This document shows, piece by piece, positions 1-64,000 of a DNA stretch of 64,000 nucleotides. This DNA comes from Candidatus Dadabacteria bacterium (lineage in GTDB: Bacteria; Desulfobacterota_D; UBA1144; Nemesobacterales; Nemesobacteraceae), in NCBI GenBank assembly GCA_022827275.1, contig JAJDTG010000020.1, forward strand, positions 124,001 to 188,000. The letters are read 5' to 3'. The translations under genes and the position numbers were made by a program. How positions within the stretch are numbered: position 1 is the first letter of the stretch; the number at the start of each line of letters is the position of its first letter. Under the pieces are notes generated by a model, which saw only the letters and a list, made by a program, of their open reading frames with translations, did not search any database and was not told where the DNA came from.

Positions 1-2
1 CG

Positions 3-173
3 GAGATGTGGGCCGGTATTTTCATCGAGAACCGCGAGGCGCTGCTTGGCGCCATCCGCGGCTTTGCGGGGCAGCTCGGGGAGATTGAAAAAGCCGTCGC
101 CTCCGGTAATGTAGAAGAACTGGCAGGGCTTTTGAGGGAGGCCCGGGATTCAAAGAGGAATCTCGGGGAGTGA
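3..173 (+). CDS. Prephenate dehydrogenase, C-terminal end (partial)
   Basis: An open frame enters from the left edge and stops with TGA just before msrB. Its 56 residues are helical and contain MW-GIF--NR-ALL, then an amphipathic helix with GQLGEIEKA. This pattern is typical of the C-terminal helical dimerisation region of prephenate dehydrogenase (TyrA), the NAD-dependent step of tyrosine synthesis. Only the tail is present, so the catalytic domain cannot be checked and a related 6-phosphogluconate-dehydrogenase-like fold is possible. msrB starts 7 bp downstream, so the two are probably co-transcribed. Confidence 0.55.
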
Positions 174-180
174 GCGGATA

Positions 181-585
181 ATGTCCGGAAAGGTAAAGAA
201 AACCGATGAGCAGTGGCAGGAGCGGCTCTCCCCCGAGGAGTTTCTTGTCACGAGAAAGAAGGGCACCGAGAGAGCCTTTACCGGAAAGTACCACGATCAT
301 CACGAAAAAGGCATGTATGTCTGCGTCTGCTGCGGGCAGGAGCTTTTCCGTTTCTCAGAGAAATTCGACTCCGGCACGGGATGGCCGAGCTTCTGGGAGC
401 CTGTCTCCCAGGAGAGCATAAAAGAGAAGTCCGACCATTCCCACGGCATGACGAGAACAGAGGTTCTCTGCTCAAAGTGCGACGCCCACCTGGGACATGT
501 TTTCCCCGACGGCCCGAAGCCCACAGGGCTTAGGTACTGCATAAATTCCGTCTCTTTGGATTTTGAAGAAGAAAAAGAGGAATAG
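181..585 (+). CDS. msrB: Peptide-methionine (R)-S-oxide reductase MsrB
   Basis: A complete 134-residue MsrB of normal single-domain length. It reduces methionine-R-sulfoxide in oxidised proteins. Two CxxC pairs (CVCC near residue 48, CSKC near 97) form the structural zinc site. The catalytic cysteine lies in the RYCINSVSL block near the C-terminus, after the conserved GTGWPSFW and [10 protein letters not shown] blocks. There is no signal peptide, so it is probably cytoplasmic. GGGGAG upstream serves as ribosome site, and the short gap to the preceding gene suggests one operon. Confidence 0.96.
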
Positions 586-590
586 GGAAG

Positions 591-662
591 TGGCGACGGG
601 TGGGATCGAACCACCGACACAGGCCTTATGAGAGCCCCGCTCTACCCCTGAGCTACGCCGCC
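591..662 (-). tRNA. tRNA-Met (anticodon CAT)
   Basis: The minus strand folds as a cloverleaf. The 7-bp acceptor stem GGCGGCG/CGTCGCC has one G-T pair. The D arm is GCTC/GAGC, the anticodon loop CTCATAA sits on a GGGCT/GGCCT stem, and the T arm is GGTGG-TTCGATC-CCACC. The anticodon is CAT. The loop context resembles elongator tRNA-Met, but a tRNA-Ile2 whose C34 becomes lysidine cannot be excluded by eye. CCA is not encoded. It lies downstream of cofC on the same strand. Confidence 0.93.
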
Positions 663-775
663 CCCGGAAAAAAAAGGCAAATCGAAAAGCAGGAATTATA
701 CCGGAACTCCGTGAGGATTCAACGCACGGACACGAGGGCTCGGCGGAAACTGGCGCGACCCCGGCTTTGCATGAA

Positions 776-1450
776 TCAGCCTGCTGCCGCCCCGTTTTTT
801 CCCGCTTCTTCCTCTATCAGCCCCAGTTCCAGAAGTTTCCTGTAGGTCTTGGTGTGGGAGCCGTGGTGGGAGAAGGTATCTATGTCCCCGGGCTCGTCGA
901 TGTCGATGCTGATGTTGAAGTTTCTGTAGATGTCGCAGGGCACGTACCTGCGCTCGGCCTCTTCCCTGTGTTTTCTGAAGCTGTCGTTTCCGAACATCGA
1001 GGGGATGCTGTCGGGAGGCTTTCTCAGTATGGCGTTTGTGCCGAGCTCATCTTCTGAGGGAACGAGGATCACGGACTTGCCCTTCTTCTCTTTCTCAAGG
1101 ACGGAGTCCAGGTCCTCGCCGGTTATGAGGGGGGCGTCGCCCGGGATTACTAGCACGGATTTCGCGCCCATTTTTCTGCAGACCTGGAGAGCCAGGTCGA
1201 CCGATGAGCTCTCCCCGAGCTGGCTCTCCTCCCTTATTACGTCAAACCCCTCCCCAAGGGCCATTTTCTCCGCTTTCCTGTCGAGCGTAACAATCACCTT
1301 GTTATCGGCAAGCTTCGAGTCGCCGACTGCGGAGAACACGTCTTCGAGCATCACGTAGGCAAGTTCGGTTCTCTGCTTGTTGCTGAGCACCGAGGCAAGC
1401 CTTTCGTTTGCCCTTGAAAGATCTTTTACGGGAACCAATATGAATTTCAA
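776..1450 (-). CDS. cofC: CofC/FbiD-like 2-phospholactate or PEP guanylyltransferase
   Basis: A 224-residue nucleotidyltransferase of the CofC family. The family joins GTP to 2-phospho-L-lactate or phosphoenolpyruvate to make the precursor of the F420 side chain. The N-terminus has the family pattern VPVKDLSRANERLA. The metal-binding loop VIPGDAPLI is near residue 100, followed by SEDELGTNAI and FGNDSFRKH. The best start is TTG at 1448-1450, giving MKFILVPVK, with GAGG about 10 nt upstream. No other F420 gene is in the window, so the exact substrate is open. A likely promoter lies in the AT-rich DNA just upstream. Confidence 0.85.
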   Translation of the reverse strand: MKFILVPVKDLSRANERLASVLSNKQRTELAYVMLEDVFSAVGDSKLADNKVIVTLDRKAEKMALGEGFDVIREESQLGESSSVDLALQVCRKMGAKSVLVIPGDAPLITGEDLDSVLEKEKKGKSVILVPSEDELGTNAILRKPPDSIPSMFGNDSFRKHREEAERRYVPCDIYRNFNISIDIDEPGDIDTFSHHGSHTKTYRKLLELGLIEEEAGKNGAAAG

Positions 1451-1612
1451 AACTGCTACCTCACAAGGCCACTATTCTATCACAAGTTTGTTCAGGTTCA
1501 CATGCTACTACACGTGATGCTTTTCCATAGCGTACCGGGAAACGTTGGCTTGGGTCCATGCAGAAATATTCATTCAGAACTGCAGCAATTTTCATTCAAA
1601 TTGGAAAAATAT

Positions 1613-1639
1613 TTGACAACAACTTACAATAACTATAAC
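1613..1639 (+). promoter_or_regulatory. Candidate sigma-70 promoter for the accessory block
   Basis: TTGACA at 1613-1618 is followed after a short 15-nt spacer by TATAAC at 1634-1639. The surrounding DNA is AT-rich, and two similar ATTCATTCA-type direct repeats lie just upstream (about 1569-1600) and could be a regulator site. It precedes the helix-turn-helix gene at 1700. Inferred from sequence only. Confidence 0.45.
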
Positions 1640-1699
1640 TTAAATAGCGTTACAGGTCGTTTTTGATAAAAAATTGTTTCCCGGCAGGGGATATCGCAG

Positions 1700-1900
1700 A
1701 TGGAAGACAAGCTAGGTGACATTCTTACTATTGAAGAGCTATCTGCTTACCTAAAGATCCCGGAGTCGACTCTCTACAAAATCGTGCGGGAGGGCAAGAT
1801 TCCTTCCAAAAAGGTAGGACGTCATTGGCGTTTCCGAAAAGAAGCAATTGACAATTGGTTGGACCAAATGGGGAGAAAAGAACCGGAACCCGAAAAATGA
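1700..1900 (+). CDS. Excisionase-family helix-turn-helix DNA-binding protein
   Basis: A 66-residue protein, essentially one winged helix-turn-helix of the MerR/excisionase type. The pattern LTIEELSAYLKIPESTLYKIV, then GKIPSKKVGRHWRFRKEAIDNWL, is that of small DNA-binding proteins often encoded on mobile elements. It ends 49 bp before the PHP-ATPase gene on the same strand and probably shares its promoter. It could be the local repressor of the defence-like pair downstream or a leftover recombination directionality factor. No integrase is nearby, which favours a regulatory role. Confidence 0.8.
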   Translation: MEDKLGDILTIEELSAYLKIPESTLYKIVREGKIPSKKVGRHWRFRKEAIDNWLDQMGRKEPEPEK

Positions 1901-1949
1901 GGGATCATCTTCTGTGCGAATTTGACTTGACTGGAGTGAGGCAGAATAA

Positions 1950-4721
1950 ATGAGAGAATGGGAATGGAAGGGTTCGCGTTGGTGGAAGTTTGACTTCCAT
2001 ACCCATACTCCGGCATCCGAGGATTATGGAAAGGGCCAAGACCAAGAGACTTTGAAGATCCGCGAACCGAGAGAGTGGCTGCTTGATTACATGCGCGCTG
2101 GTATAGACTGTGTTGCGATAACGGATCACAACAGTGGTGAATGGATTGATCTCGTCAAAGATGAACTTGCTCAGTTGGAGCGTGATCGTCCCGAAGGATT
2201 CAGGCCTATTTACGTGTTTCCAGGCGTGGAAATCTCGGTTAACAACGACATCCATCTTCTGGCGATTTTCGGACCTGACAAAAGGACATCGGACATAAAC
2301 TCTTTTCTAGCAAAGGTTGAATTTGTCGGCGAAAAAGGTTCGGGCAATGGTGTTACACACCTTTCGCTCATTAAGGTCGTTGAAGAAGTTACTTCAGCAG
2401 GAGCAATAGCGATTCCCGCTCATGTGGATAAGGAGAAAGGGCTTTTCGAGGTTCTAAAAAAAGGAAAAACTCTAGAGCAGGTAGTGGACTGCAAAAATGT
2501 TTTCGCGATGGAGCTGATTGACCCCGATTATGAGAAGCCGGGAACCTATGCCAACAAAAACCCTCGGTGGACGGAGGTGCTCGGGTCTGACAGTCACCAT
2601 CCCCCCGGTAGTTCAGAAGAAAAATATCCCGGCAGCCATTTCACTTGGGTCAAGATGGGAACGCCGGGGATAGAGGGACTACGGTTGGCTCTGCTTGATG
2701 GTTCCCTGTCCGTGATTCGGTCCGATAGACAGAAAGGTAACCCTAACGAGCGTGCGAAAATGGTACTGGAATCCATGGAAGTTTCGCAAGCGCGTTACCT
2801 AGGCCGGTTCAATCCCTTCACCATAGAGTTTAATCCTTGGCTTAACTCTATCATCGGTGGCAGGGGAACCGGCAAATCGACCATTGTTGAATTCTTGCGT
2901 ATTGCCCTTCGGAGAGAGAATGAATTGCCAGAGGACTTGCAAAACGACTTTGAAAAATATCGGAAAGTTTACCCTGACAGAAGAGAAGGCGGTCTTCTCA
3001 CGGATGAAGTTGCGATCAAGGTAGTTTATCGCAAGGACGATTCACGATTTTGTGTACAGTGGGACCATGCCGGGAACCTTGAACCCATCGAAGAGGAAAT
3101 TGAAGGAGAATGGAAACGTGCCGAAGGAGATATTCAACAACGCTTTCCGGTGAGAATTTACAGCCAGAAACAGATATTTAATCTTGCGAAAAGGCCGCTT
3201 GCCCTGCTCGGAGTGGTTGACGAAGCTCCGGAAGTGGACCGCCGTTCTTGGGATGAGAGGTGGAGGCAGGCAGAGAGCAAATTCCTTTCACTGCGCGCAA
3301 AAGCCAGAGAGACGGAAGCCGGTCTGTCTGAAGAAACACGTCTTCAGGGTGAACTTGAAGACATAAAAAGAAAACAGGATATCTTTGAACAGGCCGGATA
3401 CGCGGATGTATTGCGGAATTTTCAAAAACTGAGCCGTCAGCAGCGCAGCGTAGAAGCGTGGGAGGAAACTTGGGCTGAAATTGGAGAAAGGTTGCGGCGT
3501 ATGGCACGTGAACTTGTTCCCGATCCCCTTGAAGATAAAACCTTCAGTGCGGATATGGAGGCGGATGTCGAATTGCAAAGCCATGTCGCCACGGCATGCG
3601 AGAGCTTGAGTGAATTAAGCAAAGAAGTTGAATCTCTTGCGTCTCAAGCAGATAAAATTCTCGCCGAGTGGAGGAAGAACAGGGAGGAATCATCTTGGAA
3701 GCGGGGTGTTGTTGTCGCTGAGGAGGCCTATCAGAAATTGAAGGAAAACTTGGCGAAAGAGGGAGAAAACGACCCAGCCGGTTACGGTGAGTTGGTACAG
3801 CGCCGCCAGTTCATTGAGAAGAAACTTGAGGAGCTTAAAGAATCCAAAAAGCATGTTGGGGAACTTGAAAAACAGTCAGAGTTACAGTTAGAAGAAATGC
3901 TGGAAATCCGTCGGGAACTGACCAAGTCCCGAGAGAATTTCTTAAACAGAGTACTAGGTGAAAATCAATATGTCCGCATAAAAGTTGTTCCCTACAGAGC
4001 AACTGATACAGTTGAGGTCGAGTTTCGCCGGTTGCTTCAGAGAGAAGGTTCGGGCTTTGAGAGGGACATCGGTTCGCCGACCGGCGGAGGATTGCTCGGT
4101 AAGCTTTATGAGGGCGATGGGAGCAGTGATGAAATTGAGAAGAACCTCGGGGAGATTAAGAAAGATGTCAGGAATATTGCTTCCGACAAATACGACTTGC
4201 GAGAGCTTGCGGACCAGCGGTTCGCTGCGCATGTTTCCAAGCTTCCGCCCGAAGCTGTTGATCGTATTGATGTATGGTTTCCAGAGGATTCGCTTGATGT
4301 TCAGTACAACGCGACGGGAGAAGGTGAGAATTTCCTTTCAATTCAGGAAGGTTCGCCTGGACAGAGAACCGCTGCTCTTTTGGCTTTTCTTCTTTCCTAT
4401 GGAGATGAGCCACTGATTCTGGATCAACCGGAAGACGATTTGGACAACCTGCTGATCTACGATTTGATCGTGACCCAGTTGCGGAATATGAAATGCAGTC
4501 GGCAGATCATCGTAGTGACACATAATGCCAATATAGTTGTCAACGGTGACTCGGAACTGGTTGTGGCTCTTGCTCCGTATAATGGTGAAACGAAGAAGGA
4601 TTGCAACGGAAGTCTTCAAGAGAAAAAAGTCAGGGAAATTATTTGCGCAATTATGGAAGGTGGAAGCAAGGCGTTCGAAGATCGCTATCGTCGCATTGCG
4701 CTGGAAAAAGATCATGTTTAA
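1950..4721 (+). CDS. PHP-domain/SMC-like ATPase (TrlF-type)
   Basis: A 923-residue two-domain protein. The N-terminal PHP metal-dependent phosphoesterase or nuclease domain (about 10-260) keeps its metal ligands: FHTHT near residue 17, ITDHN near 57, GVEIS, PAHVD and GSDSHH. An ABC/SMC-type ATPase follows, with Walker A GGRGTGKST near residue 303, a charged coiled coil (about 420-680), signature-like GSPGQR, Walker B LILDQPEDDLDN near residue 820 and a THNANI switch. NCBI names this architecture TrlF, from memory. Intact ligands argue that it is active. The next gene overlaps its stop by 8 bp. A nucleic-acid-targeting defence role is inferred from architecture and setting, not shown. Confidence 0.85.
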   Translation: MREWEWKGSRWWKFDFHTHTPASEDYGKGQDQETLKIREPREWLLDYMRAGIDCVAITDHNSGEWIDLVKDELAQLERDRPEGFRPIYVFPGVEISVNNDIHLLAIFGPDKRTSDINSFLAKVEFVGEKGSGNGVTHLSLIKVVEEVTSAGAIAIPAHVDKEKGLFEVLKKGKTLEQVVDCKNVFAMELIDPDYEKPGTYANKNPRWTEVLGSDSHHPPGSSEEKYPGSHFTWVKMGTPGIEGLRLALLDGSLSVIRSDRQKGNPNERAKMVLESMEVSQARYLGRFNPFTIEFNPWLNSIIGGRGTGKSTIVEFLRIALRRENELPEDLQNDFEKYRKVYPDRREGGLLTDEVAIKVVYRKDDSRFCVQWDHAGNLEPIEEEIEGEWKRAEGDIQQRFPVRIYSQKQIFNLAKRPLALLGVVDEAPEVDRRSWDERWRQAESKFLSLRAKARETEAGLSEETRLQGELEDIKRKQDIFEQAGYADVLRNFQKLSRQQRSVEAWEETWAEIGERLRRMARELVPDPLEDKTFSADMEADVELQSHVATACESLSELSKEVESLASQADKILAEWRKNREESSWKRGVVVAEEAYQKLKENLAKEGENDPAGYGELVQRRQFIEKKLEELKESKKHVGELEKQSELQLEEMLEIRRELTKSRENFLNRVLGENQYVRIKVVPYRATDTVEVEFRRLLQREGSGFERDIGSPTGGGLLGKLYEGDGSSDEIEKNLGEIKKDVRNIASDKYDLRELADQRFAAHVSKLPPEAVDRIDVWFPEDSLDVQYNATGEGENFLSIQEGSPGQRTAALLAFLLSYGDEPLILDQPEDDLDNLLIYDLIVTQLRNMKCSRQIIVVTHNANIVVNGDSELVVALAPYNGETKKDCNGSLQEKKVREIICAIMEGGSKAFEDRYRRIALEKDHV

Positions 4722-5946
4722 CAGTCCAGAAGAACTGCTACGCAAAATACGTCTTGGAGAAGATAATTCGCTTGAACTTAAGGCCGTTGTGTTCAGAGGG
4801 AGACGGATTATCGGACCACCGCGCGACGAACTGGCTGACGAACTTTCCTCTATAGCCAATACTAACGACTGCGTAGTTGTTCTAGGCGTAGACGACAAGA
4901 CTCACGAGATAATTGGTATCCCGGCAGGCCGCATTGAAGATGTTGAGCGTTACGTGTACGAAATTTGTAATGACAGTATTACGCCACCTGTTCTTTTTCG
5001 ATCATTCCGCATGGAACTCCCCGACAGTACAGGCACTCTGCATATTGTGCTCAAGGTGGAGGTTCCACGCAGTCTGTTTGTCCACGAAGGCCCGGGCGGC
5101 TATTTCCATCGCCAAGGGAGTTCAGTACGGAAAATGTCACCGGACTATCTCGCCCGCCTGTTTCAGCAACGCAGCCAAGCCCGGTTGATCAGATTTGAAG
5201 AGCAGCCTGTTCCTCAATCGAGTATAGATAATCTATCCAAGGAACTGTGGGAAAAATACACCACACGGTCTAGTGAATCTGTAGAGGTCGTTTTGCTGAA
5301 GCGTTCTTTGCTGTCTAAAGAGGAAAGCGGTGCTGTGGTCGCCTCTGTAGCAGGCATATTGTTTTGCTGTGAATATCCGGAGCGCTTTTTACCTGGCGCA
5401 TTTATTGAGGCCGTACGCTACAGAGGAACAAGGCAGGATACCAACTACCAGATTGATGCCCAGAGAATCCGAGGACCACTGGATCGGCAGATAAAAGAAT
5501 GCATGACTTTTCTCAAAAAGAATCAGGCTGTTGAAGCTACCAAGGAACCCCACAGGAGGGAAAAACCTCAGTTCAGTGAGCGAGCCGTATTTGAAGCTGT
5601 CGTAAATGCCGTGGCTCATCGTGACTATTCGGTCTCTGGATCAAAGATTCGGTTTTTCATGTTTGATGATCGCCTAGAAATCTACTCGCCGGGCGCTCTT
5701 CCAAATACCGTAACCATTGACAGCATGCACCTTCGCCAAGCGACCCGGAATGAACTGATTACAAGCCTGCTTGCAGAAACGCCGATGGCAACAGGTGTCG
5801 GGGACATGGGCCGCGGTTTCTATATGGAAAAACGTGGCGACGGGGTTCCCATTATTTTAGATGAAAGTGAGAAGCTTTCTGGGAAAAGGCCGGTTTACAG
5901 GCTCATTGATGATTCCGAACTCTTACTAACTGTCTATTCTGCGTAA
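4714..5946 (+). CDS. Schlafen AlbA_2 / GHKL-ATPase protein (RecG-like C-terminal family)
   Basis: A 410-residue protein. The N-terminal AlbA_2 domain includes SLELKAVVFRG, DELADELSSIANT and VVVLGVDD, then the GGYFHRQGSSVRKM block. A C-terminal GHKL-type module (about 285-360) has ERAVFEAVVNAVAHRDYS, where the N-box is expected, and RLEIYSPG. The open frame extends upstream, but ATG at 4714 gives the natural N-terminus and an 8-bp overlap with the PHP-ATPase stop, so translation is probably coupled. AlbA_2 proteins of this kind are usually annotated as putative regulators or DNA-binding proteins. Here it looks like the partner of the ATPase. Confidence 0.82.
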   Translation: MFNSPEELLRKIRLGEDNSLELKAVVFRGRRIIGPPRDELADELSSIANTNDCVVVLGVDDKTHEIIGIPAGRIEDVERYVYEICNDSITPPVLFRSFRMELPDSTGTLHIVLKVEVPRSLFVHEGPGGYFHRQGSSVRKMSPDYLARLFQQRSQARLIRFEEQPVPQSSIDNLSKELWEKYTTRSSESVEVVLLKRSLLSKEESGAVVASVAGILFCCEYPERFLPGAFIEAVRYRGTRQDTNYQIDAQRIRGPLDRQIKECMTFLKKNQAVEATKEPHRREKPQFSERAVFEAVVNAVAHRDYSVSGSKIRFFMFDDRLEIYSPGALPNTVTIDSMHLRQATRNELITSLLAETPMATGVGDMGRGFYMEKRGDGVPIILDESEKLSGKRPVYRLIDDSELLLTVYSA

Positions 5947-6115
5947 ACACGATGAACTTATCTGGGTAGAAATTCACTCTTTTTGTCTTTTTTCCCTACG
6001 GTGATGAGTTGTTGCCCCCGCTATTCTATTAACAAAAACATGGCTTGAAAAAAAGAAAAGCTGAGGTGGTTTTTGGTAGTGTAGCTGTGCACTTTGAGTT
6101 TTTAGCAGATATAGG

Positions 6116-6142
6116 TTGATTAAATTATCATTAAACTATGAT
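6116..6142 (+). promoter_or_regulatory. Candidate higA promoter/operator
   Basis: TTGATT (6116-6121) and TATGAT (6137-6142) form a promoter-like pair with a short 15-nt spacer. The -10 box overlaps a small inverted repeat, ATCAT-N6-ATGAT (6127-6142). This is the usual position for autorepression by a HigA-type antitoxin. The rest of the 5947-6157 gap shows no toxin gene. Confidence 0.45.
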
Positions 6143-6157
6143 TAGAGAAGGTGAATT

Positions 6158-6481
6158 ATGGCGATGAAAGATCCTGTACATCCGGGTGTTATTGTACGCG
6201 AGGATTGTATGGAACCCTTGAATTTGTCGGTTACCGAGTGTGCGAAAGTGCTTGGCGTCGCGCGCCAGACGCTTTCCAATCTTGTCAATGCAAAAGCATC
6301 CGTTTCCGTTGAAATGGCCTATAGATTGTCGAAGGCGTTTGGTTCGACTCCGAGAACTTGGCTTGGCATGCAGTTGGCCTTTGATCTTGCCCACTCGCAG
6401 GGGTTGGAAGAGAAGATCAAGGTAAAGCGTGTTTCCGCAGAGCGTGGATCAAGAGCGAGGACAACTCCGCGGTCGGGGTAG
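6158..6481 (+). CDS. higA: Lone HigA-family antitoxin (Xre HTH)
   Basis: A 107-residue HigA-type protein. HPGVIVREDCMEPLNLS leads into an Xre helix-turn-helix (TECAKVLGVARQTLSNLVN) and the family block YRLSKAFGSTPRTWLGMQ. HigA normally follows a HigB ribonuclease gene and represses the operon. No HigB frame lies in the 210 bp upstream, nor anything toxin-like downstream before hisB. It is either an orphan regulator or what remains of a decayed pair. GAAGGTGAATT provides a weak ribosome site. It closes the accessory block. Confidence 0.88.
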   Translation: MAMKDPVHPGVIVREDCMEPLNLSVTECAKVLGVARQTLSNLVNAKASVSVEMAYRLSKAFGSTPRTWLGMQLAFDLAHSQGLEEKIKVKRVSAERGSRARTTPRSG

Positions 6482-6486
6482 AACAG

Positions 6487-6519
6487 GGAACCCGACTCGT
6501 ACCCGCCATCTCGGGTTTA
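6487..6519 (+). terminator. Weak hairpin terminator after higA
   Basis: The inverted repeat AACCCGA...TCGGGTT begins just after the higA stop and ends in a short T-rich run (TTTAT). The loop is about 15 nt and the T-tract is short, so termination may be partial. Confidence 0.4.
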
Positions 6520-6549
6520 TTGACAATAAAAGACGCCTGTATATAGAAT
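6520..6549 (+). promoter_or_regulatory. Sigma-70 promoter for hisBH
   Basis: TTGACA at 6520-6525 is followed after an 18-nt spacer by TAGAAT at 6544-6549 (TATAGA overlaps). The transcript would start about 45 nt before hisB and carry the AAGGAG site near 6585. Confidence 0.6.
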
Positions 6550-6600
6550 GATTAGCGAAAACTAGCCGCAACGCCGCGAAGAAAGGAGCCCAGTCTAACA

Positions 6601-7188
6601 ATGACCCGCAAAGCCGTTTTAAAAAGAGAAACATCCGAAGTCAGTGCCAGCGTCGAGCTTGATCTCGACGGAACCGGGAAATTCGATATCTCGACAGGGG
6701 TGCCTTTTTTCGACCACATGCTGAGCCAGTTCGCAAAGCACGGCTACTTTGACCTAACGGTCAAGGCCGAAGGGGACATCGACGTTGATTTCCACCACAC
6801 CGTGGAGGATGTCGGTATAGCTCTTGGGGAAACCTTCTCGGAAGCCCTCGGAGACAAGAGGGGAATCACCAGGTACGGCCACGCCGTAATCCCTTTTGAC
6901 GATGCGCTTGTTGTAGTGGCAGTCGATCTTAGCGACAGGCCCTGCTTTGTTTTCAAGGGGGAGATTCCCGCGGGCAAGGTCGGGGATTTTGACTCAGAGC
7001 TTGCAGAGGAGTTCTTCAAGTCCCTCACGAACTCGCTTCGCTGCAACCTGCACATCGAGTTTCGCCACGGAACGAACCTGCACCACATAATAGAGGCCAT
7101 GTTCAAGGCTCTGGGAAGATCCATGGACACAGCCTCGGCGCTTGACGGGCGCCGCGACGATATTCCCTCGACCAAGGGGACGCTTTAG
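6601..7188 (+). CDS. hisB: Imidazoleglycerol-phosphate dehydratase
   Basis: A 195-residue monofunctional HisB that converts imidazole-glycerol phosphate to imidazole-acetol phosphate in histidine synthesis. The Mn-binding repeats are visible: FFDHMLSQFAKHG with DFHHTVEDVGIALGE in the first half, and EFRHGTNLHHIIEAMFKALG in the second. There is no fused phosphatase domain, unlike the E. coli bifunctional enzyme. Its TAG stop overlaps the GTG start of hisH by one base. Confidence 0.97.
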   Translation: MTRKAVLKRETSEVSASVELDLDGTGKFDISTGVPFFDHMLSQFAKHGYFDLTVKAEGDIDVDFHHTVEDVGIALGETFSEALGDKRGITRYGHAVIPFDDALVVVAVDLSDRPCFVFKGEIPAGKVGDFDSELAEEFFKSLTNSLRCNLHIEFRHGTNLHHIIEAMFKALGRSMDTASALDGRRDDIPSTKGTL

Positions 7189-7808
7189 TGATTTCCATCG
7201 TGGATTACGGGATGGGGAACTTAAGAAGTGTCGAGAAGGGGTTTACCTCCCAGGGCATAGAGGTCCGCGTTACCGAGGACCCGGGGGACATAGAGGGCTC
7301 AAGCGGTCTTGTGCTTCCCGGAGTCGGGGCTTTCGGCGACTGCGTTAGGAACCTTCGCGAGCGCTCAATGACCGGGCCCATAAAGGATTTCATCGCGAGC
7401 GGGCGGCCATTTCTTGGGATATGCCTCGGCTTCCAGGTCCTGTTCGAATCAAGCGAGGAGGCTCCGGGGGAAGAGGGGCTCGGGGTATTCAGAGGCAAGG
7501 TAGTCAGGTTCCGTGTCGCGGATAAGAAGCTTAAGGTGCCTCACATGGGCTGGAACAGGGTGAGTGCGCCCGAGCGAAGTTCCATACTCGAAGGGATACC
7601 GCAGCAAAGCTGGTTTTACTTCGTTCACTCCTACCACGTGGTTTCCGACGAGACCGGCACAGATGTTCTGCTCTCCGATTACGGGGGTTCCTTCGAGGCC
7701 GGGGTCATTTCGGGGAACCTCTCCGCCTTTCAGTTCCACCCTGAAAAAAGCTCTGACTACGGGCTCATGATCTTGAGGAACTTCTCGAAGCTCTGCCTTG
7801 AGAACTGA
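7188..7808 (+). CDS. hisH: Imidazole glycerol phosphate synthase, glutaminase subunit HisH
   Basis: A 206-residue class I glutamine amidotransferase. It releases ammonia from glutamine for HisF. The nucleophile cysteine is in PFLGICLGFQVLF, and the His-Glu pair is in FQFHPEKSS near the C-terminus. The start is GTG at 7188, overlapping the hisB stop by one base (TAGTG), so translation is coupled. HisF is not in this window. The last 52 bp overlap the 3' end of the convergent transglycosylase gene. Confidence 0.96.
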   Translation: MISIVDYGMGNLRSVEKGFTSQGIEVRVTEDPGDIEGSSGLVLPGVGAFGDCVRNLRERSMTGPIKDFIASGRPFLGICLGFQVLFESSEEAPGEEGLGVFRGKVVRFRVADKKLKVPHMGWNRVSAPERSSILEGIPQQSWFYFVHSYHVVSDETGTDVLLSDYGGSFEAGVISGNLSAFQFHPEKSSDYGLMILRNFSKLCLEN

Positions 7809-9796
7809 TCCTTGTCCCTTCCGTAGACAGCTTCGTACGCGACGTAGCTCCTTATGATTTTCTTGGCGTAGTTCCTTGACTGCTCAAAGGGGATCTCCTC
7901 TATGAATTCGTCTACGTCGAGCGTTCCGTTTTTCTCGTACCATGTCTTGGCGATTGTGGGGCCGCCGTTGTAGCCGGCGAGGCTTAAGGCGAAGTTGCCC
8001 CCGAATATCTCCAGCAGCCAGCTCAGGTAATAGCATCCGAGTTCAAGGTTTATGTCCGGGGAGAAAAGCTGGGAAGCCTGAAAATTGCTGAGACCCGCCT
8101 TGGGCGCCGTTTCAAGAGCCGTTGAGGGAAGAAGCTGCATGAGGCCCCTCGCGTCGGAAACCGAAACCGCCTCCTTGTCAAAATGGCTCTCCTCCCTTAT
8201 GACGGAGTAGACCAGGAACTCGTCAAGTGAGTATTTGCGCGAAAAAAATCTCACCTGCTCCTCGAAACCCTTCGGGAAGGCGAGGCGGAGGGCCTCGGGG
8301 GACCTGACGCCGTTTGCCAGACTTATGGATGTTTTGTAATCGTGCGCCTGCAGGTAAAGCGAGGCGAGGTAGAGGCGCTGCGCGGCCGTTTTCGCCTGGG
8401 GGCGAAGAAGATCGGCTTCCCTGAGGGCAAGGTCGTATATCCCGGCCTTGGCGAAGAAAAGGAATTTCCTGAGCGCGGGATTTTTCCCGAAGGGGTTTCC
8501 CGACCAGGCAGCGGCGGGAGGCGGGGACGGAAGCAGCTTTTCCCTTAGCTTCAGTTTCGCGAGAGCCGAGTAATAGGTGATTTTCGGGGATTCGGCGAGT
8601 TCTCCAAGCGCGAAAAGCGCCCCGGGCTTGTCTCCAGCCCTCTCGGCCGCCCTCGCGTACCAGTAAAGAAAGCGCTCCCGGTCCTTTCCGTTTGCCCAGG
8701 CGCGGTCGGAGAATGCCTCGACGGCCTCCGCGTACTCCTTTTTCCTGTAGTGCATCCACCCGAGGTTCCACGCGCTCTCCCGGGCCTCTTTTCTTCTGGG
8801 GTGTTTCTCGATGACGAGGCGGTAGAGCCGGTCGGCCTCTTCCGGTTCTTCGCGCAGGTGGCGGAGCCTCGCGGCCTTAAGCAGCGACTTGGCCGTCCAA
8901 GAACTTTTGGGGTTAAGCTTGTGGAGTCTCTCGAAGACTCCTATGGCCTCCTCTTCTCTCCCCATGCTCATGAGCGTAACGCCCTTCCAGTAAAAGGCCT
9001 TCGGAGAGTCGATCCCCGAGAAGAGCTCGAGAGCTTCGGGGAACCGGGAGAGGCGGTAGAGGCAGATGCCGGTTTTCGTTTTCACGGCGCTTGTCCGCGG
9101 CGCCCTCGAGAAGGCCTCAAGCGCTCCCTCCCAGTTGCCGGACCTGAACATGACGTCCCCTCTTTTTTTAAACTGCCGCGGCGAGGGGGTAAAGACCTTT
9201 CCGTTTTTTTTGTAAAGCTCGAACGCGTAATCCGAGAAGCTTACCTCCGGGTGCTCGGCCCATATCCTCTCGAATATCCCGGATGCCGCGGGGAAGTCTC
9301 CCTGTCTCTCCTTTATCTCGCCCAGGTTTTTCAGGTAAACGGCTTTTTTCCACCTGCTGTCGGTCCTCCCGGCAAGATGGGAGTATGTTTTTTCCGCTTC
9401 CGCGTGGCGTTCGTTCTCAAGGTGGATTTCCGCAAGCCGCTCATGGGCGTCATGGCCGACCGCCGAGTCCGGGTGGTGTTTCAGTATCTTCAGGAAAAGC
9501 GCCTCGGCCCTTTGCTTCTGCCCGAGGCCTAAAGCCGCCTCCGCTTCGTAGTAAAGGATGTAGTCCTCTATGAAGATGAGCTTGTCCTTTATCTCGGCGA
9601 GGACCCCGTGGACTTCGGCGTGCTGCTTTTCCCGGGCGTGGCAGTGAAGCTTCAGAAACCGCGCCTCCAGGGTTTTCTCCGCGGAGGAAATGACTTTTTC
9701 GCAGTCGGCCTGATTGGCGCGCGCGCCCTCTGCCGCGGCGCCGAGCGTAAGCAGGGCAAGGAGAAAGACGCAGAGTGTGGCCTTTTTCGGTTCCAT
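7757..9796 (-). CDS. Soluble lytic murein transglycosylase with TPR-like N-region
   Basis: A 679-residue exported protein. A hydrophobic signal peptide (about 1-27) precedes a long helical superhelix of TPR-like repeats. The C-terminal SLT domain (about 520-650) has the catalytic glutamate in YSVIREESHFD, then DARGLMQLLPSTA and SLAGYNGGP. This is the Slt70 architecture: it cleaves the glycan strands of peptidoglycan with 1,6-anhydro ring formation in the periplasm. It is the last gene of a queF-permease-slt run. Its start codon overlaps the permease stop by one base, and its 3' end overlaps hisH convergently. Confidence 0.93.
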   Translation of the reverse strand: MEPKKATLCVFLLALLTLGAAAEGARANQADCEKVISSAEKTLEARFLKLHCHAREKQHAEVHGVLAEIKDKLIFIEDYILYYEAEAALGLGQKQRAEALFLKILKHHPDSAVGHDAHERLAEIHLENERHAEAEKTYSHLAGRTDSRWKKAVYLKNLGEIKERQGDFPAASGIFERIWAEHPEVSFSDYAFELYKKNGKVFTPSPRQFKKRGDVMFRSGNWEGALEAFSRAPRTSAVKTKTGICLYRLSRFPEALELFSGIDSPKAFYWKGVTLMSMGREEEAIGVFERLHKLNPKSSWTAKSLLKAARLRHLREEPEEADRLYRLVIEKHPRRKEARESAWNLGWMHYRKKEYAEAVEAFSDRAWANGKDRERFLYWYARAAERAGDKPGALFALGELAESPKITYYSALAKLKLREKLLPSPPPAAAWSGNPFGKNPALRKFLFFAKAGIYDLALREADLLRPQAKTAAQRLYLASLYLQAHDYKTSISLANGVRSPEALRLAFPKGFEEQVRFFSRKYSLDEFLVYSVIREESHFDKEAVSVSDARGLMQLLPSTALETAPKAGLSNFQASQLFSPDINLELGCYYLSWLLEIFGGNFALSLAGYNGGPTIAKTWYEKNGTLDVDEFIEEIPFEQSRNYAKKIIRSYVAYEAVYGRDKDQFSRQSFEKFLKIMSP

Positions 9797-10605
9797 TACC
9801 TTGAGTTCTCCGCAGCCAGGAGGTCTCTTATGCCCTCCCCGAAGAGATTAAAGGAAAGCGCCGTTATGAAAATCGCTACGCTCGGAAACACTATGAGGTG
9901 GGGGAAGGTCCTTATTCCCTGCCACCCGGTGCTCGCAAGCGTTCCCCAGCTCGCCTCAGGAGGAGATATCCCGAGGCCGAGAAAGCTCAGGGTGGATTCG
10001 GTGAGAATCGCGTAGGGGACCGAAAACGTGACGGTGACTATGAGGGGGCTTAGCGTGTTCGGGAGTATGTGCCTTGCGAGAATGGTACGCGGCGAGGCCC
10101 CGAGCGCCCTTGCGGACTCAACGTACTCAAACGACTTTATCTGCAAGACGCTTCCCCTGACTATCCTGGCGACCCTCATCCACGACATTATCCCGAGAGA
10201 TATGACTATGCCCGTGACCCCGCTTCCGATAACGAGAGTGAGAAGAACAATCAGAAGAAGATCCGGAACGGCGTAGAACACGTCAACCGTCCGCATTATC
10301 AGCTCGTCCGTTTTGCCCCCGGCGTATCCGGAGACCGCCCCGAGAACCGTTCCGATTACAAGCGCCATCGCCGCTGTTCCGACGGCGACCGCGATCGATA
10401 TCCTCGAGCCGTGAATAACCCTGCTCAGAAGATCGCGGCCCTCCTGGTCCGTTCCCATCAGGTGCACCGAGTCGGGAGCGCGAAGCGCGTTTGCGAAATT
10501 CGTCTGGTCGTACTCGTATGGGGAGAGCAGGGGCGCGAAAATCGCGACCAGAATTATGAGGAATATTACCGTTCCCGTGATTATTACCTGGGTTTTTACG
10601 TACAT
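9796..10605 (-). CDS. ABC transporter permease, DppC/OppC type
   Basis: A 269-residue inner-membrane permease of the peptide/nickel transporter family. The N-terminal region has the first membrane helix and the family block HLMGTDQEGRDLLSRVIHG. Five further membrane segments follow. The EAA loop that contacts the ATPase is at YVESARALGASPRTILARHILPN. No DppB partner, ATPase or binding protein is adjacent, so the rest of the transporter must be elsewhere. It lies 21 bp after queF on the same strand. Confidence 0.92.
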   Translation of the reverse strand: MYVKTQVIITGTVIFLIILVAIFAPLLSPYEYDQTNFANALRAPDSVHLMGTDQEGRDLLSRVIHGSRISIAVAVGTAAMALVIGTVLGAVSGYAGGKTDELIMRTVDVFYAVPDLLLIVLLTLVIGSGVTGIVISLGIMSWMRVARIVRGSVLQIKSFEYVESARALGASPRTILARHILPNTLSPLIVTVTFSVPYAILTESTLSFLGLGISPPEASWGTLASTGWQGIRTFPHLIVFPSVAIFITALSFNLFGEGIRDLLAAENSR

Positions 10606-10626
10606 GCTGTCTTGGGCCCGGGACGC

Positions 10627-10986
10627 TCAGGCGTCCTTTCTGTGAGAGGCCCGGACTACCGTCTTTATTCCGCCGCGGACGTTGAAGTCGCCCGTTACCT
10701 CGACAGATCTCGGGTCGCACACGGAGACGAAATCGTTAAGGATCCTGTTCGTCACGTGCTCGTGGAACTCGCCCGTGTTCCTGTAGGAGAACATGTAGAG
10801 CTTAAGGGACTTAAGTTCCACGCAGAGCCTGTCGGGTACGTACTTTATTGTGATGGTCGCAAAGTCCGGTTGCCCGGTTTTCGGGCAGACGCAGGTGAAC
10901 TCGGGACACGATATCTCGATCTCGTAGTCCCTCTCCGGGTTTTTGTTCTCGAAAGTCTCAAGAATTTCCGGGCTCGGTTCGTCCAT
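10627..10986 (-). CDS. queF: NADPH-dependent preQ0 reductase QueF
   Basis: A 119-residue QueF of the short, single-domain type. It reduces 7-cyano-7-deazaguanine to preQ1 for queuosine tRNA modification. The catalytic block [19 protein letters not shown] holds the active-site cysteine, and FEHVTNRIL-like [13 protein letters not shown] follows. ATG at 10986 is the first usable start in frame. A strong GGAGG lies rather far upstream, so initiation is not fully clear. It heads the queF-permease-slt run. Confidence 0.95.
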
Positions 10987-11039
10987 GGGCCAGAAAACGC
11001 CGCGCGGCCTTTGCGGGCGCCACCTCCGTATCCGCTAAT

Positions 11040-11061
11040 TTACTCGGATGGCCCCGAGTAA
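11040..11061. repeat. Perfect inverted repeat upstream of queF
   Basis: TTACTCGG and CCGAGTAA form perfect 8-bp arms around a 6-bp centre (ATGGCC). It lies 54 bp before the queF start and 31 bp before the tRNA-Gln -35 box, in the divergent spacer. It could be an operator or a leader hairpin. No preQ1 riboswitch pattern was recognised. Confidence 0.6.
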
Positions 11062-11091
11062 TCAACCCCGGCTGCGGGAGTTTTCCCCGGT

Positions 11092-11120
11092 TTGACACCG
11101 AGGGGTTTAGAGTAAATAAT
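11092..11120 (+). promoter_or_regulatory. tRNA-Gln promoter
   Basis: TTGACA (11092-11097), a 17-nt spacer and AATAAT (11115-11120, five of six consensus bases) precede the tRNA by 16 bp. Confidence 0.65.
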
Positions 11121-11136
11121 CTTTTCTCCAATGTTC

Positions 11137-11210
11137 TGGGGCATCGTATAACGGCAGTACAGCGGACTCTGAATCCGCTAGTCTAGGTTCGAATCCTAGT
11201 GCCCCAGCCA
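11137..11210 (+). tRNA. tRNA-Gln (anticodon CTG)
   Basis: A complete cloverleaf. The acceptor arms TGGGGCA/TGCCCCA are paired, the anticodon stem is GCGGA/TCCGC with loop CTCTGAA, and the T arm is CTAGG-TTCGAAT-CCTAG. The 3' GCCA is encoded. The anticodon CTG reads CAG. A toxin-antitoxin pair begins 115 bp downstream, a common place for acquired DNA. Confidence 0.97.
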
Positions 11211-11325
11211 ACCTTCTGTTTCCGACGGATTTTTCAGCACGGCAACATCCAGTATTCACTTGTTCTTGACTTTGAAAAGAACTTAGCTATATTGTTGACT
11301 AGAAATCAATCGAGGTTATTTTGCT

Positions 11326-11559
11326 ATGCCTGTTGTTAATGTTCACCAAGCTAAAACTCATCTGTCCAGGCTTCTGACGCAGGTCGAGGCGGGCGAGGAA
11401 GTCGTGATCGCCCGCAGGGGGGAACCAGTTGCGCGACTTGTCGGCTGCAAACCCAGAGGCAAGCGGCAGCCTGATGTCCTCAAGGGAAAGATTGTCCTGC
11501 CGGAGGATTTTTTCGAGCCACTGTCGGGGGATGAGCTAGGAGCTTGGGAGGGAAAATAG
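11326..11559 (+). CDS. Phd/YefM-family antitoxin
   Basis: A 77-residue Phd/YefM antitoxin. The DNA-binding N-terminal half reads [33 protein letters not shown]. The C-terminal tail, which normally wraps the toxin, includes [14 protein letters not shown]. It is paired with the PIN toxin that starts 2 bp after its stop. A promoter with TTGACT near 11266 and TATATT near 11288 lies in the spacer after tRNA-Gln, and autoregulation is expected for this family. Confidence 0.9.
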   Translation: [77 protein letters not shown]

Positions 11560-11561
11560 CG

Positions 11562-11948
11562 TTGCGGGCATTGCTGGACACCCATGCTTTTCTTTGGTGG
11601 CTTGCAGACAGTGGGCGCCTGTCCAACCCGGCGCGCCGGATGATTGCGGACGAGGGAAACGACATTCTTGTCAGTGCGGCGTCTGCTTGGGAAATTACTA
11701 CCAAGTACCGGCTCGGCAAACTGCCTGAAGGTGCCGTGGCGGCCTTTGATGTTGTCGGCAACATTGCTCGCCAAGGTTTTCGGGAACTCATGATCAATGT
11801 TGCCGATGCCGAACGTGCCGGCTTGCTGCCTGGCCCGCATCGCGATCCGTTCGACCGCATGCTCATTGCTCAGGCTTTAGCGCGCGATTTAGTGGTTGTG
11901 TCGGCTGATGCGGTGTTTGACCGGTATGGAGTCAATCGATTGTGGTAG
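11562..11948 (+). CDS. PIN-domain toxin (VapC type)
   Basis: A PIN ribonuclease-like toxin of 128 residues. Acidic metal-binding residues are visible in LLDTHAFLWWL (D near residue 6), ASAWEI (E near 44), DPFDRMLIAQAL (D near 92) and VVSADAVFDRYG. The frame is open from TTG 11544, but TTG at 11562 gives the canonical MRALLDTHAFLWW start and has GGGAGGG about 10 nt upstream. Such toxins cleave tRNA or rRNA when the antitoxin is lost. All four acidic sites are intact, so this pair looks functional. Confidence 0.92.
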   Translation: MRALLDTHAFLWWLADSGRLSNPARRMIADEGNDILVSAASAWEITTKYRLGKLPEGAVAAFDVVGNIARQGFRELMINVADAERAGLLPGPHRDPFDRMLIAQALARDLVVVSADAVFDRYGVNRLW

Positions 11949-11991
11949 TCGTAATTCATTAGAAATTGACCATGTATAAGGGGTTACCGTA

Positions 11992-12177
11992 ATGTCTGAA
12001 CACAAGCCGTTACCTGAGGCTGGGGAAAAACAACTCGCTCAGATCAAGCCTGAAGATGAGTCCGAATCCGGTTTTTTCTCGCGCCTTTCCGGTTCGTTAA
12101 AGGGCACGGTCACTATCCCGCCGGGTGTGGATTTGACCTTGCCTGTCGGCAGGGAATGGGACGTCGTTGAACAATAA
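11992..12177 (+). CDS. Small antitoxin-like protein, unpaired
   Basis: A 61-residue acidic protein. Its C-terminal half, LSGSLKGTVTIPPGVDLTLPVG, resembles the toxin-binding tails of short antitoxins, which often carry a G-KG---IP-D pattern. It lacks a recognisable DNA-binding N-terminus. No toxin frame follows: the nitrilase gene converges 22 bp downstream. It sits 43 bp after the PIN toxin and may be a remnant of a second cassette. Function is not certain. Confidence 0.5.
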   Translation: MSEHKPLPEAGEKQLAQIKPEDESESGFFSRLSGSLKGTVTIPPGVDLTLPVGREWDVVEQ

Positions 12178-12199
12178 GAGCGGATTGGCCGAGGCAGAG

Positions 12200-13105
12200 T
12201 TACTCCATTATCTCAAAGCGGAATATGTCGGGCCTTGAGAAATGCCCCACGGAGTCTATGACGGTCTTGGCCCTTATTATCTGGTCAAGCTCGATCTCCG
12301 CGTAGAGGATCTCTTCCTTTCCGTAAACGGGGCCGACTATGTACTGTCCCCTCGGGTTTATTATGCCGCTCCCCCCGGGGTAATCCCAGATAGTATGCTC
12401 CTTCAGGGGAAAGGAGTCGGGAATCATGTCTTCTTCTATGAAGCCGGCTGAGATTATGACGAACACCTGTCCCTCAAACGCGTACTGGCGGCTTGCGAAA
12501 TCCATCGTGTCCTTGACGAACGAGTGTCCTCCCCAGAGACCCACGTGCACCTGCTCCCCCCTTGTGAACATCGCGTACTTCTCAAGGGTCATGTGGTGTT
12601 CGTAGCAGAAAAGCCCCCCTATTTTTCCGATTTCGGTGTCAAACACCCTCACGTCCTCGGCGGTTCCGTTCGCCCAGACGCATTTCTCGCTGTCAATCGA
12701 CATGAGCTTCCTGTGCCTGCCCAAAAGGGTGCCGTCCTTGCCGAAGTAGAGGATGGTGTTGTAGAGCGTTCCTCCCTCCTTTTCGTTAACCCCTATCACG
12801 ACGCACGTCTTGGCGCGCCTCGCCGCGTTGCCGATTCTCTTCGTGTCCTCCCCCGGAACCTCGACCGAGTTTCTGTGAAGCTCGACGTGGGCGTCCATGG
12901 TGAACTTCTTCTCGGCTCCGAACCCCAGATCCTTCGGCCAGTAGGGATAGGTGGGTATGAAGGCCTCTGGGAAAACCACGAGCTCAGCCCCGTTTCCCGC
13001 GGCCTCCTTTATGAGTTTGAGGACCTTGTCGACCGTGCCCTTTTTGTCGAGAAAAACTGGGGCGGCCTGCACCGTGGCCGCCGTAAAGGATTTTCCGTTG
13101 CTCAT
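12200..13105 (-). CDS. Nitrilase-superfamily carbon-nitrogen hydrolase
   Basis: A 301-residue enzyme with the catalytic triad of the superfamily: Glu in VVFPEAFIPTYPYW (near residue 47), Lys in GRHRKLMSI (near 133) and Cys in GLFCYEHHM (near 168). Length and the CYEH motif fit true nitrilases, which convert nitriles to acids and ammonia, though amidase or cyanide dihydratase activity cannot be told apart from sequence. It is divergent from the SDR gene, and the spacer of 65 bp must hold both promoters. Confidence 0.9.
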   Translation of the reverse strand: MSNGKSFTAATVQAAPVFLDKKGTVDKVLKLIKEAAGNGAELVVFPEAFIPTYPYWPKDLGFGAEKKFTMDAHVELHRNSVEVPGEDTKRIGNAARRAKTCVVIGVNEKEGGTLYNTILYFGKDGTLLGRHRKLMSIDSEKCVWANGTAEDVRVFDTEIGKIGGLFCYEHHMTLEKYAMFTRGEQVHVGLWGGHSFVKDTMDFASRQYAFEGQVFVIISAGFIEEDMIPDSFPLKEHTIWDYPGGSGIINPRGQYIVGPVYGKEEILYAEIELDQIIRAKTVIDSVGHFSRPDIFRFEIME

Positions 13106-13170
13106 AATGGGTTATTATATAACGGAACTTAAAAAAAAGCAGGGTTTTAACCCGAAGCAAGGGGGTAAAA

Positions 13171-13935
13171 ATGGGAAGACTTGATGGAAAGACCGCGCTC
13201 ATAACGGGCGGGGGAGAAGGAATAGGAAAGGCTACGGCGCTTCTGTTCTCAGCAGAAGGCGCCAACGTGGGCATAATGTCGAGAACCGCTGAGAGGCTCG
13301 ACGAGGTGGTGGCGGAGAACCCGGGACCCGGGGAGATAAAGGCCTATCCCGGGGACGTTTCAGTGGAAGAGGACGTAAAGAGGGTGGTCGAGGCCTTCTA
13401 CGGGGATTTCGGAAGCGTGGACATACTGTTCAATAACGCCGGGATCCTGGAGGGCGGAACGGTGGTAACGACCTCTAACGAGGTCTGGGACCGCACCATA
13501 GACATAAACGTGAAGGGGGTCTTTCTCGTGAGCAAGTACGTGGTTCCGCTCATGGCAAAGCACGGCGGGGGCTCCATAATCAACAATTCAAGCGTGCTCG
13601 GCATAGTGGGGATGGAGGGGTGCGTCGCGTACAACGCCTCGAAGGGGGCCGTGAGGCAGATAACGAGAAGCATGGCGCTTGATCACGCGAAGGACAACAT
13701 AAGGACTAACTCCGTATGTCCCGGCTACATAAAGACCAAGATGGACCCCGAGTTCATGGGGAACCCTCCTGACGCGGAGGAGCAGCTTGACGCGATAGCG
13801 GCCGACATGATTCCTCTGGTGAGAAGGGCCGAAGTGGAGGAAGTGGCCCACTCGGTTCTCTACCTGGCTTCTGACGAGGCCCGGTACGTTACGGGTTCCG
13901 ATCTTGTTATAGACGGAGGCTGGACCACGCTTTAG
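13171..13935 (+). CDS. Short-chain dehydrogenase/reductase
   Basis: A classical 254-residue SDR. The nucleotide-binding loop TGGGEGIGKA is near residue 13, NNAG near 89 and catalytic NNSSVLG then YNASKGA near 155-160. The C-terminal DVVIDGG-type block SDLVIDGGWTTL is present. Family members interconvert alcohols and ketones with NAD(P)H. The substrate is unknown. The nitroreductase follows 56 bp downstream, probably in the same transcript. Confidence 0.92.
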   Translation: MGRLDGKTALITGGGEGIGKATALLFSAEGANVGIMSRTAERLDEVVAENPGPGEIKAYPGDVSVEEDVKRVVEAFYGDFGSVDILFNNAGILEGGTVVTTSNEVWDRTIDINVKGVFLVSKYVVPLMAKHGGGSIINNSSVLGIVGMEGCVAYNASKGAVRQITRSMALDHAKDNIRTNSVCPGYIKTKMDPEFMGNPPDAEEQLDAIAADMIPLVRRAEVEEVAHSVLYLASDEARYVTGSDLVIDGGWTTL

Positions 13936-13991
13936 GCGCGGCGGGGAAGAAACTTTTAGAAAACAAACCAGAAACAAAGGAGGGATTTATA

Positions 13992-14873
13992 ATGGAAGTT
14001 TTTGAAGCAATGGGCACCAGGAGAAGTTTCCGGTTCTACAAGCCCTGGAAAGAGGTTGAGGACTGGAAGATACAGAAGATGCTCCAGGCGGCGCGCTACT
14101 GCTCCTGCCAGGGCAACTGCAACTCGACCGAGGCGATAGTTATAGACAAGAGGACCTATCCTCCCGAGAAGTTCGAGAAGATAGTTGAGTGCGGATCCGC
14201 GTTTAACGAGATTCACCTGCGCCAGGCCCCGATTATCGTGGCGTGGCTCATAAACATGGACGCCTGGTACAAGGAGCTCATACAGACCTTCCAGGTGCTG
14301 TTTCCCGCAAGGGCCATAACCGCGGCCCACGGCTGGACATACAAGATACTGACCGAGACCACCTATCCGAGGCTCATGAGCTTTCCAAAGGACAGGGCGG
14401 AGGATCTCCTCAGGGTCGAGGCGGGCCAGGCCATAGCGAACGCCATGCTCGCGGCCACCGACATGGGACTCGGATGCTGCCTTATCGCCACGGGGAGAAA
14501 GCCGGCGGAGTTCCCGAAGGTTCTCGGGACTCCCGAGAACATAGTCCCCATCTGGCTCATGACGGTTGGATACCCGGCCGAGGACCCCGGGCAGAGGCCG
14601 AGAAAGAGGTTCGACAGGCTCTATCACTCAAACGAGTACGGAACTCCGCTTGCGGAGGACCAGGACGTGCGGGGGGAGCTTGAGGAGGAGAAGCTTATAC
14701 AGCCCATGGACCCGCTTCCCGGAAGGGAGGAGGAGCTTCGCCACATATGCAGGATGTTCGGCTTCACGGAAGACATGTGCGACATGCCGAAAGAGAAGGT
14801 TCTCGAGATGTACGAGGAGGACTCTCCCTATTACGGAGAACTTCCCCCGGGTCTTGAGGAAAGGGGAGTCTGA
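13992..14873 (+). CDS. Nitroreductase-family flavoprotein with C-terminal extension
   Basis: A 293-residue protein. The nitroreductase fold opens with FEAMGTRRSFRFYKPW, an FMN phosphate-binding pattern, and continues to AMLAATDMGLGCCLIA and the closing WLMTVGYPAEDPGQRPRKRFDRL near residue 205. About 80 further residues make a charged tail. Unusual features are a C-x-C-x3-C cluster (residues 37-43) and a cysteine pair in the tail (HICRMFGFTEDMCDM). The reaction is unknown. An ATG with AAGGAGGG upstream fixes the start. Confidence 0.85.
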   Translation: MEVFEAMGTRRSFRFYKPWKEVEDWKIQKMLQAARYCSCQGNCNSTEAIVIDKRTYPPEKFEKIVECGSAFNEIHLRQAPIIVAWLINMDAWYKELIQTFQVLFPARAITAAHGWTYKILTETTYPRLMSFPKDRAEDLLRVEAGQAIANAMLAATDMGLGCCLIATGRKPAEFPKVLGTPENIVPIWLMTVGYPAEDPGQRPRKRFDRLYHSNEYGTPLAEDQDVRGELEEEKLIQPMDPLPGREEELRHICRMFGFTEDMCDMPKEKVLEMYEEDSPYYGELPPGLEERGV

Positions 14874-14892
14874 GCTCTTATATATAATAAGG

Positions 14893-14946
14893 AAAAGGGC
14901 GCGGCTGCCTTCTGGGTCTCTTCCGAGGGGGGGCCGCGCTTTTTTA
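14893..14946 (+). terminator. Intrinsic terminator after the nitroreductase gene
   Basis: GCGCGGC (14899-14905) pairs with GCCGCGC (14933-14939), followed by six T. The loop is 27 nt. It ends three bases before the displaced cytochrome c 3' end. Confidence 0.8.
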
Positions 14947-14948
14947 GG

Positions 14949-15037
14949 CTACTGCTTTTTGTACTCGCACTTGCAGAGGTTCTGCCTTATGTGCGCCACC
15001 ACGTTGTCTATGTCCTCGGGGCTTATTATCCCGGCCC
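14949..15037 (-). pseudogene. Detached 3' end of a cytochrome c gene
   Basis: On the minus strand this segment encodes AGIISPEDIDNVVAHIRQNL plus a CKCEYKKQ end and a TAG stop. It repeats the end of the intact cytochrome c gene at 19228-19605, with one amino-acid change inside the repeat and one extra residue at the end. No cytochrome c sequence continues upstream of it. The two copies bracket the NTPase cassette. Confidence 0.9.
14959..15037. repeat. 79-bp direct repeat, copy A
   Basis: Matches 19235-19313 in the same orientation with a single mismatch (C at 15008 against T at 19284). It runs from TTGTACTCGC to TATCCCGGCCC. Both copies lie in the 3' end of a cytochrome c coding sequence. Confidence 0.95.
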
Positions 15038-15160
15038 GATGACGGATTTGAGGAGGCGATCGACGGACTTCGCCACAGACATGTCCTTGGGGCGAAATGC
15101 GATGAGTGGCGGTGGCTACGCTTTGAGTGCGGTGATAGAATCTTCCGTGGTCCACTGTAG
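15038..15160 (+). pseudogene. C-terminal fragment of an unknown gene
   Basis: Immediately after repeat copy A an open frame of 40 codons runs to TAG. It reads DDGFEEAIDGLRHR, then GAKCDEWRWLRFECGDRIFRG. It has a protein-like composition (WRWLRFECGD) but no start codon, as if the recombination junction cut off its 5' part. I do not recognise the family. It is the only gene trace between the repeat and the promoter of the NTPase pair. Confidence 0.4.
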
Positions 15161-15170
15161 CAATAAAAAT

Positions 15171-15215
15171 TTTGCCAAAAAATCTATTGCCAAAAAATCC
15201 CTTGTCATGTATTCT
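15171..15215 (+). promoter_or_regulatory. Promoter with iterated TTGCCAAAAAATC boxes
   Basis: Two near-identical 14-mers, TTTGCCAAAAAATC (15171-15184) and ATTGCCAAAAAATC (15186-15199), repeat with a 15-bp period. The second contains the -35 hexamer TTGCCA (15187-15192). A 17-nt spacer leads to TATTCT (15210-15215). A regulator bound to the boxes would sit on the -35 region. GGGAG about 10 nt before the 15250 start is the ribosome site. Confidence 0.6.
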
Positions 15216-15249
15216 GTTTTTCATCCTGATCTGAACGGGAGTCAAGCGA

Positions 15250-16461
15250 ATGCGAAACATTACGGGACAAGCGGTAATCGGCGAAGACCTCTACGGACGA
15301 GAATCCGAACTGAAGTTGTTATGGGAAAAACTGGAACAGGGTGAGCATGTTCTGATGCTTGCCCCGCGACGGGTCGGAAAAACCAGCCTCATGTTGGAAC
15401 TTCGTCGTGAACCTCGGCAAAACTGGGATGTCTTTTATGTGGATGTTGAAGGCGCCGAAGATCCGGCGGATTGCTTGGCGGCGATTGTCGCCGCCTTGGC
15501 GGTGAACCCGGAGTATCGCCGGGGCATCGAAAAAATTCCGTTCGCAAAGATCGTCACGGACGCGCTCAAGAGCATATTTTCCTTCTCTGAAATTTCCATC
15601 AGCACAGAAAAACTCCGCATTGAACTCAAAAGGGCGATCGGTCGGGACTGGAAACGCACGGAGGACCAGCTTCTTGAACGTCTTGAGAGTCTGCCGGGCC
15701 CCGGTCGCAACCTCCTGATCATCCTCGACGAATTTCCGATACTCGTCTCGCGCATGCTGAAAGCCCCTGGAGGAAAAGATGATGTCGAGCTGCTGCTGTC
15801 CGGGCTCCGACGCTGGCGTCAGTCTCCAAAGATACGCGGGAAGGTGCGCACGCTGATCGGCGGATCCATCGGGCTTGAAGGCATTCTCAGGCGCGTCGCT
15901 CTTCCGGGATTAATAAATGATCTGGCTCCGTTCCAGCTAGATTCATGGAACCGGGATGTCGCAGTTAAGTTCCTAGAGGAGCTTGGAGACAGTTATGACT
16001 TCCGTGTGGACGAACGCGGCGTCTCGCAAATTCTCGACCTCCTCTCGGACCCGGTCCCCTATCACCTGCAACTGTTTTTTTCGACCCTTCGCCAATACTG
16101 CAATGAGGGTCCCTCGCGCGTTTCCGAAAGCGTAATAGAGCGATGCTTCACGGAAAGGCTTGCGGGACCTGTAGGAACGCCTTATCTTGACCATTACGCG
16201 GCCCGCTTGGAAATCATGCTCGACGCAGACGAGCGGGAAGCGGCGCACGACATACTCAATCACGCCTGTCGGCGGAGAGACGGCGCGCGCATCTCGGATA
16301 TCGAGGAACTGACCCGGCAGGGCGAAAGCGTGTTTCTCTCGGCGCTTCGCAATCTGGAATCGGACGGGTACGTGCGGCGGGACGGCTCCTATGTGTCTTT
16401 CAGATCGAATCTGCTTAGGGAGTGGTGGCGGAAAAACCGGTCAGCGGGGATGGAGCCATGA
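15250..16461 (+). CDS. Archaeal-type P-loop ATPase (first gene of two-NTPase cassette)
   Basis: A 403-residue ATPase of the archaeal ATPase/Orc-like STAND-related group. A short N-terminal YGRESELKLLWEKL box precedes Walker A LAPRRVGKTSL (near residue 40). Walker B is NLLIILDEFPIL (near 160), with a sensor region RTLIGGSIGLEG. A C-terminal winged helix (about 330-400) ends in VSFRSNLLREWW. It has no membrane segment or nuclease domain. Its TGA overlaps the ATG of the next gene (ATGA), so the two proteins are made together. Its role is unknown; a sensor or switch NTPase in defence is an inference from architecture. Confidence 0.8.
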   Translation: MRNITGQAVIGEDLYGRESELKLLWEKLEQGEHVLMLAPRRVGKTSLMLELRREPRQNWDVFYVDVEGAEDPADCLAAIVAALAVNPEYRRGIEKIPFAKIVTDALKSIFSFSEISISTEKLRIELKRAIGRDWKRTEDQLLERLESLPGPGRNLLIILDEFPILVSRMLKAPGGKDDVELLLSGLRRWRQSPKIRGKVRTLIGGSIGLEGILRRVALPGLINDLAPFQLDSWNRDVAVKFLEELGDSYDFRVDERGVSQILDLLSDPVPYHLQLFFSTLRQYCNEGPSRVSESVIERCFTERLAGPVGTPYLDHYAARLEIMLDADEREAAHDILNHACRRRDGARISDIEELTRQGESVFLSALRNLESDGYVRRDGSYVSFRSNLLREWWRKNRSAGMEP

Positions 16462-19217
16462 AGCAAAGACGTATCTACAACACGGCCCAACTCTCCCCGG
16501 ATGAACTCAAGGCTTCCTTCGTCGCCCGTCAGGAAACCCTCACCGAGATGCTTCGCCTTCTGGGCGAGCAGAACCCCGACCGGCCGTGCCAGCACATGCT
16601 GCTTGTCGGCTCGCGGGGGATGGGCAAAACCACCCTCGGCCTGCGGTTTCTCCAGGCGGTACGCGAAACGCCCGATCTTGCAGAAGCATGGCAGCCGGTG
16701 GCGTTTCACGAGGAAAGCTATCAGGTGACCGACCTGGCGGATTTCTGGCTTACGGCCCTGCATCACCTGACCCGCGCCACTCGGGATTCCCGGTGGGAGG
16801 ATAAGGCAGAAGCGCTTTTGGCCGACGAGAAGGATCCGCAGCGCCTTGCCGCGTACGCGCTTTCGGCCCTTATTGATTTCTGCCGAGAAAGCGGAAAGAG
16901 ACTGATTCTGTTTGTCGAAAATCTTGACATCGTTTTCTCACAGCTGGGTGATGAGCGCGAAGTCCACGCGTTGCGGGCTTCGCTGATCGAACATCCGGAG
17001 ATACTGCTGATCGGTTCCGCAAACGCTGTCTTCGAGGCCATATGGCACCGCGGCGAACCGTTCTATGAGTTTTTCCGGGTTTTTCTTCTGGAAGGTCTTG
17101 GATGCGAAGAGTATCTTCAGATCTTCCGAGCCCTAGCGGAACGTGAAGGCAAAACTGAAATCGCCGAGACACTGAACCGCGAACGCGGGCGAATCGAGGC
17201 CATACGCCGCCTGACCGGAGGCAACCCGCGGCTGCTGGTGCTGACCTACGGAATCCTGATTGAGTCGCCGCTCGGTTCCGCATTCAAGGACTTGGAACAG
17301 CTGATCGACGAACAGACTCCGTACTTCAAATCCCGCGTCGAGGAACTGCCGACACAGTCCCGAAAGGTGTTTCACTGCCTCGCAGAGGGATGGAATCCCA
17401 TGCTCGCAAGGGAAGTATCCGCCGCGACCAGGCTTTCCTCATCGCACACGAGCGCCCAACTCAGGCAGCTGGTGGACAGGGGGTACGCCAGGGAAGCGCG
17501 GTTAGAGGGGGAGAAGCGGGTCCGGTACGAGGTTGCCGACCGATTCTACAACATCTACTTCCTGCTGCGTTTCTCCCGGCGGGGATATCGACGCCTGAAG
17601 CTGCTGGTAGCTTTCCTAAACGACCTGTTCGGCCCGGTTCCGATGCGGTCGATGTATCTGGCAATTCTTGAGAGATTAGGCAGCGGAGTCTCTGAAGATG
17701 GAGAGGGGCCTGAATTGCTAGGGGCTCTGGTCCCCTACGTGATGAATGACAGTGGTTTCTCAGAACGCGAAGACTGGTTGAAGAAGGCCTTTAACCTGAT
17801 AATCAGTTCTATCGGAGCGAACGGCGCGGACGTGTCGGCCTTTGGCGAGATAGCACGGGATCTTTCCCGGCGGTACCAGTTAGATTTAGATTACTTTTCG
17901 GATGAGGTCTGTCGCGGCATCGAACTACTCCAGTCTGGGCGTTTCACAGAGGCGGAAACCGAATGCAGAGAGGCAATCAGGCGAGAACCGGAGAATCTTT
18001 TTGCTTGGGTTCTTCTTGGCTTAGCACTAAGGGGAAGAAGGCATTTTGAGAATGCCTTGGATGCGTTCAGGCATGTAACCGAAGCTGTTGGTCCCGATGA
18101 CGCCGCATGGTTGCGGGCCTGCGCACTTGTAGCTCTGACGGGAGAGGCCAGAGCCCTTTTCGCTCTGGAAAAACCCGACGACGCCTTAAGCGTTATCAGA
18201 AAAATTCCGGAACTTGCAGGGCAGGACGACCCGCGTTTCCTACGCTATGCAGCTGCTGGCTCGCTTCAGCTTCTTGGCGAATCTCTCTCGGAAACGGATC
18301 ATCACGAAGAAGCTCTCGCGACCTGGCGGCAAGCCTCGCAATATGTCCGCCCGGACGATCCGCAATGGGTGCGCCTGGTACTTATAAAGACGCTTGCCAA
18401 GAGAGGAAACACCCTTTTCGCGCAAAAGCGTCATGATGAAGCTGTCTCCATTCTGGAAAGCTTCACTCAATATGTTCGCACCGATGACCCTACAACATTA
18501 CGTTACGGTGCCGGTCTGGCGTTGTTTGCTCTGGACACCGCATATCTGGAGCTGGGGCGGTTTGAAGACTGGATCGGGTCCTGCGTCCTGTTTTCAGAAT
18601 ATATTCATATGGACGACCCGGCAGATACGCGTCGGAAATTCGCTAAGCTGCTGGCCATCAGGAGCAATATTGCCAACCTGCTGGGATATTATGACAACTC
18701 GGAATCGGGCTGCAAAAAGGCAATAGAACTCGACCCCGAGTGTGGTGAGGCCTGGCGCGCGGGGGCGGAAGCGATTCTCAGAAGCGACAACGCTGCGCGC
18801 TTGGAGGAAGCGGAACGTTACGCTTGCCGCGCGGCGGAACTGATACCGGAGGACCCTGCCGCGTTTCATACGGTTTCCGATGTACTGGCCCGCCGCGGGA
18901 ACTGGATGGCAGCCCTGGAAAAACTTGACCGTGCGCTTTCCGTCGCCGGCGACCAGCAGTGCTGGAACACGTATGGTCTGACGGAATCTCTGATCAATCT
19001 CGCGGCGGCCGGCTGGAGCCCACAGGTAAGGCAGATAATGGAAAGCCATCCTGCCCTGACCGAAACCATGGAACCGCTCTGGCACGCGGTGCGGGCGGAA
19101 ACGGGCGAGGAACTCGAATCCCTGCCCGCGGAAATCACTCAAGCCGTAACAGATATAAGGAAGAAGTTCTCGGAGAAAAAAAAGATGTTGGCGGGAACAG
19201 CGGCGCCGTCAAGCTGA
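16458..19217 (+). CDS. STAND-like NTPase with winged helix and TPR array (second gene of cassette)
   Basis: A 919-residue protein, starting at ATG 16458 inside the ATGA overlap. An N-terminal P-loop NTPase has GSRGMGKTTL near residue 52, Walker B-like RLILFVENLDIVF near 153, and GSANAVFEA with LTGGNPRLL, as in STAND ATPases. A winged helix (about 300-365) follows. The C-terminal half is a TPR array with ELLQSGRFTEAETECREAI, AWVLLGLALRGRRHFENAL and further repeats to about residue 880. P-loop plus winged helix plus repeats is the layout of NLR-like sensors. No effector domain was seen, so if it acts in immunity the partner ATPase or an outside effector must carry out the response. Confidence 0.82.
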   Translation: MKQRRIYNTAQLSPDELKASFVARQETLTEMLRLLGEQNPDRPCQHMLLVGSRGMGKTTLGLRFLQAVRETPDLAEAWQPVAFHEESYQVTDLADFWLTALHHLTRATRDSRWEDKAEALLADEKDPQRLAAYALSALIDFCRESGKRLILFVENLDIVFSQLGDEREVHALRASLIEHPEILLIGSANAVFEAIWHRGEPFYEFFRVFLLEGLGCEEYLQIFRALAEREGKTEIAETLNRERGRIEAIRRLTGGNPRLLVLTYGILIESPLGSAFKDLEQLIDEQTPYFKSRVEELPTQSRKVFHCLAEGWNPMLAREVSAATRLSSSHTSAQLRQLVDRGYAREARLEGEKRVRYEVADRFYNIYFLLRFSRRGYRRLKLLVAFLNDLFGPVPMRSMYLAILERLGSGVSEDGEGPELLGALVPYVMNDSGFSEREDWLKKAFNLIISSIGANGADVSAFGEIARDLSRRYQLDLDYFSDEVCRGIELLQSGRFTEAETECREAIRREPENLFAWVLLGLALRGRRHFENALDAFRHVTEAVGPDDAAWLRACALVALTGEARALFALEKPDDALSVIRKIPELAGQDDPRFLRYAAAGSLQLLGESLSETDHHEEALATWRQASQYVRPDDPQWVRLVLIKTLAKRGNTLFAQKRHDEAVSILESFTQYVRTDDPTTLRYGAGLALFALDTAYLELGRFEDWIGSCVLFSEYIHMDDPADTRRKFAKLLAIRSNIANLLGYYDNSESGCKKAIELDPECGEAWRAGAEAILRSDNAARLEEAERYACRAAELIPEDPAAFHTVSDVLARRGNWMAALEKLDRALSVAGDQQCWNTYGLTESLINLAAAGWSPQVRQIMESHPALTETMEPLWHAVRAETGEELESLPAEITQAVTDIRKKFSEKKKMLAGTAAPSS

Positions 19218-19227
19218 TAAACTCCCC

Positions 19228-19605
19228 CTACTTCTTGTACTCGCACTTGCAGAGGTTCTGCCTTATGTGCGCCACCACGTTGTTTATGTCCTCGGGGCTT
19301 ATTATCCCGGCCCAGGCGGTCATCATCGGGGATTTGCCGACTGCCGCTCCGCCGTTTGTTATCACGTTAACCAGGTACTCGTCCGTGTAGGTCTCGAGGA
19401 TCGCGGCGCTCGAGAGATCCCTCGGCTTGGGGTCAAGAGCGGCGGACGCGATTCCGTCGCCAAGCCCCGTGGGGCCGTGGCAGGTAGCGCAGTAGGTGGT
19501 GTAGATTTCCTGTCCCTTAACGCTGTCGGCCGCCCGGGAGGGTATGGCCGCAAAAAAGAGCGCGCAGGAAAGAACAAGCGTTGCTAGCGGGATTCCGTTT
19601 TTCAT
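19228..19605 (-). CDS. Small exported c-type cytochrome
   Basis: A 125-residue monohaem cytochrome c. A signal peptide (1-25, ending SRAAD) is followed by the haem site CATCHGPTGLGDG and a probable axial methionine in KSPMMTAWAG. The C-terminus is unusual, with CKCEYKK as a second cysteine pair. It probably carries electrons in the periplasm. The convergent NTPase gene ends only 10 bp from its stop, and its 3' end is duplicated 4.3 kb away. Confidence 0.93.
   Translation of the reverse strand: MKNGIPLATLVLSCALFFAAIPSRAADSVKGQEIYTTYCATCHGPTGLGDGIASAALDPKPRDLSSAAILETYTDEYLVNVITNGGAAVGKSPMMTAWAGIISPEDINNVVAHIRQNLCKCEYKK
19235..19313. repeat. 79-bp direct repeat, copy B
   Basis: The partner of 14959-15037, with one mismatch. 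This copy is continuous with the intact cytochrome c gene. The second NTPase stops 17 bp before it. Confidence 0.95.
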
Positions 19606-19743
19606 TTTCTTTGGCCTCTCTCCGGGAAAAAGTTCGATTCGGGAAAAAGCTTCCCTCGCCTTTGAATATATCCTCTTTGCCTTTTATAATCAACTGTGGA
19701 GGCGGCTTTGCGTGAGCGCCCAGGGCGAGGAGATAAAGGCGAA

Positions 19744-20010
19744 ATGGTAGAGATAAAGTACTGCGCGCGATGCGGCTGGCTTCCGCGGTCCGCGTGGATG
19801 GCGCAGGAGCTTCTGGGCACTTTCGGGGAGGCGCTCGGCGGGGTGACCCTTCTTCCCTCAAGCGGCGGGATCTTCGAGGTGCGCGCGGGCGGGGAGCTTG
19901 TGTGGTCGCGGAAGGAGACGGGAAGGTTCCCGGAGATAAAGGAACTTAAGCGCGCGGTGCGGGATGCGGTGTGTCCGGGCATGGACCTCGGCCACGCGGA
20001 TTCGCCTTGA
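19744..20010 (+). CDS. SelW/Rdx-family thioredoxin-like protein (Cys form)
   Basis: An 88-residue Rdx protein. IKYCARCGWLPRSAWMAQEL holds the CxxC redox pair (cysteine in place of selenocysteine) in the SelW/SelT/SelH fold, and the family block GGIFEVRAGGELVWSRKETGRFPE follows. The start is ATG 19744 with a GAGGAG site 15 nt upstream. The open frame begins earlier, but that leader is charged and unrelated. The redox partner is unknown. leuA follows 97 bp downstream. Confidence 0.88.
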   Translation: MVEIKYCARCGWLPRSAWMAQELLGTFGEALGGVTLLPSSGGIFEVRAGGELVWSRKETGRFPEIKELKRAVRDAVCPGMDLGHADSP

Positions 20011-20107
20011 GCGCCGGGCGTATTTCCCGCGGAGTTGTTTTTGACAACTGCGCCGGGTGCGTGTAGAAATCTGCTTTTGCGGCAAGCCGGGGAGCAAGGT
20101 TTAAGGG

Positions 20108-21658
20108 ATGTCGGACAACAACTACATACACATATTCGATACTACGCTTCGGGACGGAGAGCAGGCCCCGGGCTGCAGCATGACCTCGGAGGAGAAGCTC
20201 CGGGTCGCCTATCAGCTCGAGCGCCTGGGGGTTGACATAATAGAGGCCGGGTTTCCCATATCCTCAGAAGAAGACTTCCAGTCCGTAAAGAAGATAGCGC
20301 AGAGGATAAAGGGCTGCCAGATAGCGGGACTCTGCAGGGCGAGCGCGAAGGACATAGACCGCGGCTGGGAAGCCGTGCAGCACTCTGAGAGCCCGAGGAT
20401 ACACACCTTCATCGCCACCTCCGAGATACACTTAAAGCACAAGCTGAGAAAAACGAGGGACCAGGTACTCGAGATGATAAGCGGCGCCGTAAAGCACGCG
20501 AGGAACTATACCGAGAACGTCGAGTTCTCCTGCGAGGACGCGACGCGAACGGACATCGACTATCTCTGCACCGCGGTCGACGTGGCCGTCCGCTCGGGAG
20601 CCACCACCATCAACATCCCCGACACTGTCGGGTACACGATTCCCGAGGAGTTCGCCTACATAATCCATACGCTGGTAAAAAACGTCCCTAACCTCGACGA
20701 CGTGATCCTTAGCGTCCACTGCCACAACGATCTCGGCCTCGCGGTGGCCAACTCCCACGCCGCCATAAACGAGGGGGCAAGGCAGGTCGAGTGCACGGTT
20801 AACGGCCTCGGGGAGAGGGCCGGCAACGCCTCTCTAGAGGAAATAGTTATGGGATTAAGCGTGAGAAGCGACAAGAAGCCCTACACTTTCGGGATAAACA
20901 CGACGCAGATATATCCGACGAGCAGGCTCGTTTCCCAGGTAACGGGAGTTAACGTGCAGCCGAACAAGGCGATCGTGGGTGCTAACGCCTTTGCCCACGA
21001 GGCCGGCATACACCAGGACGGGGTACTAAAGGAGAGCATCACCTACGAGATAATGACCCCGCAGGAAGTCGGGATTCCCTCTAACCAGATAGTGCTAGGC
21101 AAGCACTCTGGGCGCCACGCGTTTCGCGACCGCCTGGAGGAGTACGGATACGTTCTCGAGCCTGAGGCTTTCGAGAACGCGTTCACGAAGTTCAAGGCGC
21201 TTGCCGACAAGAAGAAGTACGTTTTCGACGAGGACATAGAGGCTCTCATAAACCAGGAGTTCCTGCGTTCCTCTGATTATTACGAATTCACTGCCGCCAG
21301 CTACTCGGGCGGAACGGACACCGCGCCGGAGGCGAGCGTCACGATCATGGCGGGAGAGGAGGAGATCTCGGTCCGCGAGACGGGTTCCGGGCCTGTCGAC
21401 GCGATTTTCAAGGCGGTTAAGAAAGCTACGGGTCTTGATCCCAGGCTTGAGAATTTTTCGGTATCGTCGATAACCGGCGGAACCGACGCGCAGGGAGAAG
21501 TCACGGTCAGGATATCTGACGATGGAGTGATATCGCAGGGACAGGGAGTGGATACGGATATTTCGGTTGCGAGCGCCAAGGCTTTTGTAAGCGCTCTTAA
21601 CAGGCTTCGCTGGAGAAAGGAGCATCCGCGAAGGGGCTCCGAGCTTAAGGGAATTTAG
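20108..21658 (+). CDS. leuA: 2-isopropylmalate synthase
   Basis: A full-length 516-residue LeuA that condenses acetyl-CoA with 2-oxoisovalerate in leucine synthesis. The TIM-barrel starts with [16 protein letters not shown]. The metal ligands are in [13 protein letters not shown] and the family block [13 protein letters not shown] is intact. [12 protein letters not shown] lies in the linker. A regulatory C-terminal domain (about 390-510) is present, so feedback by leucine is likely. No other leu gene is adjacent. Confidence 0.97.
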
Positions 21659-21669
21659 GTTGGTTCTGA

Positions 21670-21710
21670 CCGTCCGGTTTTTCGGGAAACGGCAGACCGG
21701 ATGTTTTTTA
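21670..21710 (+). terminator. Intrinsic terminator after leuA
   Basis: GTCCGGT (21672-21678) pairs with ACCGGAT (21696-21702), with one G-T pair. A T-tract at 21704-21709 follows, 12 bp after the stop codon. Confidence 0.6.
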
Positions 21711-22109
21711 AATGTGGCTTGTGAATCGAGGTTTCGGCTCGGTTTTTGAGATGTGCCGGGGCGGGGGCAAAACGAAGTACGACGGCACTTGGTTTGCCGG
21801 TGAATATCGGTTTTTATTGAATTAGGTTGAATTTCGATTTTATTAGTGTTATTATTTGAATTAGACGGAAGGCAGCTTGATAATGGAAGAAATCAAGAAT
21901 GAATTCAAGAAGGCGGCGGGATTGCAATCCTTTTCTCTAAAAACCGCTTGACATTCCGTCCGGTGTCAGAGTAAGATAGTTACTGAAAAAAGCGGGCGGT
22001 TTTATCGGTTTGCGTTCAACAAATCATGGTTAGAAGCTGACGCTTCTTTATCAGTATTGTCGCCTTAGAACTATGGAAACAAAAATTATTTTTAAGGAGG
22101 AGGTTTTAA
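21711..22109. other. Intergenic region before the RTX lipoprotein gene
   Basis: 400 bp with no convincing gene. A 22-codon frame at 21883-21951 (MEEIKNEFKKAAGLQSFSL...) has a weak ribosome site and may be chance. A clear promoter lies at 21948-21977. The DNA from 21790 is AT-rich. Nothing else was recognised. Confidence 0.6.
21948..21977 (+). promoter_or_regulatory. Promoter for the RTX lipoprotein gene
   Basis: TTGACA (21948-21953), an 18-nt spacer and TAAGAT (21972-21977). The leader would be about 125 nt and ends in a very strong AAGGAGGAGG ribosome site at 22092-22103. Confidence 0.6.
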
Positions 22110-23567
22110 ATGAGGTTATTTAACTTCTTTGCAATAATGTTCTTGCTGGTGGGGGCGTTGGCTTTTTCTTCCTGCACGGACACGGAAACTGTAACGGAAA
22201 CTGTAACGGAATACGTGTGTGCTGACGGAACCACAGCGACCAGCGCCGACATGTGCCCGGATCCGGAGCCTGTTTATGACGAGATAGGGCCGGGTTTTGA
22301 GGTAGGAGGAATGGAGTGCTATGAGGACGGTGACCGCGACGGCATGATAGCCGGTACCGAGATGGGCGATTGTATCAAGGGCGAGGGGGGCAACGACTCC
22401 ATTAAGGGCATGGGTGGCAACGACTCTCTTGACGGAGGCCCAGGAAACGACACGCTCTACGGGGGGGCCGGCGATGATGAACTTATCGGTGGCAGCGGCA
22501 ACAACATGCTCCACGGGGGTGAAGGCGCCGACATTGCGGTCTACAAGGATGCTATAAGAGTAGTGGCCGACCTGAGCAAAAACCAGGCCAATGTTCGGCA
22601 CGCCATGCCTGAAGAGGTAGACGAACTCGGGTTTGAGCAGGGAGATAGCGGAACAGGTATGGATACCTTGATGGAAATCGAGAATGTCAAGGGCAGTCTC
22701 CTCGGAGTGGACATACTAACCGGCGATGACGGTGACAACGTGCTTAAAGGTCTTGACCAAGCCGACACGCTTAACGGCGGCGCGGGCGATGATACACTTC
22801 TCCCCAACCGTCCTGCGGAAGTGGACGCCATGGGTGATCCGATTGCTAATGTGGCAAGCGGCACAGCTCCAGAAACAGACGGCGTTGATAATGTCGACGG
22901 GGGAGAGGGGAACGACACCATAAGCTATGAAGGCGAAAGTAGCGGGGTGACCGTTGCCCTTGCCGTTATTACACCCCGGGCGGACGGCGATGACGGTACC
23001 CCCAACACTGCCGACGATATCCCTGCTCATGTTGCGGCCACGGTTAGTGGCGTTGCTGACAGGATTGCGATTGTGAATCGAGGCACGGCAGAGGAACCGG
23101 ACAACGAGAGCACCATTGAGAACGTTACGGGAGGCTTCGGTGGCGACACGCTTACTGGTGACGATCGGGACAACGTGCTTACAGGCGGTGCCGGTGGCGA
23201 CACGCTTAACGGCGGTGACGGTAACGACACGCTTAACGGCGGCGTGGGCGTTGATACGCTTACAGGCGGTGCCGGTAACGACAGGCTTGACGGCGGTGAC
23301 GGTAACGACACGCTTAACGGCGGTGACGGCAGTGACCAATTTATTATCACCAAAGGCGATAGCGGCGATACGATCAGCGAGTTTGCGGAAGGCGACAGGA
23401 TAATTCTGAAGGGCTTCGGGGGCAATGGCAATGTGAATCTAAAGATAGATGGAACATTGCTTCAGGATGTGGACCCGGATGACTCGAATGTTACTACTAC
23501 ACTTGTCACCATTACTACCGGCGCGAATCTGATCCGGTTGACTCAGGACATAGGTTACGTGGACTGA
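22110..23567 (+). CDS. RTX (Ca2+-binding repeat) lipoprotein
   Basis: A 485-residue acidic protein. The N-terminal signal ends in the lipobox LAFSSC (Cys near residue 22), so membrane anchoring is expected. A low-complexity TETVTETVTEY stretch follows. Two blocks of hemolysin-type nonapeptides (GGxGxDxxx), about 95-145 and 345-410, should fold as Ca-loaded beta-rolls, e.g. GGAGNDRLDGGDGNDTL. The tail, ISEFAEGDRIILKGFGG, matches the usual cap after RTX repeats. RTX proteins are normally secreted by type I systems, and a lipobox is unusual. No transporter is adjacent. No catalytic domain was seen, so it may be an adhesin or surface-layer protein. Confidence 0.85.
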   Translation: MRLFNFFAIMFLLVGALAFSSCTDTETVTETVTEYVCADGTTATSADMCPDPEPVYDEIGPGFEVGGMECYEDGDRDGMIAGTEMGDCIKGEGGNDSIKGMGGNDSLDGGPGNDTLYGGAGDDELIGGSGNNMLHGGEGADIAVYKDAIRVVADLSKNQANVRHAMPEEVDELGFEQGDSGTGMDTLMEIENVKGSLLGVDILTGDDGDNVLKGLDQADTLNGGAGDDTLLPNRPAEVDAMGDPIANVASGTAPETDGVDNVDGGEGNDTISYEGESSGVTVALAVITPRADGDDGTPNTADDIPAHVAATVSGVADRIAIVNRGTAEEPDNESTIENVTGGFGGDTLTGDDRDNVLTGGAGGDTLNGGDGNDTLNGGVGVDTLTGGAGNDRLDGGDGNDTLNGGDGSDQFIITKGDSGDTISEFAEGDRIILKGFGGNGNVNLKIDGTLLQDVDPDDSNVTTTLVTITTGANLIRLTQDIGYVD

Positions 23568-23595
23568 GGCGACTGAGCTAAACTTGTTTTAATTT

Positions 23596-23640
23596 AAGCG
23601 CGGTTTCCGGCGGCAATCCCGGTTGCCGCGCTTTTTTTTT
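23596..23640 (+). terminator. Terminator after the RTX gene
   Basis: AAGCGCGG (23596-23603) pairs with CCGCGCTT (23626-23633), followed by a long T run. Confidence 0.8.
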
Positions 23641-23840
23641 ATGGGCCGGTGTTTGTTAACACTTCGGGTCAGGCGAGTTCCCGCTCTCCTTTGGAAATGG
23701 CCCACCCCTTTCTCTTTGAGTAAGGCTTGATGTCATCGCCCGGCCCCTTTTTTTTTGTTCTCCTCCTGTTGTTATGAGAGGGTCGGTGCCGGTTTTCCGC
23801 AAGTCCCGGATGAAGATGTTCCGCCATGCCGACCCTTCCA
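23641..23840. other. Non-coding stretch beside a dead insertion sequence
   Basis: Contains poly-T and pyrimidine-rich tracts (near 23749-23765) but no plausible gene. It probably includes the end of the decayed element described next. A terminal inverted repeat could not be identified. Confidence 0.4.
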
Positions 23841-24375
23841 TTAAACCAGTTCTTTGTACCTGAGCCTTTTCCCGTTCATTAGCCTCGATAACGGAATCTA
23901 TCTGCTCGATAGTGGCAAGCGGGCGGATGTTGCGAGCCTTCCCGCATACTCATCTATGTGGCGTTGAAGGTGCTTTTTGCTCATCTTGCTGTAAACTCCG
24001 GCGAGCCCTCTTTTGAGCATGAACCAAAAAGACTCTATGCCTTGCGTGTGAGCTTGTCCTTTTTATTTGTTCTCCGGCTGAGTGGCTTGCCGCCTCGTGC
24101 CTGCAGCTCCTCTTCGCGAACCCTTTGCATCCGTAGTTCTCATCCGTTTAAACTGTGGCGCCTTCGGGCACGGTTTCTTGCACTATTCTCTCAAGCGTGA
24201 TGCCTGAAGCGGGTTCGGCAACCTTCGCCCTAACCTTCCTGCTCGCTCTTTCCTTAATTGCCGCGACAGGGGTCTTGTCCTGCGCTCCGGTTCCTGACAC
24301 GCGAGGCTTCTTTGAAGTGTGCGTGTTACGGTATTTCTCCCTGACACAGGTTTCACCTACCTCTCTTTAAAAGTC
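23841..24375 (-). pseudogene. Decayed ISXO2/IS1595-type transposase
   Basis: Translating the minus strand with at least one frameshift recovers a typical ISXO2-like C-terminal half. The expected DET-Y-GGK block appears as VGETCVREKYR. It is followed by DKTPVAAIKERAS, GITLERIVQETVPEGATV, a stop where tyrosine is expected, then TDENYG. After a frameshift comes AHTQGIESFWFMLKRGLAGV, SKMSKKHLQRHIDEYAGR and a final NGKRLRYKELV. The N-terminal zinc-ribbon half is missing, and the first catalytic Asp is lost. Its truncated side abuts the mutS promoter region. Confidence 0.85.
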
Positions 24376-24445
24376 TTGGACAATGGCACCGCCTCGCACC
24401 GTTGCGCCCCCCTTTCGCCGTTTCCGCCGCCCCGTTCAAATTCTG

Positions 24446-24451
24446 TATAAT
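24446..24451 (+). promoter_or_regulatory. -10 box close to the mutS start
   Basis: A perfect TATAAT lies only 9 nt before ATG 24461. A transcript from it would have almost no leader, and no Shine-Dalgarno sequence is present. The -35 region (TTCCGC near 24422) is weak. Confidence 0.5.
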
Positions 24452-24460
24452 AGTACTCCC

Positions 24461-27067
24461 ATGAGTTCGCAGACTCCCCTTATGAACCAGTACCTCCGCG
24501 TGAAAAGGGAATACCCCGACGCGATACTCCTTTTCAGGCTCGGGGATTTCTACGAGATGTTCTACGACGACGCGAAGGTCGCGTCGGAAATACTCGGAAT
24601 AGCTCTCACCTCGAGGGAACGTTCGAAGAAAAACCCGGTGCCTCTCTGCGGCGTTCCCTTCCACAGCGCGGAGTCCCACATATCAAAGCTCCTCGGAAGC
24701 GGAAAGAAGGTTGCGGTCTGCGAACAGATAGGCGACCCGAAGAAAACAAAGGGGCTCGTGGAGAGAAAGGTCGTGAGGGTCCTCACCCCCGGGGCGGTTC
24801 TCGATTCTGAGAATCTCGAATCGAAAAACAACAATTTCCTCGCGTGCGTCTCGGGGGGAGAGGAAGAAGGCTTCGCGCTTTCCTTCTGTGACATCTCGAC
24901 AGGGGAGTTCCGGACATCCTTTTTCCGCTCGCCCGAAGACCTTCTCTCCGAGCTTTCGCACCTTGACCCCAAGGAGATTCTCATCCCGGATTCCGACGCG
25001 GAACCTCCCTGGCTTAAATCCCTGCTAGACGCAAATCCCCGCACTATTGTAACAAAGGTCGATTCCTGGAAGTGGGAGATTGAGAGGTGCAGGGAAATTC
25101 TCACTGACGGTTTTGCGGTTCTTACCCTCGAAGCGCTTGAAATCGAGAAGGAGCCCGGGTGCGTCTGTGCCTGCGGAGCGCTTTTCGATTACCTCCGGGA
25201 GACGCAGCAGGATTTCCTGCCGCAGATAGGGCTCCCGAGGTACTACGACACCGTCGACTACATGAAAATAGACGAGTGGACCGCGAGGAACCTTGAGCTA
25301 AGAAGTTCCACGGAAGGATCCCTTAAGCACTCTCTGCTGGGAGTAATGGACGAGACCCGCTCACCCATGGGCGCGAGGCTCCTTCGCCGCTTTATGGGCT
25401 ATCCCCTGCTCTGTGTCGAGGAGATAAAAAAAAGACAGGGGGCCGCGGCGGAGCTGCTTGAGAACGTCTCGGCGAGGGAGGACCTGATGGAGGCGCTTCG
25501 GCATATAGGCGACCTTGAGAGGCTTATCCACAGGATCGAGACCCCGTCGGCCAGGCCGAGGGATCTCGCCTCGCTTCGGGATTCCTCGTTTTACATAGAG
25601 AAGCTTCGCGACGCCATGTGGGATCTTCGCTCGGAGGCCCTCGCGTCCCTAAGGGAGAAGATGGATGACTTCCGAGACCTTCGCTCCTATCTTGAGACCG
25701 CCTTGGTAGAGGCCCCGCCGGCCCTCGCGCGGGACGGAGGGGTGATAAGGGAGGGCTTTTCCCCCGAGCTTGACCGGCTCCGCAAGATCCAGAGCGACGG
25801 GCGCAAATGGATATCCGAGCTTGAGGCGAGGGAGAGGGAGAGAACGGGGATAGCCAACCTCAAGATCGGCTACAACAGGGTGTTCGGCTATTACATCGAG
25901 ATTACCAAGTCCAAGCTTTCCCTCGTTCCCGAGGACTACTCAAGAAGACAGACTCTCACCGGAAGCGAGCGTTTCATCTCCCCAGAGCTTAAGGAATACG
26001 AGGAGCAGATACTGACGGCCGCCGAGAAAATAACGGAGCTAGAAGCCTCTCTTTTCGAGGAGGTGCGGGGGCGCGCGGCCGCGGAGGCGGGGCGCGTGAA
26101 GGTGATGGCAGGGGTGGTCGCCGAGACCGATGTTTTCTGCTCCATGGGGGAGATAGCGTCGCGCTACGGCTACTGCGCGCCGGAATTTGTCTCCCGGCAG
26201 CTGGTCGAACTCCGCGACTCCCGCCACCCCGTGGTGGAGAGGATAGGCCTTGAGGGGAGTTTCGTTCCGAACGACGTAACCCTCGACTCCGAGGGCGACC
26301 GCTTCATGATCATCACGGGACCCAACATGTCGGGCAAGTCGACCCTAATAAGGCAGGTGGCGCTCATATCGCTAATGGCCCAGATGGGAAGCTTCGTTCC
26401 GGCCCGGGCGGCTAGGCTCGGGGTGGTCGACCGGATATTCTCTAGGGTCGGGGCGTCGGACAACCTGACGGCCGGCCGGTCTACCTTCATGGTCGAGATG
26501 GTGGAAACGGCCCACATCCTTCAGAACGCTACCCCCAGAAGCCTCGTCATACTGGATGAGATCGGGCGGGGCACGAGCACCTTTGACGGGATGAGCATAG
26601 CGTGGGCGGTTTCAGAGCATCTCTACGATCTTGGGCCCCTGACTCTTTTCGCCACCCACTACCATGAGCTCTCTAACCTCGCGGACGTAAAGCCGGGGAT
26701 CGCCAACTCTAACGTGTCGGTAAAGGAGGAGGGAGGAGAGATACTTTTTCTCCGCAAGCTTCTCCCGGGAGCCACAAGCCACAGCTACGGCATACAGGTG
26801 GCGCGCCTCGCGGGGGTTCCCCCGAAGGTTCTTGCCTCGGCGAGGAAGGTCCTTTTCTCCCTCGAGAAACTCAAGGCCTCCTTGTCCCAGTCGATGCTCG
26901 GCGGACAGCTTCTTCTTTTCGACACAGAAGCGGATAAGGAATCTGAGGCCGCCTATCAGAAGGAAGAGCTTCTCGCGGAGGAGCTGGGGGCGCTTGATCC
27001 CATGAACATGACCCCCATGGAGGCGCTTTCGAAACTGATCGAGCTTTCCGAGAAAGCGAAAAAATAA
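24461..27067 (+). CDS. mutS: DNA mismatch repair protein MutS
   Basis: An 868-residue MutS1. The mismatch-binding domain has the Phe-x-Glu motif in GDFYEMFYDDAK (near residue 34). The connector, lever and clamp follow. The C-terminal ABC ATPase has Walker A TGPNMSGKST (near residue 620), Walker B VILDEIGRGTSTFDG and FATHYHEL. A C-terminal region follows to residue 868. The chosen start, MSSQTPLMNQYLRVKREYPD, is the family-like N-terminus; the frame extends 26 codons upstream through IS-derived sequence. MutL is not in the window. It recognises mismatches in newly replicated DNA. Confidence 0.97.
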   Translation: MSSQTPLMNQYLRVKREYPDAILLFRLGDFYEMFYDDAKVASEILGIALTSRERSKKNPVPLCGVPFHSAESHISKLLGSGKKVAVCEQIGDPKKTKGLVERKVVRVLTPGAVLDSENLESKNNNFLACVSGGEEEGFALSFCDISTGEFRTSFFRSPEDLLSELSHLDPKEILIPDSDAEPPWLKSLLDANPRTIVTKVDSWKWEIERCREILTDGFAVLTLEALEIEKEPGCVCACGALFDYLRETQQDFLPQIGLPRYYDTVDYMKIDEWTARNLELRSSTEGSLKHSLLGVMDETRSPMGARLLRRFMGYPLLCVEEIKKRQGAAAELLENVSAREDLMEALRHIGDLERLIHRIETPSARPRDLASLRDSSFYIEKLRDAMWDLRSEALASLREKMDDFRDLRSYLETALVEAPPALARDGGVIREGFSPELDRLRKIQSDGRKWISELEARERERTGIANLKIGYNRVFGYYIEITKSKLSLVPEDYSRRQTLTGSERFISPELKEYEEQILTAAEKITELEASLFEEVRGRAAAEAGRVKVMAGVVAETDVFCSMGEIASRYGYCAPEFVSRQLVELRDSRHPVVERIGLEGSFVPNDVTLDSEGDRFMIITGPNMSGKSTLIRQVALISLMAQMGSFVPARAARLGVVDRIFSRVGASDNLTAGRSTFMVEMVETAHILQNATPRSLVILDEIGRGTSTFDGMSIAWAVSEHLYDLGPLTLFATHYHELSNLADVKPGIANSNVSVKEEGGEILFLRKLLPGATSHSYGIQVARLAGVPPKVLASARKVLFSLEKLKASLSQSMLGGQLLLFDTEADKESEAAYQKEELLAEELGALDPMNMTPMEALSKLIELSEKAKK

Positions 27068-27167
27068 AACGCTTTCGATTCAGGGATATACGGGCAGCGC
27101 TCTTTACAAGCTTAGTCAAAATATTTACTGTCTAACCAACATTATCTCCGTAGCGGGACGGCTTGTC

Positions 27168-27368
27168 ATGTCAACTGTAGAAGAAATAAAATTCGCCATT
27201 TCGGCCCTCTCCAAAGAGGATTACATCCATCTGCGCGAGTGGCTCTCCGAGAAGGACTGGGAACAGTGGGATGAAGAGATCGAAAGGGACTCGTCGTCCG
27301 GGAAGCTCGACTTCCTGATGGAAGAAGCGGTCGCGGAGAAAAATCAGGGACACCTCCGCAAACTTTAG
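27168..27368 (+). CDS. RelB-like small antitoxin
   Basis: A 66-residue acidic protein with VEEIKFAISALSKEDYIHLR, EWLSEKDWEQWDEEIERD and GKLDFLMEEAVAE. This pattern is common in short antitoxins encoded upstream of RelE/ParE-fold toxins. The downstream toxin appears decayed (next entry), so it is probably an orphan. A ribosome site before ATG 27168 is weak. Confidence 0.7.
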   Translation: MSTVEEIKFAISALSKEDYIHLREWLSEKDWEQWDEEIERDSSSGKLDFLMEEAVAEKNQGHLRKL

Positions 27369-27560
27369 ATCCACAAAGCGGCGGGCCGTTTCTGTCCCTG
27401 CCCGGTGAACTCTTCCGGGATAAATGGGGGAATTAGCTCGTGGCAATTGCGCTTTGCCGAAAAACAATGCTCGACATCCGGTCCTGCGGACGGTATCATT
27501 TGTGTCAGCTCGTCTGCCAGGCGTAGAAGGAGTAACGAGGTCGTTGCGGCTAGCCCGTGG
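27345..27560 (+). pseudogene. Decayed RelE-type toxin remnant
   Basis: Directly after the antitoxin, one frame reads FRSTKRRAVSVPAR, a stop, TLPG, a stop, then MGELARGNCALPKNNARHPV. The last stretch resembles the ELA-KN--L-KNNPRHPSL core of RelE/HigB-like toxins. Two stops and a degraded continuation mean no toxin can be made. The match rests on one short block. Confidence 0.4.
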
Positions 27561-27625
27561 GCGGCCTCAGCTTTTTTAACCCTCCCCCAAGACGACTTCT
27601 CACCCCTCTTTTTTCCCTCCATCCC
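27561..27625. other. Unassigned intergenic DNA
   Basis: Pyrimidine-rich DNA between the decayed toxin and the groE promoter. Nothing recognised. Confidence 0.4.
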
Positions 27626-27656
27626 TTGACACCCGCAAAAACGTGCTTACTTTATA
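27626..27656 (+). promoter_or_regulatory. groESL promoter
   Basis: TTGACA near 27626-27631, then after about 18-19 nt an AT-rich TTTATA/TATAGT -10 region ending near 27656. The CIRCE-like operator starts at 27658, over the expected transcription start. Confidence 0.6.
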
Positions 27657-27657
27657 G

Positions 27658-27684
27658 TTGGCACTTGGCAGACAGGAGTGCCAG
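27658..27684. promoter_or_regulatory. CIRCE-like HrcA operator
   Basis: TTGGCACTT, 9 bp, GAGTGCCAG. The consensus is TTAGCACTC-N9-GAGTGCTAA, so the spacing is exact and 14 of 18 arm positions agree. It lies 36 bp before groES, so heat-shock control by the repressor HrcA is expected. hrcA is not in this window. Confidence 0.85.
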
Positions 27685-27719
27685 ACAAGCTTTAAAAAGT
27701 TAAAAAGGAGGTATTTGAG

Positions 27720-29670
<1,951 letters not shown>

Positions 29671-29698
29671 AACCCCCTGCACCTGGCAGAAACCACTA

Positions 29699-29738
29699 AG
29701 CGGGCACGGCGCACGGGCGCCCTGCCCGCTTTTTTTTT
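29699..29738 (+). terminator. groESL terminator
   Basis: AGCGGGCA (29699-29706) pairs with TGCCCGCT (29723-29730), followed by nine T. Confidence 0.85.
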
Positions 29739-29766
29739 GCTGTTTTAAATTTTTTTTAATTTTCCC

Positions 29767-29794
29767 TTGACAGTTTAAGTAAATTACTTATATT
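29767..29794 (+). promoter_or_regulatory. Strong promoter upstream of a small RNA candidate
   Basis: TTGACA (29767-29772), a 16-nt spacer and TATATT (29789-29794) in very AT-rich DNA. There is no start codon with a ribosome site between it and the terminator 60 nt later. Confidence 0.65.
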
Positions 29795-29799
29795 TTATA

Positions 29800-29893
29800 G
29801 CGTTGATTAGAAACATTGATCAATACTCATCCTTCATCCTCCTTATTTGTTTAGGAAGAGCGCCTCGGTCCCCCTGAGGCGCTCTTTTTTTTG
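29800..29893 (+). ncRNA. Candidate small RNA with anti-Shine-Dalgarno segment
   Basis: About 90 nt between a strong promoter and an 11-bp terminator. The middle is unstructured and pyrimidine-rich, with CATCCTCCTTA (29835-29845) complementary to the AAGGAGG ribosome sites used by genes here. No open frame is evident. The layout (promoter, single-stranded CU-rich region, strong hairpin, U run) is that of a trans-acting RNA. The alternative is an attenuated leader for the SCO1 gene, which starts 58 bp after the terminator. Confidence 0.5.
29856..29893 (+). terminator. Strong intrinsic terminator
   Basis: AAGAGCGCCTC (29856-29866) pairs perfectly with GAGGCGCTCTT (29876-29886), followed by a T run. 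The loop is 9 nt. Confidence 0.9.
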
Positions 29894-29950
29894 TCTAATC
29901 GAAAAGGTGGTGTATATTTTCTGCCCTGACCTGTTAAGGAGTTACTTCAA

Positions 29951-30541
29951 ATGAAACGGCACTACTTGCTTTTAACCGCTTTGGCGCTGATCGCTCTGGT
30001 GTGGATTGCGGTCCTCGGGTTTTTGCGCACTGACAAGGGAAGCTTCCACGGGGATGAGTATCGCAGGCCCGCCTTTGATTTCTCCCTGACCGACCACCGG
30101 AACCGGGAGTTCTCTCTTTCCGATCACTCGGGCAAGGTCATACTGCTTAACTTCGGGTTTACGAACTGTCCGGACGTATGCCCTACCACTCTGGGGATGC
30201 TCGGAGAGGTGCTCGATCTTGTGGGAGACGAGCGGGCCGAGGCACTTTTCATAACCGTTGACCCGAAGCGCGACACCGCGGCCAGGCTCGGGGCCTACAT
30301 TCCGTTTTTCCACGACCGCATAGTCGGCCTCACCGGTCCTGAGCAGGCTATAAAGCAGGTAAACGACGCCTGCGGAACATTTTACTCAAAGGAGCAGGGG
30401 GCGTCGGAATCAGACTACGGCGTGATTCATTCGCCCGCGGTTTACCTGATAGGTCCCGGCGGTGAGATGATGCTCCGCTATCCCAAGGAAAAGCTTGACC
30501 CGGAGAAAATCGCAGGCGACGTAAAACGCCTCCTTCTGTAA
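29951..30541 (+). CDS. SCO1/SenC copper chaperone
   Basis: A 196-residue membrane-anchored thioredoxin-fold protein. One N-terminal membrane helix (about 5-25) precedes the copper site CPDVCP in GFTNCPDVCPTTL (near residues 77-81), with the third ligand His in YGVIHSPAVYLI near 160. It delivers copper or keeps thiols reduced at the CuA site of cytochrome c oxidase, on the periplasmic side. AAGGAG precedes the ATG. It is followed after 6 bp by the PCu(A)C gene, a standard pairing. Confidence 0.95.
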   Translation: MKRHYLLLTALALIALVWIAVLGFLRTDKGSFHGDEYRRPAFDFSLTDHRNREFSLSDHSGKVILLNFGFTNCPDVCPTTLGMLGEVLDLVGDERAEALFITVDPKRDTAARLGAYIPFFHDRIVGLTGPEQAIKQVNDACGTFYSKEQGASESDYGVIHSPAVYLIGPGGEMMLRYPKEKLDPEKIAGDVKRLLL

Positions 30542-30547
30542 GCCCTG

Positions 30548-31003
30548 ATGAACATGAGAAAAGCCCTGATCGTTTTAGCTGTTTTCTTTCTTGTTGCTCC
30601 CCCGGCCTGGAGCGGGGAAATCTCCGTTAAGGACCCGTGGGTAAGACAAAATCCCCCCGGCACTTCCGTAACTGCGGCCTACATGGTTATTGAGAATCCC
30701 GCTTCGGCGGGAGACGAACTTCTGGAGGTGGGCTGCGGCTGCTCCGCCTCGGCCTCGCTTCATGTTACGGAGATGAGGGATGGTTCAATGGCAATGAAGA
30801 AGGTTGCTTCGATTAAGATTCCGGCGGGCACATCGGTTTCCCTCTCGCCGGGAGGCTATCATGTGATGCTGGAAGGCCTCTCGGACTACATGAAAGAAAG
30901 CGTGATTCTGGAGTTAAAGTTCCGCTCGGGCGCGCGGATATCGGTTACGGCGCCTGTCCTCGATCCCCCGGAGGCAAGCAAGCGCAGCCACCACCACCAT
31001 TAG
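30548..31003 (+). CDS. Periplasmic copper chaperone PCu(A)C
   Basis: A 151-residue exported protein. After the signal peptide (1-22, ending AWSG), the PCu(A)C pattern has VKDPWVRQNPPGTSVTAAYM, Cu ligands in LHVTEMRDGSMAMKKV and the closing GGYHVMLEGL. The C-terminus ends SHHHH, an additional possible metal-binding tail. It hands Cu(I) to oxidase assembly with SCO1. The C-x-C in VGCGCSA is not typical of the family and might be another metal site. Confidence 0.92.
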   Translation: MNMRKALIVLAVFFLVAPPAWSGEISVKDPWVRQNPPGTSVTAAYMVIENPASAGDELLEVGCGCSASASLHVTEMRDGSMAMKKVASIKIPAGTSVSLSPGGYHVMLEGLSDYMKESVILELKFRSGARISVTAPVLDPPEASKRSHHHH

Positions 31004-31419
31004 GGTTTTGCCACTTGAGATGCGCCGGGAGCCTGGCCTTTGTCCTTTGAGTCTTTCGGTGCGGGGCTTTTCATTTCGCACTTCGCCCTCATGATTCCCC
31101 CGGCCTCGGTTATCAGGGTCTCGATCAGGACTTCTCCCGTTATTTGTCCCGTGCTTTTAATCTCAAGTGTTCCGGTGTCTATCTTTCCGTTTATTTCCCC
31201 GAATACAATGATCTCTCCGGCACTTATGTCCCCGGTCACCGAACCTTTAAGGCCCACAACAATCAAGTTGGCGACTTTTATGTCTCCCTTGAGTTCACCT
31301 TCAACTTTCATCGATCCCTCGCACGAGACAATTCCCTCGAACACCGCGCCTTCACCCAGAACCGTTTCCACGGCACCTGAGTTATTGTTCTTGTTCTTCC
31401 TCTTGCTGTTGTTGTACAT
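31000..31419 (-). CDS. Bactofilin
   Basis: A 139-residue bactofilin (polymer-forming cytoskeletal protein). An unstructured N-rich start precedes the beta-helix core, with TVLGEGAVFEGIV, GSMKVEGELKGDI, SVTGDISAGEIIV and GQITGEVLIETL as successive rungs. A Pro/Lys-rich tail follows. It forms nucleotide-free filaments at the membrane. It lies just after an M23 peptidase, as in cell-shape operons where bactofilin positions the hydrolase. Its 3' end overlaps the convergent PCu(A)C gene by 4 bp. Confidence 0.95.
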   Translation of the reverse strand: MYNNSKRKNKNNNSGAVETVLGEGAVFEGIVSCEGSMKVEGELKGDIKVANLIVVGLKGSVTGDISAGEIIVFGEINGKIDTGTLEIKSTGQITGEVLIETLITEAGGIMRAKCEMKSPAPKDSKDKGQAPGASQVAKP

Positions 31420-31431
31420 GCGGGCTTTTCC

Positions 31432-32274
31432 TTATCTTATGTATTTTTTGGGGTTGATCCTTCTCCCGTACTTTATTATCTCGTAGTGGAGATGCGGCCC
31501 GGTCGAGCGGCCTGTCGACCCTACTTCCCCTATTTTCTCTCCCACTACGACCCGCTGGCCCTTGCTGACATTTATCTGGGAGAGATGTCCGTAGAGAGTC
31601 TTGTAGCCTTTTTTATGCTTGATAACAACGTGCTTTCCGTAACCCTTGACGTACTTGGCTTTCTGGACGATACCGTCCGCCGTAACTGCGACCTCGTCTC
31701 CTATCTTTCCCCTGAAATCTACTCCGCCGTGAAACTCCCTGTCCCCCGAGAAGGGGTTTTTCCTGTAGCCGTAGTGCGAGGTGATTCTTCCTGAGATGGG
31801 TTTTCCGAAAGGAATGGAGTCCATGACATTGGCGAGGCGGTCTATGTCCTTCTCGATCGCGTTGAAGTAATCATGACTGATATCGCTTGTCCGGAAGCCG
31901 CTTCCTCCCATGGGGAGAGCTTTTCTCCGCTTTTTCTCAGAGAGCGTTCTTTCCATGTAGGCAAGCTTTTTCTCAAGACGAAGGACTCTTTTTATGAACT
32001 TGTCTTCAAGCTTCTTGTCTACGATTATGTCATGCGACATCATCTCTACGGCGTTCAGCAGCTTGTCTATCTCGGCCTGCTTCTGTGCCCGGATATCTTC
32101 AGCTTCCCCGTAGAACTTGTATGACAGGAAAAAGGAGAAAAGCGCACCCAGCACGAAAAACCCCAGGGCGCCCATTATCAGCTGGAACCGATTCCTTCTT
32201 ATGCCCCAAGACTTGGTCCAGCCGAACTTGTTGCAGCATACTATAAACGATAATCCGTCGTTTCTCTTTTCCAC
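31432..32274 (-). CDS. M23 metallopeptidase (LytM), membrane-anchored
   Basis: A 280-residue protein. A cytoplasmic start and one membrane helix (about 32-52) are followed by a coiled coil (55-115). The C-terminal M23 endopeptidase (about 150-275) has the zinc ligands in FHGGVDFRG, and HLHYE near residue 258. Both are intact, so it is probably an active peptidoglycan endopeptidase. The start is GTG 32274. It precedes the bactofilin gene by 12 bp on the same strand. Confidence 0.93.
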   Translation of the reverse strand: MEKRNDGLSFIVCCNKFGWTKSWGIRRNRFQLIMGALGFFVLGALFSFFLSYKFYGEAEDIRAQKQAEIDKLLNAVEMMSHDIIVDKKLEDKFIKRVLRLEKKLAYMERTLSEKKRRKALPMGGSGFRTSDISHDYFNAIEKDIDRLANVMDSIPFGKPISGRITSHYGYRKNPFSGDREFHGGVDFRGKIGDEVAVTADGIVQKAKYVKGYGKHVVIKHKKGYKTLYGHLSQINVSKGQRVVVGEKIGEVGSTGRSTGPHLHYEIIKYGRRINPKKYIR

Positions 32275-32328
32275 CCTTCACCCCACTGCCGCCTGGGAGC
32301 GGCTCAATGTAATATGAGTGCTCAGATA

Positions 32329-32357
32329 AAGATAATTTGATAAAAGCCCCTTGTCAA
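32329..32357 (-). promoter_or_regulatory. Promoter for the M23-bactofilin operon
   Basis: On the minus strand TTGACA (32357-32352), a 17-nt spacer and TATCTT (32334-32329). Confidence 0.65.
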
Positions 32358-32396
32358 AGAAATGGCAAATGATCGCAGCACATTGCAGGGGAACTT

Positions 32397-33218
32397 TCAG
32401 TTGCCCGAATAGCCCGAGATCTGGCCGAGCTGCTCAAGGGTCCTTAGCCCCTGGTGGAACTCGCCGCCGATTTCCCAGGTGGGGTAGCTTTTTATGTTCT
32501 TTGCCGCGCAGAGAGCGGGGTTGGGATCGGGACCGCTTCGGCTGCACTCGACGTAGGTTATGTAGCCGAAGGCCCCCCCGAAAAGCTCCTTCTGCCTCTC
32601 GCAGTGACCGCAGGTGTATGAGCCGTACATGGTCGCCCCGCGCTCCGAGAGGTATTTCGCGAGACTCACCTGGTAGAACGTGGCCTCCGACATCGGATTC
32701 TCCTGCGGGGCGGGGGAATGAATGGAGTAGGACGCGGCAAACACCAGTACGAACACCGCCGCCGCTCCGCCGAAGGACTTTATGGCGCCGCCGGTCGTTC
32801 GAGAGGCTGCGAGCAGAAACAGCGCCACCACGATTGCGGCCGAGGCCACGCACCAAGAGCAAAGCGCCTCTATTATGAAAAGTTCAAGGTAGGTGAGGTA
32901 GGCTGAAAAACCGACGGCCGCCGCCGATAGCCAGAAAAGAAGGTTCCACTTTGTCCTCCGCCCAAGGCGCGAGACGGAAATGCCTGTCATTGCCGCGTAC
33001 CCCAAAACCCCGAGCAGCGAGACCGGGATGCCCCCGATGCGCGCGTACCGGCTCTCCCTCACCACATCGCAGCCCTTGCCCGTGAGGCAGAGCTCCGCCC
33101 CCCCGAGCAAAAAATCAGCCACAAGCAGGTATCCCGATACAACCGCCCCCAAGGCGCAGAGAACGGTCGCCGCCCCCGCGGCGCCGCCAAGAAAGATTCT
33201 TTTCCCTTTTGCGCTCAT
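32397..33218 (-). CDS. Vitamin K epoxide reductase fused to a thioredoxin domain
   Basis: A 273-residue fusion. The N-terminal VKOR domain has four membrane helices, the loop cysteines C43 and C50 (LCLTGKGCDVV) and the active pair CSWC near residue 119. The C-terminal periplasmic thioredoxin-like domain has CGHC in YGSYTCGHCERQKELFG. Such fusions replace DsbA/DsbB: the Trx part oxidises substrate thiols and the VKOR part passes electrons to quinone. It is probably the disulfide catalyst for the exported Cys-rich proteins seen here, including TraN. Confidence 0.94.
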   Translation of the reverse strand: MSAKGKRIFLGGAAGAATVLCALGAVVSGYLLVADFLLGGAELCLTGKGCDVVRESRYARIGGIPVSLLGVLGYAAMTGISVSRLGRRTKWNLLFWLSAAAVGFSAYLTYLELFIIEALCSWCVASAAIVVALFLLAASRTTGGAIKSFGGAAAVFVLVFAASYSIHSPAPQENPMSEATFYQVSLAKYLSERGATMYGSYTCGHCERQKELFGGAFGYITYVECSRSGPDPNPALCAAKNIKSYPTWEIGGEFHQGLRTLEQLGQISGYSGN

Positions 33219-33390
33219 CCCGTCGGGTAGTATACAGATTATTCGCGGGTTTTTGAAACCCCTTCTCCCTGTAACTTTAAGGCCGTGTTAACGGTTTTTA
33301 AAAGGCTGATTAAAAAACGCAAAATCTTCGGTTTACCCCTTGTTTTTTGCGTTCCATGCGGTTTTTATTCTATACGAGGGTTCAGGAGAG

Positions 33391-34017
33391 ATGATTAACA
33401 ACGACAACATAGCTCACAAGGTTACGTTTCCGCGCCCCGCCGAGGGCGGCAGGGCTGCGGGCGTGGCGAACCTTGTGTCCACCGTTTTTTCCCCCGCGCT
33501 TGCGGTTTTCTACGCGGTGATTCTCTGCTCCTACTCGCTTGACCACTCCGCCAAGTTCCTCTGGACCTCTTTTTTCGTGCTTCTCTTCGTGCTCGCCCCG
33601 ACGGCCTACATCTTCTATCTCATGGGCCGGGGCAAGGTTACGGATTTTCATATAAGCGTGAGGGAGGAGCGGATAAGGCCCCTCAGCATTATTTTTATCT
33701 ACTCCGTATTTTCCCTTTTTCTCTACAGTTTCATCGGCGGGCCCGGGGCCCTGGTAACGCTCGGCTATTCCTGCCTGGCGCTTACGGGTCTCTGGATACT
33801 GGTATCGCTTTACTGGAAGATAAGCGGTCACTGCGCCGCAATGGGAGCGCTCGGGGCGATGGTGTTCGCCCATCCGCATGAGGTACTGGTTTTCATTGTT
33901 CCGCCTCTTGCCCTGCTGGTCGCCTGGTCCAGGATAAGGCTCGGGTGCCACAGCTGGTCCCAGACCCTGGCGGGACTGGTTCTCGGGGTTGCGGTCTTCT
34001 GGTTTTTCCTTTCCTGA
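33391..34017 (+). CDS. PAP2-like membrane phosphatase-fold protein
   Basis: A 208-residue integral membrane protein with five or six hydrophobic segments. Weak PAP2 phosphatase motifs are present in order: EERIRPLS, YWKISGHCAAMGALG (in place of PSGH) and SRIRLGCHSWSQTLAGLVLG. These suggest a lipid-phosphate phosphatase fold, though the diverged SGH motif makes activity uncertain. ATG 33391 has AGGAGAG upstream. A 9-bp inverted repeat, AACGCAAAA / TTTTGCGTT (33316-33353), lies in its promoter region. Confidence 0.65.
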   Translation: MINNDNIAHKVTFPRPAEGGRAAGVANLVSTVFSPALAVFYAVILCSYSLDHSAKFLWTSFFVLLFVLAPTAYIFYLMGRGKVTDFHISVREERIRPLSIIFIYSVFSLFLYSFIGGPGALVTLGYSCLALTGLWILVSLYWKISGHCAAMGALGAMVFAHPHEVLVFIVPPLALLVAWSRIRLGCHSWSQTLAGLVLGVAVFWFFLS

Positions 34018-34040
34018 TTTTCCCCCGCGGGGCTCTCTTT

Positions 34041-35114
34041 TCAGAGAAAAAGATCAAGAAGCCCTTTTTGCTCGGCGTCTTCGATTGGGGAACCGGTTGG
34101 GTGTCTGAACTCTTTTTCATCCCCGTAGCGCTCGGCAAGGGCGAGTATGGTTTCCGATATGTCGGGGACGACATCCCTGTAGGGTTCGGGCTTCGCCCGG
34201 GGAAGGGATACCCATCTCTCAAGCGTGCTGTCGAAATCCCCGCCCACCTTGTGGAGCACCTCGAATCCCATCTGCTCAAGCGCCACCGCGTTGCATTCCT
34301 GCTCGTACTGTCCCTTCATCGGGACTGCGAGCAGCTTCTTGCCGAGGAAAAGGGCCTCGGACGGCGTCTCGAACCCGGCGTTTGTTAGTATGCCTTCGCT
34401 TCCGGTGAAGCTTTCTATGAACTTCTCGTAGCTTACCGGGTACACGGTGACGTTTCCCTCGGTGTAGGGCTCTCCCTTGTAGTGCTTTGAGAAAAGCTCC
34501 CAGCGCACGTCGATTTTGCTCAGATGTCCGATCAGGGTACGCTCGTCGAAGCTCGGGAGGTAGACGGTGTAGTGGCCGTTTTGGCGCACTTCGTAGCGTC
34601 GCAGCTCCTTTCTTATGATGGGGGTTTTTATGAAGTTGTCGTATTCGCGGAAATGAAGCCCGAGCGGTATGCACACCGGAGCGTACCACTTTATTATGAA
34701 CTCCATTATCTTGTTCGGCTTCTCGGGCCTCGGGGTTTTGGGGGAGACAAACGATGTCTGGTGGGAGAGAGACACGCAGGGCTTTTTCTTAAGACGGCAC
34801 GCCCACGAGGATATGGGCTCGAAGTCGCTTACCACCATGTCATAGTCGGCCACGGGAAGATCGTTTACGTCACCGAGCAGCTTGTCGAAGCGGGCCTTCT
34901 TTATCGAGGCGTAGTAGTCGATCCCGCCGTTTTTCCCGAAAACAAACCCGAGTCCCCGCAGGTTGTACTTGACCTCGAAGCCGAGATCTATTTCGTGCTG
35001 GCGCTCGCTTACCATTATGTCGACCTCGACCGACTTGCGAAGCTCGGCTATCACGTCCTTTGAGCGGCTTATGTGGCCGTTTCCGGTTCCCTGTATGGCG
35101 TAGAGTATCTTCAA
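34041..35114 (-). CDS. MurG-like (GT28-fold) glycosyltransferase
   Basis: A 357-residue GT-B glycosyltransferase. It opens LKILYAIQGTGNGHISRSKD, the N-terminal loop of MurG/MGT-like enzymes. The C-terminal part has SYEKFIESFTGSEGILTNAG and SEALFLGKKLLAVPM-GQ-EQ-CNA, a nucleotide-sugar binding pattern. TTG at 35114 with AAGGAG 8 nt upstream is the better start; the open frame runs 31 codons further but that part is unlike the family. The acceptor is unknown. Confidence 0.85.
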   Translation of the reverse strand: MKILYAIQGTGNGHISRSKDVIAELRKSVEVDIMVSERQHEIDLGFEVKYNLRGLGFVFGKNGGIDYYASIKKARFDKLLGDVNDLPVADYDMVVSDFEPISSWACRLKKKPCVSLSHQTSFVSPKTPRPEKPNKIMEFIIKWYAPVCIPLGLHFREYDNFIKTPIIRKELRRYEVRQNGHYTVYLPSFDERTLIGHLSKIDVRWELFSKHYKGEPYTEGNVTVYPVSYEKFIESFTGSEGILTNAGFETPSEALFLGKKLLAVPMKGQYEQECNAVALEQMGFEVLHKVGGDFDSTLERWVSLPRAKPEPYRDVVPDISETILALAERYGDEKEFRHPTGSPIEDAEQKGLLDLFL

Positions 35115-35303
35115 CCCTCTTCTCCTTGCGCTTAGCGTAATTCTAAACTTTTTTGCGGGCGTTGTTAAACATACCCCCAAACGCCGATTATTCCCGATCT
35201 TCGTCAAAGCGGCGTAAAGTGTCCGTTAAGGGGCAGTTAACGCTTCTCGTAGGAGATTTTCCCGCACTGTAGAAGATCAAATTATTGTGACTAACTGCGG
35301 GAT

Positions 35304-35342
35304 CATATTGACTGTTGACGTAACTAGTCAATATGATATGCT
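35304..35342 (+). promoter_or_regulatory. higBA promoter/operator palindrome
   Basis: CATATTGACT (35304-35313), 12 bp, AGTCAATATG (35326-35335) is a perfect 10-bp inverted repeat. It contains the -35 box TTGACT (35308-35313), and TATGAT (35332-35337) overlaps its end as -10. This is the expected layout for autorepression by HigBA. Confidence 0.75.
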
Positions 35343-35353
35343 AGAACAGGTAA

Positions 35354-35629
35354 ATGATAAAAAGCTTTAAATGTAAGAAAACAAAACGCTTGTTCAATGG
35401 AGAACGTGTCTCCGATTTCTCGGGTTTTTCCAGACAAGCCCAGAAGCGGCTGAGGATGCTGGATGCTTCCGAGACGCTTGAAGATCTGAGGGCCTTGAGA
35501 AGCAATCGCCTTGAGGCATTATATGGTGACAGGACAGGGCAATACAGCATACGAATTAACAAACAATGGCGCGTATGTTTCAGATGGGAAAAAGGCGCCT
35601 GTGAAGTGGAGATCGTAGATTATCACTAG
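35354..35629 (+). CDS. higB: HigB toxin
   Basis: A 91-residue RelE-fold mRNA interferase. It has SFKCKKTKRLFNGERV, AQKRLRMLDASETLEDL, then LEAL-GDR-GQYSIRINKQWRVCFRW, with basic catalytic-face residues, and ends EVEIVDYH. It cleaves mRNA on the ribosome when HigA is degraded. HigA follows 35 bp downstream in the typical inverted order. All family blocks are intact. Confidence 0.96.
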   Translation: MIKSFKCKKTKRLFNGERVSDFSGFSRQAQKRLRMLDASETLEDLRALRSNRLEALYGDRTGQYSIRINKQWRVCFRWEKGACEVEIVDYH

Positions 35630-35664
35630 ATCAATATAAAAACGAAAGGCAGGAGGTAACGGCA

Positions 35665-35967
35665 ATGGCCAGGGAACCTATTCACCCCGGTGAGTTTCTT
35701 ATTGACGAACTTAGGGAAATCAATGTGACGCCGACGGAGCTGTCACGTCGTATCGGTGTGCCGCCAAATCGAATTTCCCAGATCGTTCGCGGGAAGCGGG
35801 ATATAACGGTTGATACCGCCTTGCGGCTTGGGCAGTTTTTCGGTACCACGCCCGAACTCTGGATCAATCTGCAAAGAGATTATGATCTTGACAAGGTGAG
35901 GGCTGAATCATGGCCGGAGATTCAAAAGATTCGCCGCTGGCAACCTGAAACCGGTTCGCATGGATAA
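35665..35967 (+). CDS. higA: HigA antitoxin
   Basis: A 100-residue Xre-family antitoxin. It has EPIHPGEFLIDELREIN, a helix-turn-helix in PTELSRRIGVPPNRISQIVRG and ALRLGQFFGTTPELWINLQ. It neutralises HigB and binds the palindrome upstream. AGGAGG precedes ATG 35665. This is the intact counterpart of the lone HigA at 6158. Confidence 0.96.
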   Translation: MAREPIHPGEFLIDELREINVTPTELSRRIGVPPNRISQIVRGKRDITVDTALRLGQFFGTTPELWINLQRDYDLDKVRAESWPEIQKIRRWQPETGSHG

Positions 35968-36234
35968 TTTGCCTCGGGGCGGATATTCACCGGGTTATAG
36001 CCGGCTGCGTTCAACAAGGCGGTTTCTTTATGTGCCCGCTTTTGCTCTCGGACTACGTGACATGGACATGATTCTTCCAATACGAAGATTTCATAGCTGT
36101 TTCCTCGGAATTCTTCCAGCCTAATGCTTGCGGGGCTATATGGATAACCGGGGGTTTCTGAGCTTGAATAGATGACTTCTTCAAGTTAACCTAGATGCTT
36201 TGTCAGGACCCATCTAACCTCGGGAGGACTTCAA

Positions 36235-37401
36235 ATGAAAATCAAGTGGGCAGAGAGAATCGAGCAGCTTCCTCCATACCTTTTCGCCGAGATCGACAGG
36301 AAAAAAAACGAGCTTATCGATAAGGGGGTCGACGTGATCGACCTCGGGGTGGGAGACCCGGACATACCTACGCCGGATCACATAGTGGAGTCGCTTCGCG
36401 AAGCCGCTGGGAATCCGGAGCACCACCGCTACCCGTCCTACGTGGGCATGCTGTCTTTTCGGGAGGCGGCTGCCGAGTGGTACCGAGAGCGCTTCGGGGT
36501 AAGCCTCGATCCCGCAAAGCAGGTAGTGACCCTCATAGGCTCCAAGGAAGGCGTAGCCCACGCGCCGTTAGCGTTTGTTGACCCGGGTGACGTGGTGCTC
36601 GTGCCGGACCCCGGATACCCCGTGTACCCGGTTTCGACCACGTTCGCCGGAGGGGTTCCCTACGCGATGCCGCTTCTTAAGGAAAACGATTTTCTTCCGG
36701 ACCTTGACGCAATCCCCGCCGAGGCGGCCGAGCGGGCCGCCATGATGTTTCTTAACTATCCGAACAATCCGACGACGGTTCTCGCCAACGAGGGGTTCTT
36801 TGGGGAAGTGGTCGATTTCGCCCGGGAAAACGAAATACTCATCTGCCACGACGCCGCCTACACGGAAATAGCCTTTTACGGGAAAAACCCCCTGAGCTTT
36901 CTCGAGATACCGGGGGCGATGGACGTGGGAATCGAGTTCCACTCGCTTTCAAAGACCTTCAGCATGACCGGGTGGCGCCTGGCGTTCGCCGCGGGGAACG
37001 AGAGGGCAATAGCGGGTTTGGGGAAAATAAAGACGAACATAGACTCGGGGGTTTTCCAGGCGGTCCAGGAGGCGGGCATAACGGCGCTTCGCAACAGCTC
37101 CGTCGGACTTGAAGAGAGAAAGGAAGTCTACAGGGAGCGCCTCGAGATATTCTGCCGAGGCCTCGAAGAAGCCGGCATAAGCTATACGCAGCCCGATGCC
37201 ACCTTCTACGTGTGGTTCGAGGTTCCCGAGGGAATGACATCTTCAGAGTTCTCGGAGAGAATGCTCACCGAGGCCGGCGTGGTCGTAACTCCCGGAAACG
37301 GTTTCGGGGACTGCGGCGAGGGGTACGCTAGGGTGTCGGTGACGTTTGACACACAGAGGATAGAGCAGGCGGCCGAGAGGATAGCGAAGTTCAAGCCGTA
37401 G
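36235..37401 (+). CDS. dapL: LL-diaminopimelate aminotransferase
   Basis: A 388-residue class I PLP aminotransferase. It has DLGVGDPDIPTP, GSKEGVAHAPLAF, NYPNNPTT and CHDAAYTEIAF. The PLP lysine is in SLSKTFSMTGWR near residue 240, and ARVSVTFD closes it. The PPYLFAEID-KK start and overall pattern fit DapL, which makes LL-DAP from tetrahydrodipicolinate in one step for lysine and peptidoglycan. A related aspartate-type aminotransferase remains possible. GGGAGG precedes the ATG. The 267-bp spacer before it shows no riboswitch I recognise. Confidence 0.82.
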   Translation: MKIKWAERIEQLPPYLFAEIDRKKNELIDKGVDVIDLGVGDPDIPTPDHIVESLREAAGNPEHHRYPSYVGMLSFREAAAEWYRERFGVSLDPAKQVVTLIGSKEGVAHAPLAFVDPGDVVLVPDPGYPVYPVSTTFAGGVPYAMPLLKENDFLPDLDAIPAEAAERAAMMFLNYPNNPTTVLANEGFFGEVVDFARENEILICHDAAYTEIAFYGKNPLSFLEIPGAMDVGIEFHSLSKTFSMTGWRLAFAAGNERAIAGLGKIKTNIDSGVFQAVQEAGITALRNSSVGLEERKEVYRERLEIFCRGLEEAGISYTQPDATFYVWFEVPEGMTSSEFSERMLTEAGVVVTPGNGFGDCGEGYARVSVTFDTQRIEQAAERIAKFKP

Positions 37402-37439
37402 GGACGACCGGGTCTTTTAAAGATAAGAGGTTATGAGAG

Positions 37440-38900
37440 TTGTTTGAGTTTATAAAGTACTTCTGCACCCTGCTTTACGTTATCTCCTCTGTTTTTCTCT
37501 GCATATTCGGCCTTCACCGCTACTACCTAGTGCATCTTTACTCGAGGGCAAAGGCGCGCCGCGCCGCGGCCCCGCAGGGACAGGGGTTCCTTCCGCGCGT
37601 CACCGTGCAGCTCCCCGTCTATAACGAGATGTACGTGACCGAGAGGCTCATCCGCGCGGTCTGCGCGATCGACTACCCGAGGGACCTGCTCGAGGTGCAG
37701 GTGCTTGACGACTCAACGGACGACACAAGCCGCATAGCGGCGCGCTGCACCGAGGAGCTCCGGGCCGCGGGGTTCGACATAAAGCACATCCGGAGGGGGA
37801 ACCGCGAGGGGTACAAGGCGGGGGCGCTTGCCGCAGGCTGCGCGCAGGCAAGCGGAGAGTTTCTTGCGGTTTTCGATGCGGACTTCGTTCCCCCCAGGGA
37901 TTTTCTCCGAAAAACCGTGCCGTGCTTCGAAGACCCTGAGGTCGGAATAGTGCAGACGAGATGGGGGCATCTTAACCGCGACTACTCGCTCCTGACCAAG
38001 GCCCAGTCGGTGCTTCTTGACGGTCATTTCGTGGTGGAGCAGGCCGCCAGGCACTCAAACGGACTTTTTCTTAACTTCAACGGCACCGCCGGGGTGATCC
38101 GCAAGAAGTGCATAGAGCTTTCCGGAGGGTGGCAGCACGACACCCTGACCGAGGATCTTGATCTCAGCTACAGGGCGCAGATAAACGGGTGGCGCGCGGT
38201 CTACCTGCCCGACGTCATATCGGACGCCGAGCTTCCCGTTGACATGAACGCCTTCAAGATACAGCAGCACAGGTGGGTTAAGGGAGGCATCCAGACGGCG
38301 GGGAAGCTTCTGCCCTCGGTGCTTGGCGACTCCCGGATTCCGTTTAAGGTCAAGGCGGAGAGCATTTTCCACCTCCTCGGCAATTTCAGCTACCTGTTTC
38401 TGCTCGCCACGATAATTCTCATAATACCCATGAATTTCCTCTGGGAGCGGATCTGGCTTAACGACCTTTTCATAGCGAGCGTCACAGGGGTGGCGCTCGG
38501 CACTCTTGCCATAATAAGGTTCTACATACTGGCCGTAAGCGAGGCCCATGGCTCCCGGGCACGGGAGTTCTACAAGTACATACCCGTTGCGCTGAGCGTC
38601 GGGGCGGGCATAGCGGTTAACAACGCCAAGGCAGTGCTTGAGGCGGTTCTGGGCAGGACGTCGGGTTTTGCGAGAACGCCCAAGTACGCTGTTGTGGGCA
38701 GGAAGGACAGGTGGAGAACTTCGGCGTATGTTTCCTCAAAAGGGGTTACCACCTTTCTGGAGGTCATCCTCTCGGTTTTCTTCACGTTCCAGGTGGCGTA
38801 CGTCCTCTACATGGGATTTTTCATCTGGGTTCCCTTCCTGCTGCTGATGCAGTTCGGTTTCACGTACACCGCTTTTCTCTCGATATATCACGGCTCCTGA
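37440..38900 (+). CDS. Cellulose-synthase-like family 2 glycosyltransferase
   Basis: A 486-residue processive beta-glycosyltransferase. One N-terminal membrane helix is followed by the GT-A domain, with PVYNE, VLDDSTDDT, AVFDADFVPP, TEDLDLSYR and the QQHRWVKGG product-channel motif. Three or four C-terminal membrane segments complete the pore. It resembles CslA/mannan-synthase-type enzymes that polymerise and export a polysaccharide. The start is TTG 37440 with a weak GAGAG site. No cyclic-di-GMP PilZ domain was seen. Confidence 0.9.
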   Translation: MFEFIKYFCTLLYVISSVFLCIFGLHRYYLVHLYSRAKARRAAAPQGQGFLPRVTVQLPVYNEMYVTERLIRAVCAIDYPRDLLEVQVLDDSTDDTSRIAARCTEELRAAGFDIKHIRRGNREGYKAGALAAGCAQASGEFLAVFDADFVPPRDFLRKTVPCFEDPEVGIVQTRWGHLNRDYSLLTKAQSVLLDGHFVVEQAARHSNGLFLNFNGTAGVIRKKCIELSGGWQHDTLTEDLDLSYRAQINGWRAVYLPDVISDAELPVDMNAFKIQQHRWVKGGIQTAGKLLPSVLGDSRIPFKVKAESIFHLLGNFSYLFLLATIILIIPMNFLWERIWLNDLFIASVTGVALGTLAIIRFYILAVSEAHGSRAREFYKYIPVALSVGAGIAVNNAKAVLEAVLGRTSGFARTPKYAVVGRKDRWRTSAYVSSKGVTTFLEVILSVFFTFQVAYVLYMGFFIWVPFLLLMQFGFTYTAFLSIYHGS

Positions 38901-39007
38901 GCGGCCTTATTCCTGAAAGTGCGATTTTACAAGTACAATGCCTGGGATTTCACGGAAGACCGGATGTCGTGTATATACGTCAAGTATGTTCCTGTTTGGA
39001 GGCAGAG

Positions 39008-39238
39008 ATGGAAAGGGTAAAAGTATCTAAGAACAATAAGAACCAGGTGGTGTGGCTTCCCAAGCCGGTTTCTTTTCCGGATACCGTAAAGGAAGTGGAT
39101 ATCATCCGTCTTGGACGTTCCCGCTTGATCACTCCGGCAGGAGAAGCATGGGACAGCTGGTTTGAGAGGGAGGGCGTTACGGATGACTTCATGAATGAGC
39201 GCGATCAGACCGGAACCCGGGAAAGAGAACCGTTTTGA
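39008..39238 (+). CDS. vapB: VapB-family antitoxin, orphaned
   Basis: A 76-residue antitoxin. VKVSKNNKNQVVWLPKPVSF looks like the swapped-hairpin AbrB/MazE DNA-binding fold of VapB. The tail SWFEREGVTDDFMNERDQ is the toxin-binding part. GGAGGCAGAG precedes ATG 39008. Its TGA overlaps the start of a vapC that breaks off after about a dozen codons. Confidence 0.87.
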   Translation: MERVKVSKNNKNQVVWLPKPVSFPDTVKEVDIIRLGRSRLITPAGEAWDSWFEREGVTDDFMNERDQTGTREREPF

Positions 39239-39285
39239 TGCCCAGGTACATGCTGGACACCAATATAGTCGTCTGCAATTTATCC
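39238..39285 (+). pseudogene. Truncated vapC toxin start
   Basis: From ATG 39238, overlapping the vapB stop by one base, the frame reads MPRYMLDTNIVV. This is the canonical VapC N-terminus including the first catalytic Asp. Homology ends there, and the following codons (CNLSLNCRCKS...) are unlike VapC. The rest of the toxin has been deleted, with the DUF4143 ATPase gene joined 70 bp on. Confidence 0.75.
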
Positions 39286-39317
39286 TTGAATTGCCGATGT
39301 AAATCCGCAAACTATCC

Positions 39318-39345
39318 TTGCAAATTAGGAAGAGCTATGTATAAT
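39318..39345 (+). promoter_or_regulatory. Promoter for the DUF4143 ATPase, leaderless layout
   Basis: TTGCAA (39318-39323), a 16-nt spacer and TATAAT (39340-39345), with the ATG only 8 nt beyond the -10 box. Confidence 0.6.
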
Positions 39346-39353
39346 TTACAAGC

Positions 39354-40525
39354 ATGATAGAACGTCATGCTTCCCGCTCCCTAAGAAAAGCTCTCGGCCG
39401 ACAGGCTGCCGTGGCACTGATCGGCCCGCGTCAGGTCGGCAAAACTACCTTGGCGCTTGATATTGCCGGGGAATCGGGGGCGCTGTACCTTGATCTCGAA
39501 GCTGGGGAGGAGCGTGCCAAGCTGGCTGACCCGGTACTGTTCCTGAGACCCCACGAGGATCGTCTGGTCATTCTTGACGAGGTTCACCGCGTGCCGGAGC
39601 TGTTTTCCGAGCTGCGCGGCCTGATTGATCAGGGAAGACGCCGGGGGAGGCGGACGGGACGCTTCCTGGTTCTCGGGTCGGCATCGGTTGACTTGCTGAG
39701 ACAGTCGGGGGAAAGCCTTGCGGGGCGGATAGAATACGTTGAACTGAATCCGCTGAGCGTGCTTGAAGCGGGAGGGGGTGACGATTCCCTGAACCTGCTC
39801 TGGGTGCGCGGCGGTTTCCCGGACAGTTTTTTAGCTCAAGACAATGACGACAGTTTGGCTTTCCGTCGCAACTTCATCCGCACCTACCTTGAGCGCGATG
39901 TGCAGCAGTTCGGATGGCAGATTCCGGCGGAGACCCTTGAGCGCCTCTGGACTATGCTTGCTCACGGCCAGGGTACGTTGCTTAACACCTCGAAGCTTGC
40001 GTCCGGCCTTTCCATAAGCGCCCGCACCGTGACCGGCTATATAGACCTGCTGGCCGGCCTTCTGCTGGTGCGCCGACTGCAACCGTTTTACGCCAATGTC
40101 CGAAAGCGCCTTGTGAAATCCCCGAAGGTCTATGTCGCGACAGCGGCATCGTCCACTCCCTCTTGGGCGTCATGGATTACGATTCCCTTGCCGGCCATCC
40201 CGTAGTGGGCGCGAGCTGGGAGGGTTTCGTGATAGAAAACCTTCTGTCCGTCGCTCCTGTGGGAACCAGGGCGAGCTTTTACCGCACTTCTGCGGGTGCG
40301 GAGATTGACCTTGTCCTTGAACTGCCCGGGAGTCGCGCTCCCTGGGCAATCGAAATCAAGCGCGGCCTAAGCGGCACCTTGGGCAAGGGTTTTCGAAACG
40401 CCGTCGAGGACATCAATCCCGAGCGGTCTTTTGTCGTCACCGCCGGTTCTGACCGCTACCCGGTCGCGAAGAGTGTCGAGGCGATCGGCCTTCGGGAGAT
40501 GGCGTCAGTTCTCGGGGAGCGGTGA
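39354..40525 (+). pseudogene. DUF4143-type AAA ATPase, split by a frameshift
   Basis: The first frame gives the AAA part: Walker A LIGPRQVGKTTLALD near residue 24, Walker B RLVILDEVHRVPELF, sensor GSASVDLLRQSGESLAGRI and a winged-helix-like domain. It breaks near 40135. A second frame, from about 40136 to 40525, supplies the expected continuation (GVMDYDSLAGHPVVGASWEG, then IDLVLEL and WAIEIKRG), a PD-(D/E)xK-like DUF4143 tail. One missing base after TATGTC restores VYVRDSGIVHSLLG. Either a recent inactivation or an assembly or sequencing error. Function of the family is poorly known. Confidence 0.88.
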
Positions 40526-40547
40526 CCTCCGATTGCTGTTTCCTTAT

Positions 40548-40565
40548 CCGCGTTTTTATAAAAAT
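40548..40565. repeat. 18-bp direct repeat at the conjugation cluster edge, copy 1
   Basis: CCGCGTTTTTATAAAAAT, repeated exactly at 40594-40611. The TTTTTATAAAAA core is palindromic. The two copies lie between the DUF4143 gene and the end of traG. Confidence 0.85.
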
Positions 40566-40593
40566 CTTCCCCGCGATTTTGCAAAAGATAAGC

Positions 40594-40611
40594 CCGCGTT
40601 TTTATAAAAAT
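40594..40611. repeat. 18-bp direct repeat, copy 2
   Basis: Identical to 40548-40565, offset by 46 bp, ending 15 bp before the traG stop. It may mark the end of the island or act as a convergent terminator region. Confidence 0.85.
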
Positions 40612-40626
40612 TGTATTTGGACCATA

Positions 40627-43600
40627 TCAGCCGGATTCGTCATCTTTTTCCTGTTGCGCCCTGCTGCTCTCGATTGACTTTCTGATTTCAGACGTTCCCT
40701 GTTCCCGGGAAACACTCTCCGATCTCGCATTATCAAGACGCTTCCGCACCCCTTCAGTTGAACGTTGAAGAGACTCCCTGCCCTCGAATATCTCGTCTCT
40801 TCCATCCCCAAGACTCTCTGCGGTTTTTGTCCCGTCGGTTTCGATTTTTCCCCGGGCCCGCTCCCGCGCGCGGGACACCTGCTCCCTTATTGCCGCGGAA
40901 TCCTCCTCTATCGAACTTTGCGTCTGCGCCACCCCGCCGCCGCCGGCTTCCCCGGCAGACTTTCTGTATTCTCCGAAAGCCCCTTCCGCGTCAACCTCGA
41001 ATCTGCGGACATCTCCGAGGCCGTAGCCCTCTGCGGGCATCGCGGCGACCGATTCTCTGGTCGCTCTTCCCGCTCCGACAAGTTCCGAGAGGCCTGTTAC
41101 CCTGTGTATGGATCCGGAGACGGCTTCTGCCTCCTCCGTGTCGTATCTTCCGTCGCGAAGGTCAGTAAGTCCCCTGGCCACGTAGCTGTCCGTGTAGCCC
41201 TGCCCCCTCATGTCGGCAAACACCGCCTGGGTGTATTCCCTCTCAACTCCCGCGCCGAATGAGGTTTCCCCGGAGAGCACTTCTGAATAGGCTTTTGCCC
41301 TCTCCCTCTGGGAGGAGTAGTCCCGGAGAGAGCTTTTTGCGGAGCGAAGCTCGGCCCTTGCCTCCTCCGAGTCCCGGGCCGTGAACTGGAGACTTTCGCG
41401 GGCCTCCTTTGAAGAAAGCGTGCTCTCAAGCTCGGAGAAAGCTGTTGAGAAATTCACCCGGGAGTTGGAACTTGAGGCAAACTCCCGGGCTTCCTCGTAC
41501 CTCTCGGCGGCGCTTGTGTCGGTCTTGCGCGCTCCCCGCGCCTTTATCCCGGCGCCGACCGACGGCCCCCCGAGCCCCACGCCCGCAAGCCCCGAGGAAG
41601 TCCCCGCCCTTGCCCCCGCCTCGTAGACCATCGCGGTGTCCCACGACATCTTGAGCGACTCCTGGCGGGAGAGGCCGAACCGCCTCTGCAGGTTTGAAGC
41701 CGTCTCTAGCACGGTCGCAAGATCTTTTTTCTCGCCCGTCGCGCTTGAGAGCCCGAGCGCCTCGGAGTAGCCCCTCTCGTCTGTGGCCGCACGCGAGGCT
41801 CCGACCATCCGCACGGACGCCGCGGCCGCGGAATCCGTTACGGCCTCCCTGCTTGCCTCCATGTTCCGCATGGTGTCGGCAAGCTCCTCCCTTGCCGCGA
41901 ACCGGACGCCCTCTCTTCCCGTTATCCGCATCCCTCCCACGCTTGAGGCCGGTTGCTCGTGGACATTGTCGTAGCGGCGGGTGAGGTTCCCCGTCACCGA
42001 CTCCCGCGCGACATCGGACTTGTTCGCCGTCACGGTGTCGTAGCGGCCCGTTGCGACCGACACGTTTCCAAGCGATATGTTTCCCGCGGCGTGGGCCCCG
42101 GCCGTCTGGGTCGAGATTGACTGCGTGGGGCCCATGAACTGCTGCACGGCTCCCACCACGGCGTGCTGGCTTGCGGAGACGACGTAGTAGGCGATCATGG
42201 GGACTATGGTGGCCGCAAGCCCCGCGACCGCCATGGCCATGTCGGACTCGTGGACGACGGATCCCCTTGAGATCACGGTGAGGGTGCCGTCTGTGTAAGG
42301 CTCAAGCGCCCTTGCGAGCTTCAGGCTTGAGAACAGGTTCACTATGGCGTATATGGGGTTCCAGAGCTCGGTCCAGAACATCGCGATCAGGTAGGCCGGG
42401 ATTATCCGAGCGGCAAGCGGCGTCATCGCCAGGAAGATCACCGCTGGGAATATGCCGTAGAGCATCCCCTGGAGGAGCCCCCTTATGTAGGGAAGGGTGT
42501 GGCGGGCCATCTCTCCCAGCACCAGAAACGAGTTTTTCTGCCTCGCGCGCGCCTCGGCGATCGAGAGGCTGAGAAGCGAGGCCTCCGACCCTCCCGCTAC
42601 CGCAAGCGACTTGACCGAGCGGGAGTAGCTGTTTATCAGGGCGTTCTGGATGATTATGTCCTTTGCCGACATCGAGACCCCGGCAAGCTCTTTGTACGAT
42701 TCACGAAGGGCCTCCGTGAAGCCGGCTGTATCGACTGTGCTTGTCTGGCGGTTTATGAAACCGGACTCCTCGGCAAGCTCCTTCGTCCACCCGGGGTAGT
42801 AGGCGTCGAGGCAGGCGTTTAGGCCCGCGTGCGCTTCGCCGCAGTAGGCGAGTATGGGCCTTGCGGCCGCGGAGCAGTCCCCCGCGCTCGGCGGGGAGGC
42901 GTAGGCGCCCGCGGGCAGGGCGACGTTTGTGTGGAGTTCCACGAAACGGTAGTTAGCCGTTCCTATGGAAGAAAAAAGGTCGGCTGACTTCTCGAGGCTC
43001 TCCGGGCTCACAAGCCCCGAGGTTATGCTTTTCAGGCCGCACTCCCTAACAAAGGAGTCAAGCGTGTTAGCGAGGTGAGGCTCCGCGACCGCAAACGAGG
43101 TCGAGCGCTTTATCAGTTCGGCCCCGCGGAGAAGCCCGTTTTTCGAGTAGCGAAGCGCGCCCGGAAGCGAAAACGCCCCCTCCATAACCTTGGTGAGACC
43201 GCTTCCGACCCCCGAAGTCGCCCAGGCGAAAACCCCGACCCCGGCCGGCACCGAGGATATCACTCTTGTGTACGAGGTCACCCTGTCGTAGACCGCCATG
43301 TCGACCTTCACCCCGAAGAGCATCATGTAGATGAGTATGGAGAGCGCGAACTGGTGGCCCGGTGCCATCCTCCCGCCGAAAAGCGAGGACAGGACAGCGA
43401 GCAGTATGCCCGCTACCAGTCCCAGGCGTATGAGGCCCAGGAGGCCCGAGCCCGCCAGGATCGCTACGGAGTTCAGCACCTCGGCTATGAACTGCCCGTT
43501 TCCGTAGGTGTCTATCTGGAAGGCTCCCTGTGCCCCCGCCGTCTCCGGGAAAAGCAGGGTCCCGGCAAGCGCGGCTATCCCGAGCGCAAAAGCCGGTCTC

Positions 43601-43632
43601 AGGATCCCGGCGCGCGTGTTTTTCCTGTCCAT
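40627..43632 (-). CDS. traG: TraG, mating-pair stabilisation/pilus assembly protein
   Basis: A 1001-residue F-type TraG. Signal-like and membrane segments (about 1-60, 60-110, 330-470) form the TraG_N domain, including GMLYGIFPAVIFLAMTPLAA and FWTELWNPIYAIVNLFSSLK. The second half is hydrophilic, Ser/Ala/Arg-rich and coiled-coil, as expected for the periplasmic part that acts in pair stabilisation and entry exclusion. ATG 43632 with GAGGAAACC fits best; a GTG lies six codons upstream. It is the last gene of the cluster. Confidence 0.93.
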   Translation of the reverse strand: MDRKNTRAGILRPAFALGIAALAGTLLFPETAGAQGAFQIDTYGNGQFIAEVLNSVAILAGSGLLGLIRLGLVAGILLAVLSSLFGGRMAPGHQFALSILIYMMLFGVKVDMAVYDRVTSYTRVISSVPAGVGVFAWATSGVGSGLTKVMEGAFSLPGALRYSKNGLLRGAELIKRSTSFAVAEPHLANTLDSFVRECGLKSITSGLVSPESLEKSADLFSSIGTANYRFVELHTNVALPAGAYASPPSAGDCSAAARPILAYCGEAHAGLNACLDAYYPGWTKELAEESGFINRQTSTVDTAGFTEALRESYKELAGVSMSAKDIIIQNALINSYSRSVKSLAVAGGSEASLLSLSIAEARARQKNSFLVLGEMARHTLPYIRGLLQGMLYGIFPAVIFLAMTPLAARIIPAYLIAMFWTELWNPIYAIVNLFSSLKLARALEPYTDGTLTVISRGSVVHESDMAMAVAGLAATIVPMIAYYVVSASQHAVVGAVQQFMGPTQSISTQTAGAHAAGNISLGNVSVATGRYDTVTANKSDVARESVTGNLTRRYDNVHEQPASSVGGMRITGREGVRFAAREELADTMRNMEASREAVTDSAAAASVRMVGASRAATDERGYSEALGLSSATGEKKDLATVLETASNLQRRFGLSRQESLKMSWDTAMVYEAGARAGTSSGLAGVGLGGPSVGAGIKARGARKTDTSAAERYEEAREFASSSNSRVNFSTAFSELESTLSSKEARESLQFTARDSEEARAELRSAKSSLRDYSSQRERAKAYSEVLSGETSFGAGVEREYTQAVFADMRGQGYTDSYVARGLTDLRDGRYDTEEAEAVSGSIHRVTGLSELVGAGRATRESVAAMPAEGYGLGDVRRFEVDAEGAFGEYRKSAGEAGGGGVAQTQSSIEEDSAAIREQVSRARERARGKIETDGTKTAESLGDGRDEIFEGRESLQRSTEGVRKRLDNARSESVSREQGTSEIRKSIESSRAQQEKDDESG

Positions 43633-43639
43633 GGTTTCC

Positions 43640-45040
43640 TCAGTCGGCACCCTGTATCACCTCGTCGCCCGCCTTGTGGCGGCTTTTTCTCTCGAACACC
43701 ACCGGGGACCGGGAGTCAAGGTGCTCTATTATCGAGAGGGCGTAGACAAGCTCCTCTATTTTCGTATTCTCATGCTCCATCATGAGCGAGACCTCCTCGC
43801 GCAGCATCCGCATCCGCTCGGCGATCTTTTTTCTGTCCATGGCGGAGAGCGTTCCCTTTCTCTCGGAGCTCCCGATGCCGCTCCAGAGGCTGCGTTCCGC
43901 CCGCTCAAGCCACGCTGCCACGGAGAACACCGCTATCGGCCTCGCAAGCGCCGAGACGTAGGTTCCTCCTATCTCGGGATCCACGGCCCCGGCCGAGGAG
44001 AGAAGCTTCCACGCGGGAAAAGGGAGGGCGTCGAGGAATCTCACGGTGTCGTCCTGCGGGCGGCGGTTTCCGACTATGGCCGAGTGGGCCTCAAGCAGCT
44101 TCTCTGAGACAAGTTCCGCAAACGGCTTGAAGCTCGCCCCGACCGACACCGTGGCGGGCGCCGTGCAGTAGGGGTCCGACCCGCAGTTGTATACTTTCCC
44201 CGTGCCGCCTCCGCCCGCGAGGTACTCGAGGCTTATGGTCGGGGGCTTGTACTCAGAGTGCGTCTGCGTGATTATGAAGGTTCCCGTGACGCTCATCACC
44301 TGCTCTTTTTGCTCCTTTGAGAGTGTTCCCGGGGGAATGGTCCGAAGCGCCTCCCACACGGTGTTCCTTGTCGGTTTTACCAGTTCCTTGTCCTGCGCGA
44401 CCGTGCCCGCGTTTATGTCCGCGACGGTGCTAGTTATCCCGCTCTGGGTGCGGCATTCGGAGAGTCCCTCCGCGGGGTCGGTGAAAAGTGACTGCTTGAC
44501 TCCCACGAACGCGCAGCGCCCCGCCTGTTCTCCCCTGATTATTCCCCCTTCCCCGAATATTCCCTCGGCGAGGCTCTCTCCCGCCCTGCAGGTGTTGACG
44601 CTGAGCGAGTTTGCGGCGCGCGAGGCGGCCTCGAGCTTTTCCATTATGTTCTCGCACGGGGAGCAGAGTGTCTTGAGCGCCATCATGAACGCGTAGCTTG
44701 CAAACGACGTTCCTATGGCCTTCATCTTCCGTATGAGGTCTTCTGCACTTATGTAGGAGATCGCCCCCAGGAAAAGGTCCACCCCTCCGCACCCTGAGCG
44801 AAGGTGGGGGAGGCTCACGGAAAGCGGCTGTATGGTTTCGTTGGGGAGCCTTACCGAGACCGAGCCTCCCGTGACGAACCCCCTTGACTGCCCCTCGTAG
44901 ACCCCGGCCGATGTAGCGGTCCCCGAGAGCCCTAGGCGGTCGAACATGCCGCGGACCTCGCTCCCGAGATCGGCCAGGCAGACCTTGGGTGAAAGAACCA
45001 GGGCGAAAACAAGTACTGTCCCAAGGAATGTTTTTCTCAT
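43640..45040 (-). CDS. traH: TraH, pilus assembly protein
   Basis: A 466-residue exported protein. A signal peptide (1-24, ending VCLAD) precedes the TraH family body, with CGGVDLFLGAISYISAEDLI, SFASYAFMMALKTLCSPCEN, NVNTC-like SLSVNTCRAGESLAEGIFG and a C-terminal heptad region. It belongs to the outer-membrane TraH/F/W/U/N/TrbC group of F-type systems. Its ATG overlaps the traF stop (ATGA). Confidence 0.95.
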   Translation of the reverse strand: MRKTFLGTVLVFALVLSPKVCLADLGSEVRGMFDRLGLSGTATSAGVYEGQSRGFVTGGSVSVRLPNETIQPLSVSLPHLRSGCGGVDLFLGAISYISAEDLIRKMKAIGTSFASYAFMMALKTLCSPCENIMEKLEAASRAANSLSVNTCRAGESLAEGIFGEGGIIRGEQAGRCAFVGVKQSLFTDPAEGLSECRTQSGITSTVADINAGTVAQDKELVKPTRNTVWEALRTIPPGTLSKEQKEQVMSVTGTFIITQTHSEYKPPTISLEYLAGGGGTGKVYNCGSDPYCTAPATVSVGASFKPFAELVSEKLLEAHSAIVGNRRPQDDTVRFLDALPFPAWKLLSSAGAVDPEIGGTYVSALARPIAVFSVAAWLERAERSLWSGIGSSERKGTLSAMDRKKIAERMRMLREEVSLMMEHENTKIEELVYALSIIEHLDSRSPVVFERKSRHKAGDEVIQGAD

Positions 45041-45837
45041 TTTCCCTCCCCGCTAAGCAGGAAAAGTCCTTTGTTTTCCTCCTGCCCCGCTCCGAGCACT
45101 TCCTCTCCAACTACGTGGAGCCTTCGCCTTATTTCGCCGAGAGTGAGGTAGCCCGTGCCTATCCGGGCGATCTTTCTCTGCGAGGGAACGAATAGGAAAA
45201 GCGCCGGCACCCGCCGGACGCCCAGGCGCGCGGCCTGCGCCGCGCCGTTTACAAAATGCGGGTAAAGAGGATAAAGCCCCCTTCCGTCAAGGGACGCCGC
45301 CAGGACCCCGATCCCGTGCCTCCTCTCAAGGGTTTTTATGATCTCCGCCTGCCCGCGGCAAAACGGGCAGTCCGAGCGGAAAAAGAAAACGAGCTTTCCC
45401 ACCCGGGATATTTTCTCGATCACGCCCTCGCGGGCGGTTTTCCTGAGGTTCCTCGAGATCTCGGCTCCCGCGGCGCTTACGGGATTATCAACCGTCGAGT
45501 CAAGAGCAGGGCTCTCCCACAGGACCCGTTTCCAGACGCGCGCGAACTCCTCGCTTCGCTCAAGCACTTGTTTCTGGTGTTCCATGTACGCCCTCACGTT
45601 CTCTTTGGTCGGGGAGAGAAGGGCGGCCTCAAAAAGCCTCTCTCCCCTTTCCCTTATCTCTTTTACGGTCAACTGCCTCCTGGGGGTTCCGGGCCGTGCC
45701 TCCTCCGTGCGCGAAGAGAGGGGTTCATACCAGAACCAGCCCCTCTCTTTCTGGTCGAAGTAGCGCTCTCCGAGTGCCGCGGGTCCCAAAGAGAGAACAA
45801 AAAACGCGGCGGCCAGTGTCGCGAGGGCCATTCTCAC
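45037..45837 (-). CDS. traF: TraF, thioredoxin-like pilus assembly protein
   Basis: A 266-residue exported protein. A signal peptide ends near ALGER, and YFDQKERGWFWYEPL is the family start. The thioredoxin-like domain has LVFFFRSDCPFCRGQAEIIK with a CxxC (absent from F-plasmid TraF but common in other F-type clusters), then RVPALFLFVP. GTG 45837 forms a GTGA overlap with the traN stop and has GGGAGGAG at good spacing. It probably helps disulfide formation in TraN, TraU and TraH. Confidence 0.94.
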   Translation of the reverse strand: MRMALATLAAAFFVLSLGPAALGERYFDQKERGWFWYEPLSSRTEEARPGTPRRQLTVKEIRERGERLFEAALLSPTKENVRAYMEHQKQVLERSEEFARVWKRVLWESPALDSTVDNPVSAAGAEISRNLRKTAREGVIEKISRVGKLVFFFRSDCPFCRGQAEIIKTLERRHGIGVLAASLDGRGLYPLYPHFVNGAAQAARLGVRRVPALFLFVPSQRKIARIGTGYLTLGEIRRRLHVVGEEVLGAGQEENKGLFLLSGEGK

Positions 45838-47564
45838 TGTTTCTCCTCCCTCTCGCAGTCAAGTGACCCGTCCGGGCAGAGATCCTCGATATCCTCTTCC
45901 GCCCTCTCCGTTGAGCCCGTAAGGTCGGGGATCTCGGCAGCGTCAAGGAGGTCTGCGTAAATCTCTGAGAAATCAACCGCGTCGAAGTCTATTTCCTGGA
46001 GCTGCTCCGCGGTCATCCCTCCGCAGTTGGGATTCCTGGGCCTGCCCCAGCCGCCGTTTCGAGCCGTGGCCCAGAGCCCTCTTTGTATGAGCTGACCCCT
46101 CGTCTGCTCGTGGAACACCCTTGCCATCTTGGAATTAAAGCAGCAGTAAACCTTTCTTTTCTTGAGCGTCACCCCAAGCACCTTCTTCTTGTGTATCCCG
46201 ACGTAATGGCAGGCCCCCGCGCCGTCCCTTCTCGCGCGAAGTTCCTTCGTGTTCCGGGGACACGCGCCCGAGAAAAGCCCTTTTTTCCTGCAGCAGTTCT
46301 GTATGAATCCCGTGAGATTGAGATCGCAGCGGTAGCGCTTTCCCTTGAATATCGTCACTTCCCCGCCCGAGGTGTCCGCGCAGTCGATCGGTCCCGCGGT
46401 CGCCCCCGTAGTCTCGTCCACCTCGATGGGCCCGTACCCCTCGGCGGAGCTCTCACCGTCTGCGGTCGTCGCAAGGCATCTCTCCATGTCGGCAAGCATT
46501 GCCATGCGCGAGGCCACTTCGGGAAAATCCGTGTTCTGCTCCGTCTGTGTGTCGAAGCAGTCATCTCCCGAGGCGCAGCGGATTTCCCCTCCGCACTCAT
46601 ACGTGACGCTTTTTTCCCGGCAGAGGCTTACGCTTTTCGGACAGTCATAGGGGTTTTCCTGGATAAGGCATACCCCGAGGTCCGTCCCCGGCGGGTCGGG
46701 GAACTCGGGATGCTCGCGGAACCGCATGACGCAGCGCGCCCCGGTCTGGTGGCAGCCCTCGGCGCGCAGCTTCGGGCAGTCGGGGCCTTCCGCCAGGGGG
46801 CTTGCGCAGAGGTAGGTGTATTCCCTGTTCGTGCACACGGTTTCTTTGTCTGGAGTCTGGGTAGTTCCGAGGCAGCGGTTCCTGAAGGTTTCGCAGTTTC
46901 TGGCCGCCTTGTAGCCCCCGCAGCGGTCGTCGGTCTCAATGCGCGTTTCGTGTGTGGTTTCGGTGTCCGTTTCCGAGGCTCTCCGTCGGGACTCGGTGTC
47001 CCGGGGGATCACGATAACGGTCTTTTTCACGTTGCAGTAATGTCTGCTGAGCGTTGCCTCCTCGTAGCACTCTTTTTGTTCGTTCCATAAGTTTTCCGTG
47101 TATTCAGTGCACACCTCCTTTTTCTCGCATGAAGACAAGGGGCCCTCGATCGCACGCTTGGAGCCTGCGATCATGGGGTCCGTTTCGGGGTCTATGGTGA
47201 ATGCGGGCCTCTCCGCGGAGCTTCGCTTAAGAAATCCGGGGGCGTCTGAGGTGGCCGGGTTCCCGCCCCGTATAGCGCCCTCCGCTTCGACTCTCATCCC
47301 CTCGGGATCCCCGGTCCATCGTGTCCCCTCGGTCTGGAATTCCTGGCGGGTCTCCGGCCCGTAGCCCGGAAGCGCTTCCGGTTCGACCTCTGACGGACTC
47401 AGGGTTTGCGAGTGGCGTGACAGCATTTCAGTGCCGTGGACGCGTCCTTCCCGGAGGCCCGTTTCGAAATCCTCCCCTCCGTGTGCCGGAAGCAACGGCA
47501 GGAGCAGAAGGCTAATTGCCACGAAAGCCGCTTTTTTCAAGGCGCCTGATAAACACCCCGGCAT
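45834..47564 (-). CDS. traN: TraN, cysteine-rich mating-pair stabilisation protein
   Basis: A 576-residue outer-membrane protein with a signal peptide (1-29). The body is very cysteine-rich: SSCEKKEVCTEYTENLWN, then many CxnC pairs through FRNRCLGTTQ, GCHQTGARCVMRF and FIQNCCRKKGLFSGACP. The C-terminal block KKRKVYCCFNSKMARVFHEQ is typical of TraN. It binds receptors on the recipient in related plasmids. AAGGAGGACG precedes ATG 47564, inside the end of trbC. Confidence 0.95.
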   Translation of the reverse strand: MPGCLSGALKKAAFVAISLLLLPLLPAHGGEDFETGLREGRVHGTEMLSRHSQTLSPSEVEPEALPGYGPETRQEFQTEGTRWTGDPEGMRVEAEGAIRGGNPATSDAPGFLKRSSAERPAFTIDPETDPMIAGSKRAIEGPLSSCEKKEVCTEYTENLWNEQKECYEEATLSRHYCNVKKTVIVIPRDTESRRRASETDTETTHETRIETDDRCGGYKAARNCETFRNRCLGTTQTPDKETVCTNREYTYLCASPLAEGPDCPKLRAEGCHQTGARCVMRFREHPEFPDPPGTDLGVCLIQENPYDCPKSVSLCREKSVTYECGGEIRCASGDDCFDTQTEQNTDFPEVASRMAMLADMERCLATTADGESSAEGYGPIEVDETTGATAGPIDCADTSGGEVTIFKGKRYRCDLNLTGFIQNCCRKKGLFSGACPRNTKELRARRDGAGACHYVGIHKKKVLGVTLKKRKVYCCFNSKMARVFHEQTRGQLIQRGLWATARNGGWGRPRNPNCGGMTAEQLQEIDFDAVDFSEIYADLLDAAEIPDLTGSTERAEEDIEDLCPDGSLDCEREEKQ

Positions 47565-48219
47565 TTGCGTCCTCCTTTTCCATGAGCCCGAGAGCGTAGG
47601 GAAGCGATACGTCCCCGGAAACCTTTACGTGGCGAAGTCCCTCGCAGTCCGCTCCGGGCACGTGGCCGTAGGCAAGCACGAGCTGCGGCACCGCCCCGAC
47701 CGAGAAGCATTCGAAAAGAACAGGGTCTATCCATACCTGCGCCCCGGTTTTCCCGATGACCTCGGATATCCGCGAAGCGGTTTCCCCGAGATCCTCTCCC
47801 GAAAGTCCTCGGAGAACCATCACCGCGCCCCCGACCGCGCTCTCCCATGCCGCCTCCCTGAGAGAGGAGCGTGGCATCGAGAATGAGAAAAAGTAAAAGA
47901 GCCTGGGCATCCCGTTGTCCGTTGCCACGCTTTTTTCAGGGAAAGACCCCGAGGGCGGGGATTTTACCGAAAGCAGCTCCATTACTTCTTCGGTTTCTTT
48001 CGCTCCGGGGGAGTTTATCTCCGAGAGTGTCTTCTCCGCTCCCGCAATGTCAGGTTCGAGCAGGTCTCCCATGAGTTTTTTCGCGCGCGCGCGCTCCGCC
48101 TCGCCGGGTTTGGTTCTTATTCCCCGAAGCGAAACGGGGTTCTCTGCGGACAAGGCCTGAGTTCCCAGGACGGCGAGCACGACCGCGATCAGAGCAGGCA
48201 GCAGTCTTTTTTTCTCCAT
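47512..48219 (-). CDS. trbC: TrbC, F-type pilin assembly protein
   Basis: A 235-residue exported protein. A signal peptide (1-25) is followed by a region ending in the TrbC core MPRLFYFFSFSMPRSSL, then GGAVMVLRGL and VWIDPVLFECFSVGAVPQLVLA, a thioredoxin-like fold without a CxxC. The start ATG 48219 lies 31 bp inside traU; the open frame extends further but lacks a signal. Confidence 0.93.
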   Translation of the reverse strand: MEKKRLLPALIAVVLAVLGTQALSAENPVSLRGIRTKPGEAERARAKKLMGDLLEPDIAGAEKTLSEINSPGAKETEEVMELLSVKSPPSGSFPEKSVATDNGMPRLFYFFSFSMPRSSLREAAWESAVGGAVMVLRGLSGEDLGETASRISEVIGKTGAQVWIDPVLFECFSVGAVPQLVLAYGHVPGADCEGLRHVKVSGDVSLPYALGLMEKEDANAGVFIRRLEKSGFRGN

Positions 48220-49178
48220 AGCACCAATACCCAGTCCTCTCCTTGGCCGGGATACCACTTGCCGGGGGCCCAGCGCGCCGTCGTCCTTCCTATCGGGAAG
48301 GCTTGCGTGTTCTTCGGAAAGGCGAGCTGAAGCTTGTACTGGTCTTTCACTATTACCCTGTGGGGCCGCGGCGCGCACAGGGAGCCCTCTCCCGTGGTTT
48401 TAAACGCCAGAAATTCGTTGTGAAGCTTCGCAAGCAGCTTCACGGCCGAAAGGGCGTAGACGGCCGGGAGGTCTCCCGTCGCCCCGTTGTTTCCCGTATG
48501 CGGGTAAACGCTTCCCCAGGACCCGGCGCACCAGAAAAGTTCGTTTAGCGCAAAGCCACCCGCAGCGGCCACGGCGTCCGTGGCGCACGAGGCCTGCGCT
48601 ACGGGGTTCGCCACGAGCGCTATTTCGGGGTGGAGGAGAAACGAGAGTTCGTCGTTGCTCCAGAGAGGATCAAACGCAGTCATGTATGCGAGATCGAATC
48701 CTCCCTGGGTCATGCACCCGAAACTTGAAAAAAGGCTCAGCACGGAGAACACCGGGTAGAGAAAGTGGTGGACGTGAAGAAACGAGGTCCTGTCTCCCCG
48801 CTGCCCGCCTCCCTCTCCGTATGTCCCCGCCGTCGCGAAGGATGGAAGAGGAAGCTTTCTGCCCCCGAGCGAAGGAAAACATCCGGGGTGCCTTACAACC
48901 TCGATCAGCTTCACCGGCTCCCAGAAGGAAACCTTTATCCCGACCCTGGGTACCGGGGATCCGCAGAAACAGAGCGGGAAATGGCTTACGGTATCGGTTC
49001 CTTCTCCCGGCGTTACGGCGACTCCCCCTATCTTTATCGGAAACATGGCTCTCCAGTCGACGTCTAAGACCGGGTTAAAGAACCCTCCGCCGCATTTGGC
49101 CGACGCGGTGGCGTCTCTTGCGGTGCCTGGGAGCAGGGCGACGAGAAAAAGAGCCGTGAGGATTTTTCTTCGGGACAT
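48189..49178 (-). CDS. traU: TraU, pilus assembly/DNA transfer protein
   Basis: A 329-residue exported protein. A signal peptide (1-25) precedes the family block CGGGFFNPVLDVDWRAMFPI, then FPLCFCGSPVPRVGIKVSFW, EPVKLIEVVRHPGCFPSLGG and LLHPEIALVANPVAQASC. It needs several disulfides. No Shine-Dalgarno precedes ATG 49178; instead GTATTACA lies 11 nt upstream, as at traD. It therefore probably begins a new transcript after the 376-bp gap. Confidence 0.95.
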   Translation of the reverse strand: MSRRKILTALFLVALLPGTARDATASAKCGGGFFNPVLDVDWRAMFPIKIGGVAVTPGEGTDTVSHFPLCFCGSPVPRVGIKVSFWEPVKLIEVVRHPGCFPSLGGRKLPLPSFATAGTYGEGGGQRGDRTSFLHVHHFLYPVFSVLSLFSSFGCMTQGGFDLAYMTAFDPLWSNDELSFLLHPEIALVANPVAQASCATDAVAAAGGFALNELFWCAGSWGSVYPHTGNNGATGDLPAVYALSAVKLLAKLHNEFLAFKTTGEGSLCAPRPHRVIVKDQYKLQLAFPKNTQAFPIGRTTARWAPGKWYPGQGEDWVLVLWRKKDCCLL

Positions 49179-49554
49179 AATAGTTATAATGTAATACAAA
49201 AAGGGAAATAAGGCAAGAAAAACCTGATCGGGCGGTCCTGGGACGGTTCTCCGCCTGCTGGTGGGACGTGTTTTGCGGAACAGGGAAATTGCGTTTATCC
49301 CGCGTTCTTTTGTTTTTTGAGGCACGGCGCTTGGAGTACCGCAGATGCGGTCAGGAGCAGATCCAGGACGGCTGTTGTGGGCCGTCCGTAGTTCGGGATT
49401 CTGGTGGAGGTATTGTTTCCCAGGTTTTTATCGAACTCATAACCTCGGTTTCATCCTCGTATATATCTTAAATGGTGACTGTGACTCAGGGGACAGCGGG
49501 ACAGGGACGGCAAGCAGGAGAAAAAAATCTCAAGGAGAAGCTTTTTTGTGATGT
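49179..49554. other. Gene-free gap inside the conjugation cluster
   Basis: No gene seen. It holds short inverted repeats, such as GGACGGC with GCCGTCC (about 49368-49389) and ACCGC-AGAT-GCGGT just before, and the traU start motif at its left end. With the next gene it forms the only loose part of the cluster, so it could be an insertion point. Confidence 0.5.
49190..49197 (-). promoter_or_regulatory. GTATTACA start motif of traU
   Basis: Minus-strand GTATTACA, exactly 11 nt before the traU ATG. The same octamer stands at the same distance before traD (61073-61080). Confidence 0.5.
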
Positions 49555-49962
49555 TCAGTGATTGCACCTGATATGAGCTTTCCCCTCTTCATCAAACCAC
49601 GCCTTGGTTTCGACCATATCGGGTGCGTCAACGACTATTACGTAGTCTCCATTTTCAAGATCAATCCTTTTCCCCTTAAGAATCGTTGGGGCGTACTCCG
49701 TTTCCAGGGATTCTGAGGAGGAATGCGGTACCGCCTCGGTTCCATCGTTTTCGATGTCTAGGGCCTCCCACTGCTCACTGGTAAGGATTTTCCCTGTTTC
49801 GGGGTGGATAAATACTTTCACATTGGCACCCGACGCTTCAGCGGGTGGCGAAACCGCCACTGTTTTACCTGAATGGTTCCCGGGAGCGGGCAGATCGTCG
49901 GCGAAGGTTCCTGTCGACCAAAAGCAGGTCGAAAGCACGGCGATGAGCAGAAGTTGTTTCAT
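49555..49962 (-). CDS. Unknown exported protein between traW and traU
   Basis: A 135-residue protein with a signal peptide (1-22, ending GTFAD). The mature part has FIHPETGKILTSEQWEALD and RIDLENGDYVIVVDAPDMVE, and a C-terminal HIRCNH. I do not recognise the family. It is not part of the canonical F-type set. A TATAAT stands 10 nt before its ATG with no ribosome site, suggesting its own leaderless transcript. It could be an entry-exclusion or inhibitor protein, but that is speculation. Confidence 0.7.
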   Translation of the reverse strand: MKQLLLIAVLSTCFWSTGTFADDLPAPGNHSGKTVAVSPPAEASGANVKVFIHPETGKILTSEQWEALDIENDGTEAVPHSSSESLETEYAPTILKGKRIDLENGDYVIVVDAPDMVETKAWFDEEGKAHIRCNH

Positions 49963-50227
49963 ATCAATGACAATTATAAGTAAGTTTGATTTTAAAGTGA
50001 AGACGGATTGGATGTCGAGAGGTCGTTACAAATCGATTACGTGATAGGGCCTGTGCATTCTGGACAATCGTGTGAGCGGTGTTTTTTAACAGCTATTAGG
50101 TTCGCAACAAGGGCTATCAAGGACCATCTCAAAACTGTTCCACTAACAGCGTAAGGCTTCCGCATTTCCCTTGACGGCAAACAGCATAGCCCACAAAGTT
50201 AAGATTTTAATCTGTAATTTTTCGTAA
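49963..50227. other. Intergenic gap after traW
   Basis: 265 AT-rich bp between traW and the unknown exported gene. It contains the TATAAT (minus strand, 49978-49973) of the latter. Nothing else recognised. Confidence 0.5.
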
Positions 50228-50851
50228 TTATTTTAGAATTATCTCTAGTATTCTGAGTTTTCGTTTTTCCTGCGTTACAAGCGACGGTACTTTTTCAATC
50301 TTGAGTCTTCTGAGAATGAAAGGGCTTGCTTTGTACACCATCTGGCCCGCAAGCAAGGAAGCTCTTCGGATATCGCCGTCGGTGAGTAGCAGAATTGGTT
50401 TTTCACCTTTTTTTTCTGTCTTTTCGAGCGCTCTTTTCACTTGGTTCTCCCTCAGCACCAGGATGCTTTTTGAAAGCGGTACATAATCAAGCGGATTTAC
50501 GACACCCGCGGGGAAAATCATTTTTCCCATGTGGTCGTAGAGCGGATTTCGCACGTTCACCGAAGGGTCGACATAACGCACCCGCTCTTCCGTGGCCGAA
50601 GGGACATCGAGAGAAACAAAAGAGTGCTTTGCGTAGGATTCCTCAAGTTTTTTCTCCATGCTTTCCCGAAGAGCCCGCATGTCGATTTCCCCGGCCTTTC
50701 TCCGCACATAGGAAAGCATGTTTTCTTCCTTTATCTCGTAGAGTTTCCCGTGAACCCCGAGGTCTTTACCCGAAGCCTGGCCCGGCACCGGGAAGAACTG
50801 GATAAGAAAAACCGAGGCTAGAACAAGGGAAACCCACGTCCGACTATCCAT
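50228..50851 (-). CDS. traW: TraW, pilus assembly protein
   Basis: A 207-residue exported protein. A signal peptide ends at GQASG, followed by KDLGVHGKLYEIKEENML, the TraW family start. Later come YVDPSVNVRNPLYDHMGKMI, FPAGVVNPLDYVPLSKSILV and LLTDGDIRRASLLAGQMVY. It acts in the periplasm in pilus extension. The start overlaps the preceding S26 peptidase gene by 34 bp. Confidence 0.94.
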   Translation of the reverse strand: MDSRTWVSLVLASVFLIQFFPVPGQASGKDLGVHGKLYEIKEENMLSYVRRKAGEIDMRALRESMEKKLEESYAKHSFVSLDVPSATEERVRYVDPSVNVRNPLYDHMGKMIFPAGVVNPLDYVPLSKSILVLRENQVKRALEKTEKKGEKPILLLTDGDIRRASLLAGQMVYKASPFILRRLKIEKVPSLVTQEKRKLRILEIILK

Positions 50852-51318
50852 GATTTTCTGACGAACCCCCAGTATCTTGAGTCATAGCTTCTCTCTCCGT
50901 CTCCCAGAACGAAGTAGCTGCCGGCGGGAATCACCCCGTCGTGCCGGAAGCTCGAGACGGCCGCTCCTTTTGAATCATGCTTGCTTGCGACGGCCACTCT
51001 CTCGCCGTTTAAGTAAAACTCTCTTCCTTGCGTGCGAAGCGTATCGCCCGGGCAGCCGACGAACCTTTTCGCGAAAACCGTTCCGTAATCCCAGTAGGGG
51101 TTGCGCACGCTCAGGCGAAAAAGCCCTATGCTTCGGGGTCCGCAGGAAATCTCTCCGCCCCGCACCGTTAGAAACGCCCGGTGGGGAAGCGACCCCGATA
51201 CGTTGAATGAAAGACGAATTCCCGAGAGATACGCCCCCGCGAGCAGAGCAAGGATCAGGAAAACCGAAACGGCTGCGCGCGCTCCAAGGCAGACCCGCAG
51301 AAACTCACTCACTTTCAT
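50818..51318 (-). CDS. S26-family signal peptidase (TrhF/RP4-TraF-like)
   Basis: A 166-residue membrane-anchored peptidase. An N-terminal helix precedes the catalytic Ser in NVSGSLPHRAFL (near residue 50) and Lys in VFAKRFVGCPGDTL (near 95). It then has VIPAGSYFVLGDGERSYDSRYWG, the last S26 box. Such enzymes process pilin or another transfer protein in R27/SXT-type systems, whereas the F plasmid uses host LepB. ATG 51318 is preferred (CGGGGAG upstream) and overlaps trbI by 14 bp. Confidence 0.92.
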   Translation of the reverse strand: MKVSEFLRVCLGARAAVSVFLILALLAGAYLSGIRLSFNVSGSLPHRAFLTVRGGEISCGPRSIGLFRLSVRNPYWDYGTVFAKRFVGCPGDTLRTQGREFYLNGERVAVASKHDSKGAAVSSFRHDGVIPAGSYFVLGDGERSYDSRYWGFVRKSWIVGRGFPLF

Positions 51319-51658
51319 CTCCCCGAACGGAAAGCTCCTCGAGTATCTCACCGGTTATGTCGCTCCCGCCCCCAAGGACCGACTTCGCGTCAAGCACGAG
51401 ATAGCCCTCTTTTTCATAATCGGCAAGAACCTCGCCGAAGCGTATGAAAAACCGCCCGACCCGCTCCTCGGCCTCCTCGCGCGATAGCTCCCCGCGAAGC
51501 ACCCTCGAGAATATCCTTTTGCGCTCCTCCGAGATCACCGCGTCGAGGTCTATGAAAACCACCTTTTCATCCCTCTTCCCATCCGCGCAGGAAAAAAACC
51601 CAAACACAGCCAGGAGCGCAAGCACCGCAAGCGCAAGCGAAACCCTCGTTTTTCTCAT
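51305..51658 (-). CDS. trbI: TrbI, F-type assembly protein
   Basis: A 117-residue protein. A hydrophobic start (lipobox-like FFSC near residue 24) is followed by KVVFIDLDAVISEERKRIFS and the helical RGELSREEAEERVGRFF, with YLVLDAKSVLGGGSDIT near the end, matching the F-type TrbI family. ATG 51658 forms an ATGA overlap with the traC stop. Known TrbI affects pilus outgrowth and retraction. Confidence 0.85.
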   Translation of the reverse strand: MRKTRVSLALAVLALLAVFGFFSCADGKRDEKVVFIDLDAVISEERKRIFSRVLRGELSREEAEERVGRFFIRFGEVLADYEKEGYLVLDAKSVLGGGSDITGEILEELSVRGDESE

Positions 51659-54084
51659 CTTCTCCCCCTCGAGATCTCGACGCACCGCTCTATCGCCTCG
51701 TGCACTTCCATCCCTTCCGAGATGAATCCGTTAAGAAGGGAGACGTCGTCTGGGTTCGTGGTGTAGGTCCAGTAGGAAAAAGGATCCACAACTAACCGCC
51801 CGAGGCCCATGCCGCGCTCGCTGTTGTATATGAACACCTCGGAGAACTCCCCGGGACGCGTGGAGAGCGTCGAGACAAGCTCCCCGAAGTAATCCCCCAG
51901 AAGAAGCTTCCCTCCCCTTTTTATCTCCTCTACGCTCTCTCCCTTCTGGCGGAGCATGAACATCCAGGCCGAGTTCTCAAGCACCGATTCCCCGAGGTCC
52001 CCCGCCCTGTAGAAGTCAAGTAGGCTCTGGGTTACGGAGACGAAGGCGCCGTTATACTTCCTTGCCCTTCTGTAGCCGTGCGCTATGAACTCGCCCGAGA
52101 ACCCCCCGCCGAGCAGGTCCCACGCCTCGTCTATTATCGCTAGCTTTCGCCGCTCGCGGCTCCCGAGGTACATTTCCCTTTCTATGTGCCAGATGATCAT
52201 GAGCACCACGACGGTCTGAAGCTCGGGCTTTGACTTAAGTTCCTCAAGCTCAAGCACGTTGAGGTCCCTCTCAAACGAGAGGTTTGAAGGTCCCTCGAAG
52301 AACCGCCCGTACTGCCCGCGGGATGAGTAGGCGTAGAGCATGTGCGCGAGGTCCTCCGATCTTCGCTGCGGGTCGGAGATACCCGATAGCGCACTCACCA
52401 CGTCGTCTATCCGCGCCTCGGGGCCGCGCCGCTCCCAGGCTTTCTTTATCGCTTCCTCGAGAAGCGATTTCCCTAGGTCCCCTATTTCCTCAGACGGTGA
52501 GGCCATCTGGGCGAAAAGGGGCTTAAGCAGCTCCATGTCCTCGTCTATGTCCGTTATGCGGGAGAAGGGGTTAAGCGAGATCCCGCTTTTCTCGTCAAAC
52601 ACCACGAACTCCCCGCCCACAAGGCCGCAGAGCTTCTCGTAGGAGCGGCCTATGTCTATCACGAACACCCGCGCGCCCTGGGAGAGATAGCCCGTGATCA
52701 TGTCCGAGACAAGAAAGGACTTTCCGGAGCCCGACTGTGCGAACACCGCGCAGTTGTAATTGGAGGCCGAGCTGAAAAGATCTAGCTTCATTATCTGTCC
52801 CCTCCTTGATATGAAGGTAAGCGGCCCGGAGCCGCTCCCCTTCCAGTCTGACATCACGGGAACGATTGAGGCCCCCGCCGAGCTCTGCATGGTCGAGTTT
52901 CGCCTAAGAAGCCTCGCGAGGGCCGGCTCCCCGCCAAGCGGCAGGCTCTCGAGCAGCAGGGGGAGCACTATGTATTTCTCCTCGCGAAGATCGAAGTTCC
53001 GCGCCCTCCATATTCCCGTCACCAGCTCCCTTACCTTTTCCGCCTCCTCGCCGCTTCGGGTCCGGAGAAAGAGGCTGAGCGACCCCATGACCAGCCCCTC
53101 GTCCTCGAGGGCGTTAACCAGAAAATCGAAGTTCTCGGCCTTTCTCCGCAACCTCGGTATGAATCTCGTCACCACTCCGAAGCTCTGCTGCTTCACCACG
53201 GCGGCCTTGGTTCTTACTTCCGAGGCCTTTTTTCTCTCCGGGATTACAAAGCCCGCCTGGAGGAAAAAGTACGCGGGCACCTGCGAGAGCCCCCGAAGCG
53301 GGTCTCCCAGCAGCTCATGGAACTCGTCAAGGGAGAAGTACTCGGGCATGGACGCGGGGGAGTATCCCCGAAGGCGCGCGTCCCCGAGCGAAATCTCCCC
53401 CGCCCGCACATCTATAATCGTCTCGCGGTCCACTATCTGGCTCCTTATCTCCCTGTCCGGGTCGTAGGGGCCGCCTCCCGCCCGGCCGAGGTAGTAAGGG
53501 TCGTCGTACCAGCGCCCGTCGGGGTTAAGCGCCTCGCGGAGAATGAGGATCAGCTGCGCCGGGGGGAGGTCGCGGGGGTAGAGCTGCGCGGAACTCAGGA
53601 CCCCGGCCACGTTCGCCCCGAGCTTGCGGGCGCCCTCTGTGTGCTTCTCCCACTCGGCTTGCGCATCCTTCTTCCCGGAGCCTGGAGGAATCCTGATTGA
53701 AACGAGGAAGCGGAAGTCCCTTGCGGGGGTCCCGACCCTCTCCCGCATCCCGAGGGTGTAAAGCCGCTTTCTCTCGGCGGCGATCTCCCGGCAGATCCTG
53801 CCCTGCACCGACTCTTCCTCGGGGAAAAGCGGGGATATGAGCTCCGAGGCGAACACGTGGAACTTGACCGACGTCCCGGGCGGAAGCACTCGGTCGCCCA
53901 GCATTCCGCCCAGGATCCTTTTTGTGTCCTCCCCCGCGAAAAGAAGAGGGTTTATCTCCCATACGAAGCCGCACGACGCATCGGCAAGCACGTACATCCC
54001 GTCCTCCCAGGCCACGTAGGGAAGGTAGCGGGAAAGCGAATCCCTCGTGGCAAGCTCCCCCAATCGGTCCTTGGCCACGCCCAT
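51655..54084 (-). CDS. traC: TraC, VirB4-type assembly ATPase
   Basis: An 809-residue cytoplasmic ATPase of the VirB4/TraC family, the motor for pilus assembly. The N-terminal TraC_F_IV region starts RDSLSRYLPYVAWEDGMYVL. Walker A is FAQSGSGKSFL near residue 450. Walker B is KLAIIDEAWDLLGG near 655, followed by VTQSLLDF and MLRQKGES. ATG 54084 overlaps the traV stop (TGATG) and has GGAGGGGG upstream; the 136 upstream codons are traV read out of frame. Confidence 0.97.
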   Translation of the reverse strand: MGVAKDRLGELATRDSLSRYLPYVAWEDGMYVLADASCGFVWEINPLLFAGEDTKRILGGMLGDRVLPPGTSVKFHVFASELISPLFPEEESVQGRICREIAAERKRLYTLGMRERVGTPARDFRFLVSIRIPPGSGKKDAQAEWEKHTEGARKLGANVAGVLSSAQLYPRDLPPAQLILILREALNPDGRWYDDPYYLGRAGGGPYDPDREIRSQIVDRETIIDVRAGEISLGDARLRGYSPASMPEYFSLDEFHELLGDPLRGLSQVPAYFFLQAGFVIPERKKASEVRTKAAVVKQQSFGVVTRFIPRLRRKAENFDFLVNALEDEGLVMGSLSLFLRTRSGEEAEKVRELVTGIWRARNFDLREEKYIVLPLLLESLPLGGEPALARLLRRNSTMQSSAGASIVPVMSDWKGSGSGPLTFISRRGQIMKLDLFSSASNYNCAVFAQSGSGKSFLVSDMITGYLSQGARVFVIDIGRSYEKLCGLVGGEFVVFDEKSGISLNPFSRITDIDEDMELLKPLFAQMASPSEEIGDLGKSLLEEAIKKAWERRGPEARIDDVVSALSGISDPQRRSEDLAHMLYAYSSRGQYGRFFEGPSNLSFERDLNVLELEELKSKPELQTVVVLMIIWHIEREMYLGSRERRKLAIIDEAWDLLGGGFSGEFIAHGYRRARKYNGAFVSVTQSLLDFYRAGDLGESVLENSAWMFMLRQKGESVEEIKRGGKLLLGDYFGELVSTLSTRPGEFSEVFIYNSERGMGLGRLVVDPFSYWTYTTNPDDVSLLNGFISEGMEVHEAIERCVEISRGRR

Positions 54085-54593
54085 CAGGGAGCCCCCTCCG
54101 CCCCAAGAAGCCGTATTTCCCCCGGATAATCCTCCGGGGACTCGCCCAGGGGAACCGTCTTCCCCCCGATCGTCCACCGCCCCCTGCCCGAGATCACGTA
54201 CACGTACTTGCCCGAGTGAAAAACGCCCCGGGCATCCTGCCACGGGGCTATCCAGAGGCGTATCGTGGGCGGGGGAACATAGACGGGCATTGTTTTTTCG
54301 GGCCGCGTGACTTCCTTGTTTTTCGCCCGCCCGCGCGTGTTTTTCCCCGCCCGGAAGATTCCACCTTCGAGGAACCTTCTCCACGCAGCCGTACGCGCGC
54401 TTTTTTCTTTCCTGAGAGCTTCGGGGAAGGGATGCTCCCCGCCCTTTTGTCCCGAAGCCGCTTCGGCGTAAACCTCGGAGACGCTTTTGCACGAGTAGCC
54501 CGATTCAGCCGGGCAGCCGTAGCGCGACGATCCGCCTGCGCAGCCGGCAAGAAGCAGCAAGAGAAGCAGAGGTGCCATGGCGAATTTTCTCAT
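54084..54593 (-). CDS. traV: TraV, outer-membrane lipoprotein of the transfer channel
   Basis: A 169-residue lipoprotein (VirB7-like). The signal ends in the lipobox LLAGCAGG, followed by the TraV block YGCPAESGYSCKSVSEVYAE. The C-terminal half has VYVPPPTIRLWIAPWQDARG and GVFHSGKYVYVI. It anchors the TraB/TraK core complex. It is longer than VirB7, as usual for F-type TraV. ATGA overlap with traB. Confidence 0.93.
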   Translation of the reverse strand: MRKFAMAPLLLLLLLAGCAGGSSRYGCPAESGYSCKSVSEVYAEAASGQKGGEHPFPEALRKEKSARTAAWRRFLEGGIFRAGKNTRGRAKNKEVTRPEKTMPVYVPPPTIRLWIAPWQDARGVFHSGKYVYVISGRGRWTIGGKTVPLGESPEDYPGEIRLLGAEGAP

Positions 54594-55747
54594 CCTTCTT
54601 TTTTCCTCCCGGCGTAAGCGGTTTTTCTCGGAGCAAGTTCCGTTCCCTCGGTTATGATCACGTCCACTCGGCGCCCCGCGTCTATCTCTATTACAGGAAA
54701 CACCTCTTCGGCGAGCTTTAGGTAGTATTCCGCAAGAAGCTTTCCGGCTTCCCCCGCTCCCCCGCCGATTCCCGTTTTAACGAGGTCCCTTGAACTCCTT
54801 GAGCTCACGGTGAACGTCCCCCCAGCGACCACTCCGGCGGTTGAGTTTGAGCTCTCAACGGCTCCGCCGAACCCCGAGGCGAATCCGGCCAGGATCCCGC
54901 GCGAGAGCATCTTCCCCTGTTTCGAAACGAGCCTTCCGCGGATCCCCGTCTTTCCGTCCTCCCCGGCCACGTACCCTTTTATCCTGGTGTCTATTACGTC
55001 CCCCGAGCGAAGAACGCAGGCTATTCTCTCAAGCCTTACGTACGCCCTCTCGCTTGCTAGCTGCCCGTAGCCCGCTCCCGTAACGTGGCAGCGCGCTATG
55101 TCCATGCGCCGAAGGCCGGGCAGACGGGAAGGTTCCGCAAGATGTATGAGCACCGGGTGGGGGTTCCGCGAGGCGGCGGTCGCGGTTGGGGCGTCAAGGC
55201 CGCTTAGGAGCACCCCGGGAACGAAGCTTCCCGAGGGAATCCAGTTAAGCAGGGCGGGCTCCGTGGCCTGTCCCTCGGCCGGGGTGCCCCCGAGGGGGGT
55301 GAAAACCCGTATCGGGCTTTGCGTCTTCGGGGGCTCGGGCGCCGTCTGCGCCGCGCCCGGAAGGGGCGGAGCGGGAGGGAATCCCGCTTCGGGTGAGGTT
55401 TCATCCCCGGCCTGGGGAGGGGGGTAGGGGTACTCCTGGGGAGGCTCTTTCTCGAGCTCTCCAAGCGCCGTGGAGATCGCCTCCAGCGTCTTTTTTATCT
55501 CTCTCTGTTCGGTCTCTATCATCCCGAGGCGCTTTTCCCCCTCTATGCGCCATTTCTCCCGGGCGAGATCCACTCCCCGCAGTATCTTTATGCTTCCCCG
55601 CGGCTTTTTCTCTCCAAGCAGTCCCTTATCCTCTCCGCCGAGCAGGAAAAGGAAGAGAGCCACGACGGCAAACCCGGACAGTATGGCCGCCGCGGCAAGT
55701 GTCTGTCGCTTTCTTTCGGCGTAGATTTTCCGGATCTTCCCGATCAT
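54590..55747 (-). CDS. traB: TraB, VirB10-like core channel protein
   Basis: A 385-residue inner-membrane-anchored protein that spans the periplasm. It has one membrane helix (about 17-37), a coiled coil (70-100) and a Pro-rich linker (105-150). The VirB10/TraB C-terminal beta domain has IPSGSFVPGVLLSGLDAPT, HVTGAGYGQLASERAYVRLE and VIEIDAGRRVDVIITEGTEL. It links the energised inner membrane to the outer-membrane ring. ATGA overlap with traK. Confidence 0.96.
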   Translation of the reverse strand: MIGKIRKIYAERKRQTLAAAAILSGFAVVALFLFLLGGEDKGLLGEKKPRGSIKILRGVDLAREKWRIEGEKRLGMIETEQREIKKTLEAISTALGELEKEPPQEYPYPPPQAGDETSPEAGFPPAPPLPGAAQTAPEPPKTQSPIRVFTPLGGTPAEGQATEPALLNWIPSGSFVPGVLLSGLDAPTATAASRNPHPVLIHLAEPSRLPGLRRMDIARCHVTGAGYGQLASERAYVRLERIACVLRSGDVIDTRIKGYVAGEDGKTGIRGRLVSKQGKMLSRGILAGFASGFGGAVESSNSTAGVVAGGTFTVSSRSSRDLVKTGIGGGAGEAGKLLAEYYLKLAEEVFPVIEIDAGRRVDVIITEGTELAPRKTAYAGRKKEG

Positions 55748-56454
55748 CGCCTAGGCTCCTTTTTCGTGACTACGAAAATTCTCCCCGACTCCCCCGGCGA
55801 AAACTCATCGCGCTCCATGCCGACGGCCACCGTCTCGGGGCCGGAAAGAAACATGCTCTCGGTGAGCGCGGCGGTTTCGGAGCCTGAGTTTCTTACAACG
55901 TAGAGCGAGGCGAAAAAAGGGGGCGACGCCATCTCCGCGCGGTGCGCGATGAAAAGAGAATCGGTGAGCTTCTGTTCATTTTCTGAAATCCCCCCGGTTG
56001 GGGGATTCCCCGAGGCTAGGGAGAGAACAAGTTCCGTTATGGCTCTTTCGTAGGGGAGAGGCTCCGTGCCTCCCGCTGTCTTTTTGCCCGGATCTCTGGA
56101 GGGCGGGTCCCCGTCCCTCATTATGACGGTGCGCGAAGGTCCCTCCCCGGGCGAGAGCAGCAGTGTGAGCCTTCTTTTTTCAGTCAGGATTATCAGTTCC
56201 GCCGGATCTTCTGTTCTCACAAGCGCCGAGCGGCCGATTATCTTTACGTCAATCGACCCGCTTGAGCTAAAAGCGTTTATTATGGTTTCGGGAAGCTCGA
56301 TCCTGTTTGCGTCGGTGCGCGATATGCCTAGCGATATCGGCTCTTCCCCGCGGTCCCTCCCGAGATCTATCGTTGTAGCGGCCGCAGTAGCGGCGAACGT
56401 AAAGAGCGCCGCGGCGAAGACGGCGAGGATGTGCGGGGGAAGATCAGTATTCAT
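55744..56454 (-). CDS. traK: TraK, VirB9-like secretin-type core protein
   Basis: A 236-residue exported protein. A signal peptide (1-26) is followed by acidic, beta-rich sequence with NRIELPETIINAFSSSGSID, SALVRTEDPAELIILTEKRR and a C-terminal SLYVVRNSGSETAALTESMF with a short REFxPGExG-like turn (DEFSPGESGRIFVV). This fits TraK, the outer-ring component that joins TraV and TraB. It overlaps traE by 11 bp. Confidence 0.88.
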   Translation of the reverse strand: MNTDLPPHILAVFAAALFTFAATAAATTIDLGRDRGEEPISLGISRTDANRIELPETIINAFSSSGSIDVKIIGRSALVRTEDPAELIILTEKRRLTLLLSPGEGPSRTVIMRDGDPPSRDPGKKTAGGTEPLPYERAITELVLSLASGNPPTGGISENEQKLTDSLFIAHRAEMASPPFFASLYVVRNSGSETAALTESMFLSGPETVAVGMERDEFSPGESGRIFVVTKKEPRR

Positions 56455-57031
56455 CTGCGCCTTGCCCTCCTTCGTCCTCGATAAGTTCGGTTACGAGCGG
56501 GCGGTTTCGGGCCCCGAGCTCAAAGCGGATCCTGTAGACGACCTCCCTCTGGTCGGTCACCACGTTTCCAACTACCCTGGTTCGCCGTCCGCTCACCGCC
56601 ACAACCGCCCCTTCCTCCTCGACGGCCACTGTTTTCGGGAAAAACGCTTGGGCGACCCCGCTTGCCTTTATCTCCTTTGATTTTTCAAGCAGGAATCCCG
56701 AGATGGGGTCGTAGCTCTCGGGGTGGACGTAGAGCAGGAACTGCCTCAAGTTAAAATCCACGCTCTCCGCGGTGAAGGACGCCACGAAGGGAAGAAGGCT
56801 CAGCGCCCACTGCTCGGTGTAGGCCAGGGAAGCCGTCCCCGCTGCGCTTACGGTGAAGTCCTTTTGTATGTACTCGGGCGCGTGGACGTGTACGGTCGTG
56901 CGCCCGGAGAGGTTTTTCATGTGGCAGCCCTGGAGCACGACCGTTACGCAGAGCGCTCCCACGGCGAAGCGGAGCAGCCCGTTTTCCCTGGCCAGGTTAA
57001 GCCATCTCTCGCGGAAGGTGCGTATCAGCAT
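56444..57031 (-). CDS. traE: TraE, VirB5/VirB8-like inner-membrane assembly protein
   Basis: A 195-residue protein with one N-terminal membrane helix (about 20-38, AVGALCVTVVLQG). The periplasmic domain has YTEQWALSLLPFVASFTAES and a C-terminal VVGNVVTDQREVVYRIRFEL, matching TraE. ATG 57031 overlaps the traL stop (TGATG); a GTG lies one codon upstream. Confidence 0.92.
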   Translation of the reverse strand: MLIRTFRERWLNLARENGLLRFAVGALCVTVVLQGCHMKNLSGRTTVHVHAPEYIQKDFTVSAAGTASLAYTEQWALSLLPFVASFTAESVDFNLRQFLLYVHPESYDPISGFLLEKSKEIKASGVAQAFFPKTVAVEEEGAVVAVSGRRTRVVGNVVTDQREVVYRIRFELGARNRPLVTELIEDEGGQGADEY

Positions 57032-57297
57032 CACTCAAAGAACCTCTCCCTGTGGCTCTCGGGCCTTACCCCCGAGAGGCCGTACCAGTAGGCAAGGTGA
57101 ACGAGGAAGGCGCTTCCCCTCCCGGACTTGAGCCGCTCAAGCAGCCAGGAGAGGACAAGTCCCGCGAGCAGCCCTCCGAGCGCCTGGCCCCCCAGTGCCC
57201 CGACTACGAACGCCCCGCTGAAAAGAGCCACTTCGTCAACCTCCCACCAGAATATCTGGGGAGGGTCGTCTATGTATCTCGGTATTTTTGTTTTCAT
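57031..57297 (-). CDS. traL: TraL, VirB3-like membrane protein
   Basis: An 88-residue inner-membrane protein. IPRYIDDPPQIFWWEVDE is the family signature, followed by two close membrane segments (about 22-55) and a basic C-terminus. It helps position the TraC ATPase. Its ATG directly follows the pilin stop. Confidence 0.95.
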   Translation of the reverse strand: MKTKIPRYIDDPPQIFWWEVDEVALFSGAFVVGALGGQALGGLLAGLVLSWLLERLKSGRGSAFLVHLAYWYGLSGVRPESHRERFFE

Positions 57298-57612
57298 CTA
57301 GAATGTTCCCGTGGCGATTCCCTCTATGAGCGACGGGCCGAGCGAGACCACCAGCGCCACTCCTATTCCCGTGAGCGCGGGGAATAGGGTCTGGCGCATG
57401 ATGGAAGCCCCGAGACCTATTATGAACGTGCAGAGCGCGAGCAGCCTTCCCAGGTAACCGGTGGACCACCCCTTCACCTTGTTGTAGATGCTCTGGAACT
57501 CCGTCCCCGTGGTTCCCCCGAGCGCTGCATCCGGGGAAAAAAGCGCCACCAGAAACGCGGCCAGAAGCACGAATGCGACGGCGCGGGGAAATCTTGCCAT
57601 GAATATTTTCAT
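57298..57612 (-). CDS. traA: TraA, F-type propilin
   Basis: A 104-residue propilin. A long leader (about 1-32, ending DAALGG) is followed by a mature part of about 70 residues. It has two hydrophobic helices, LLALCTFIIGLGASIM and ALTGIGVALVVSLGPSLIEG, separated by the basic RQTLFP loop, the standard F-pilin plan. The N-terminal stretch of the mature part, TEFQSIYNKVKGWSTGYLG, resembles other F-type pilins. AAGGAGG precedes ATG 57612; a second Met lies four codons in. Confidence 0.9.
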   Translation of the reverse strand: MKIFMARFPRAVAFVLLAAFLVALFSPDAALGGTTGTEFQSIYNKVKGWSTGYLGRLLALCTFIIGLGASIMRQTLFPALTGIGVALVVSLGPSLIEGIATGTF

Positions 57613-57764
57613 ATGAACCAGCCTCCTTGTAATGTGGTTTTACGTGTCGTGAAATCTGCTTTTGTGTTTGATTGCAGGTGCGGCATATGTCCGTTTTTTA
57701 TGGTGTCATACCTGTTTGTCGCTAAGCCTCTTCGGGGAAATGAAGACCCCCGTCTCTTCAGTCA
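57613..57764. other. Spacer between the TraY-like gene and traA
   Basis: 152 bp with the traA ribosome site and an AT-rich stretch. No gene. A candidate place for a pilin promoter, but no convincing -35/-10 pair was found. Confidence 0.4.
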
Positions 57765-58178
57765 TTAGGACGAGGCTTTATGAAGAGAGTTCCCGCGCTG
57801 GCGCGCGCCCTCCTGTTTCCTCTCGCTCGGGAAATCGACACCTCCCCACGCCTCAACCACGGCGTCGAATTTTTCCCTTGAAAGGGGTCTTTCGGGGAAC
57901 ATTTCCGCCGAGACACCTATTATCATCTCGGCGCTCTTGTCCGCCCCGCGTCCGGCCGCTTCCGCTTCCCGGCGAAGGAGGGAGTAGTGTTTTTCCGAGA
58001 TTGACACGGACACCTCTTCCCCGGGGTCGCTTCCCGTGTTGGAGATGTAGTCCATCTCTATCAGCATTTCGAGATAGTCGCCCGGCGAGAGCGCTCTCTT
58101 GCGGGCTTCCCGCTCGAGCTGCCCGTACGGCGTCTTGCCAATAACGAGTGTAACGTTGCCTGTTTTTTTGTTTTTCAT
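57765..58178 (-). CDS. Tandem ribbon-helix-helix protein, TraY-like
   Basis: A 137-residue protein with two successive beta-helix-helix units. Unit one: NVTLVIGKTPYGQLEREARK then SPGDYLEMLIEM. Unit two: EVSVSISEKHYSLLRREAEA then DKSAEMIIGVSAEMF. Tandem RHH in one chain is the F-plasmid TraY layout, and the gene lies just before traA as traY does. TraY binds oriT and stimulates relaxase nicking. ATG 58178 with GGAGG 7 nt upstream is clear. The identification is structural inference; no TraY sequence signature was seen. Confidence 0.6.
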   Translation of the reverse strand: MKNKKTGNVTLVIGKTPYGQLEREARKRALSPGDYLEMLIEMDYISNTGSDPGEEVSVSISEKHYSLLRREAEAAGRGADKSAEMIIGVSAEMFPERPLSREKFDAVVEAWGGVDFPSERKQEGARQRGNSLHKASS

Positions 58179-58242
58179 TTTTTTACCTCCGATAAAATGT
58201 GTATTTTTTTGGACGGACGCATGCCGCCCGGTTGAGTTTAGT

Positions 58243-59640
58243 TTATTTTTTCCGTCCCCGCGCAAGACACGGCGAAACGGAGGTGATCCGGCGAAGCTCC
58301 GCGTTTTTCCTTTTTTCAAGTTCAGAAAGCGGCACGTCGAACGCTTCCGCGAAAACGGGCACCCAGAAGCCGCCTTTCTTTATCTTCTTTCCCCCGTACT
58401 CGTAGTTCCAGAAGGCGGCGTAGTAGCCGTCGCGAACCCCTTCGCCCACCCAGTTGCGGGACTTAAGGGAGTTTGTTACCAGGAGTTTTGCCCGAAGCTC
58501 CGCGGGACGGGACGGGTCAAAAAACCTCATGTCCGCAATCTCCTCCCGCTCCATGTGTTCCCGGACCCCGTCAAAAAGGTAGTGGGGACAGACGTAGACA
58601 ATTCCGTTTGTGGAGGAGATCGCCCGGGCGAAAGGGGCTTCCTCGAGTGCCGCCGTGTTTATCTCGGGCCCCACGTGGTCGTTCAGTATCCGGGGCATGT
58701 CGCGAAGCAGCCACTCGGGCGGCTCGGCATCCGTCCCGTCAGTGGGCGCGGCCGCCGCACGCGGGTTTTTGCGCACTCCCGAGAATTCCTCCTCCCGTGC
58801 CGCCGTGTCCGCCCTTTTGAGATTCTCAAGGATGGGGTCGGGTGCGTTCACGCTTCTGTGATGGTTCCTGACGGAGTCCACCACCGAGCGGAACGAAAGG
58901 GCGGCTCGCTCTCCTCCGCACTCCATTATCCACGCGTTAAGCGCCCTTGCGGATGCCGCCGCGTGGTCATCCTTTACGTAGCGTCCGCCTTCGGGGCGCA
59001 GGCACTCCATTTTTCCGACGTCGTGAGCGAGAGCCGCGACGAGGTGCTTTCCGTAGAGGATTTTCTCCGTGTAGAGCGAGTCGTGTATTTCCCTCATATA
59101 CCGCGCCGCCCGAAGCGAGTGCTCAAGCAGGGTAACGCGCGAGAATCTTCTGGCAGTCGGCGCGAACGCGCTTTTTCCGTCCCCCGAAACGACGCTTGAG
59201 CAGAGGCCGTGGCGGTCAAGTTCTGTGAGAACCCTCTCTATTACCGCAAGTTCGCGCCTTTTCTCAAAGAGGTGGCGGTTGGGTTCTATCTCCTCTGCCC
59301 AGAAAGCCCGGGTCTGGGGGTTTTTAAAGACGGGTCCGGACGTGGGTTCTCGGTCCGAGAGCACCGCGGGTTCGGGACCGCTTCTGAGCCACAGGCTCTC
59401 CGCGAGGGCCCCTATGGTTTCTGTCTGCGCGCCGTTTTTCCTCCGCGAGGCTCTTTTTGCCGAAGCCGTCGTGAACTCTATTGTCTCGGGTCCGCTTCGT
59501 TTTCCTTTTCTTTGTCCGAGAGCAAGCGCGTAGAACGCTGCGCCCAGGCAGAAGCAGAAAAGCGAAAAAGCAGCTGCAGTCTCCCAGCTGATCGCCACTT
59601 GGGGAAAGTAGTTCATCTCCGTTCTTTTTCTCCCCCTCAT
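58243..59640 (-). CDS. traI: MobH-family relaxase (TraI_2/HD domain)
   Basis: A 465-residue protein. One N-terminal membrane helix (about 15-37) is followed by the TraI_2 domain with an HD-hydrolase metal site: LLEHSLRAARYMR, LVAALAHDVGKMEC and VKDDHAAASARALN, then VVDSVRNHHRS. The C-terminal part, ending GYYAAFWNYEYGGKKIKKGG, fits TraI-like proteins of the gonococcal island and SXT/R391 group. MobH relaxases nick oriT and lead the strand through the channel. ATG 59640 overlaps the traD stop by one base (TGATG). Confidence 0.88.
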   Translation of the reverse strand: MRGRKRTEMNYFPQVAISWETAAAFSLFCFCLGAAFYALALGQRKGKRSGPETIEFTTASAKRASRRKNGAQTETIGALAESLWLRSGPEPAVLSDREPTSGPVFKNPQTRAFWAEEIEPNRHLFEKRRELAVIERVLTELDRHGLCSSVVSGDGKSAFAPTARRFSRVTLLEHSLRAARYMREIHDSLYTEKILYGKHLVAALAHDVGKMECLRPEGGRYVKDDHAAASARALNAWIMECGGERAALSFRSVVDSVRNHHRSVNAPDPILENLKRADTAAREEEFSGVRKNPRAAAAPTDGTDAEPPEWLLRDMPRILNDHVGPEINTAALEEAPFARAISSTNGIVYVCPHYLFDGVREHMEREEIADMRFFDPSRPAELRAKLLVTNSLKSRNWVGEGVRDGYYAAFWNYEYGGKKIKKGGFWVPVFAEAFDVPLSELEKRKNAELRRITSVSPCLARGRKK

Positions 59641-61061
59641 CAGTTCTTTATCTCCGGGAACCGTATTTCCTCGCACGGCCGCACATCAAGAGTCCTGCCC
59701 CTGTATATGCCGTCGAAGGTAAAGGCGTAGAACTCCCTTCGCCCGAGCCTGAGGAAACTCTCGGGCGGAACCCTGCTCTCCTCTACCTCCCTCACGCTTA
59801 GCCCGCCGCCGAGGCTCATTATCGGGGAGAACCTTTTCGCGGTCCCGGCCATTCGGGAGGCGTAGGCCGCGGTGTTGGGGTCATTAACGCGGAAAACTAT
59901 CTTGGTGTTCGTGTTGTCGAGTATCTTGCCCGTGTAGGCCGGGCCGAGTTCGGCCACGAGGTCCTGTTTGCTCTGAGTCAGCATGTGAAGCCACACCCCG
60001 GCTCCGCCCGCCTTGTTGAAAAGGTCGTCTATTCCGAAGTAAAGGACATTCGACGCCTCGTCGGCGTATACCGCGAGGGGAGGGTCGATCTTCCGGTGAG
60101 AAGCCAGCACCCTGCCTACGAAGCTTTGCACCATGGAGAGAAGCACCCGCGCCATTATGTGGGCCGTTTTCCTGGTGAGAAGGGAGCCCGTCTGCACCAC
60201 CAGTATCACCCTCTTTCCCGCCTCGAGGCGCTCTATGAAACGGTTCGAGGTGTCCTTGCCGATGATTTCTCCCACCGACCCCGAGCTAAGCGACGTTATC
60301 ACGGTGCGGAGGCTCGAGGAGACCTTGGAGAAATAGTCCTGGGGAGAGGAGAGTATCTGGTCGAGATTCATGAGGACCTCCTCCGCTTCGGGATCGTCTA
60401 TTTCGGCTATCTGGGCGCGAAGGCCCTCGAGTTCCCTGTAGCCTATGTTCTCCTTTATCCTCCGGAACGTGAACTCGGGCCGCTTCCCGAGGGATCTTGA
60501 TATCAGTATGAGTCCCTGCACCACGACGAGCGTCACCTCGTAGGCTATGTTGAAGTAGAACTCCTCGCGGACCCGCACGCCCGAAACTACGTGGTTAACG
60601 ACCTCCTCGGGCATGAAGTAGTGGGAGAGAGGGTCTATCTTCACCGAGTAGCGGGGATGGACGGGGGAGAAGAAAAGAAGATCGTCCTCCCTTCCCGTTT
60701 TTCTGGCCACGGCCACTATTTTTGAGAAAATGGCGTTATCCCCCTTGGGGTCTATCCAGAGGATGCTTCGCCCCGCCCTTATGTCATGCTCTATCATGGC
60801 CTCGGCAAGGCGGGTCTTTCCGCTTCGCGTGGCGCCCATGGTGAATATGTGTCCCTCGCGGTCCGCGTCGGGAACCGTTATCGGCGCGGGGTTTGTTTCG
60901 GGGTCGCGGTCAAGTGCGACGCCCTCTCCCACGGCTATCCCCGCGGGCGGGGAAATATCTTGGATCTTCTTTGCTCGGAGTCCGATCAAGTGGTTTTTCT
61001 CCCGGGTTTTTTCTCGGTTTTTCTTGTTGGCATCTTCTTTTTTCCGGCCATTTTTTGACAT
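59640..61061 (-). CDS. traD: TraD, type IV coupling ATPase
   Basis: A 473-residue coupling protein. Walker A is TMGATRSGKTRLAEAMIE near residue 76, the linked box SILWIDPKGDNAIF near 100, and Walker B VYADEASNVLYFG near 330, followed by MLTQSKQDLVAELG. N-terminal membrane helices of larger TraD are missing; the N-terminus is basic (KKEDANKKNREK). The relaxase, which does have a membrane helix, may provide the anchor. No ribosome site precedes ATG 61061; GTATTACA stands 11 nt upstream. Confidence 0.93.
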   Translation of the reverse strand: MSKNGRKKEDANKKNREKTREKNHLIGLRAKKIQDISPPAGIAVGEGVALDRDPETNPAPITVPDADREGHIFTMGATRSGKTRLAEAMIEHDIRAGRSILWIDPKGDNAIFSKIVAVARKTGREDDLLFFSPVHPRYSVKIDPLSHYFMPEEVVNHVVSGVRVREEFYFNIAYEVTLVVVQGLILISRSLGKRPEFTFRRIKENIGYRELEGLRAQIAEIDDPEAEEVLMNLDQILSSPQDYFSKVSSSLRTVITSLSSGSVGEIIGKDTSNRFIERLEAGKRVILVVQTGSLLTRKTAHIMARVLLSMVQSFVGRVLASHRKIDPPLAVYADEASNVLYFGIDDLFNKAGGAGVWLHMLTQSKQDLVAELGPAYTGKILDNTNTKIVFRVNDPNTAAYASRMAGTAKRFSPIMSLGGGLSVREVEESRVPPESFLRLGRREFYAFTFDGIYRGRTLDVRPCEEIRFPEIKN

Positions 61062-61072
61062 TTGAAGTACAG

Positions 61073-61080
61073 TGTAATAC
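61073..61080 (-). promoter_or_regulatory. GTATTACA start motif of traD
   Basis: Minus-strand GTATTACA, 11 nt before the traD ATG, identical in sequence and distance to that of traU. It could be the -10 region of a leaderless transcript (TATTAC) or a regulator site. Confidence 0.5.
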
Positions 61081-61199
61081 GATTAGCACCGAATGTCCAT
61101 ATCTTTTTTCAGAAAATTTTCAGGGACAGGCAATCTGCCCTGCCCGCGGGTCGAGAGAAACCCGGCTTTCTTCCTCCCTATATGTAGAGGAGGGAAGTC

Positions 61200-61868
61200 A
61201 TGAGCGGGGGGAGAGGAGGGTTTGCCCCCATATCGTCTTCGCCCCACGCATCCCCGCGCAACCTTATAGACGCGATATCGGAGATACAGCAGTACCATAT
61301 AATAGAGCGCACTGGGCAGGACATACCTTCTGATTTCCTGACTGTGAGGGGGATGCTCACTTTTTTCATGGTGGGAGCTCGAAGCGGTTTCTGGGAGGGG
61401 GCGTTTCTGGGTCTGCTTCTTCCGTTTGCCTGGGGAGTGTGGGAAGAGGTCATCCCGGCTTTCGGGGGGACGGCGGATTTTTTCGGGAAATGCCTGGTCT
61501 TTCTTTTCGGTTTCGGGATAAGCCTCATGATGACGGTCATTCTCGGGGGGATGCTTTCCAGGTACTACGGGGGAAACCTTACGAGGAAGGCCATTAATTC
61601 CCTTGTGTGGGGAAGGACTCTGAGTCTCATTGCCAAGGGAGTTCTTATGTTTTTTGTATTTAACCTGCTCGTTTTTTTCCTGAGTCCGCGGAACGTGTTT
61701 TTCTTTTGCGAGGCAGCAAAGGGGTTCATCGGGGATCCGTCTTCTCTTTACTCGGGGATAATGGCGATGAAGGAGCCTCTTCGGAAAAGCGCCATGGCGC
61801 AGCTTGCAATTTCGCCCGCGCTGAGCCTTATTCCGTTTGTCACTCTTCGGTTTTTCGGGCGGGGGTGA
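61200..61868 (+). CDS. Unknown four-helix membrane protein divergent from traD
   Basis: A 222-residue integral membrane protein. After a Ser/Pro-rich start and ISEIQQYHIIERTGQDIPSD there are four hydrophobic segments, at about 62-85, 98-122, 142-162 and 195-215. GGAGGG precedes ATG 61200. It is transcribed away from the conjugation operon. I do not recognise a family. It could be a transfer-associated protein such as an entry-exclusion or TraP-like factor, which is only a guess from position. Confidence 0.75.
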   Translation: MSGGRGGFAPISSSPHASPRNLIDAISEIQQYHIIERTGQDIPSDFLTVRGMLTFFMVGARSGFWEGAFLGLLLPFAWGVWEEVIPAFGGTADFFGKCLVFLFGFGISLMMTVILGGMLSRYYGGNLTRKAINSLVWGRTLSLIAKGVLMFFVFNLLVFFLSPRNVFFFCEAAKGFIGDPSSLYSGIMAMKEPLRKSAMAQLAISPALSLIPFVTLRFFGRG

Positions 61869-62223
61869 TTATTAGGAAAGCAGAGCTTGGCCGGGACTTC
61901 TGTCGTTTGTGCGGGAGGCGGGATAATACAGGCCTTTTAGTACTGTTTAGGCCAACAAATCGGCAATATTTTTAGGTTTGTTGCGGTTATCTGTATTTGG
62001 ATTTTTCGGTCAAAAATTCTTGACACAAGCGCCTCCGTAGTTTATTGTTAAGGGCGTATGAAGAGATGGTGTAATTTTCCGTTAAGGAAAAAAACGCTTG
62101 AAATAAAGCTTGCTTTTGTAGTAAGCTTATAAAGAGTTTGATCATACTCTGCGTCCACTCTAGGGAAAGCAGGGCATGGTCTTTAAATATTTTGGATATA
62201 AATTTTACAGGAGGTAAGGAGAG
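61869..62223. other. Long leader region before the outer-membrane protein
   Basis: 355 bp without a gene. It holds TGTATTTGGA (61992-62001, also found at 40612-40621), a promoter at 62019-62047, and an AAGCTT...AAGCTT inverted repeat (about 62105-62130) that may fold in the leader. It ends in AGGAGGTAAGGAGAG, a double ribosome site. Confidence 0.55.
62019..62047 (+). promoter_or_regulatory. Promoter for the outer-membrane protein gene
   Basis: TTGACA near 62019-62024, a 17-nt spacer and TATTGT near 62042-62047. The resulting leader is about 170 nt. Confidence 0.6.
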
Positions 62224-63780
62224 ATGATTCAAGCCAGATGGCTTATAATATTTTTTGCCGTTCTCGGCATGTCGGTTCCGTCATTTGCGATAGACTGGTC
62301 GCTTGGCGGATTTCCGAGCTATTTGAGAACGAGAGCTCGTGTCATTGACAATGCCGTTGCCGGTACTGATGACATGATTAGTGTTGTTGACACGACGCTC
62401 AGGATCACCCCGCAGTTGGGCTTAAGCGACGCGGTTACCGTAAGGGCTCAGGTCGACGTGGCGAGCAACATGATATGGGGAGGGGCGACCGCTAACTTTT
62501 TCGGAGGTACCATTGGTGAGGATGACAGCGTAGTGCTGTCCGACCTCAGGCCGAGTGACCGTTTCAACGGCGCTATTCTTACAGGCGGTAAGGCGATAGA
62601 CGATGATTACGGGTTTTTCACCGTACGCATGCTTCACGCCGATATAGTTCTTCCCAACAATCTTGGTTTCGTGAGAATAGGACGCCAGCCCTTTGACTGG
62701 GGTCTTGGAATTCTCGCAAACGGCGGACATGATCCGCATTCGGATCTTGGTTTCGTGGTTGACAGGGCTCTTTGGTTAAAGTCCTTCCCGGCTGGAGCTG
62801 GAACCTTCACATTGGTTCTCGTGTCTGACATATTCAGCAACGGAAGTTCGCTGTTTGCTGAAAGCAGCGGCGTGGGTTATGACATACTTGCCGCGGCTGG
62901 TATTTACAACCAGCAGATGGGGGATGTAAACGTTACTGTTGGGGCGTACGGATTCCCGTATTTGCATCAGAACAACATATTCAGCGATACCTGTGTTGCA
63001 GGTGCCTGTCTTACTGGTTGGAATGTTGACCGCACCTCGCTCTATTCCGGTCTGCTTGTACTTAAGGCAGCCAACTGGAGCTTCACCTACGAAGTTCAGA
63101 TGTTCGGAGGTGGAGAGTTGAATGCCGGTACTTTGGAACCCATTGGCGGTACAGATTTTACGGGTGCCGACTTTGAATTTGACTACGCTTTTGACATGGC
63201 TGGCCGCCTAGAGTTCTATCCTTCGACGATGGCTCAGGTAAGCACGATAGGCCTTGAAGCCGGATGGGCGCAGGGTGATGACGGTGATACGCTTTTGACG
63301 ATTGAAGGTAACGCCCTTCCGTTCAGCCCGGCCTATAACGTAGACAACCTTCTCTTCAAGCACGTCATTCCGACTATTTACAACATAGAAGGAAGCGTCA
63401 TAAACGCTATATACGCCAGGGCGTACGCGAACGTGTCTCTTTCCGAGAACATAGGGTTCACTCCTCAGGTTCTGATTGCCTGGAATGATGAGACGAGTGC
63501 GATTTCAGCGTTTGACTCTGACTATGGAGGAGGTAACAACCTTGGGCCAGGTATTCCTAACACACCAGTTGACGATTATCTCGGTACCGAGATTGAGGGA
63601 ACACTCAGCTGGACGCTTCATCCGGGCGTAAACCTTGACTTCATAGGAAGCTTGGTACTCGCCGGAGACGGTCTTACGGACCTGCTTGAGGCTAAAGCCG
63701 GAGATGGTTCCACAGCCGAAGATACGATCTGGGGTTTCCAGTCGAGGCTGATGATTTACATCGATCAGTTCATGAAATAA
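62224..63780 (+). CDS. Outer-membrane beta-barrel protein (porin-like)
   Basis: A 518-residue exported protein. A signal peptide (1-23, ending PSFAI) precedes alternating amphipathic strands rich in Gly, Asp and aromatic residues, e.g. AVTVRAQVDVASNMIWGG, GFVRIGRQPFDWGLGILANG and WSFTYEVQMFGG. GRQPFDWGLGIL is a porin-like turn seen in several uncharacterised barrels. The last strand is GFQSRLMIYIDQFMK, so the C-terminal residue is Lys rather than Phe. It is probably a channel for small solutes; specificity is unknown. Confidence 0.75.
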   Translation: MIQARWLIIFFAVLGMSVPSFAIDWSLGGFPSYLRTRARVIDNAVAGTDDMISVVDTTLRITPQLGLSDAVTVRAQVDVASNMIWGGATANFFGGTIGEDDSVVLSDLRPSDRFNGAILTGGKAIDDDYGFFTVRMLHADIVLPNNLGFVRIGRQPFDWGLGILANGGHDPHSDLGFVVDRALWLKSFPAGAGTFTLVLVSDIFSNGSSLFAESSGVGYDILAAAGIYNQQMGDVNVTVGAYGFPYLHQNNIFSDTCVAGACLTGWNVDRTSLYSGLLVLKAANWSFTYEVQMFGGGELNAGTLEPIGGTDFTGADFEFDYAFDMAGRLEFYPSTMAQVSTIGLEAGWAQGDDGDTLLTIEGNALPFSPAYNVDNLLFKHVIPTIYNIEGSVINAIYARAYANVSLSENIGFTPQVLIAWNDETSAISAFDSDYGGGNNLGPGIPNTPVDDYLGTEIEGTLSWTLHPGVNLDFIGSLVLAGDGLTDLLEAKAGDGSTAEDTIWGFQSRLMIYIDQFMK

Positions 63781-63816
63781 GAACAAAATAAAATCAAAGC
63801 TCACAAAGCTTAAATG

Positions 63817-63853
63817 AAGCGGGCTTCCTAACAAAGGTTGCCCGCTTTTTTTT
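63817..63853 (+). terminator. Terminator after the outer-membrane protein gene
   Basis: AAGCGGGC (63817-63824) pairs with GCCCGCTT (63840-63847), followed by a run of T. Confidence 0.85.
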
Positions 63854-63936
63854 GTCTTTTTGATGGAAGGAAAGGGGATTTTTCCCCGGCCCGGAAACTA
63901 GGGTTTTTCATCGTTATTCCCAACAAACTCAAGAGA

Positions 63937-63998
63937 AAGAAAAAGCGGCGGGTGTTTCAGTAGAAACAAGGATGCGCCCGATCAGGCCCGCTTTTCTT
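63937..63998. terminator. Composite hairpin, possible convergent-gene terminator
   Basis: An outer imperfect stem, AAGAAAAAGCGG with CCGCTTTTCTT, encloses a perfect small hairpin TGTTTC-AGTA-GAAACA (63953-63968). T and A runs at both ends would allow use in either direction. The adjoining gene lies outside the window. Confidence 0.45.
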
Positions 63999-64000
63999 GT

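What the first reader, a model, noticed from the sequence alone, without database searches (positions are those of the whole stretch)
14949..19313. Two coupled NTPases in a cassette bracketed by a 79-bp repeat of a cytochrome c 3' end
Seen: 14959-15037 and 19235-19313 are direct repeats with one mismatch; both encode the last residues of the same cytochrome c. Only copy B is joined to the whole gene. Between them lie an ATPase and a STAND-like NTPase with TPRs, coupled by ATGA, under one promoter. Known: elements that integrate into gene ends carry a replacement 3' end and leave the old one detached. The tail codons differ between copies, as expected if one came with the element. No integrase is present. 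Inference: this is a mobile, possibly defence-related, two-component NTPase module with a sensor (winged helix plus TPR) and a partner ATPase, and no recognised effector.
Basis: partly seen in the sequence, partly recalled or inferred. Interest (0 to 1): 0.85.

Follow-up and report, generated by a model that had tools for sequence, protein, structure and literature searches.

The report
Paired ATPase cassette in gene-swapping hotspot
A Dadabacteria genome carries a probable two-protein molecular switch in a spot where close relatives carry other, mostly defence-like genes, and the repeated gene end beside it looks more like a scar of such a gene swap than the mark of a classical mobile element.

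Summary
The repeat is real: 86 bp, 3 mismatches (14952-15037 and 19228-19313). Both copies are the 3' end of one cytochrome c gene. Named same-genus relatives are Candidatus Dadabacteria MAGs.

Among 13 genomes of the genus, the gap between cytochrome c and the convergent nitroreductase is empty in 3 and occupied in 10. Five carry this ATPase pair. Others carry a Schlafen/AlbA_2 protein, with or without a TrlF-family ATPase. Two kinds of cytochrome c end occur: one precedes the old terminator, one travels next to NTP2. They swap places between genomes, so the attached end here probably arrived with the cassette. Boundaries differ between genomes, and in three the nitroreductase end is duplicated. 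One joint shows 9 bp of microhomology. I saw no integrase. One-sided homologous exchange fits somewhat better than integrase targeting, but the delivery route is unknown (no ComEC in 9 genus genomes).

The pair is a genuine module: 17 of 18 genomes with gene 1 have gene 2 beside it (the 18th is cut by a contig end). Gene 1 always has Walker-B "DE"; gene 2 always has "[E/D]N". Several operons share repeated dyad operators. Function is untested; a self-regulated ATP switch, possibly in defence, is my best guess.

The parts
14952..15037 (-). Detached copy A: terminator-side 3' end of the cytochrome c gene (28 codons, ends KKQ-stop)
14885..14948 (.). Original intergenic/terminator-like region; directly follows cytochrome c in empty-site relatives
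   Evidence: the scan found one terminator-like stem at 14915-14935, about what shuffles give (mean 0.6)
15038..15249 (+). Right-end segment with the NTP1 promoter; remains, whole or in part, in G002, G008 and G012 that lack an intact pair at this site
15172..15199 (+). Two exact iterons TTGCCAAAAAATC at 15-bp period, overlapping the promoter
15187..15215 (+). Sigma-70-like promoter TTGCCA-17-TATTCT
   Evidence: consensus match only
15250..16461 (+). NTP1: 403-aa P-loop ATPase, ATPase_2/SSO1545-like; Walker A RRVGKTS, Walker B DE (codons 15727-15732)
16458..19217 (+). NTP2: 919-aa AAA_16/STAND-like NTPase, winged helix, TPR; Walker A RGMGKT, Walker B EN (codons 16917-16922); ATGA overlap with NTP1
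19228..19313 (-). Attached copy B: cassette-type 3' end of cytochrome c (ends KK-stop)
19228..19605 (-). Cytochrome c gene, intact, left anchor of the hotspot
13992..14873 (+). Nitroreductase-family gene, right anchor; its 3' end is the one duplicated in G007, G010 and G011

Best explanation
The site between the convergent cytochrome c and nitroreductase genes is a cassette-exchange hotspot of this Dadabacteria genus. Incoming chromosomal DNA recombines homologously in one anchor gene and is joined illegitimately, by short homology, at its other end. The anchor gene stays whole because the incoming DNA carries its 3' end, and the resident 3' end is left detached: this makes the 86-bp repeat (inferred from comparison). 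The cargo here is a two-ATPase module. I propose that NTP2 is a STAND-like sensor (TPR) that binds ATP but hydrolyses it poorly, that NTP1 is the hydrolysing partner, and that a winged helix of one of them represses the operon's own promoter at the repeated operators until a trigger is sensed (inferred). Defence against phages or other invaders is the likeliest role (inferred).
For: Empty sites G004-G006, 75-80 bp between the two stop codons. Different cargoes at one site: pair in G000, G001, G007, G010, G011; SLFN_AlbA_2-HATPase in G002 and G012 by Pfam, in G008 and G009 by similarity, and the start of one in G003; TrlF in G012 with remnants in G003. Two tail types: the NTP2-side type is attached in G000/G001 and detached beside NTP2 in G007/G011, where the terminator-side type is attached (G010's contigs break here). 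The detached tail of G001 is closest to empty-site G004 (76/79; own attached copy 73/79). Joints at different places: cytochrome c codon ~98, nitroreductase codons ~177 and ~239. Microhomology of 9 bp at the G007 joint (random-joint P about 1e-4) and 7 bp at a G008 deletion (P about 0.003). Module: 17 of 18. Walker B: DE in 14 of 14 NTP1, [E/D]N in 16 of 16 NTP2; dN/dS 0.15-0.33. Operators: CAACA-N4-TGTTG in 7 of 16 upstream regions, from 4 genera.
Against: ComEC was found in 0 of 9 genus genomes searched, against 5 of 5 other genomes of the order, so natural transformation is not supported and the delivery route is unknown. The detached tail of G002 is equally close to its own attached copy and to G004 (75/79 each), and those of G000, G008 and G012 are not closest to an empty-site species. 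Only one exchange joint could be tested for microhomology. The detached nitroreductase ends of G007, G010 and G011 are closest to their own subclade, so that step could be an internal rearrangement. G000, G001 and G002 share one codon-98 joint, so it counts as one event. Outside the genus several pairs sit beside metabolic genes. No effector domain is recognised. The AlphaFold models are unusable (mean pLDDT 38.6 and 47.8). Asn in Walker B does not prove loss of hydrolysis.
Confidence: 0.5

Rival explanations
1. Site-specific integration: the cassette is, or derives from, an element whose integrase (lost, or acting in trans) targets the cytochrome c 3' end; the repeats are attL and attR.
For: The anatomy (restored gene, detached old end, empty sites) is what such elements leave. 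The codon-98 joint is shared by G000, G001 and G002. The genome has three tyrosine-recombinase matches elsewhere.
Against: No integrase seen in the inserts whose ORFs I listed. Joints vary and also occur in the nitroreductase gene. Fixed differences between the attached gene of the clade and the other five genomes begin upstream of codon 98, from codons 31-40 on, although faster evolution of the clade could explain this.
Confidence: 0.25
2. One old insertion followed by vertical descent, deletion and slippage-type rearrangements; no current exchange of cassettes.
For: The eight genomes with the right-end segment fall together on the flank-gene tree, apart from the empty-site species. G002, G008 and G012 keep scars of the pair. 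The detached nitroreductase ends are closest to their own subclade.
Against: Cargo types do not follow the tree simply: AlbA_2 in distant G003 and G009 and in G002, G008, G012. G010 gained a further unrelated cargo.
Confidence: 0.2
3. The pair is not a defence system but an NTP-dependent transcription or stress regulator.
For: Winged-helix hits, repeated operators at the promoter, PhyH and mandelate-racemase-like neighbours at a stable place in the G167/G304 genus.
Against: Patchy presence (6 of 16 genomes of that phylum), decay in G288, defence-like cargo at the same site in the window genus, a Qat gene near the pair on a Moraxella plasmid, NTP2 alone beside Pycsar genes on a Sphingobium plasmid, and a type I restriction gene near the pair in G167.
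Confidence: 0.3

Closest known systems
Homology-facilitated illegitimate recombination and orphan 3' arrays (Vibrio cholerae T6SS immunity genes, PMC5361080; passages read)
   Same: Conserved anchor on one side, new module inserted, old 3' gene displaced and kept
   Different: Here the displaced piece is the 3' end of a cytochrome c (or nitroreductase) gene, and ComEC was not found in the genus genomes searched
Integrase-free hotspots exchanged through flanking core genes (Oliveira et al. 2017, PMC5635113; passages read)
   Same: Variable cargo between conserved genes, no mobile-element genes seen
   Different: That model is double homologous recombination; here one side looks illegitimate and leaves a scar
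ATPase_2 / SSO1545-like ATPases (PDB 2qen, 2fna; the name SSO1545 is recalled)
   Same: NTP1 P-loop region matches by profile
   Different: NTP1 is below the Pfam gathering score (19.4 against 33.2) and is paired with NTP2
STAND NTPases with C-terminal repeats, such as Avs proteins (recalled, no call)
   Same: NTP2: NTPase, winged helix, TPR superstructure
   Different: No N-terminal effector; Walker B [E/D]N; a partner ATPase beside it in most genomes
PADLOC candidates mad8, PDC-S27, PDC-S01
   Same: Weak NTP1 hits (E 9.4e-6, 8.3e-4, 0.005)
   Different: Partial P-loop matches only; NTP2 hits nothing

Membership tests
Integrase-type element at a gene 3' end | Gene restored by the element, old 3' end detached at the far side | tested here: met
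Integrase-type element at a gene 3' end | Own integrase or recombinase | tested here: not met
   none seen in the cassette or in the relatives' inserts listed (by eye); PF00589 matches of this genome lie on other contigs; relatives' genomes were not searched with PF00589
Integrase-type element at a gene 3' end | Constant attachment core across insertions | tested here: not met
   joints at cytochrome c codon ~98 and nitroreductase codons ~177 and ~239
Homology-facilitated illegitimate recombination | Homologous anchor at one end | tested here: inconclusive
   attached gene of the clade has fixed differences from the other genomes between codons 31 and 110; donor not known
Homology-facilitated illegitimate recombination | Short microhomology at the other end | tested here: met
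   9 bp in G007; only this exchange joint could be tested with both parents
Homology-facilitated illegitimate recombination | Uptake of linear DNA (natural competence); described also in conjugation (abstract start of PMC3240628) | tested here: not met
   ComEC PF03772 in 0 of 9 genus genomes, 5 of 5 others of the order; other entry routes not tested
STAND NTPase (NTP2) | P-loop NTPase followed by winged helix and repeats | tested here: met
   AAA_16 40.6 bits against cut-off 32.6; HTH_IclR 22 at cut-off 22; TPR_2 53.4 against 27
STAND anti-phage effector protein | N-terminal effector domain | tested here: not met
   NTPase match starts at residue 21; no other domain
STAND anti-phage effector protein | Anti-phage activity | not testable with these tools
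   needs a phage challenge
ATPase_2 (PF01637), NTP1 | Pfam gathering score | tested here: not met
   19.4 against 33.2 bits; related by profile only
Known defence system in PADLOC | Full-length match of either protein | tested here: not met
   only partial weak hits to NTP1, none to NTP2

The most novel reading that the evidence does not exclude
A previously undescribed, phylum-crossing two-ATPase switch: a STAND-like sensor whose Walker B always lacks the catalytic glutamate works with one hydrolysing ATPase, and the pair represses its own promoter through repeated dyad operators (CAACA-N4-TGTTG type) until an invader is sensed. In this genus it spreads without an integrase, by one-sided recombination that leaves displaced housekeeping-gene ends as datable scars.
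Probability: 0.2. Interest if true: 0.75.

Novelty: new variant of a known kind. Interest (0 to 1): 0.5.

Why it matters
Hotspots without integrases are common (27% of hotspots lacked any of the mobility proteins searched for in PMC5635113, passage), and how their cargo is swapped is poorly documented. This locus keeps the scars: detached gene ends that record which side recombined and where. The ATPase pair is conserved as a unit across phyla with an unusual asymmetric Walker B, and has operators that make a simple test of autoregulation possible.

Tried and rejected
Assembly artefact: rejected, because related but different arrangements recur in separate assemblies. Tail repeat as an intrinsic part of the module: rejected, no bracketing direct repeat of 40 bp or more at 7 pair loci outside the window genus (the repeats found in three of them lie within NTP2 or away from the pair). 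Repeated element around the genome: the right-end segment matched only this locus in G000. Compositional foreignness: GC of the cassette is like the flanks. Virus-borne: no match in 50,697 phage records, and no confirmed relative in two pattern scans of viral contigs. Plasmid search: NTP1 in 1 record, NTP2 in 8. Of the 8 I read 5; NTP1 lies beside NTP2 in the 2 Moraxella ones, not in the Sphingobium, Agrobacterium and Mycobacterium ones. In the 386-genome search NTP2 also occurs without NTP1 in G291 and, as a fragment, in G173. Structures: both models too poor to compare, so no fold search and no complex model were run. Literature for the pair: searches (listings, and passages of PMC7159879) gave nothing that matches; the library is partial. 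Searches gave background only (76 listed PMC5635113). The order of events at the hotspot (AlbA_2 before or after the pair) could not be settled.

Weak rows: CAACA-N4-TGTTG was chosen after seeing the sequences; it was absent in 9 of 16 upstream regions, the window's included. The 15-bp period was the sole best in 13 of 20 regions; at most 5 of 200 mononucleotide shuffles reached its score in 9 of 20, all nine from two genera. An earlier count of tail identities included bases outside the tail; one search repeats it trimmed. That recount weakened the claim that detached tails resemble empty-site species (clear only in G001), so I lowered the best explanation from a planned 0.55 to 0.5 and the novel case from 0.22 to 0.2, and raised the integrase rival from 0.22 to 0.25.
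Full report
What is there. The window lies in a 1.77-Mb genome in 25 contigs (G000). The habitat was not established. The reported repeat is correct: 86 bp with 3 mismatches, found only at these two places in the genome. Copy B ends an intact cytochrome c gene; copy A is a detached end followed by the stretch that faces the convergent nitroreductase gene. Between them are NTP1 and NTP2, overlapping by ATGA.

The same place in relatives. Of 13 genomes of the genus (G000 included), three are empty: the cytochrome c and nitroreductase stop codons are 75-80 bp apart (G004, G005, G006). Five carry the pair, 86-91% identical to the window's in the other four (G000, G001, G007, G010, G011; in G001 and G010 the locus is spread over contigs). 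G002, G008 and G009 carry a Schlafen AlbA_2 plus HATPase_c_4 protein (Pfam on the G002 copy; the others 99.5% and 84% identical to it). G012 carries such a protein with a TrlF-family ATPase (509.7 bits, cut-off 350) and a 3' remnant of NTP2. G003 shows TrlF remnants and the start of AlbA_2 before its contig ends. G010 has a further insert with a metallo-beta-lactamase-fold protein and two ORFs without a Pfam match. The next gap in G011 holds ShosA and ShosT matches (2.8e-94 and 3.5e-47) and a nucleotidyltransferase with its partner. I read this as a hotspot of mostly defence-like cargo.

Origin of the repeat. There are two kinds of cytochrome c end. One is followed by the old intergenic stretch; the other is followed by the NTP2 end. 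In G000 and G001 the NTP2-side type is attached and the terminator-side type is detached. In G007 and G011 the terminator-side type is attached and the NTP2-side type is detached next to NTP2; in G010 contigs break inside both ends, so its state is unseen. So the NTP2-side end travels with the cassette. Whether detached tails resemble the pre-insertion gene is less clear. Trimmed to the tail, G001's detached copy is closest to empty-site G004 (76/79, own attached copy 73/79), G002's ties (75/79 each), and those of G000, G008 and G012 are not closest to an empty-site species. In the window genome the detached copy is identical over 80 bp to the attached copy of G002 (78/80 to its own), perhaps through gene conversion. 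In G007 and G011 the last 354 bp of the nitroreductase gene are present twice; in G010 a different, 168-bp 3' duplication is seen. The G007 joint has 9 bp common to both parents (random-joint frequency about 1e-4); G008 has, relative to G002, a 71-bp deletion between 7-bp identities (about 0.003). Varied joints fit recombination anchored on one side and illegitimate on the other better than a single attachment core. Against this, ComEC was found in 0 of 9 genus genomes searched, so how DNA enters is open. An old integrase event for the codon-98 joint shared by G000, G001 and G002 is not excluded.

The pair elsewhere. With an NTP1 profile, 13 of 386 genomes had a match at E <= 1e-30 (34 of 386 at the looser 1e-8, the rest mostly short P-loop matches). 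Searches of 16, 3 and 5 genomes of three further phyla added G389, G392, G393, G396 and G401. An NTP2 profile finds NTP2 directly downstream on the same strand in 17 of these 18; the other, G246, is cut by its contig end. Ten of the 17 were rows of that profile, and G010 and G011 are near-identical to one. G389, G392, G393 and G396 (same genus as two rows; 1e-152 to 3e-156) and G401 (9.3e-71) were not. NTP2 matches in 15 of 386 genomes: 12 beside NTP1, G288 beside an NTP1 remnant, G291 alone, G173 a fragment. G288, of another phylum, holds a decayed pair whose NTP2 is 69% identical over residues 3-409, which suggests transfer between phyla. In G142 a RelA/SpoT-domain gene lies directly upstream of NTP1; a possible effector, seen once.

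How it may work. NTP1 has Walker A RRxGK[TS]S and Walker B DE in 14 of 14 sequences. NTP2 has Walker A RGxGK[TS] in 16 of 16 but Walker B [E/D]N in 16 of 16 (each set includes three rows from the window genus's locus and two Moraxella rows). Both evolve under purifying selection in the genus (dN/dS 0.15-0.33 for three genomes). I infer an asymmetric pair: NTP2 binds ATP and senses through TPRs; NTP1 hydrolyses. Upstream of NTP1 the window has two exact TTGCCAAAAAATC iterons at 15-bp period over the promoter, kept with changes in G001, G007, G010, G011 and G288. The distant copy in G012, four species of the G167 genus, G206 and G365 have CAACA-N4-TGTTG dyads (7 of 16 regions); other inverted repeats occur in G246, G401 and a Moraxella plasmid. 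I saw no separate regulator gene that travels with the pair, so self-regulation through a winged helix is the simplest reading. None of this is shown experimentally.

What is known. Displacement of 3' genes by anchored illegitimate recombination has been proposed for T6SS immunity arrays (PMC5361080, passages), and integrase-free hotspots exchanged through flanking genes are described (PMC5635113, passages). The definition of homology-facilitated illegitimate recombination is from the abstract start of PMC3240628 in a listing. NTP1 relates by profile to PDB 2qen and 2fna. Neither protein has more than P-loop, winged-helix, TPR or other short segment matches in Pfam, PADLOC, NCBIfam or PHROGs. 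Verdict: a real and well-preserved hotspot scar with a conserved, uncharacterised two-ATPase module; a new variant of known kinds, not a new kind of mobile element.

Noticed in passing
window 11544-11948: A lone PIN-domain gene (Pfam PIN), matched at 95% identity only in G008 among the loci compared; another variable spot near the hotspot.
   Followed up: no
L059:12935-15481 (G011): ShosA/ShosT-like pair and a nucleotidyltransferase with its substrate-binding partner between SDR and nitrilase genes; in the window these two genes are only 65 bp apart.
   Followed up: partly
L130:8573-10319 (G288): Decayed copy of the pair in a genome of another phylum, NTP2 69% identical over residues 3-409, NTP1 internally deleted, with similar upstream iterons.
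   Followed up: partly
L128:5118-5810 (G142): RelA/SpoT-domain gene directly upstream of NTP1 on the same strand; possibly an effector of the pair in that genome.
   Followed up: no
window 22110-23567: Glycine/aspartate-repeat ORF that looks RTX-like by eye, variable between relatives (segments 29-68% identical), near mutS.
   Followed up: no
genus genomes G000-G008: ComEC (PF03772) found in 0 of 9 genomes although 5 of 5 other genomes of the order have it.
   Followed up: partly
L050:348-765 (G003): TrlF gene with what looks like an internal deletion, beside AlbA_2 at the same hotspot.
   Followed up: no

Follow-up and report, generated by a model that had tools for sequence, protein, structure and literature searches.

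An order-wide family of predicted anti-Shine–Dalgarno small RNAs in Dadabacteria and the operator that it shares with gspC

Between groEL and SCO1 in the window, the 64,000-nt stretch of Candidatus Dadabacteria DNA analysed here, a promoter and a terminator enclose a short segment with a central pyrimidine stretch that could pair with Shine–Dalgarno (SD) sequences. This raises the question of whether the segment is a small RNA (sRNA) gene and, if so, under what control the RNA would be made and which messages it would meet.

Gene structure and extent of the family

The consensus promoter and the terminator proposed in the initial annotation were both found (Table 1). The -35/-10 pair matches 11 of 12 consensus bases and could be aligned in all 14 genomes of the genus and in nearly all copies of the family, while the terminator is a stem-loop with a T-run whose stem comprises 13–16 pairs rather than the 11 bp first given. 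From these two signals, the RNA is predicted to start ~7 nt past the -10 element and to end at the terminator. Folded alone, it has a minimum free energy of -30.9 kcal/mol, compared with -16.1 +/- 3.0 kcal/mol in shuffled sequences (z = -5). The pyrimidine stretch, which had been expected to be free of the terminator stem, is indeed unpaired in this fold: the segment CAUCCUUCAUCCUCCUUA is placed between the 5' hairpin and the terminator, which lie on either side of the single-stranded stretch UACUCAUCCUUCAUCCUCCUUAUUUGU. CCUCCUU within the core is identical to the anti-SD sequence at the 3' end of the 16S rRNA of the same genome (GGATCACCTCCTTTTT). The groEL gene on one side of the sRNA has its own terminator.

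Table 1. Features of the sRNA locus and its flanks (window positions)
Feature	Position	Strand	Description and basis
groEL	28030–29670		Flanking gene
Promoter, sigma70-type	29767–29794	+	-35 TTGACA 29767–29772; -10 TATATT 29789–29794; 16-nt spacer
Operator box 1	29775–29791	.	Inverted repeat TTAAGTAAATTACTTAT in the promoter spacer; family form TTAAG-N7-CTTTA
Predicted small RNA, ~93 nt	29801–29893	+	Promoter and terminator positions, fold, covariance-model match
5' hairpin	29802–29824	+	Arms GUUGAUUAG/UUGAUCAAU; folding, 59-copy alignment
Invariant core, unpaired	29827–29844	+	UCAUCCUUCAUCCUCCUU; folding, order-wide search, alignment
Intrinsic terminator	29853–29892	+	GC-rich stem-loop (29853–29889) and U-run; covariation
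Promoter-like site	29891–29918		TTGTCT-16-TATATT directly past the sRNA terminator; candidate own promoter of SCO1
SCO1	29951–30541		Flanking gene

The element is present in all 14 genomes of the genus, with 87–97% identity to the window copy in the 13 others. Genomes of other families retain the promoter and core but differ strongly in the terminator sequence. When the 18-mer TCATCCTYCATCCTCCTT was searched for across the phylum, sRNA copies with zero or one core mismatch turned up in 42 of the 44 genomes of the order, a recurrence well above chance, with the reversed-pattern control nearly empty. Copy number ranges from one to seven per genome across the order and is usually two to four outside the window genus. 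Side-by-side comparison of 79 copies showed that, in nearly all of them, a hairpin and then a T-rich tail come after the core. The 18-nt core is nearly invariant across the family, and the alignment showed that the conserved stretch reaches past the anti-SD sequence, through UCAUCCUYCAU. An RNAalifold consensus from an alignment of 59 copies contained the terminator only, and all 13 of its pairs feature two-sided changes that keep the pairing. The covariance model built from this alignment detected the family in every genome of the order (44 of 44), and it matched window positions 29801–29899 with an E-value of 9e-12. Promoter, CCUCCUU and covarying terminator, for which a search of related genomes had been suggested, are all conserved, and this conservation and covariation strongly support the original proposal that the locus encodes an sRNA whose anti-SD segment is left unpaired. 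Judged from sequence, the locus is very probably a genuine sRNA gene.

At its edges, the family becomes harder to recognise. Family f6 was matched weakly by the covariance model and its core has diverged to CCTCCTCCTCC; two copies of this version (L371 in G023 and L376 in G019) read AAGTTAGG...CTTAACT(T)CCTCCTCCTCC, followed by a terminator. A weak match in the 1-Mb family f8 (G051) was rejected, as it featured no recognisable promoter or terminator. Elsewhere among 387 genomes the model returned low, chance-like scores only, and the matches outside the phylum, which when read resembled chance combinations of antisense SD sequences or coding DNA with a terminator behind, were set aside. An Rfam search of the window and of L103, L112, L130 and L001 yielded only tRNA above the gathering threshold, and no small RNA of Dadabacteria was found described in the literature searched. 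At two loci upstream of a TrhO gene (L112 and L132), the sRNA occurs in tandem, with spacings of 352 and 273 bases between the copies. A separate repeated element, AAAGGAGGATTAAGGAGGATTT (one variant base), which occurs in G028 at L300:1489, L307:1533 and other places, is not a copy of the sRNA.

The surroundings of the copies bear on two other ways of reading the element. The gene downstream is SCO1, TrhO (UPF0176) or a lipoprotein-like gene, with the SCO1 and UPF0176 domains confirmed by Pfam matches, while other copies face convergent genes that by eye include a bactofilin and an FxsA-like gene. Because the neighbours are unrelated and often convergent, instead of one gene always lying downstream in the same direction, the family is not an SCO1 leader, an outcome that the initial annotation had named as grounds for abandoning the sRNA. 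SCO1 does lie directly downstream in the same direction at 27 loci, and further copies precede TrhO or the lipoprotein-like gene, as would be expected of an attenuator in which regulated read-through of the terminator controls the next gene (SCO1 in the window). This reading is nevertheless very improbable given the many convergent copies and unrelated downstream genes, the compensated changes in the terminator, whose consensus shows no competing fold, and the promoter-like site that SCO1 has of its own. A short translated peptide is less credible still. The window copy has no ATG frame; a 24-codon TTG frame runs across its core and would be the basis for such a peptide. This frame has no SD sequence; 58 of 79 aligned copies lack any frame across the core, the remaining copies differ in frame and length, and small indels shift frames even inside the genus.

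An operator shared with the type II secretion operon

Nearly all sRNA promoters follow the layout TTGACA-N2-TTAAG-N7-CTTTATTTT, in which the spacer holds box 1, an inverted repeat that seven gspC promoters have in common with almost every sRNA copy, while its flanks vary. Past the inferred start, nearly all copies feature TTAA and ACTTAA, termed box 2. In other families this TTAA...ACTTAA stretch occupies the place of the 5' hairpin and pairs weakly. The hairpin itself was seen in the window genus and in family f7 and is absent from the consensus structure, so it was rejected as a feature of the family RNA; it is not claimed family-wide because its bases coincide with box 2.

A search of 58 genomes with the first part of this pattern returned the sRNA copies and, repeatedly, another kind of site. 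All seven of the non-sRNA matches that were read proved to be the promoter of gspC, with about eight more matches lying outside this count. The seven gspC promoters contain both boxes, with the ATG directly after box 2. The type II secretion operon begins with gspC, whose product has T2SSC and PDZ Pfam matches, with one of two proteins scoring above the curated cut-off. One match in G018 that at first could be assigned neither to a known copy of the sRNA nor to gspC proved to be a variant copy. In the genome of the window, gspC is present with a promoter that lacks box 1, and a relaxed operator scan of this genome gave no further convincing site. Given the shared operator, a single regulator probably governs both the sRNA and the type II secretion operon in most genera. 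Four copies (L093, L094, L098 and L100) have an intact core and terminator but lack box 1, and are therefore probably under other control.

Complements at gene starts and the case of pilQ

Places matching the complement of the core with at most two mismatches were examined, with sRNA genes excluded. The best of these fall at gene starts, in most cases those of genes for signal-peptide proteins: in 20 places the start codon lies 14 bases into the match, and 17 of these 20 genes encode a signal-peptide-like N-terminus according to a simple hydrophobicity rule (not SignalP). Because an SD sequence plus ATGA might itself favour signal-peptide genes, two permuted spacers with the same SD were run as a control, and only 5 of 17 genes were signal-peptide-like (Fisher p = 0.0009). 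The number of near-complement sites was discarded as evidence, since the permuted patterns gave 10 and 29 matches; real and permuted patterns differ only in the make-up of the matched genes. Within the genome of the window the effect points the same way but is modest, as the signal-peptide fraction among the top 25 predicted targets was 0.36 versus 0.18, a value equalled by the maximum of 30 half-shuffles. Long-gapped duplexes dominate the duplex-energy list for this genome, and no targets were named from it. A TonB receptor was rejected as a genus-wide target, as a strong complement was present in only four of 14 genomes, and is a plausible predicted target in part of the window genus. Overall, exported and outer-membrane proteins account for most of the mRNAs with long complements.

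The best complement, an 18/18 match, is on pilQ of G018, whose product contains Secretin and AMIN domains. Half of the genomes of the order (22 of 44) were found to have pilQ (the type IV pilus secretin), none of them in the window genus. GGAGGATGG is present in the pilQ start region at 15 of 20 readable loci, compared with 2 of 53 other genes at the same loci (p = 1.2e-9), and AAGGAGGATGG, the exact complement of CCAUCCUCCUU, at 13 of 20 compared with 1 of 53 (p = 1.1e-8), both p-values being optimistic because the genomes are related and independence is overstated. This pattern is spread over several genera and families, and pilQ conserves the non-SD bases ATGG that match the core while the rest of the spacer varies. 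A lipoprotein-like gene near pilQ often has GGAGGATG too. The long complement is absent from pilQ of families f7, f2 and f4. On these comparisons, pilQ would be the best conserved and clearest predicted target. It cannot be the only one, because the window genus g1 and genus g10 retain the sRNA where pilQ was not found, while most other genera have pilQ; the invariance of the core over the 14 genomes of the window genus implies that some function persists there. The multicopy family, the operator shared with gspC, the complements at genes for exported proteins and the conserved predicted target pilQ all go beyond what had been annotated.

A real RNA might instead act generally, with no gene-specific targets, as a mimic of the 16S anti-SD that occupies strong SDs and so lowers translation broadly; this has some appeal given that CCUCCUU is identical to the 16S sequence, that the targets in the genome of the window are weak and that the core is conserved more than any single target. 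It is nonetheless unlikely, as conservation continues past the anti-SD through UCAUCCUYCAU, the matching non-SD bases ATGG are retained by pilQ, and spacers permuted behind the same SD yield fewer signal-peptide genes. More doubtful again is the idea that GGAGGATGG before pilQ marks the start of a mini-ORF overlapping the pilQ start, which would make the sRNA match secondary and leave other mRNAs as the targets. An inner ATG does open a frame of two or three codons that overlaps the pilQ start in several genomes, but GGAGG abuts this ATG with zero spacing, which is poor for initiation, the frame is still open at the pilQ start in G018, and the same motif recurs as the SD and spacer of further genes for exported proteins.

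Proposed mechanism and relation to known systems

We consider it likely that the locus represents one copy within an operator-controlled, Hfq-independent family of trans-acting sRNAs that extends across the order and blocks translation initiation. A regulator bound to the shared operator would set transcription of the sRNA, and the same operator before gspC would tie the sRNA and the type II secretion operon to this one regulator. The ~93-nt RNA would hold its C/U-rich stretch of 18–21 nt single-stranded between the 5' part and the terminator, where it could pair without Hfq to AAGGAGGATG-type sequences covering the SD, spacer and start codon, and the resulting duplex would keep 30S subunits off the target mRNAs. 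When the regulator calls for it, the sRNA would probably lower pilus and other envelope traffic. For the window genus, in which pilQ is absent and gspC lacks box 1, only this general mechanism is proposed. A more specific and more tentative suggestion, to which we give somewhat less than even weight, is that one regulator toggles two related secretin machines in this Hfq-less lineage: the operator would activate type II secretion together with several copies of the anti-SD RNA, which would in turn silence the type IV pilus secretin along with further exported proteins. The family as a whole would represent a natural case of SD-blocking RNAs gaining specificity without a chaperone. As specificity would lie in an invariant linear motif, targets could be read from sequence, and the link of type II secretion to type IV pili via one operator and one RNA is testable.

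An Hfq domain (PF17209) was found in none of the 44 genomes of the order by a search that was positive in E. coli, B. subtilis and others, which places the family outside the class of Hfq-dependent sRNAs. The long GC-rich pairing of 11–20 bases fits a chaperone-free mechanism. In the terms that define sRNAs generally, the locus has its own promoter and intrinsic terminator without a conserved ORF, and a conserved unpaired segment with a conserved mRNA complement via pilQ (15 of 20), the latter resting on the pilQ-bearing genomes and not on the window genus, which lacks pilQ. In enterobacteria, MicA and RybB are transcribed from sigmaE promoters and silence outer-membrane protein mRNAs by Hfq-dependent pairing. 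The Dadabacteria sRNA resembles them in its probable joint control with envelope genes and in having outer-membrane protein mRNAs among its predicted targets, and differs in its classical promoter, operator palindrome and lack of Hfq.

There is a functional likeness to the LhrC family of Listeria monocytogenes (LhrC1-5, Rli22 and Rli33-1), which has several copies under one envelope-stress regulator and a C/U-rich motif that acts against SDs of targets that are mostly surface proteins, with Hfq-independent pairing (PMC4132741, PMC8079631). The Dadabacteria sRNA likewise has multiple copies, which share one operator, and a C/U-rich anti-SD motif, with complements mostly in mRNAs of exported proteins. 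However, LhrC presents short UCCC motifs in loops and a linker, whereas the Dadabacteria sRNA has one invariant linear linker motif of 18–21 nt, and UCCC is absent from its core UCAUCCUYCAUCCUCCUU; the Dadabacteria also belong to another phylum, have no detected Hfq gene and share the operator with a secretion operon. In the alpha-r14 (NfeR1, or cuckoo) RNA family of alphaproteobacteria, CCUCCUCCC is borne by three hairpins (PMC10746234). The two families are alike in that an ultraconserved anti-SD motif is left unpaired while stem sequences differ (PMC10746234), but the Dadabacteria sRNA does not feature CCUCCUCCC in three hairpins; its motif, UCAUCCUYCAUCCUCCUUU, lies in a linker that has a weak 5' element on one side and the terminator on the other. 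With the defining motif of neither LhrC nor alpha-r14, this is a new family of a known general type.
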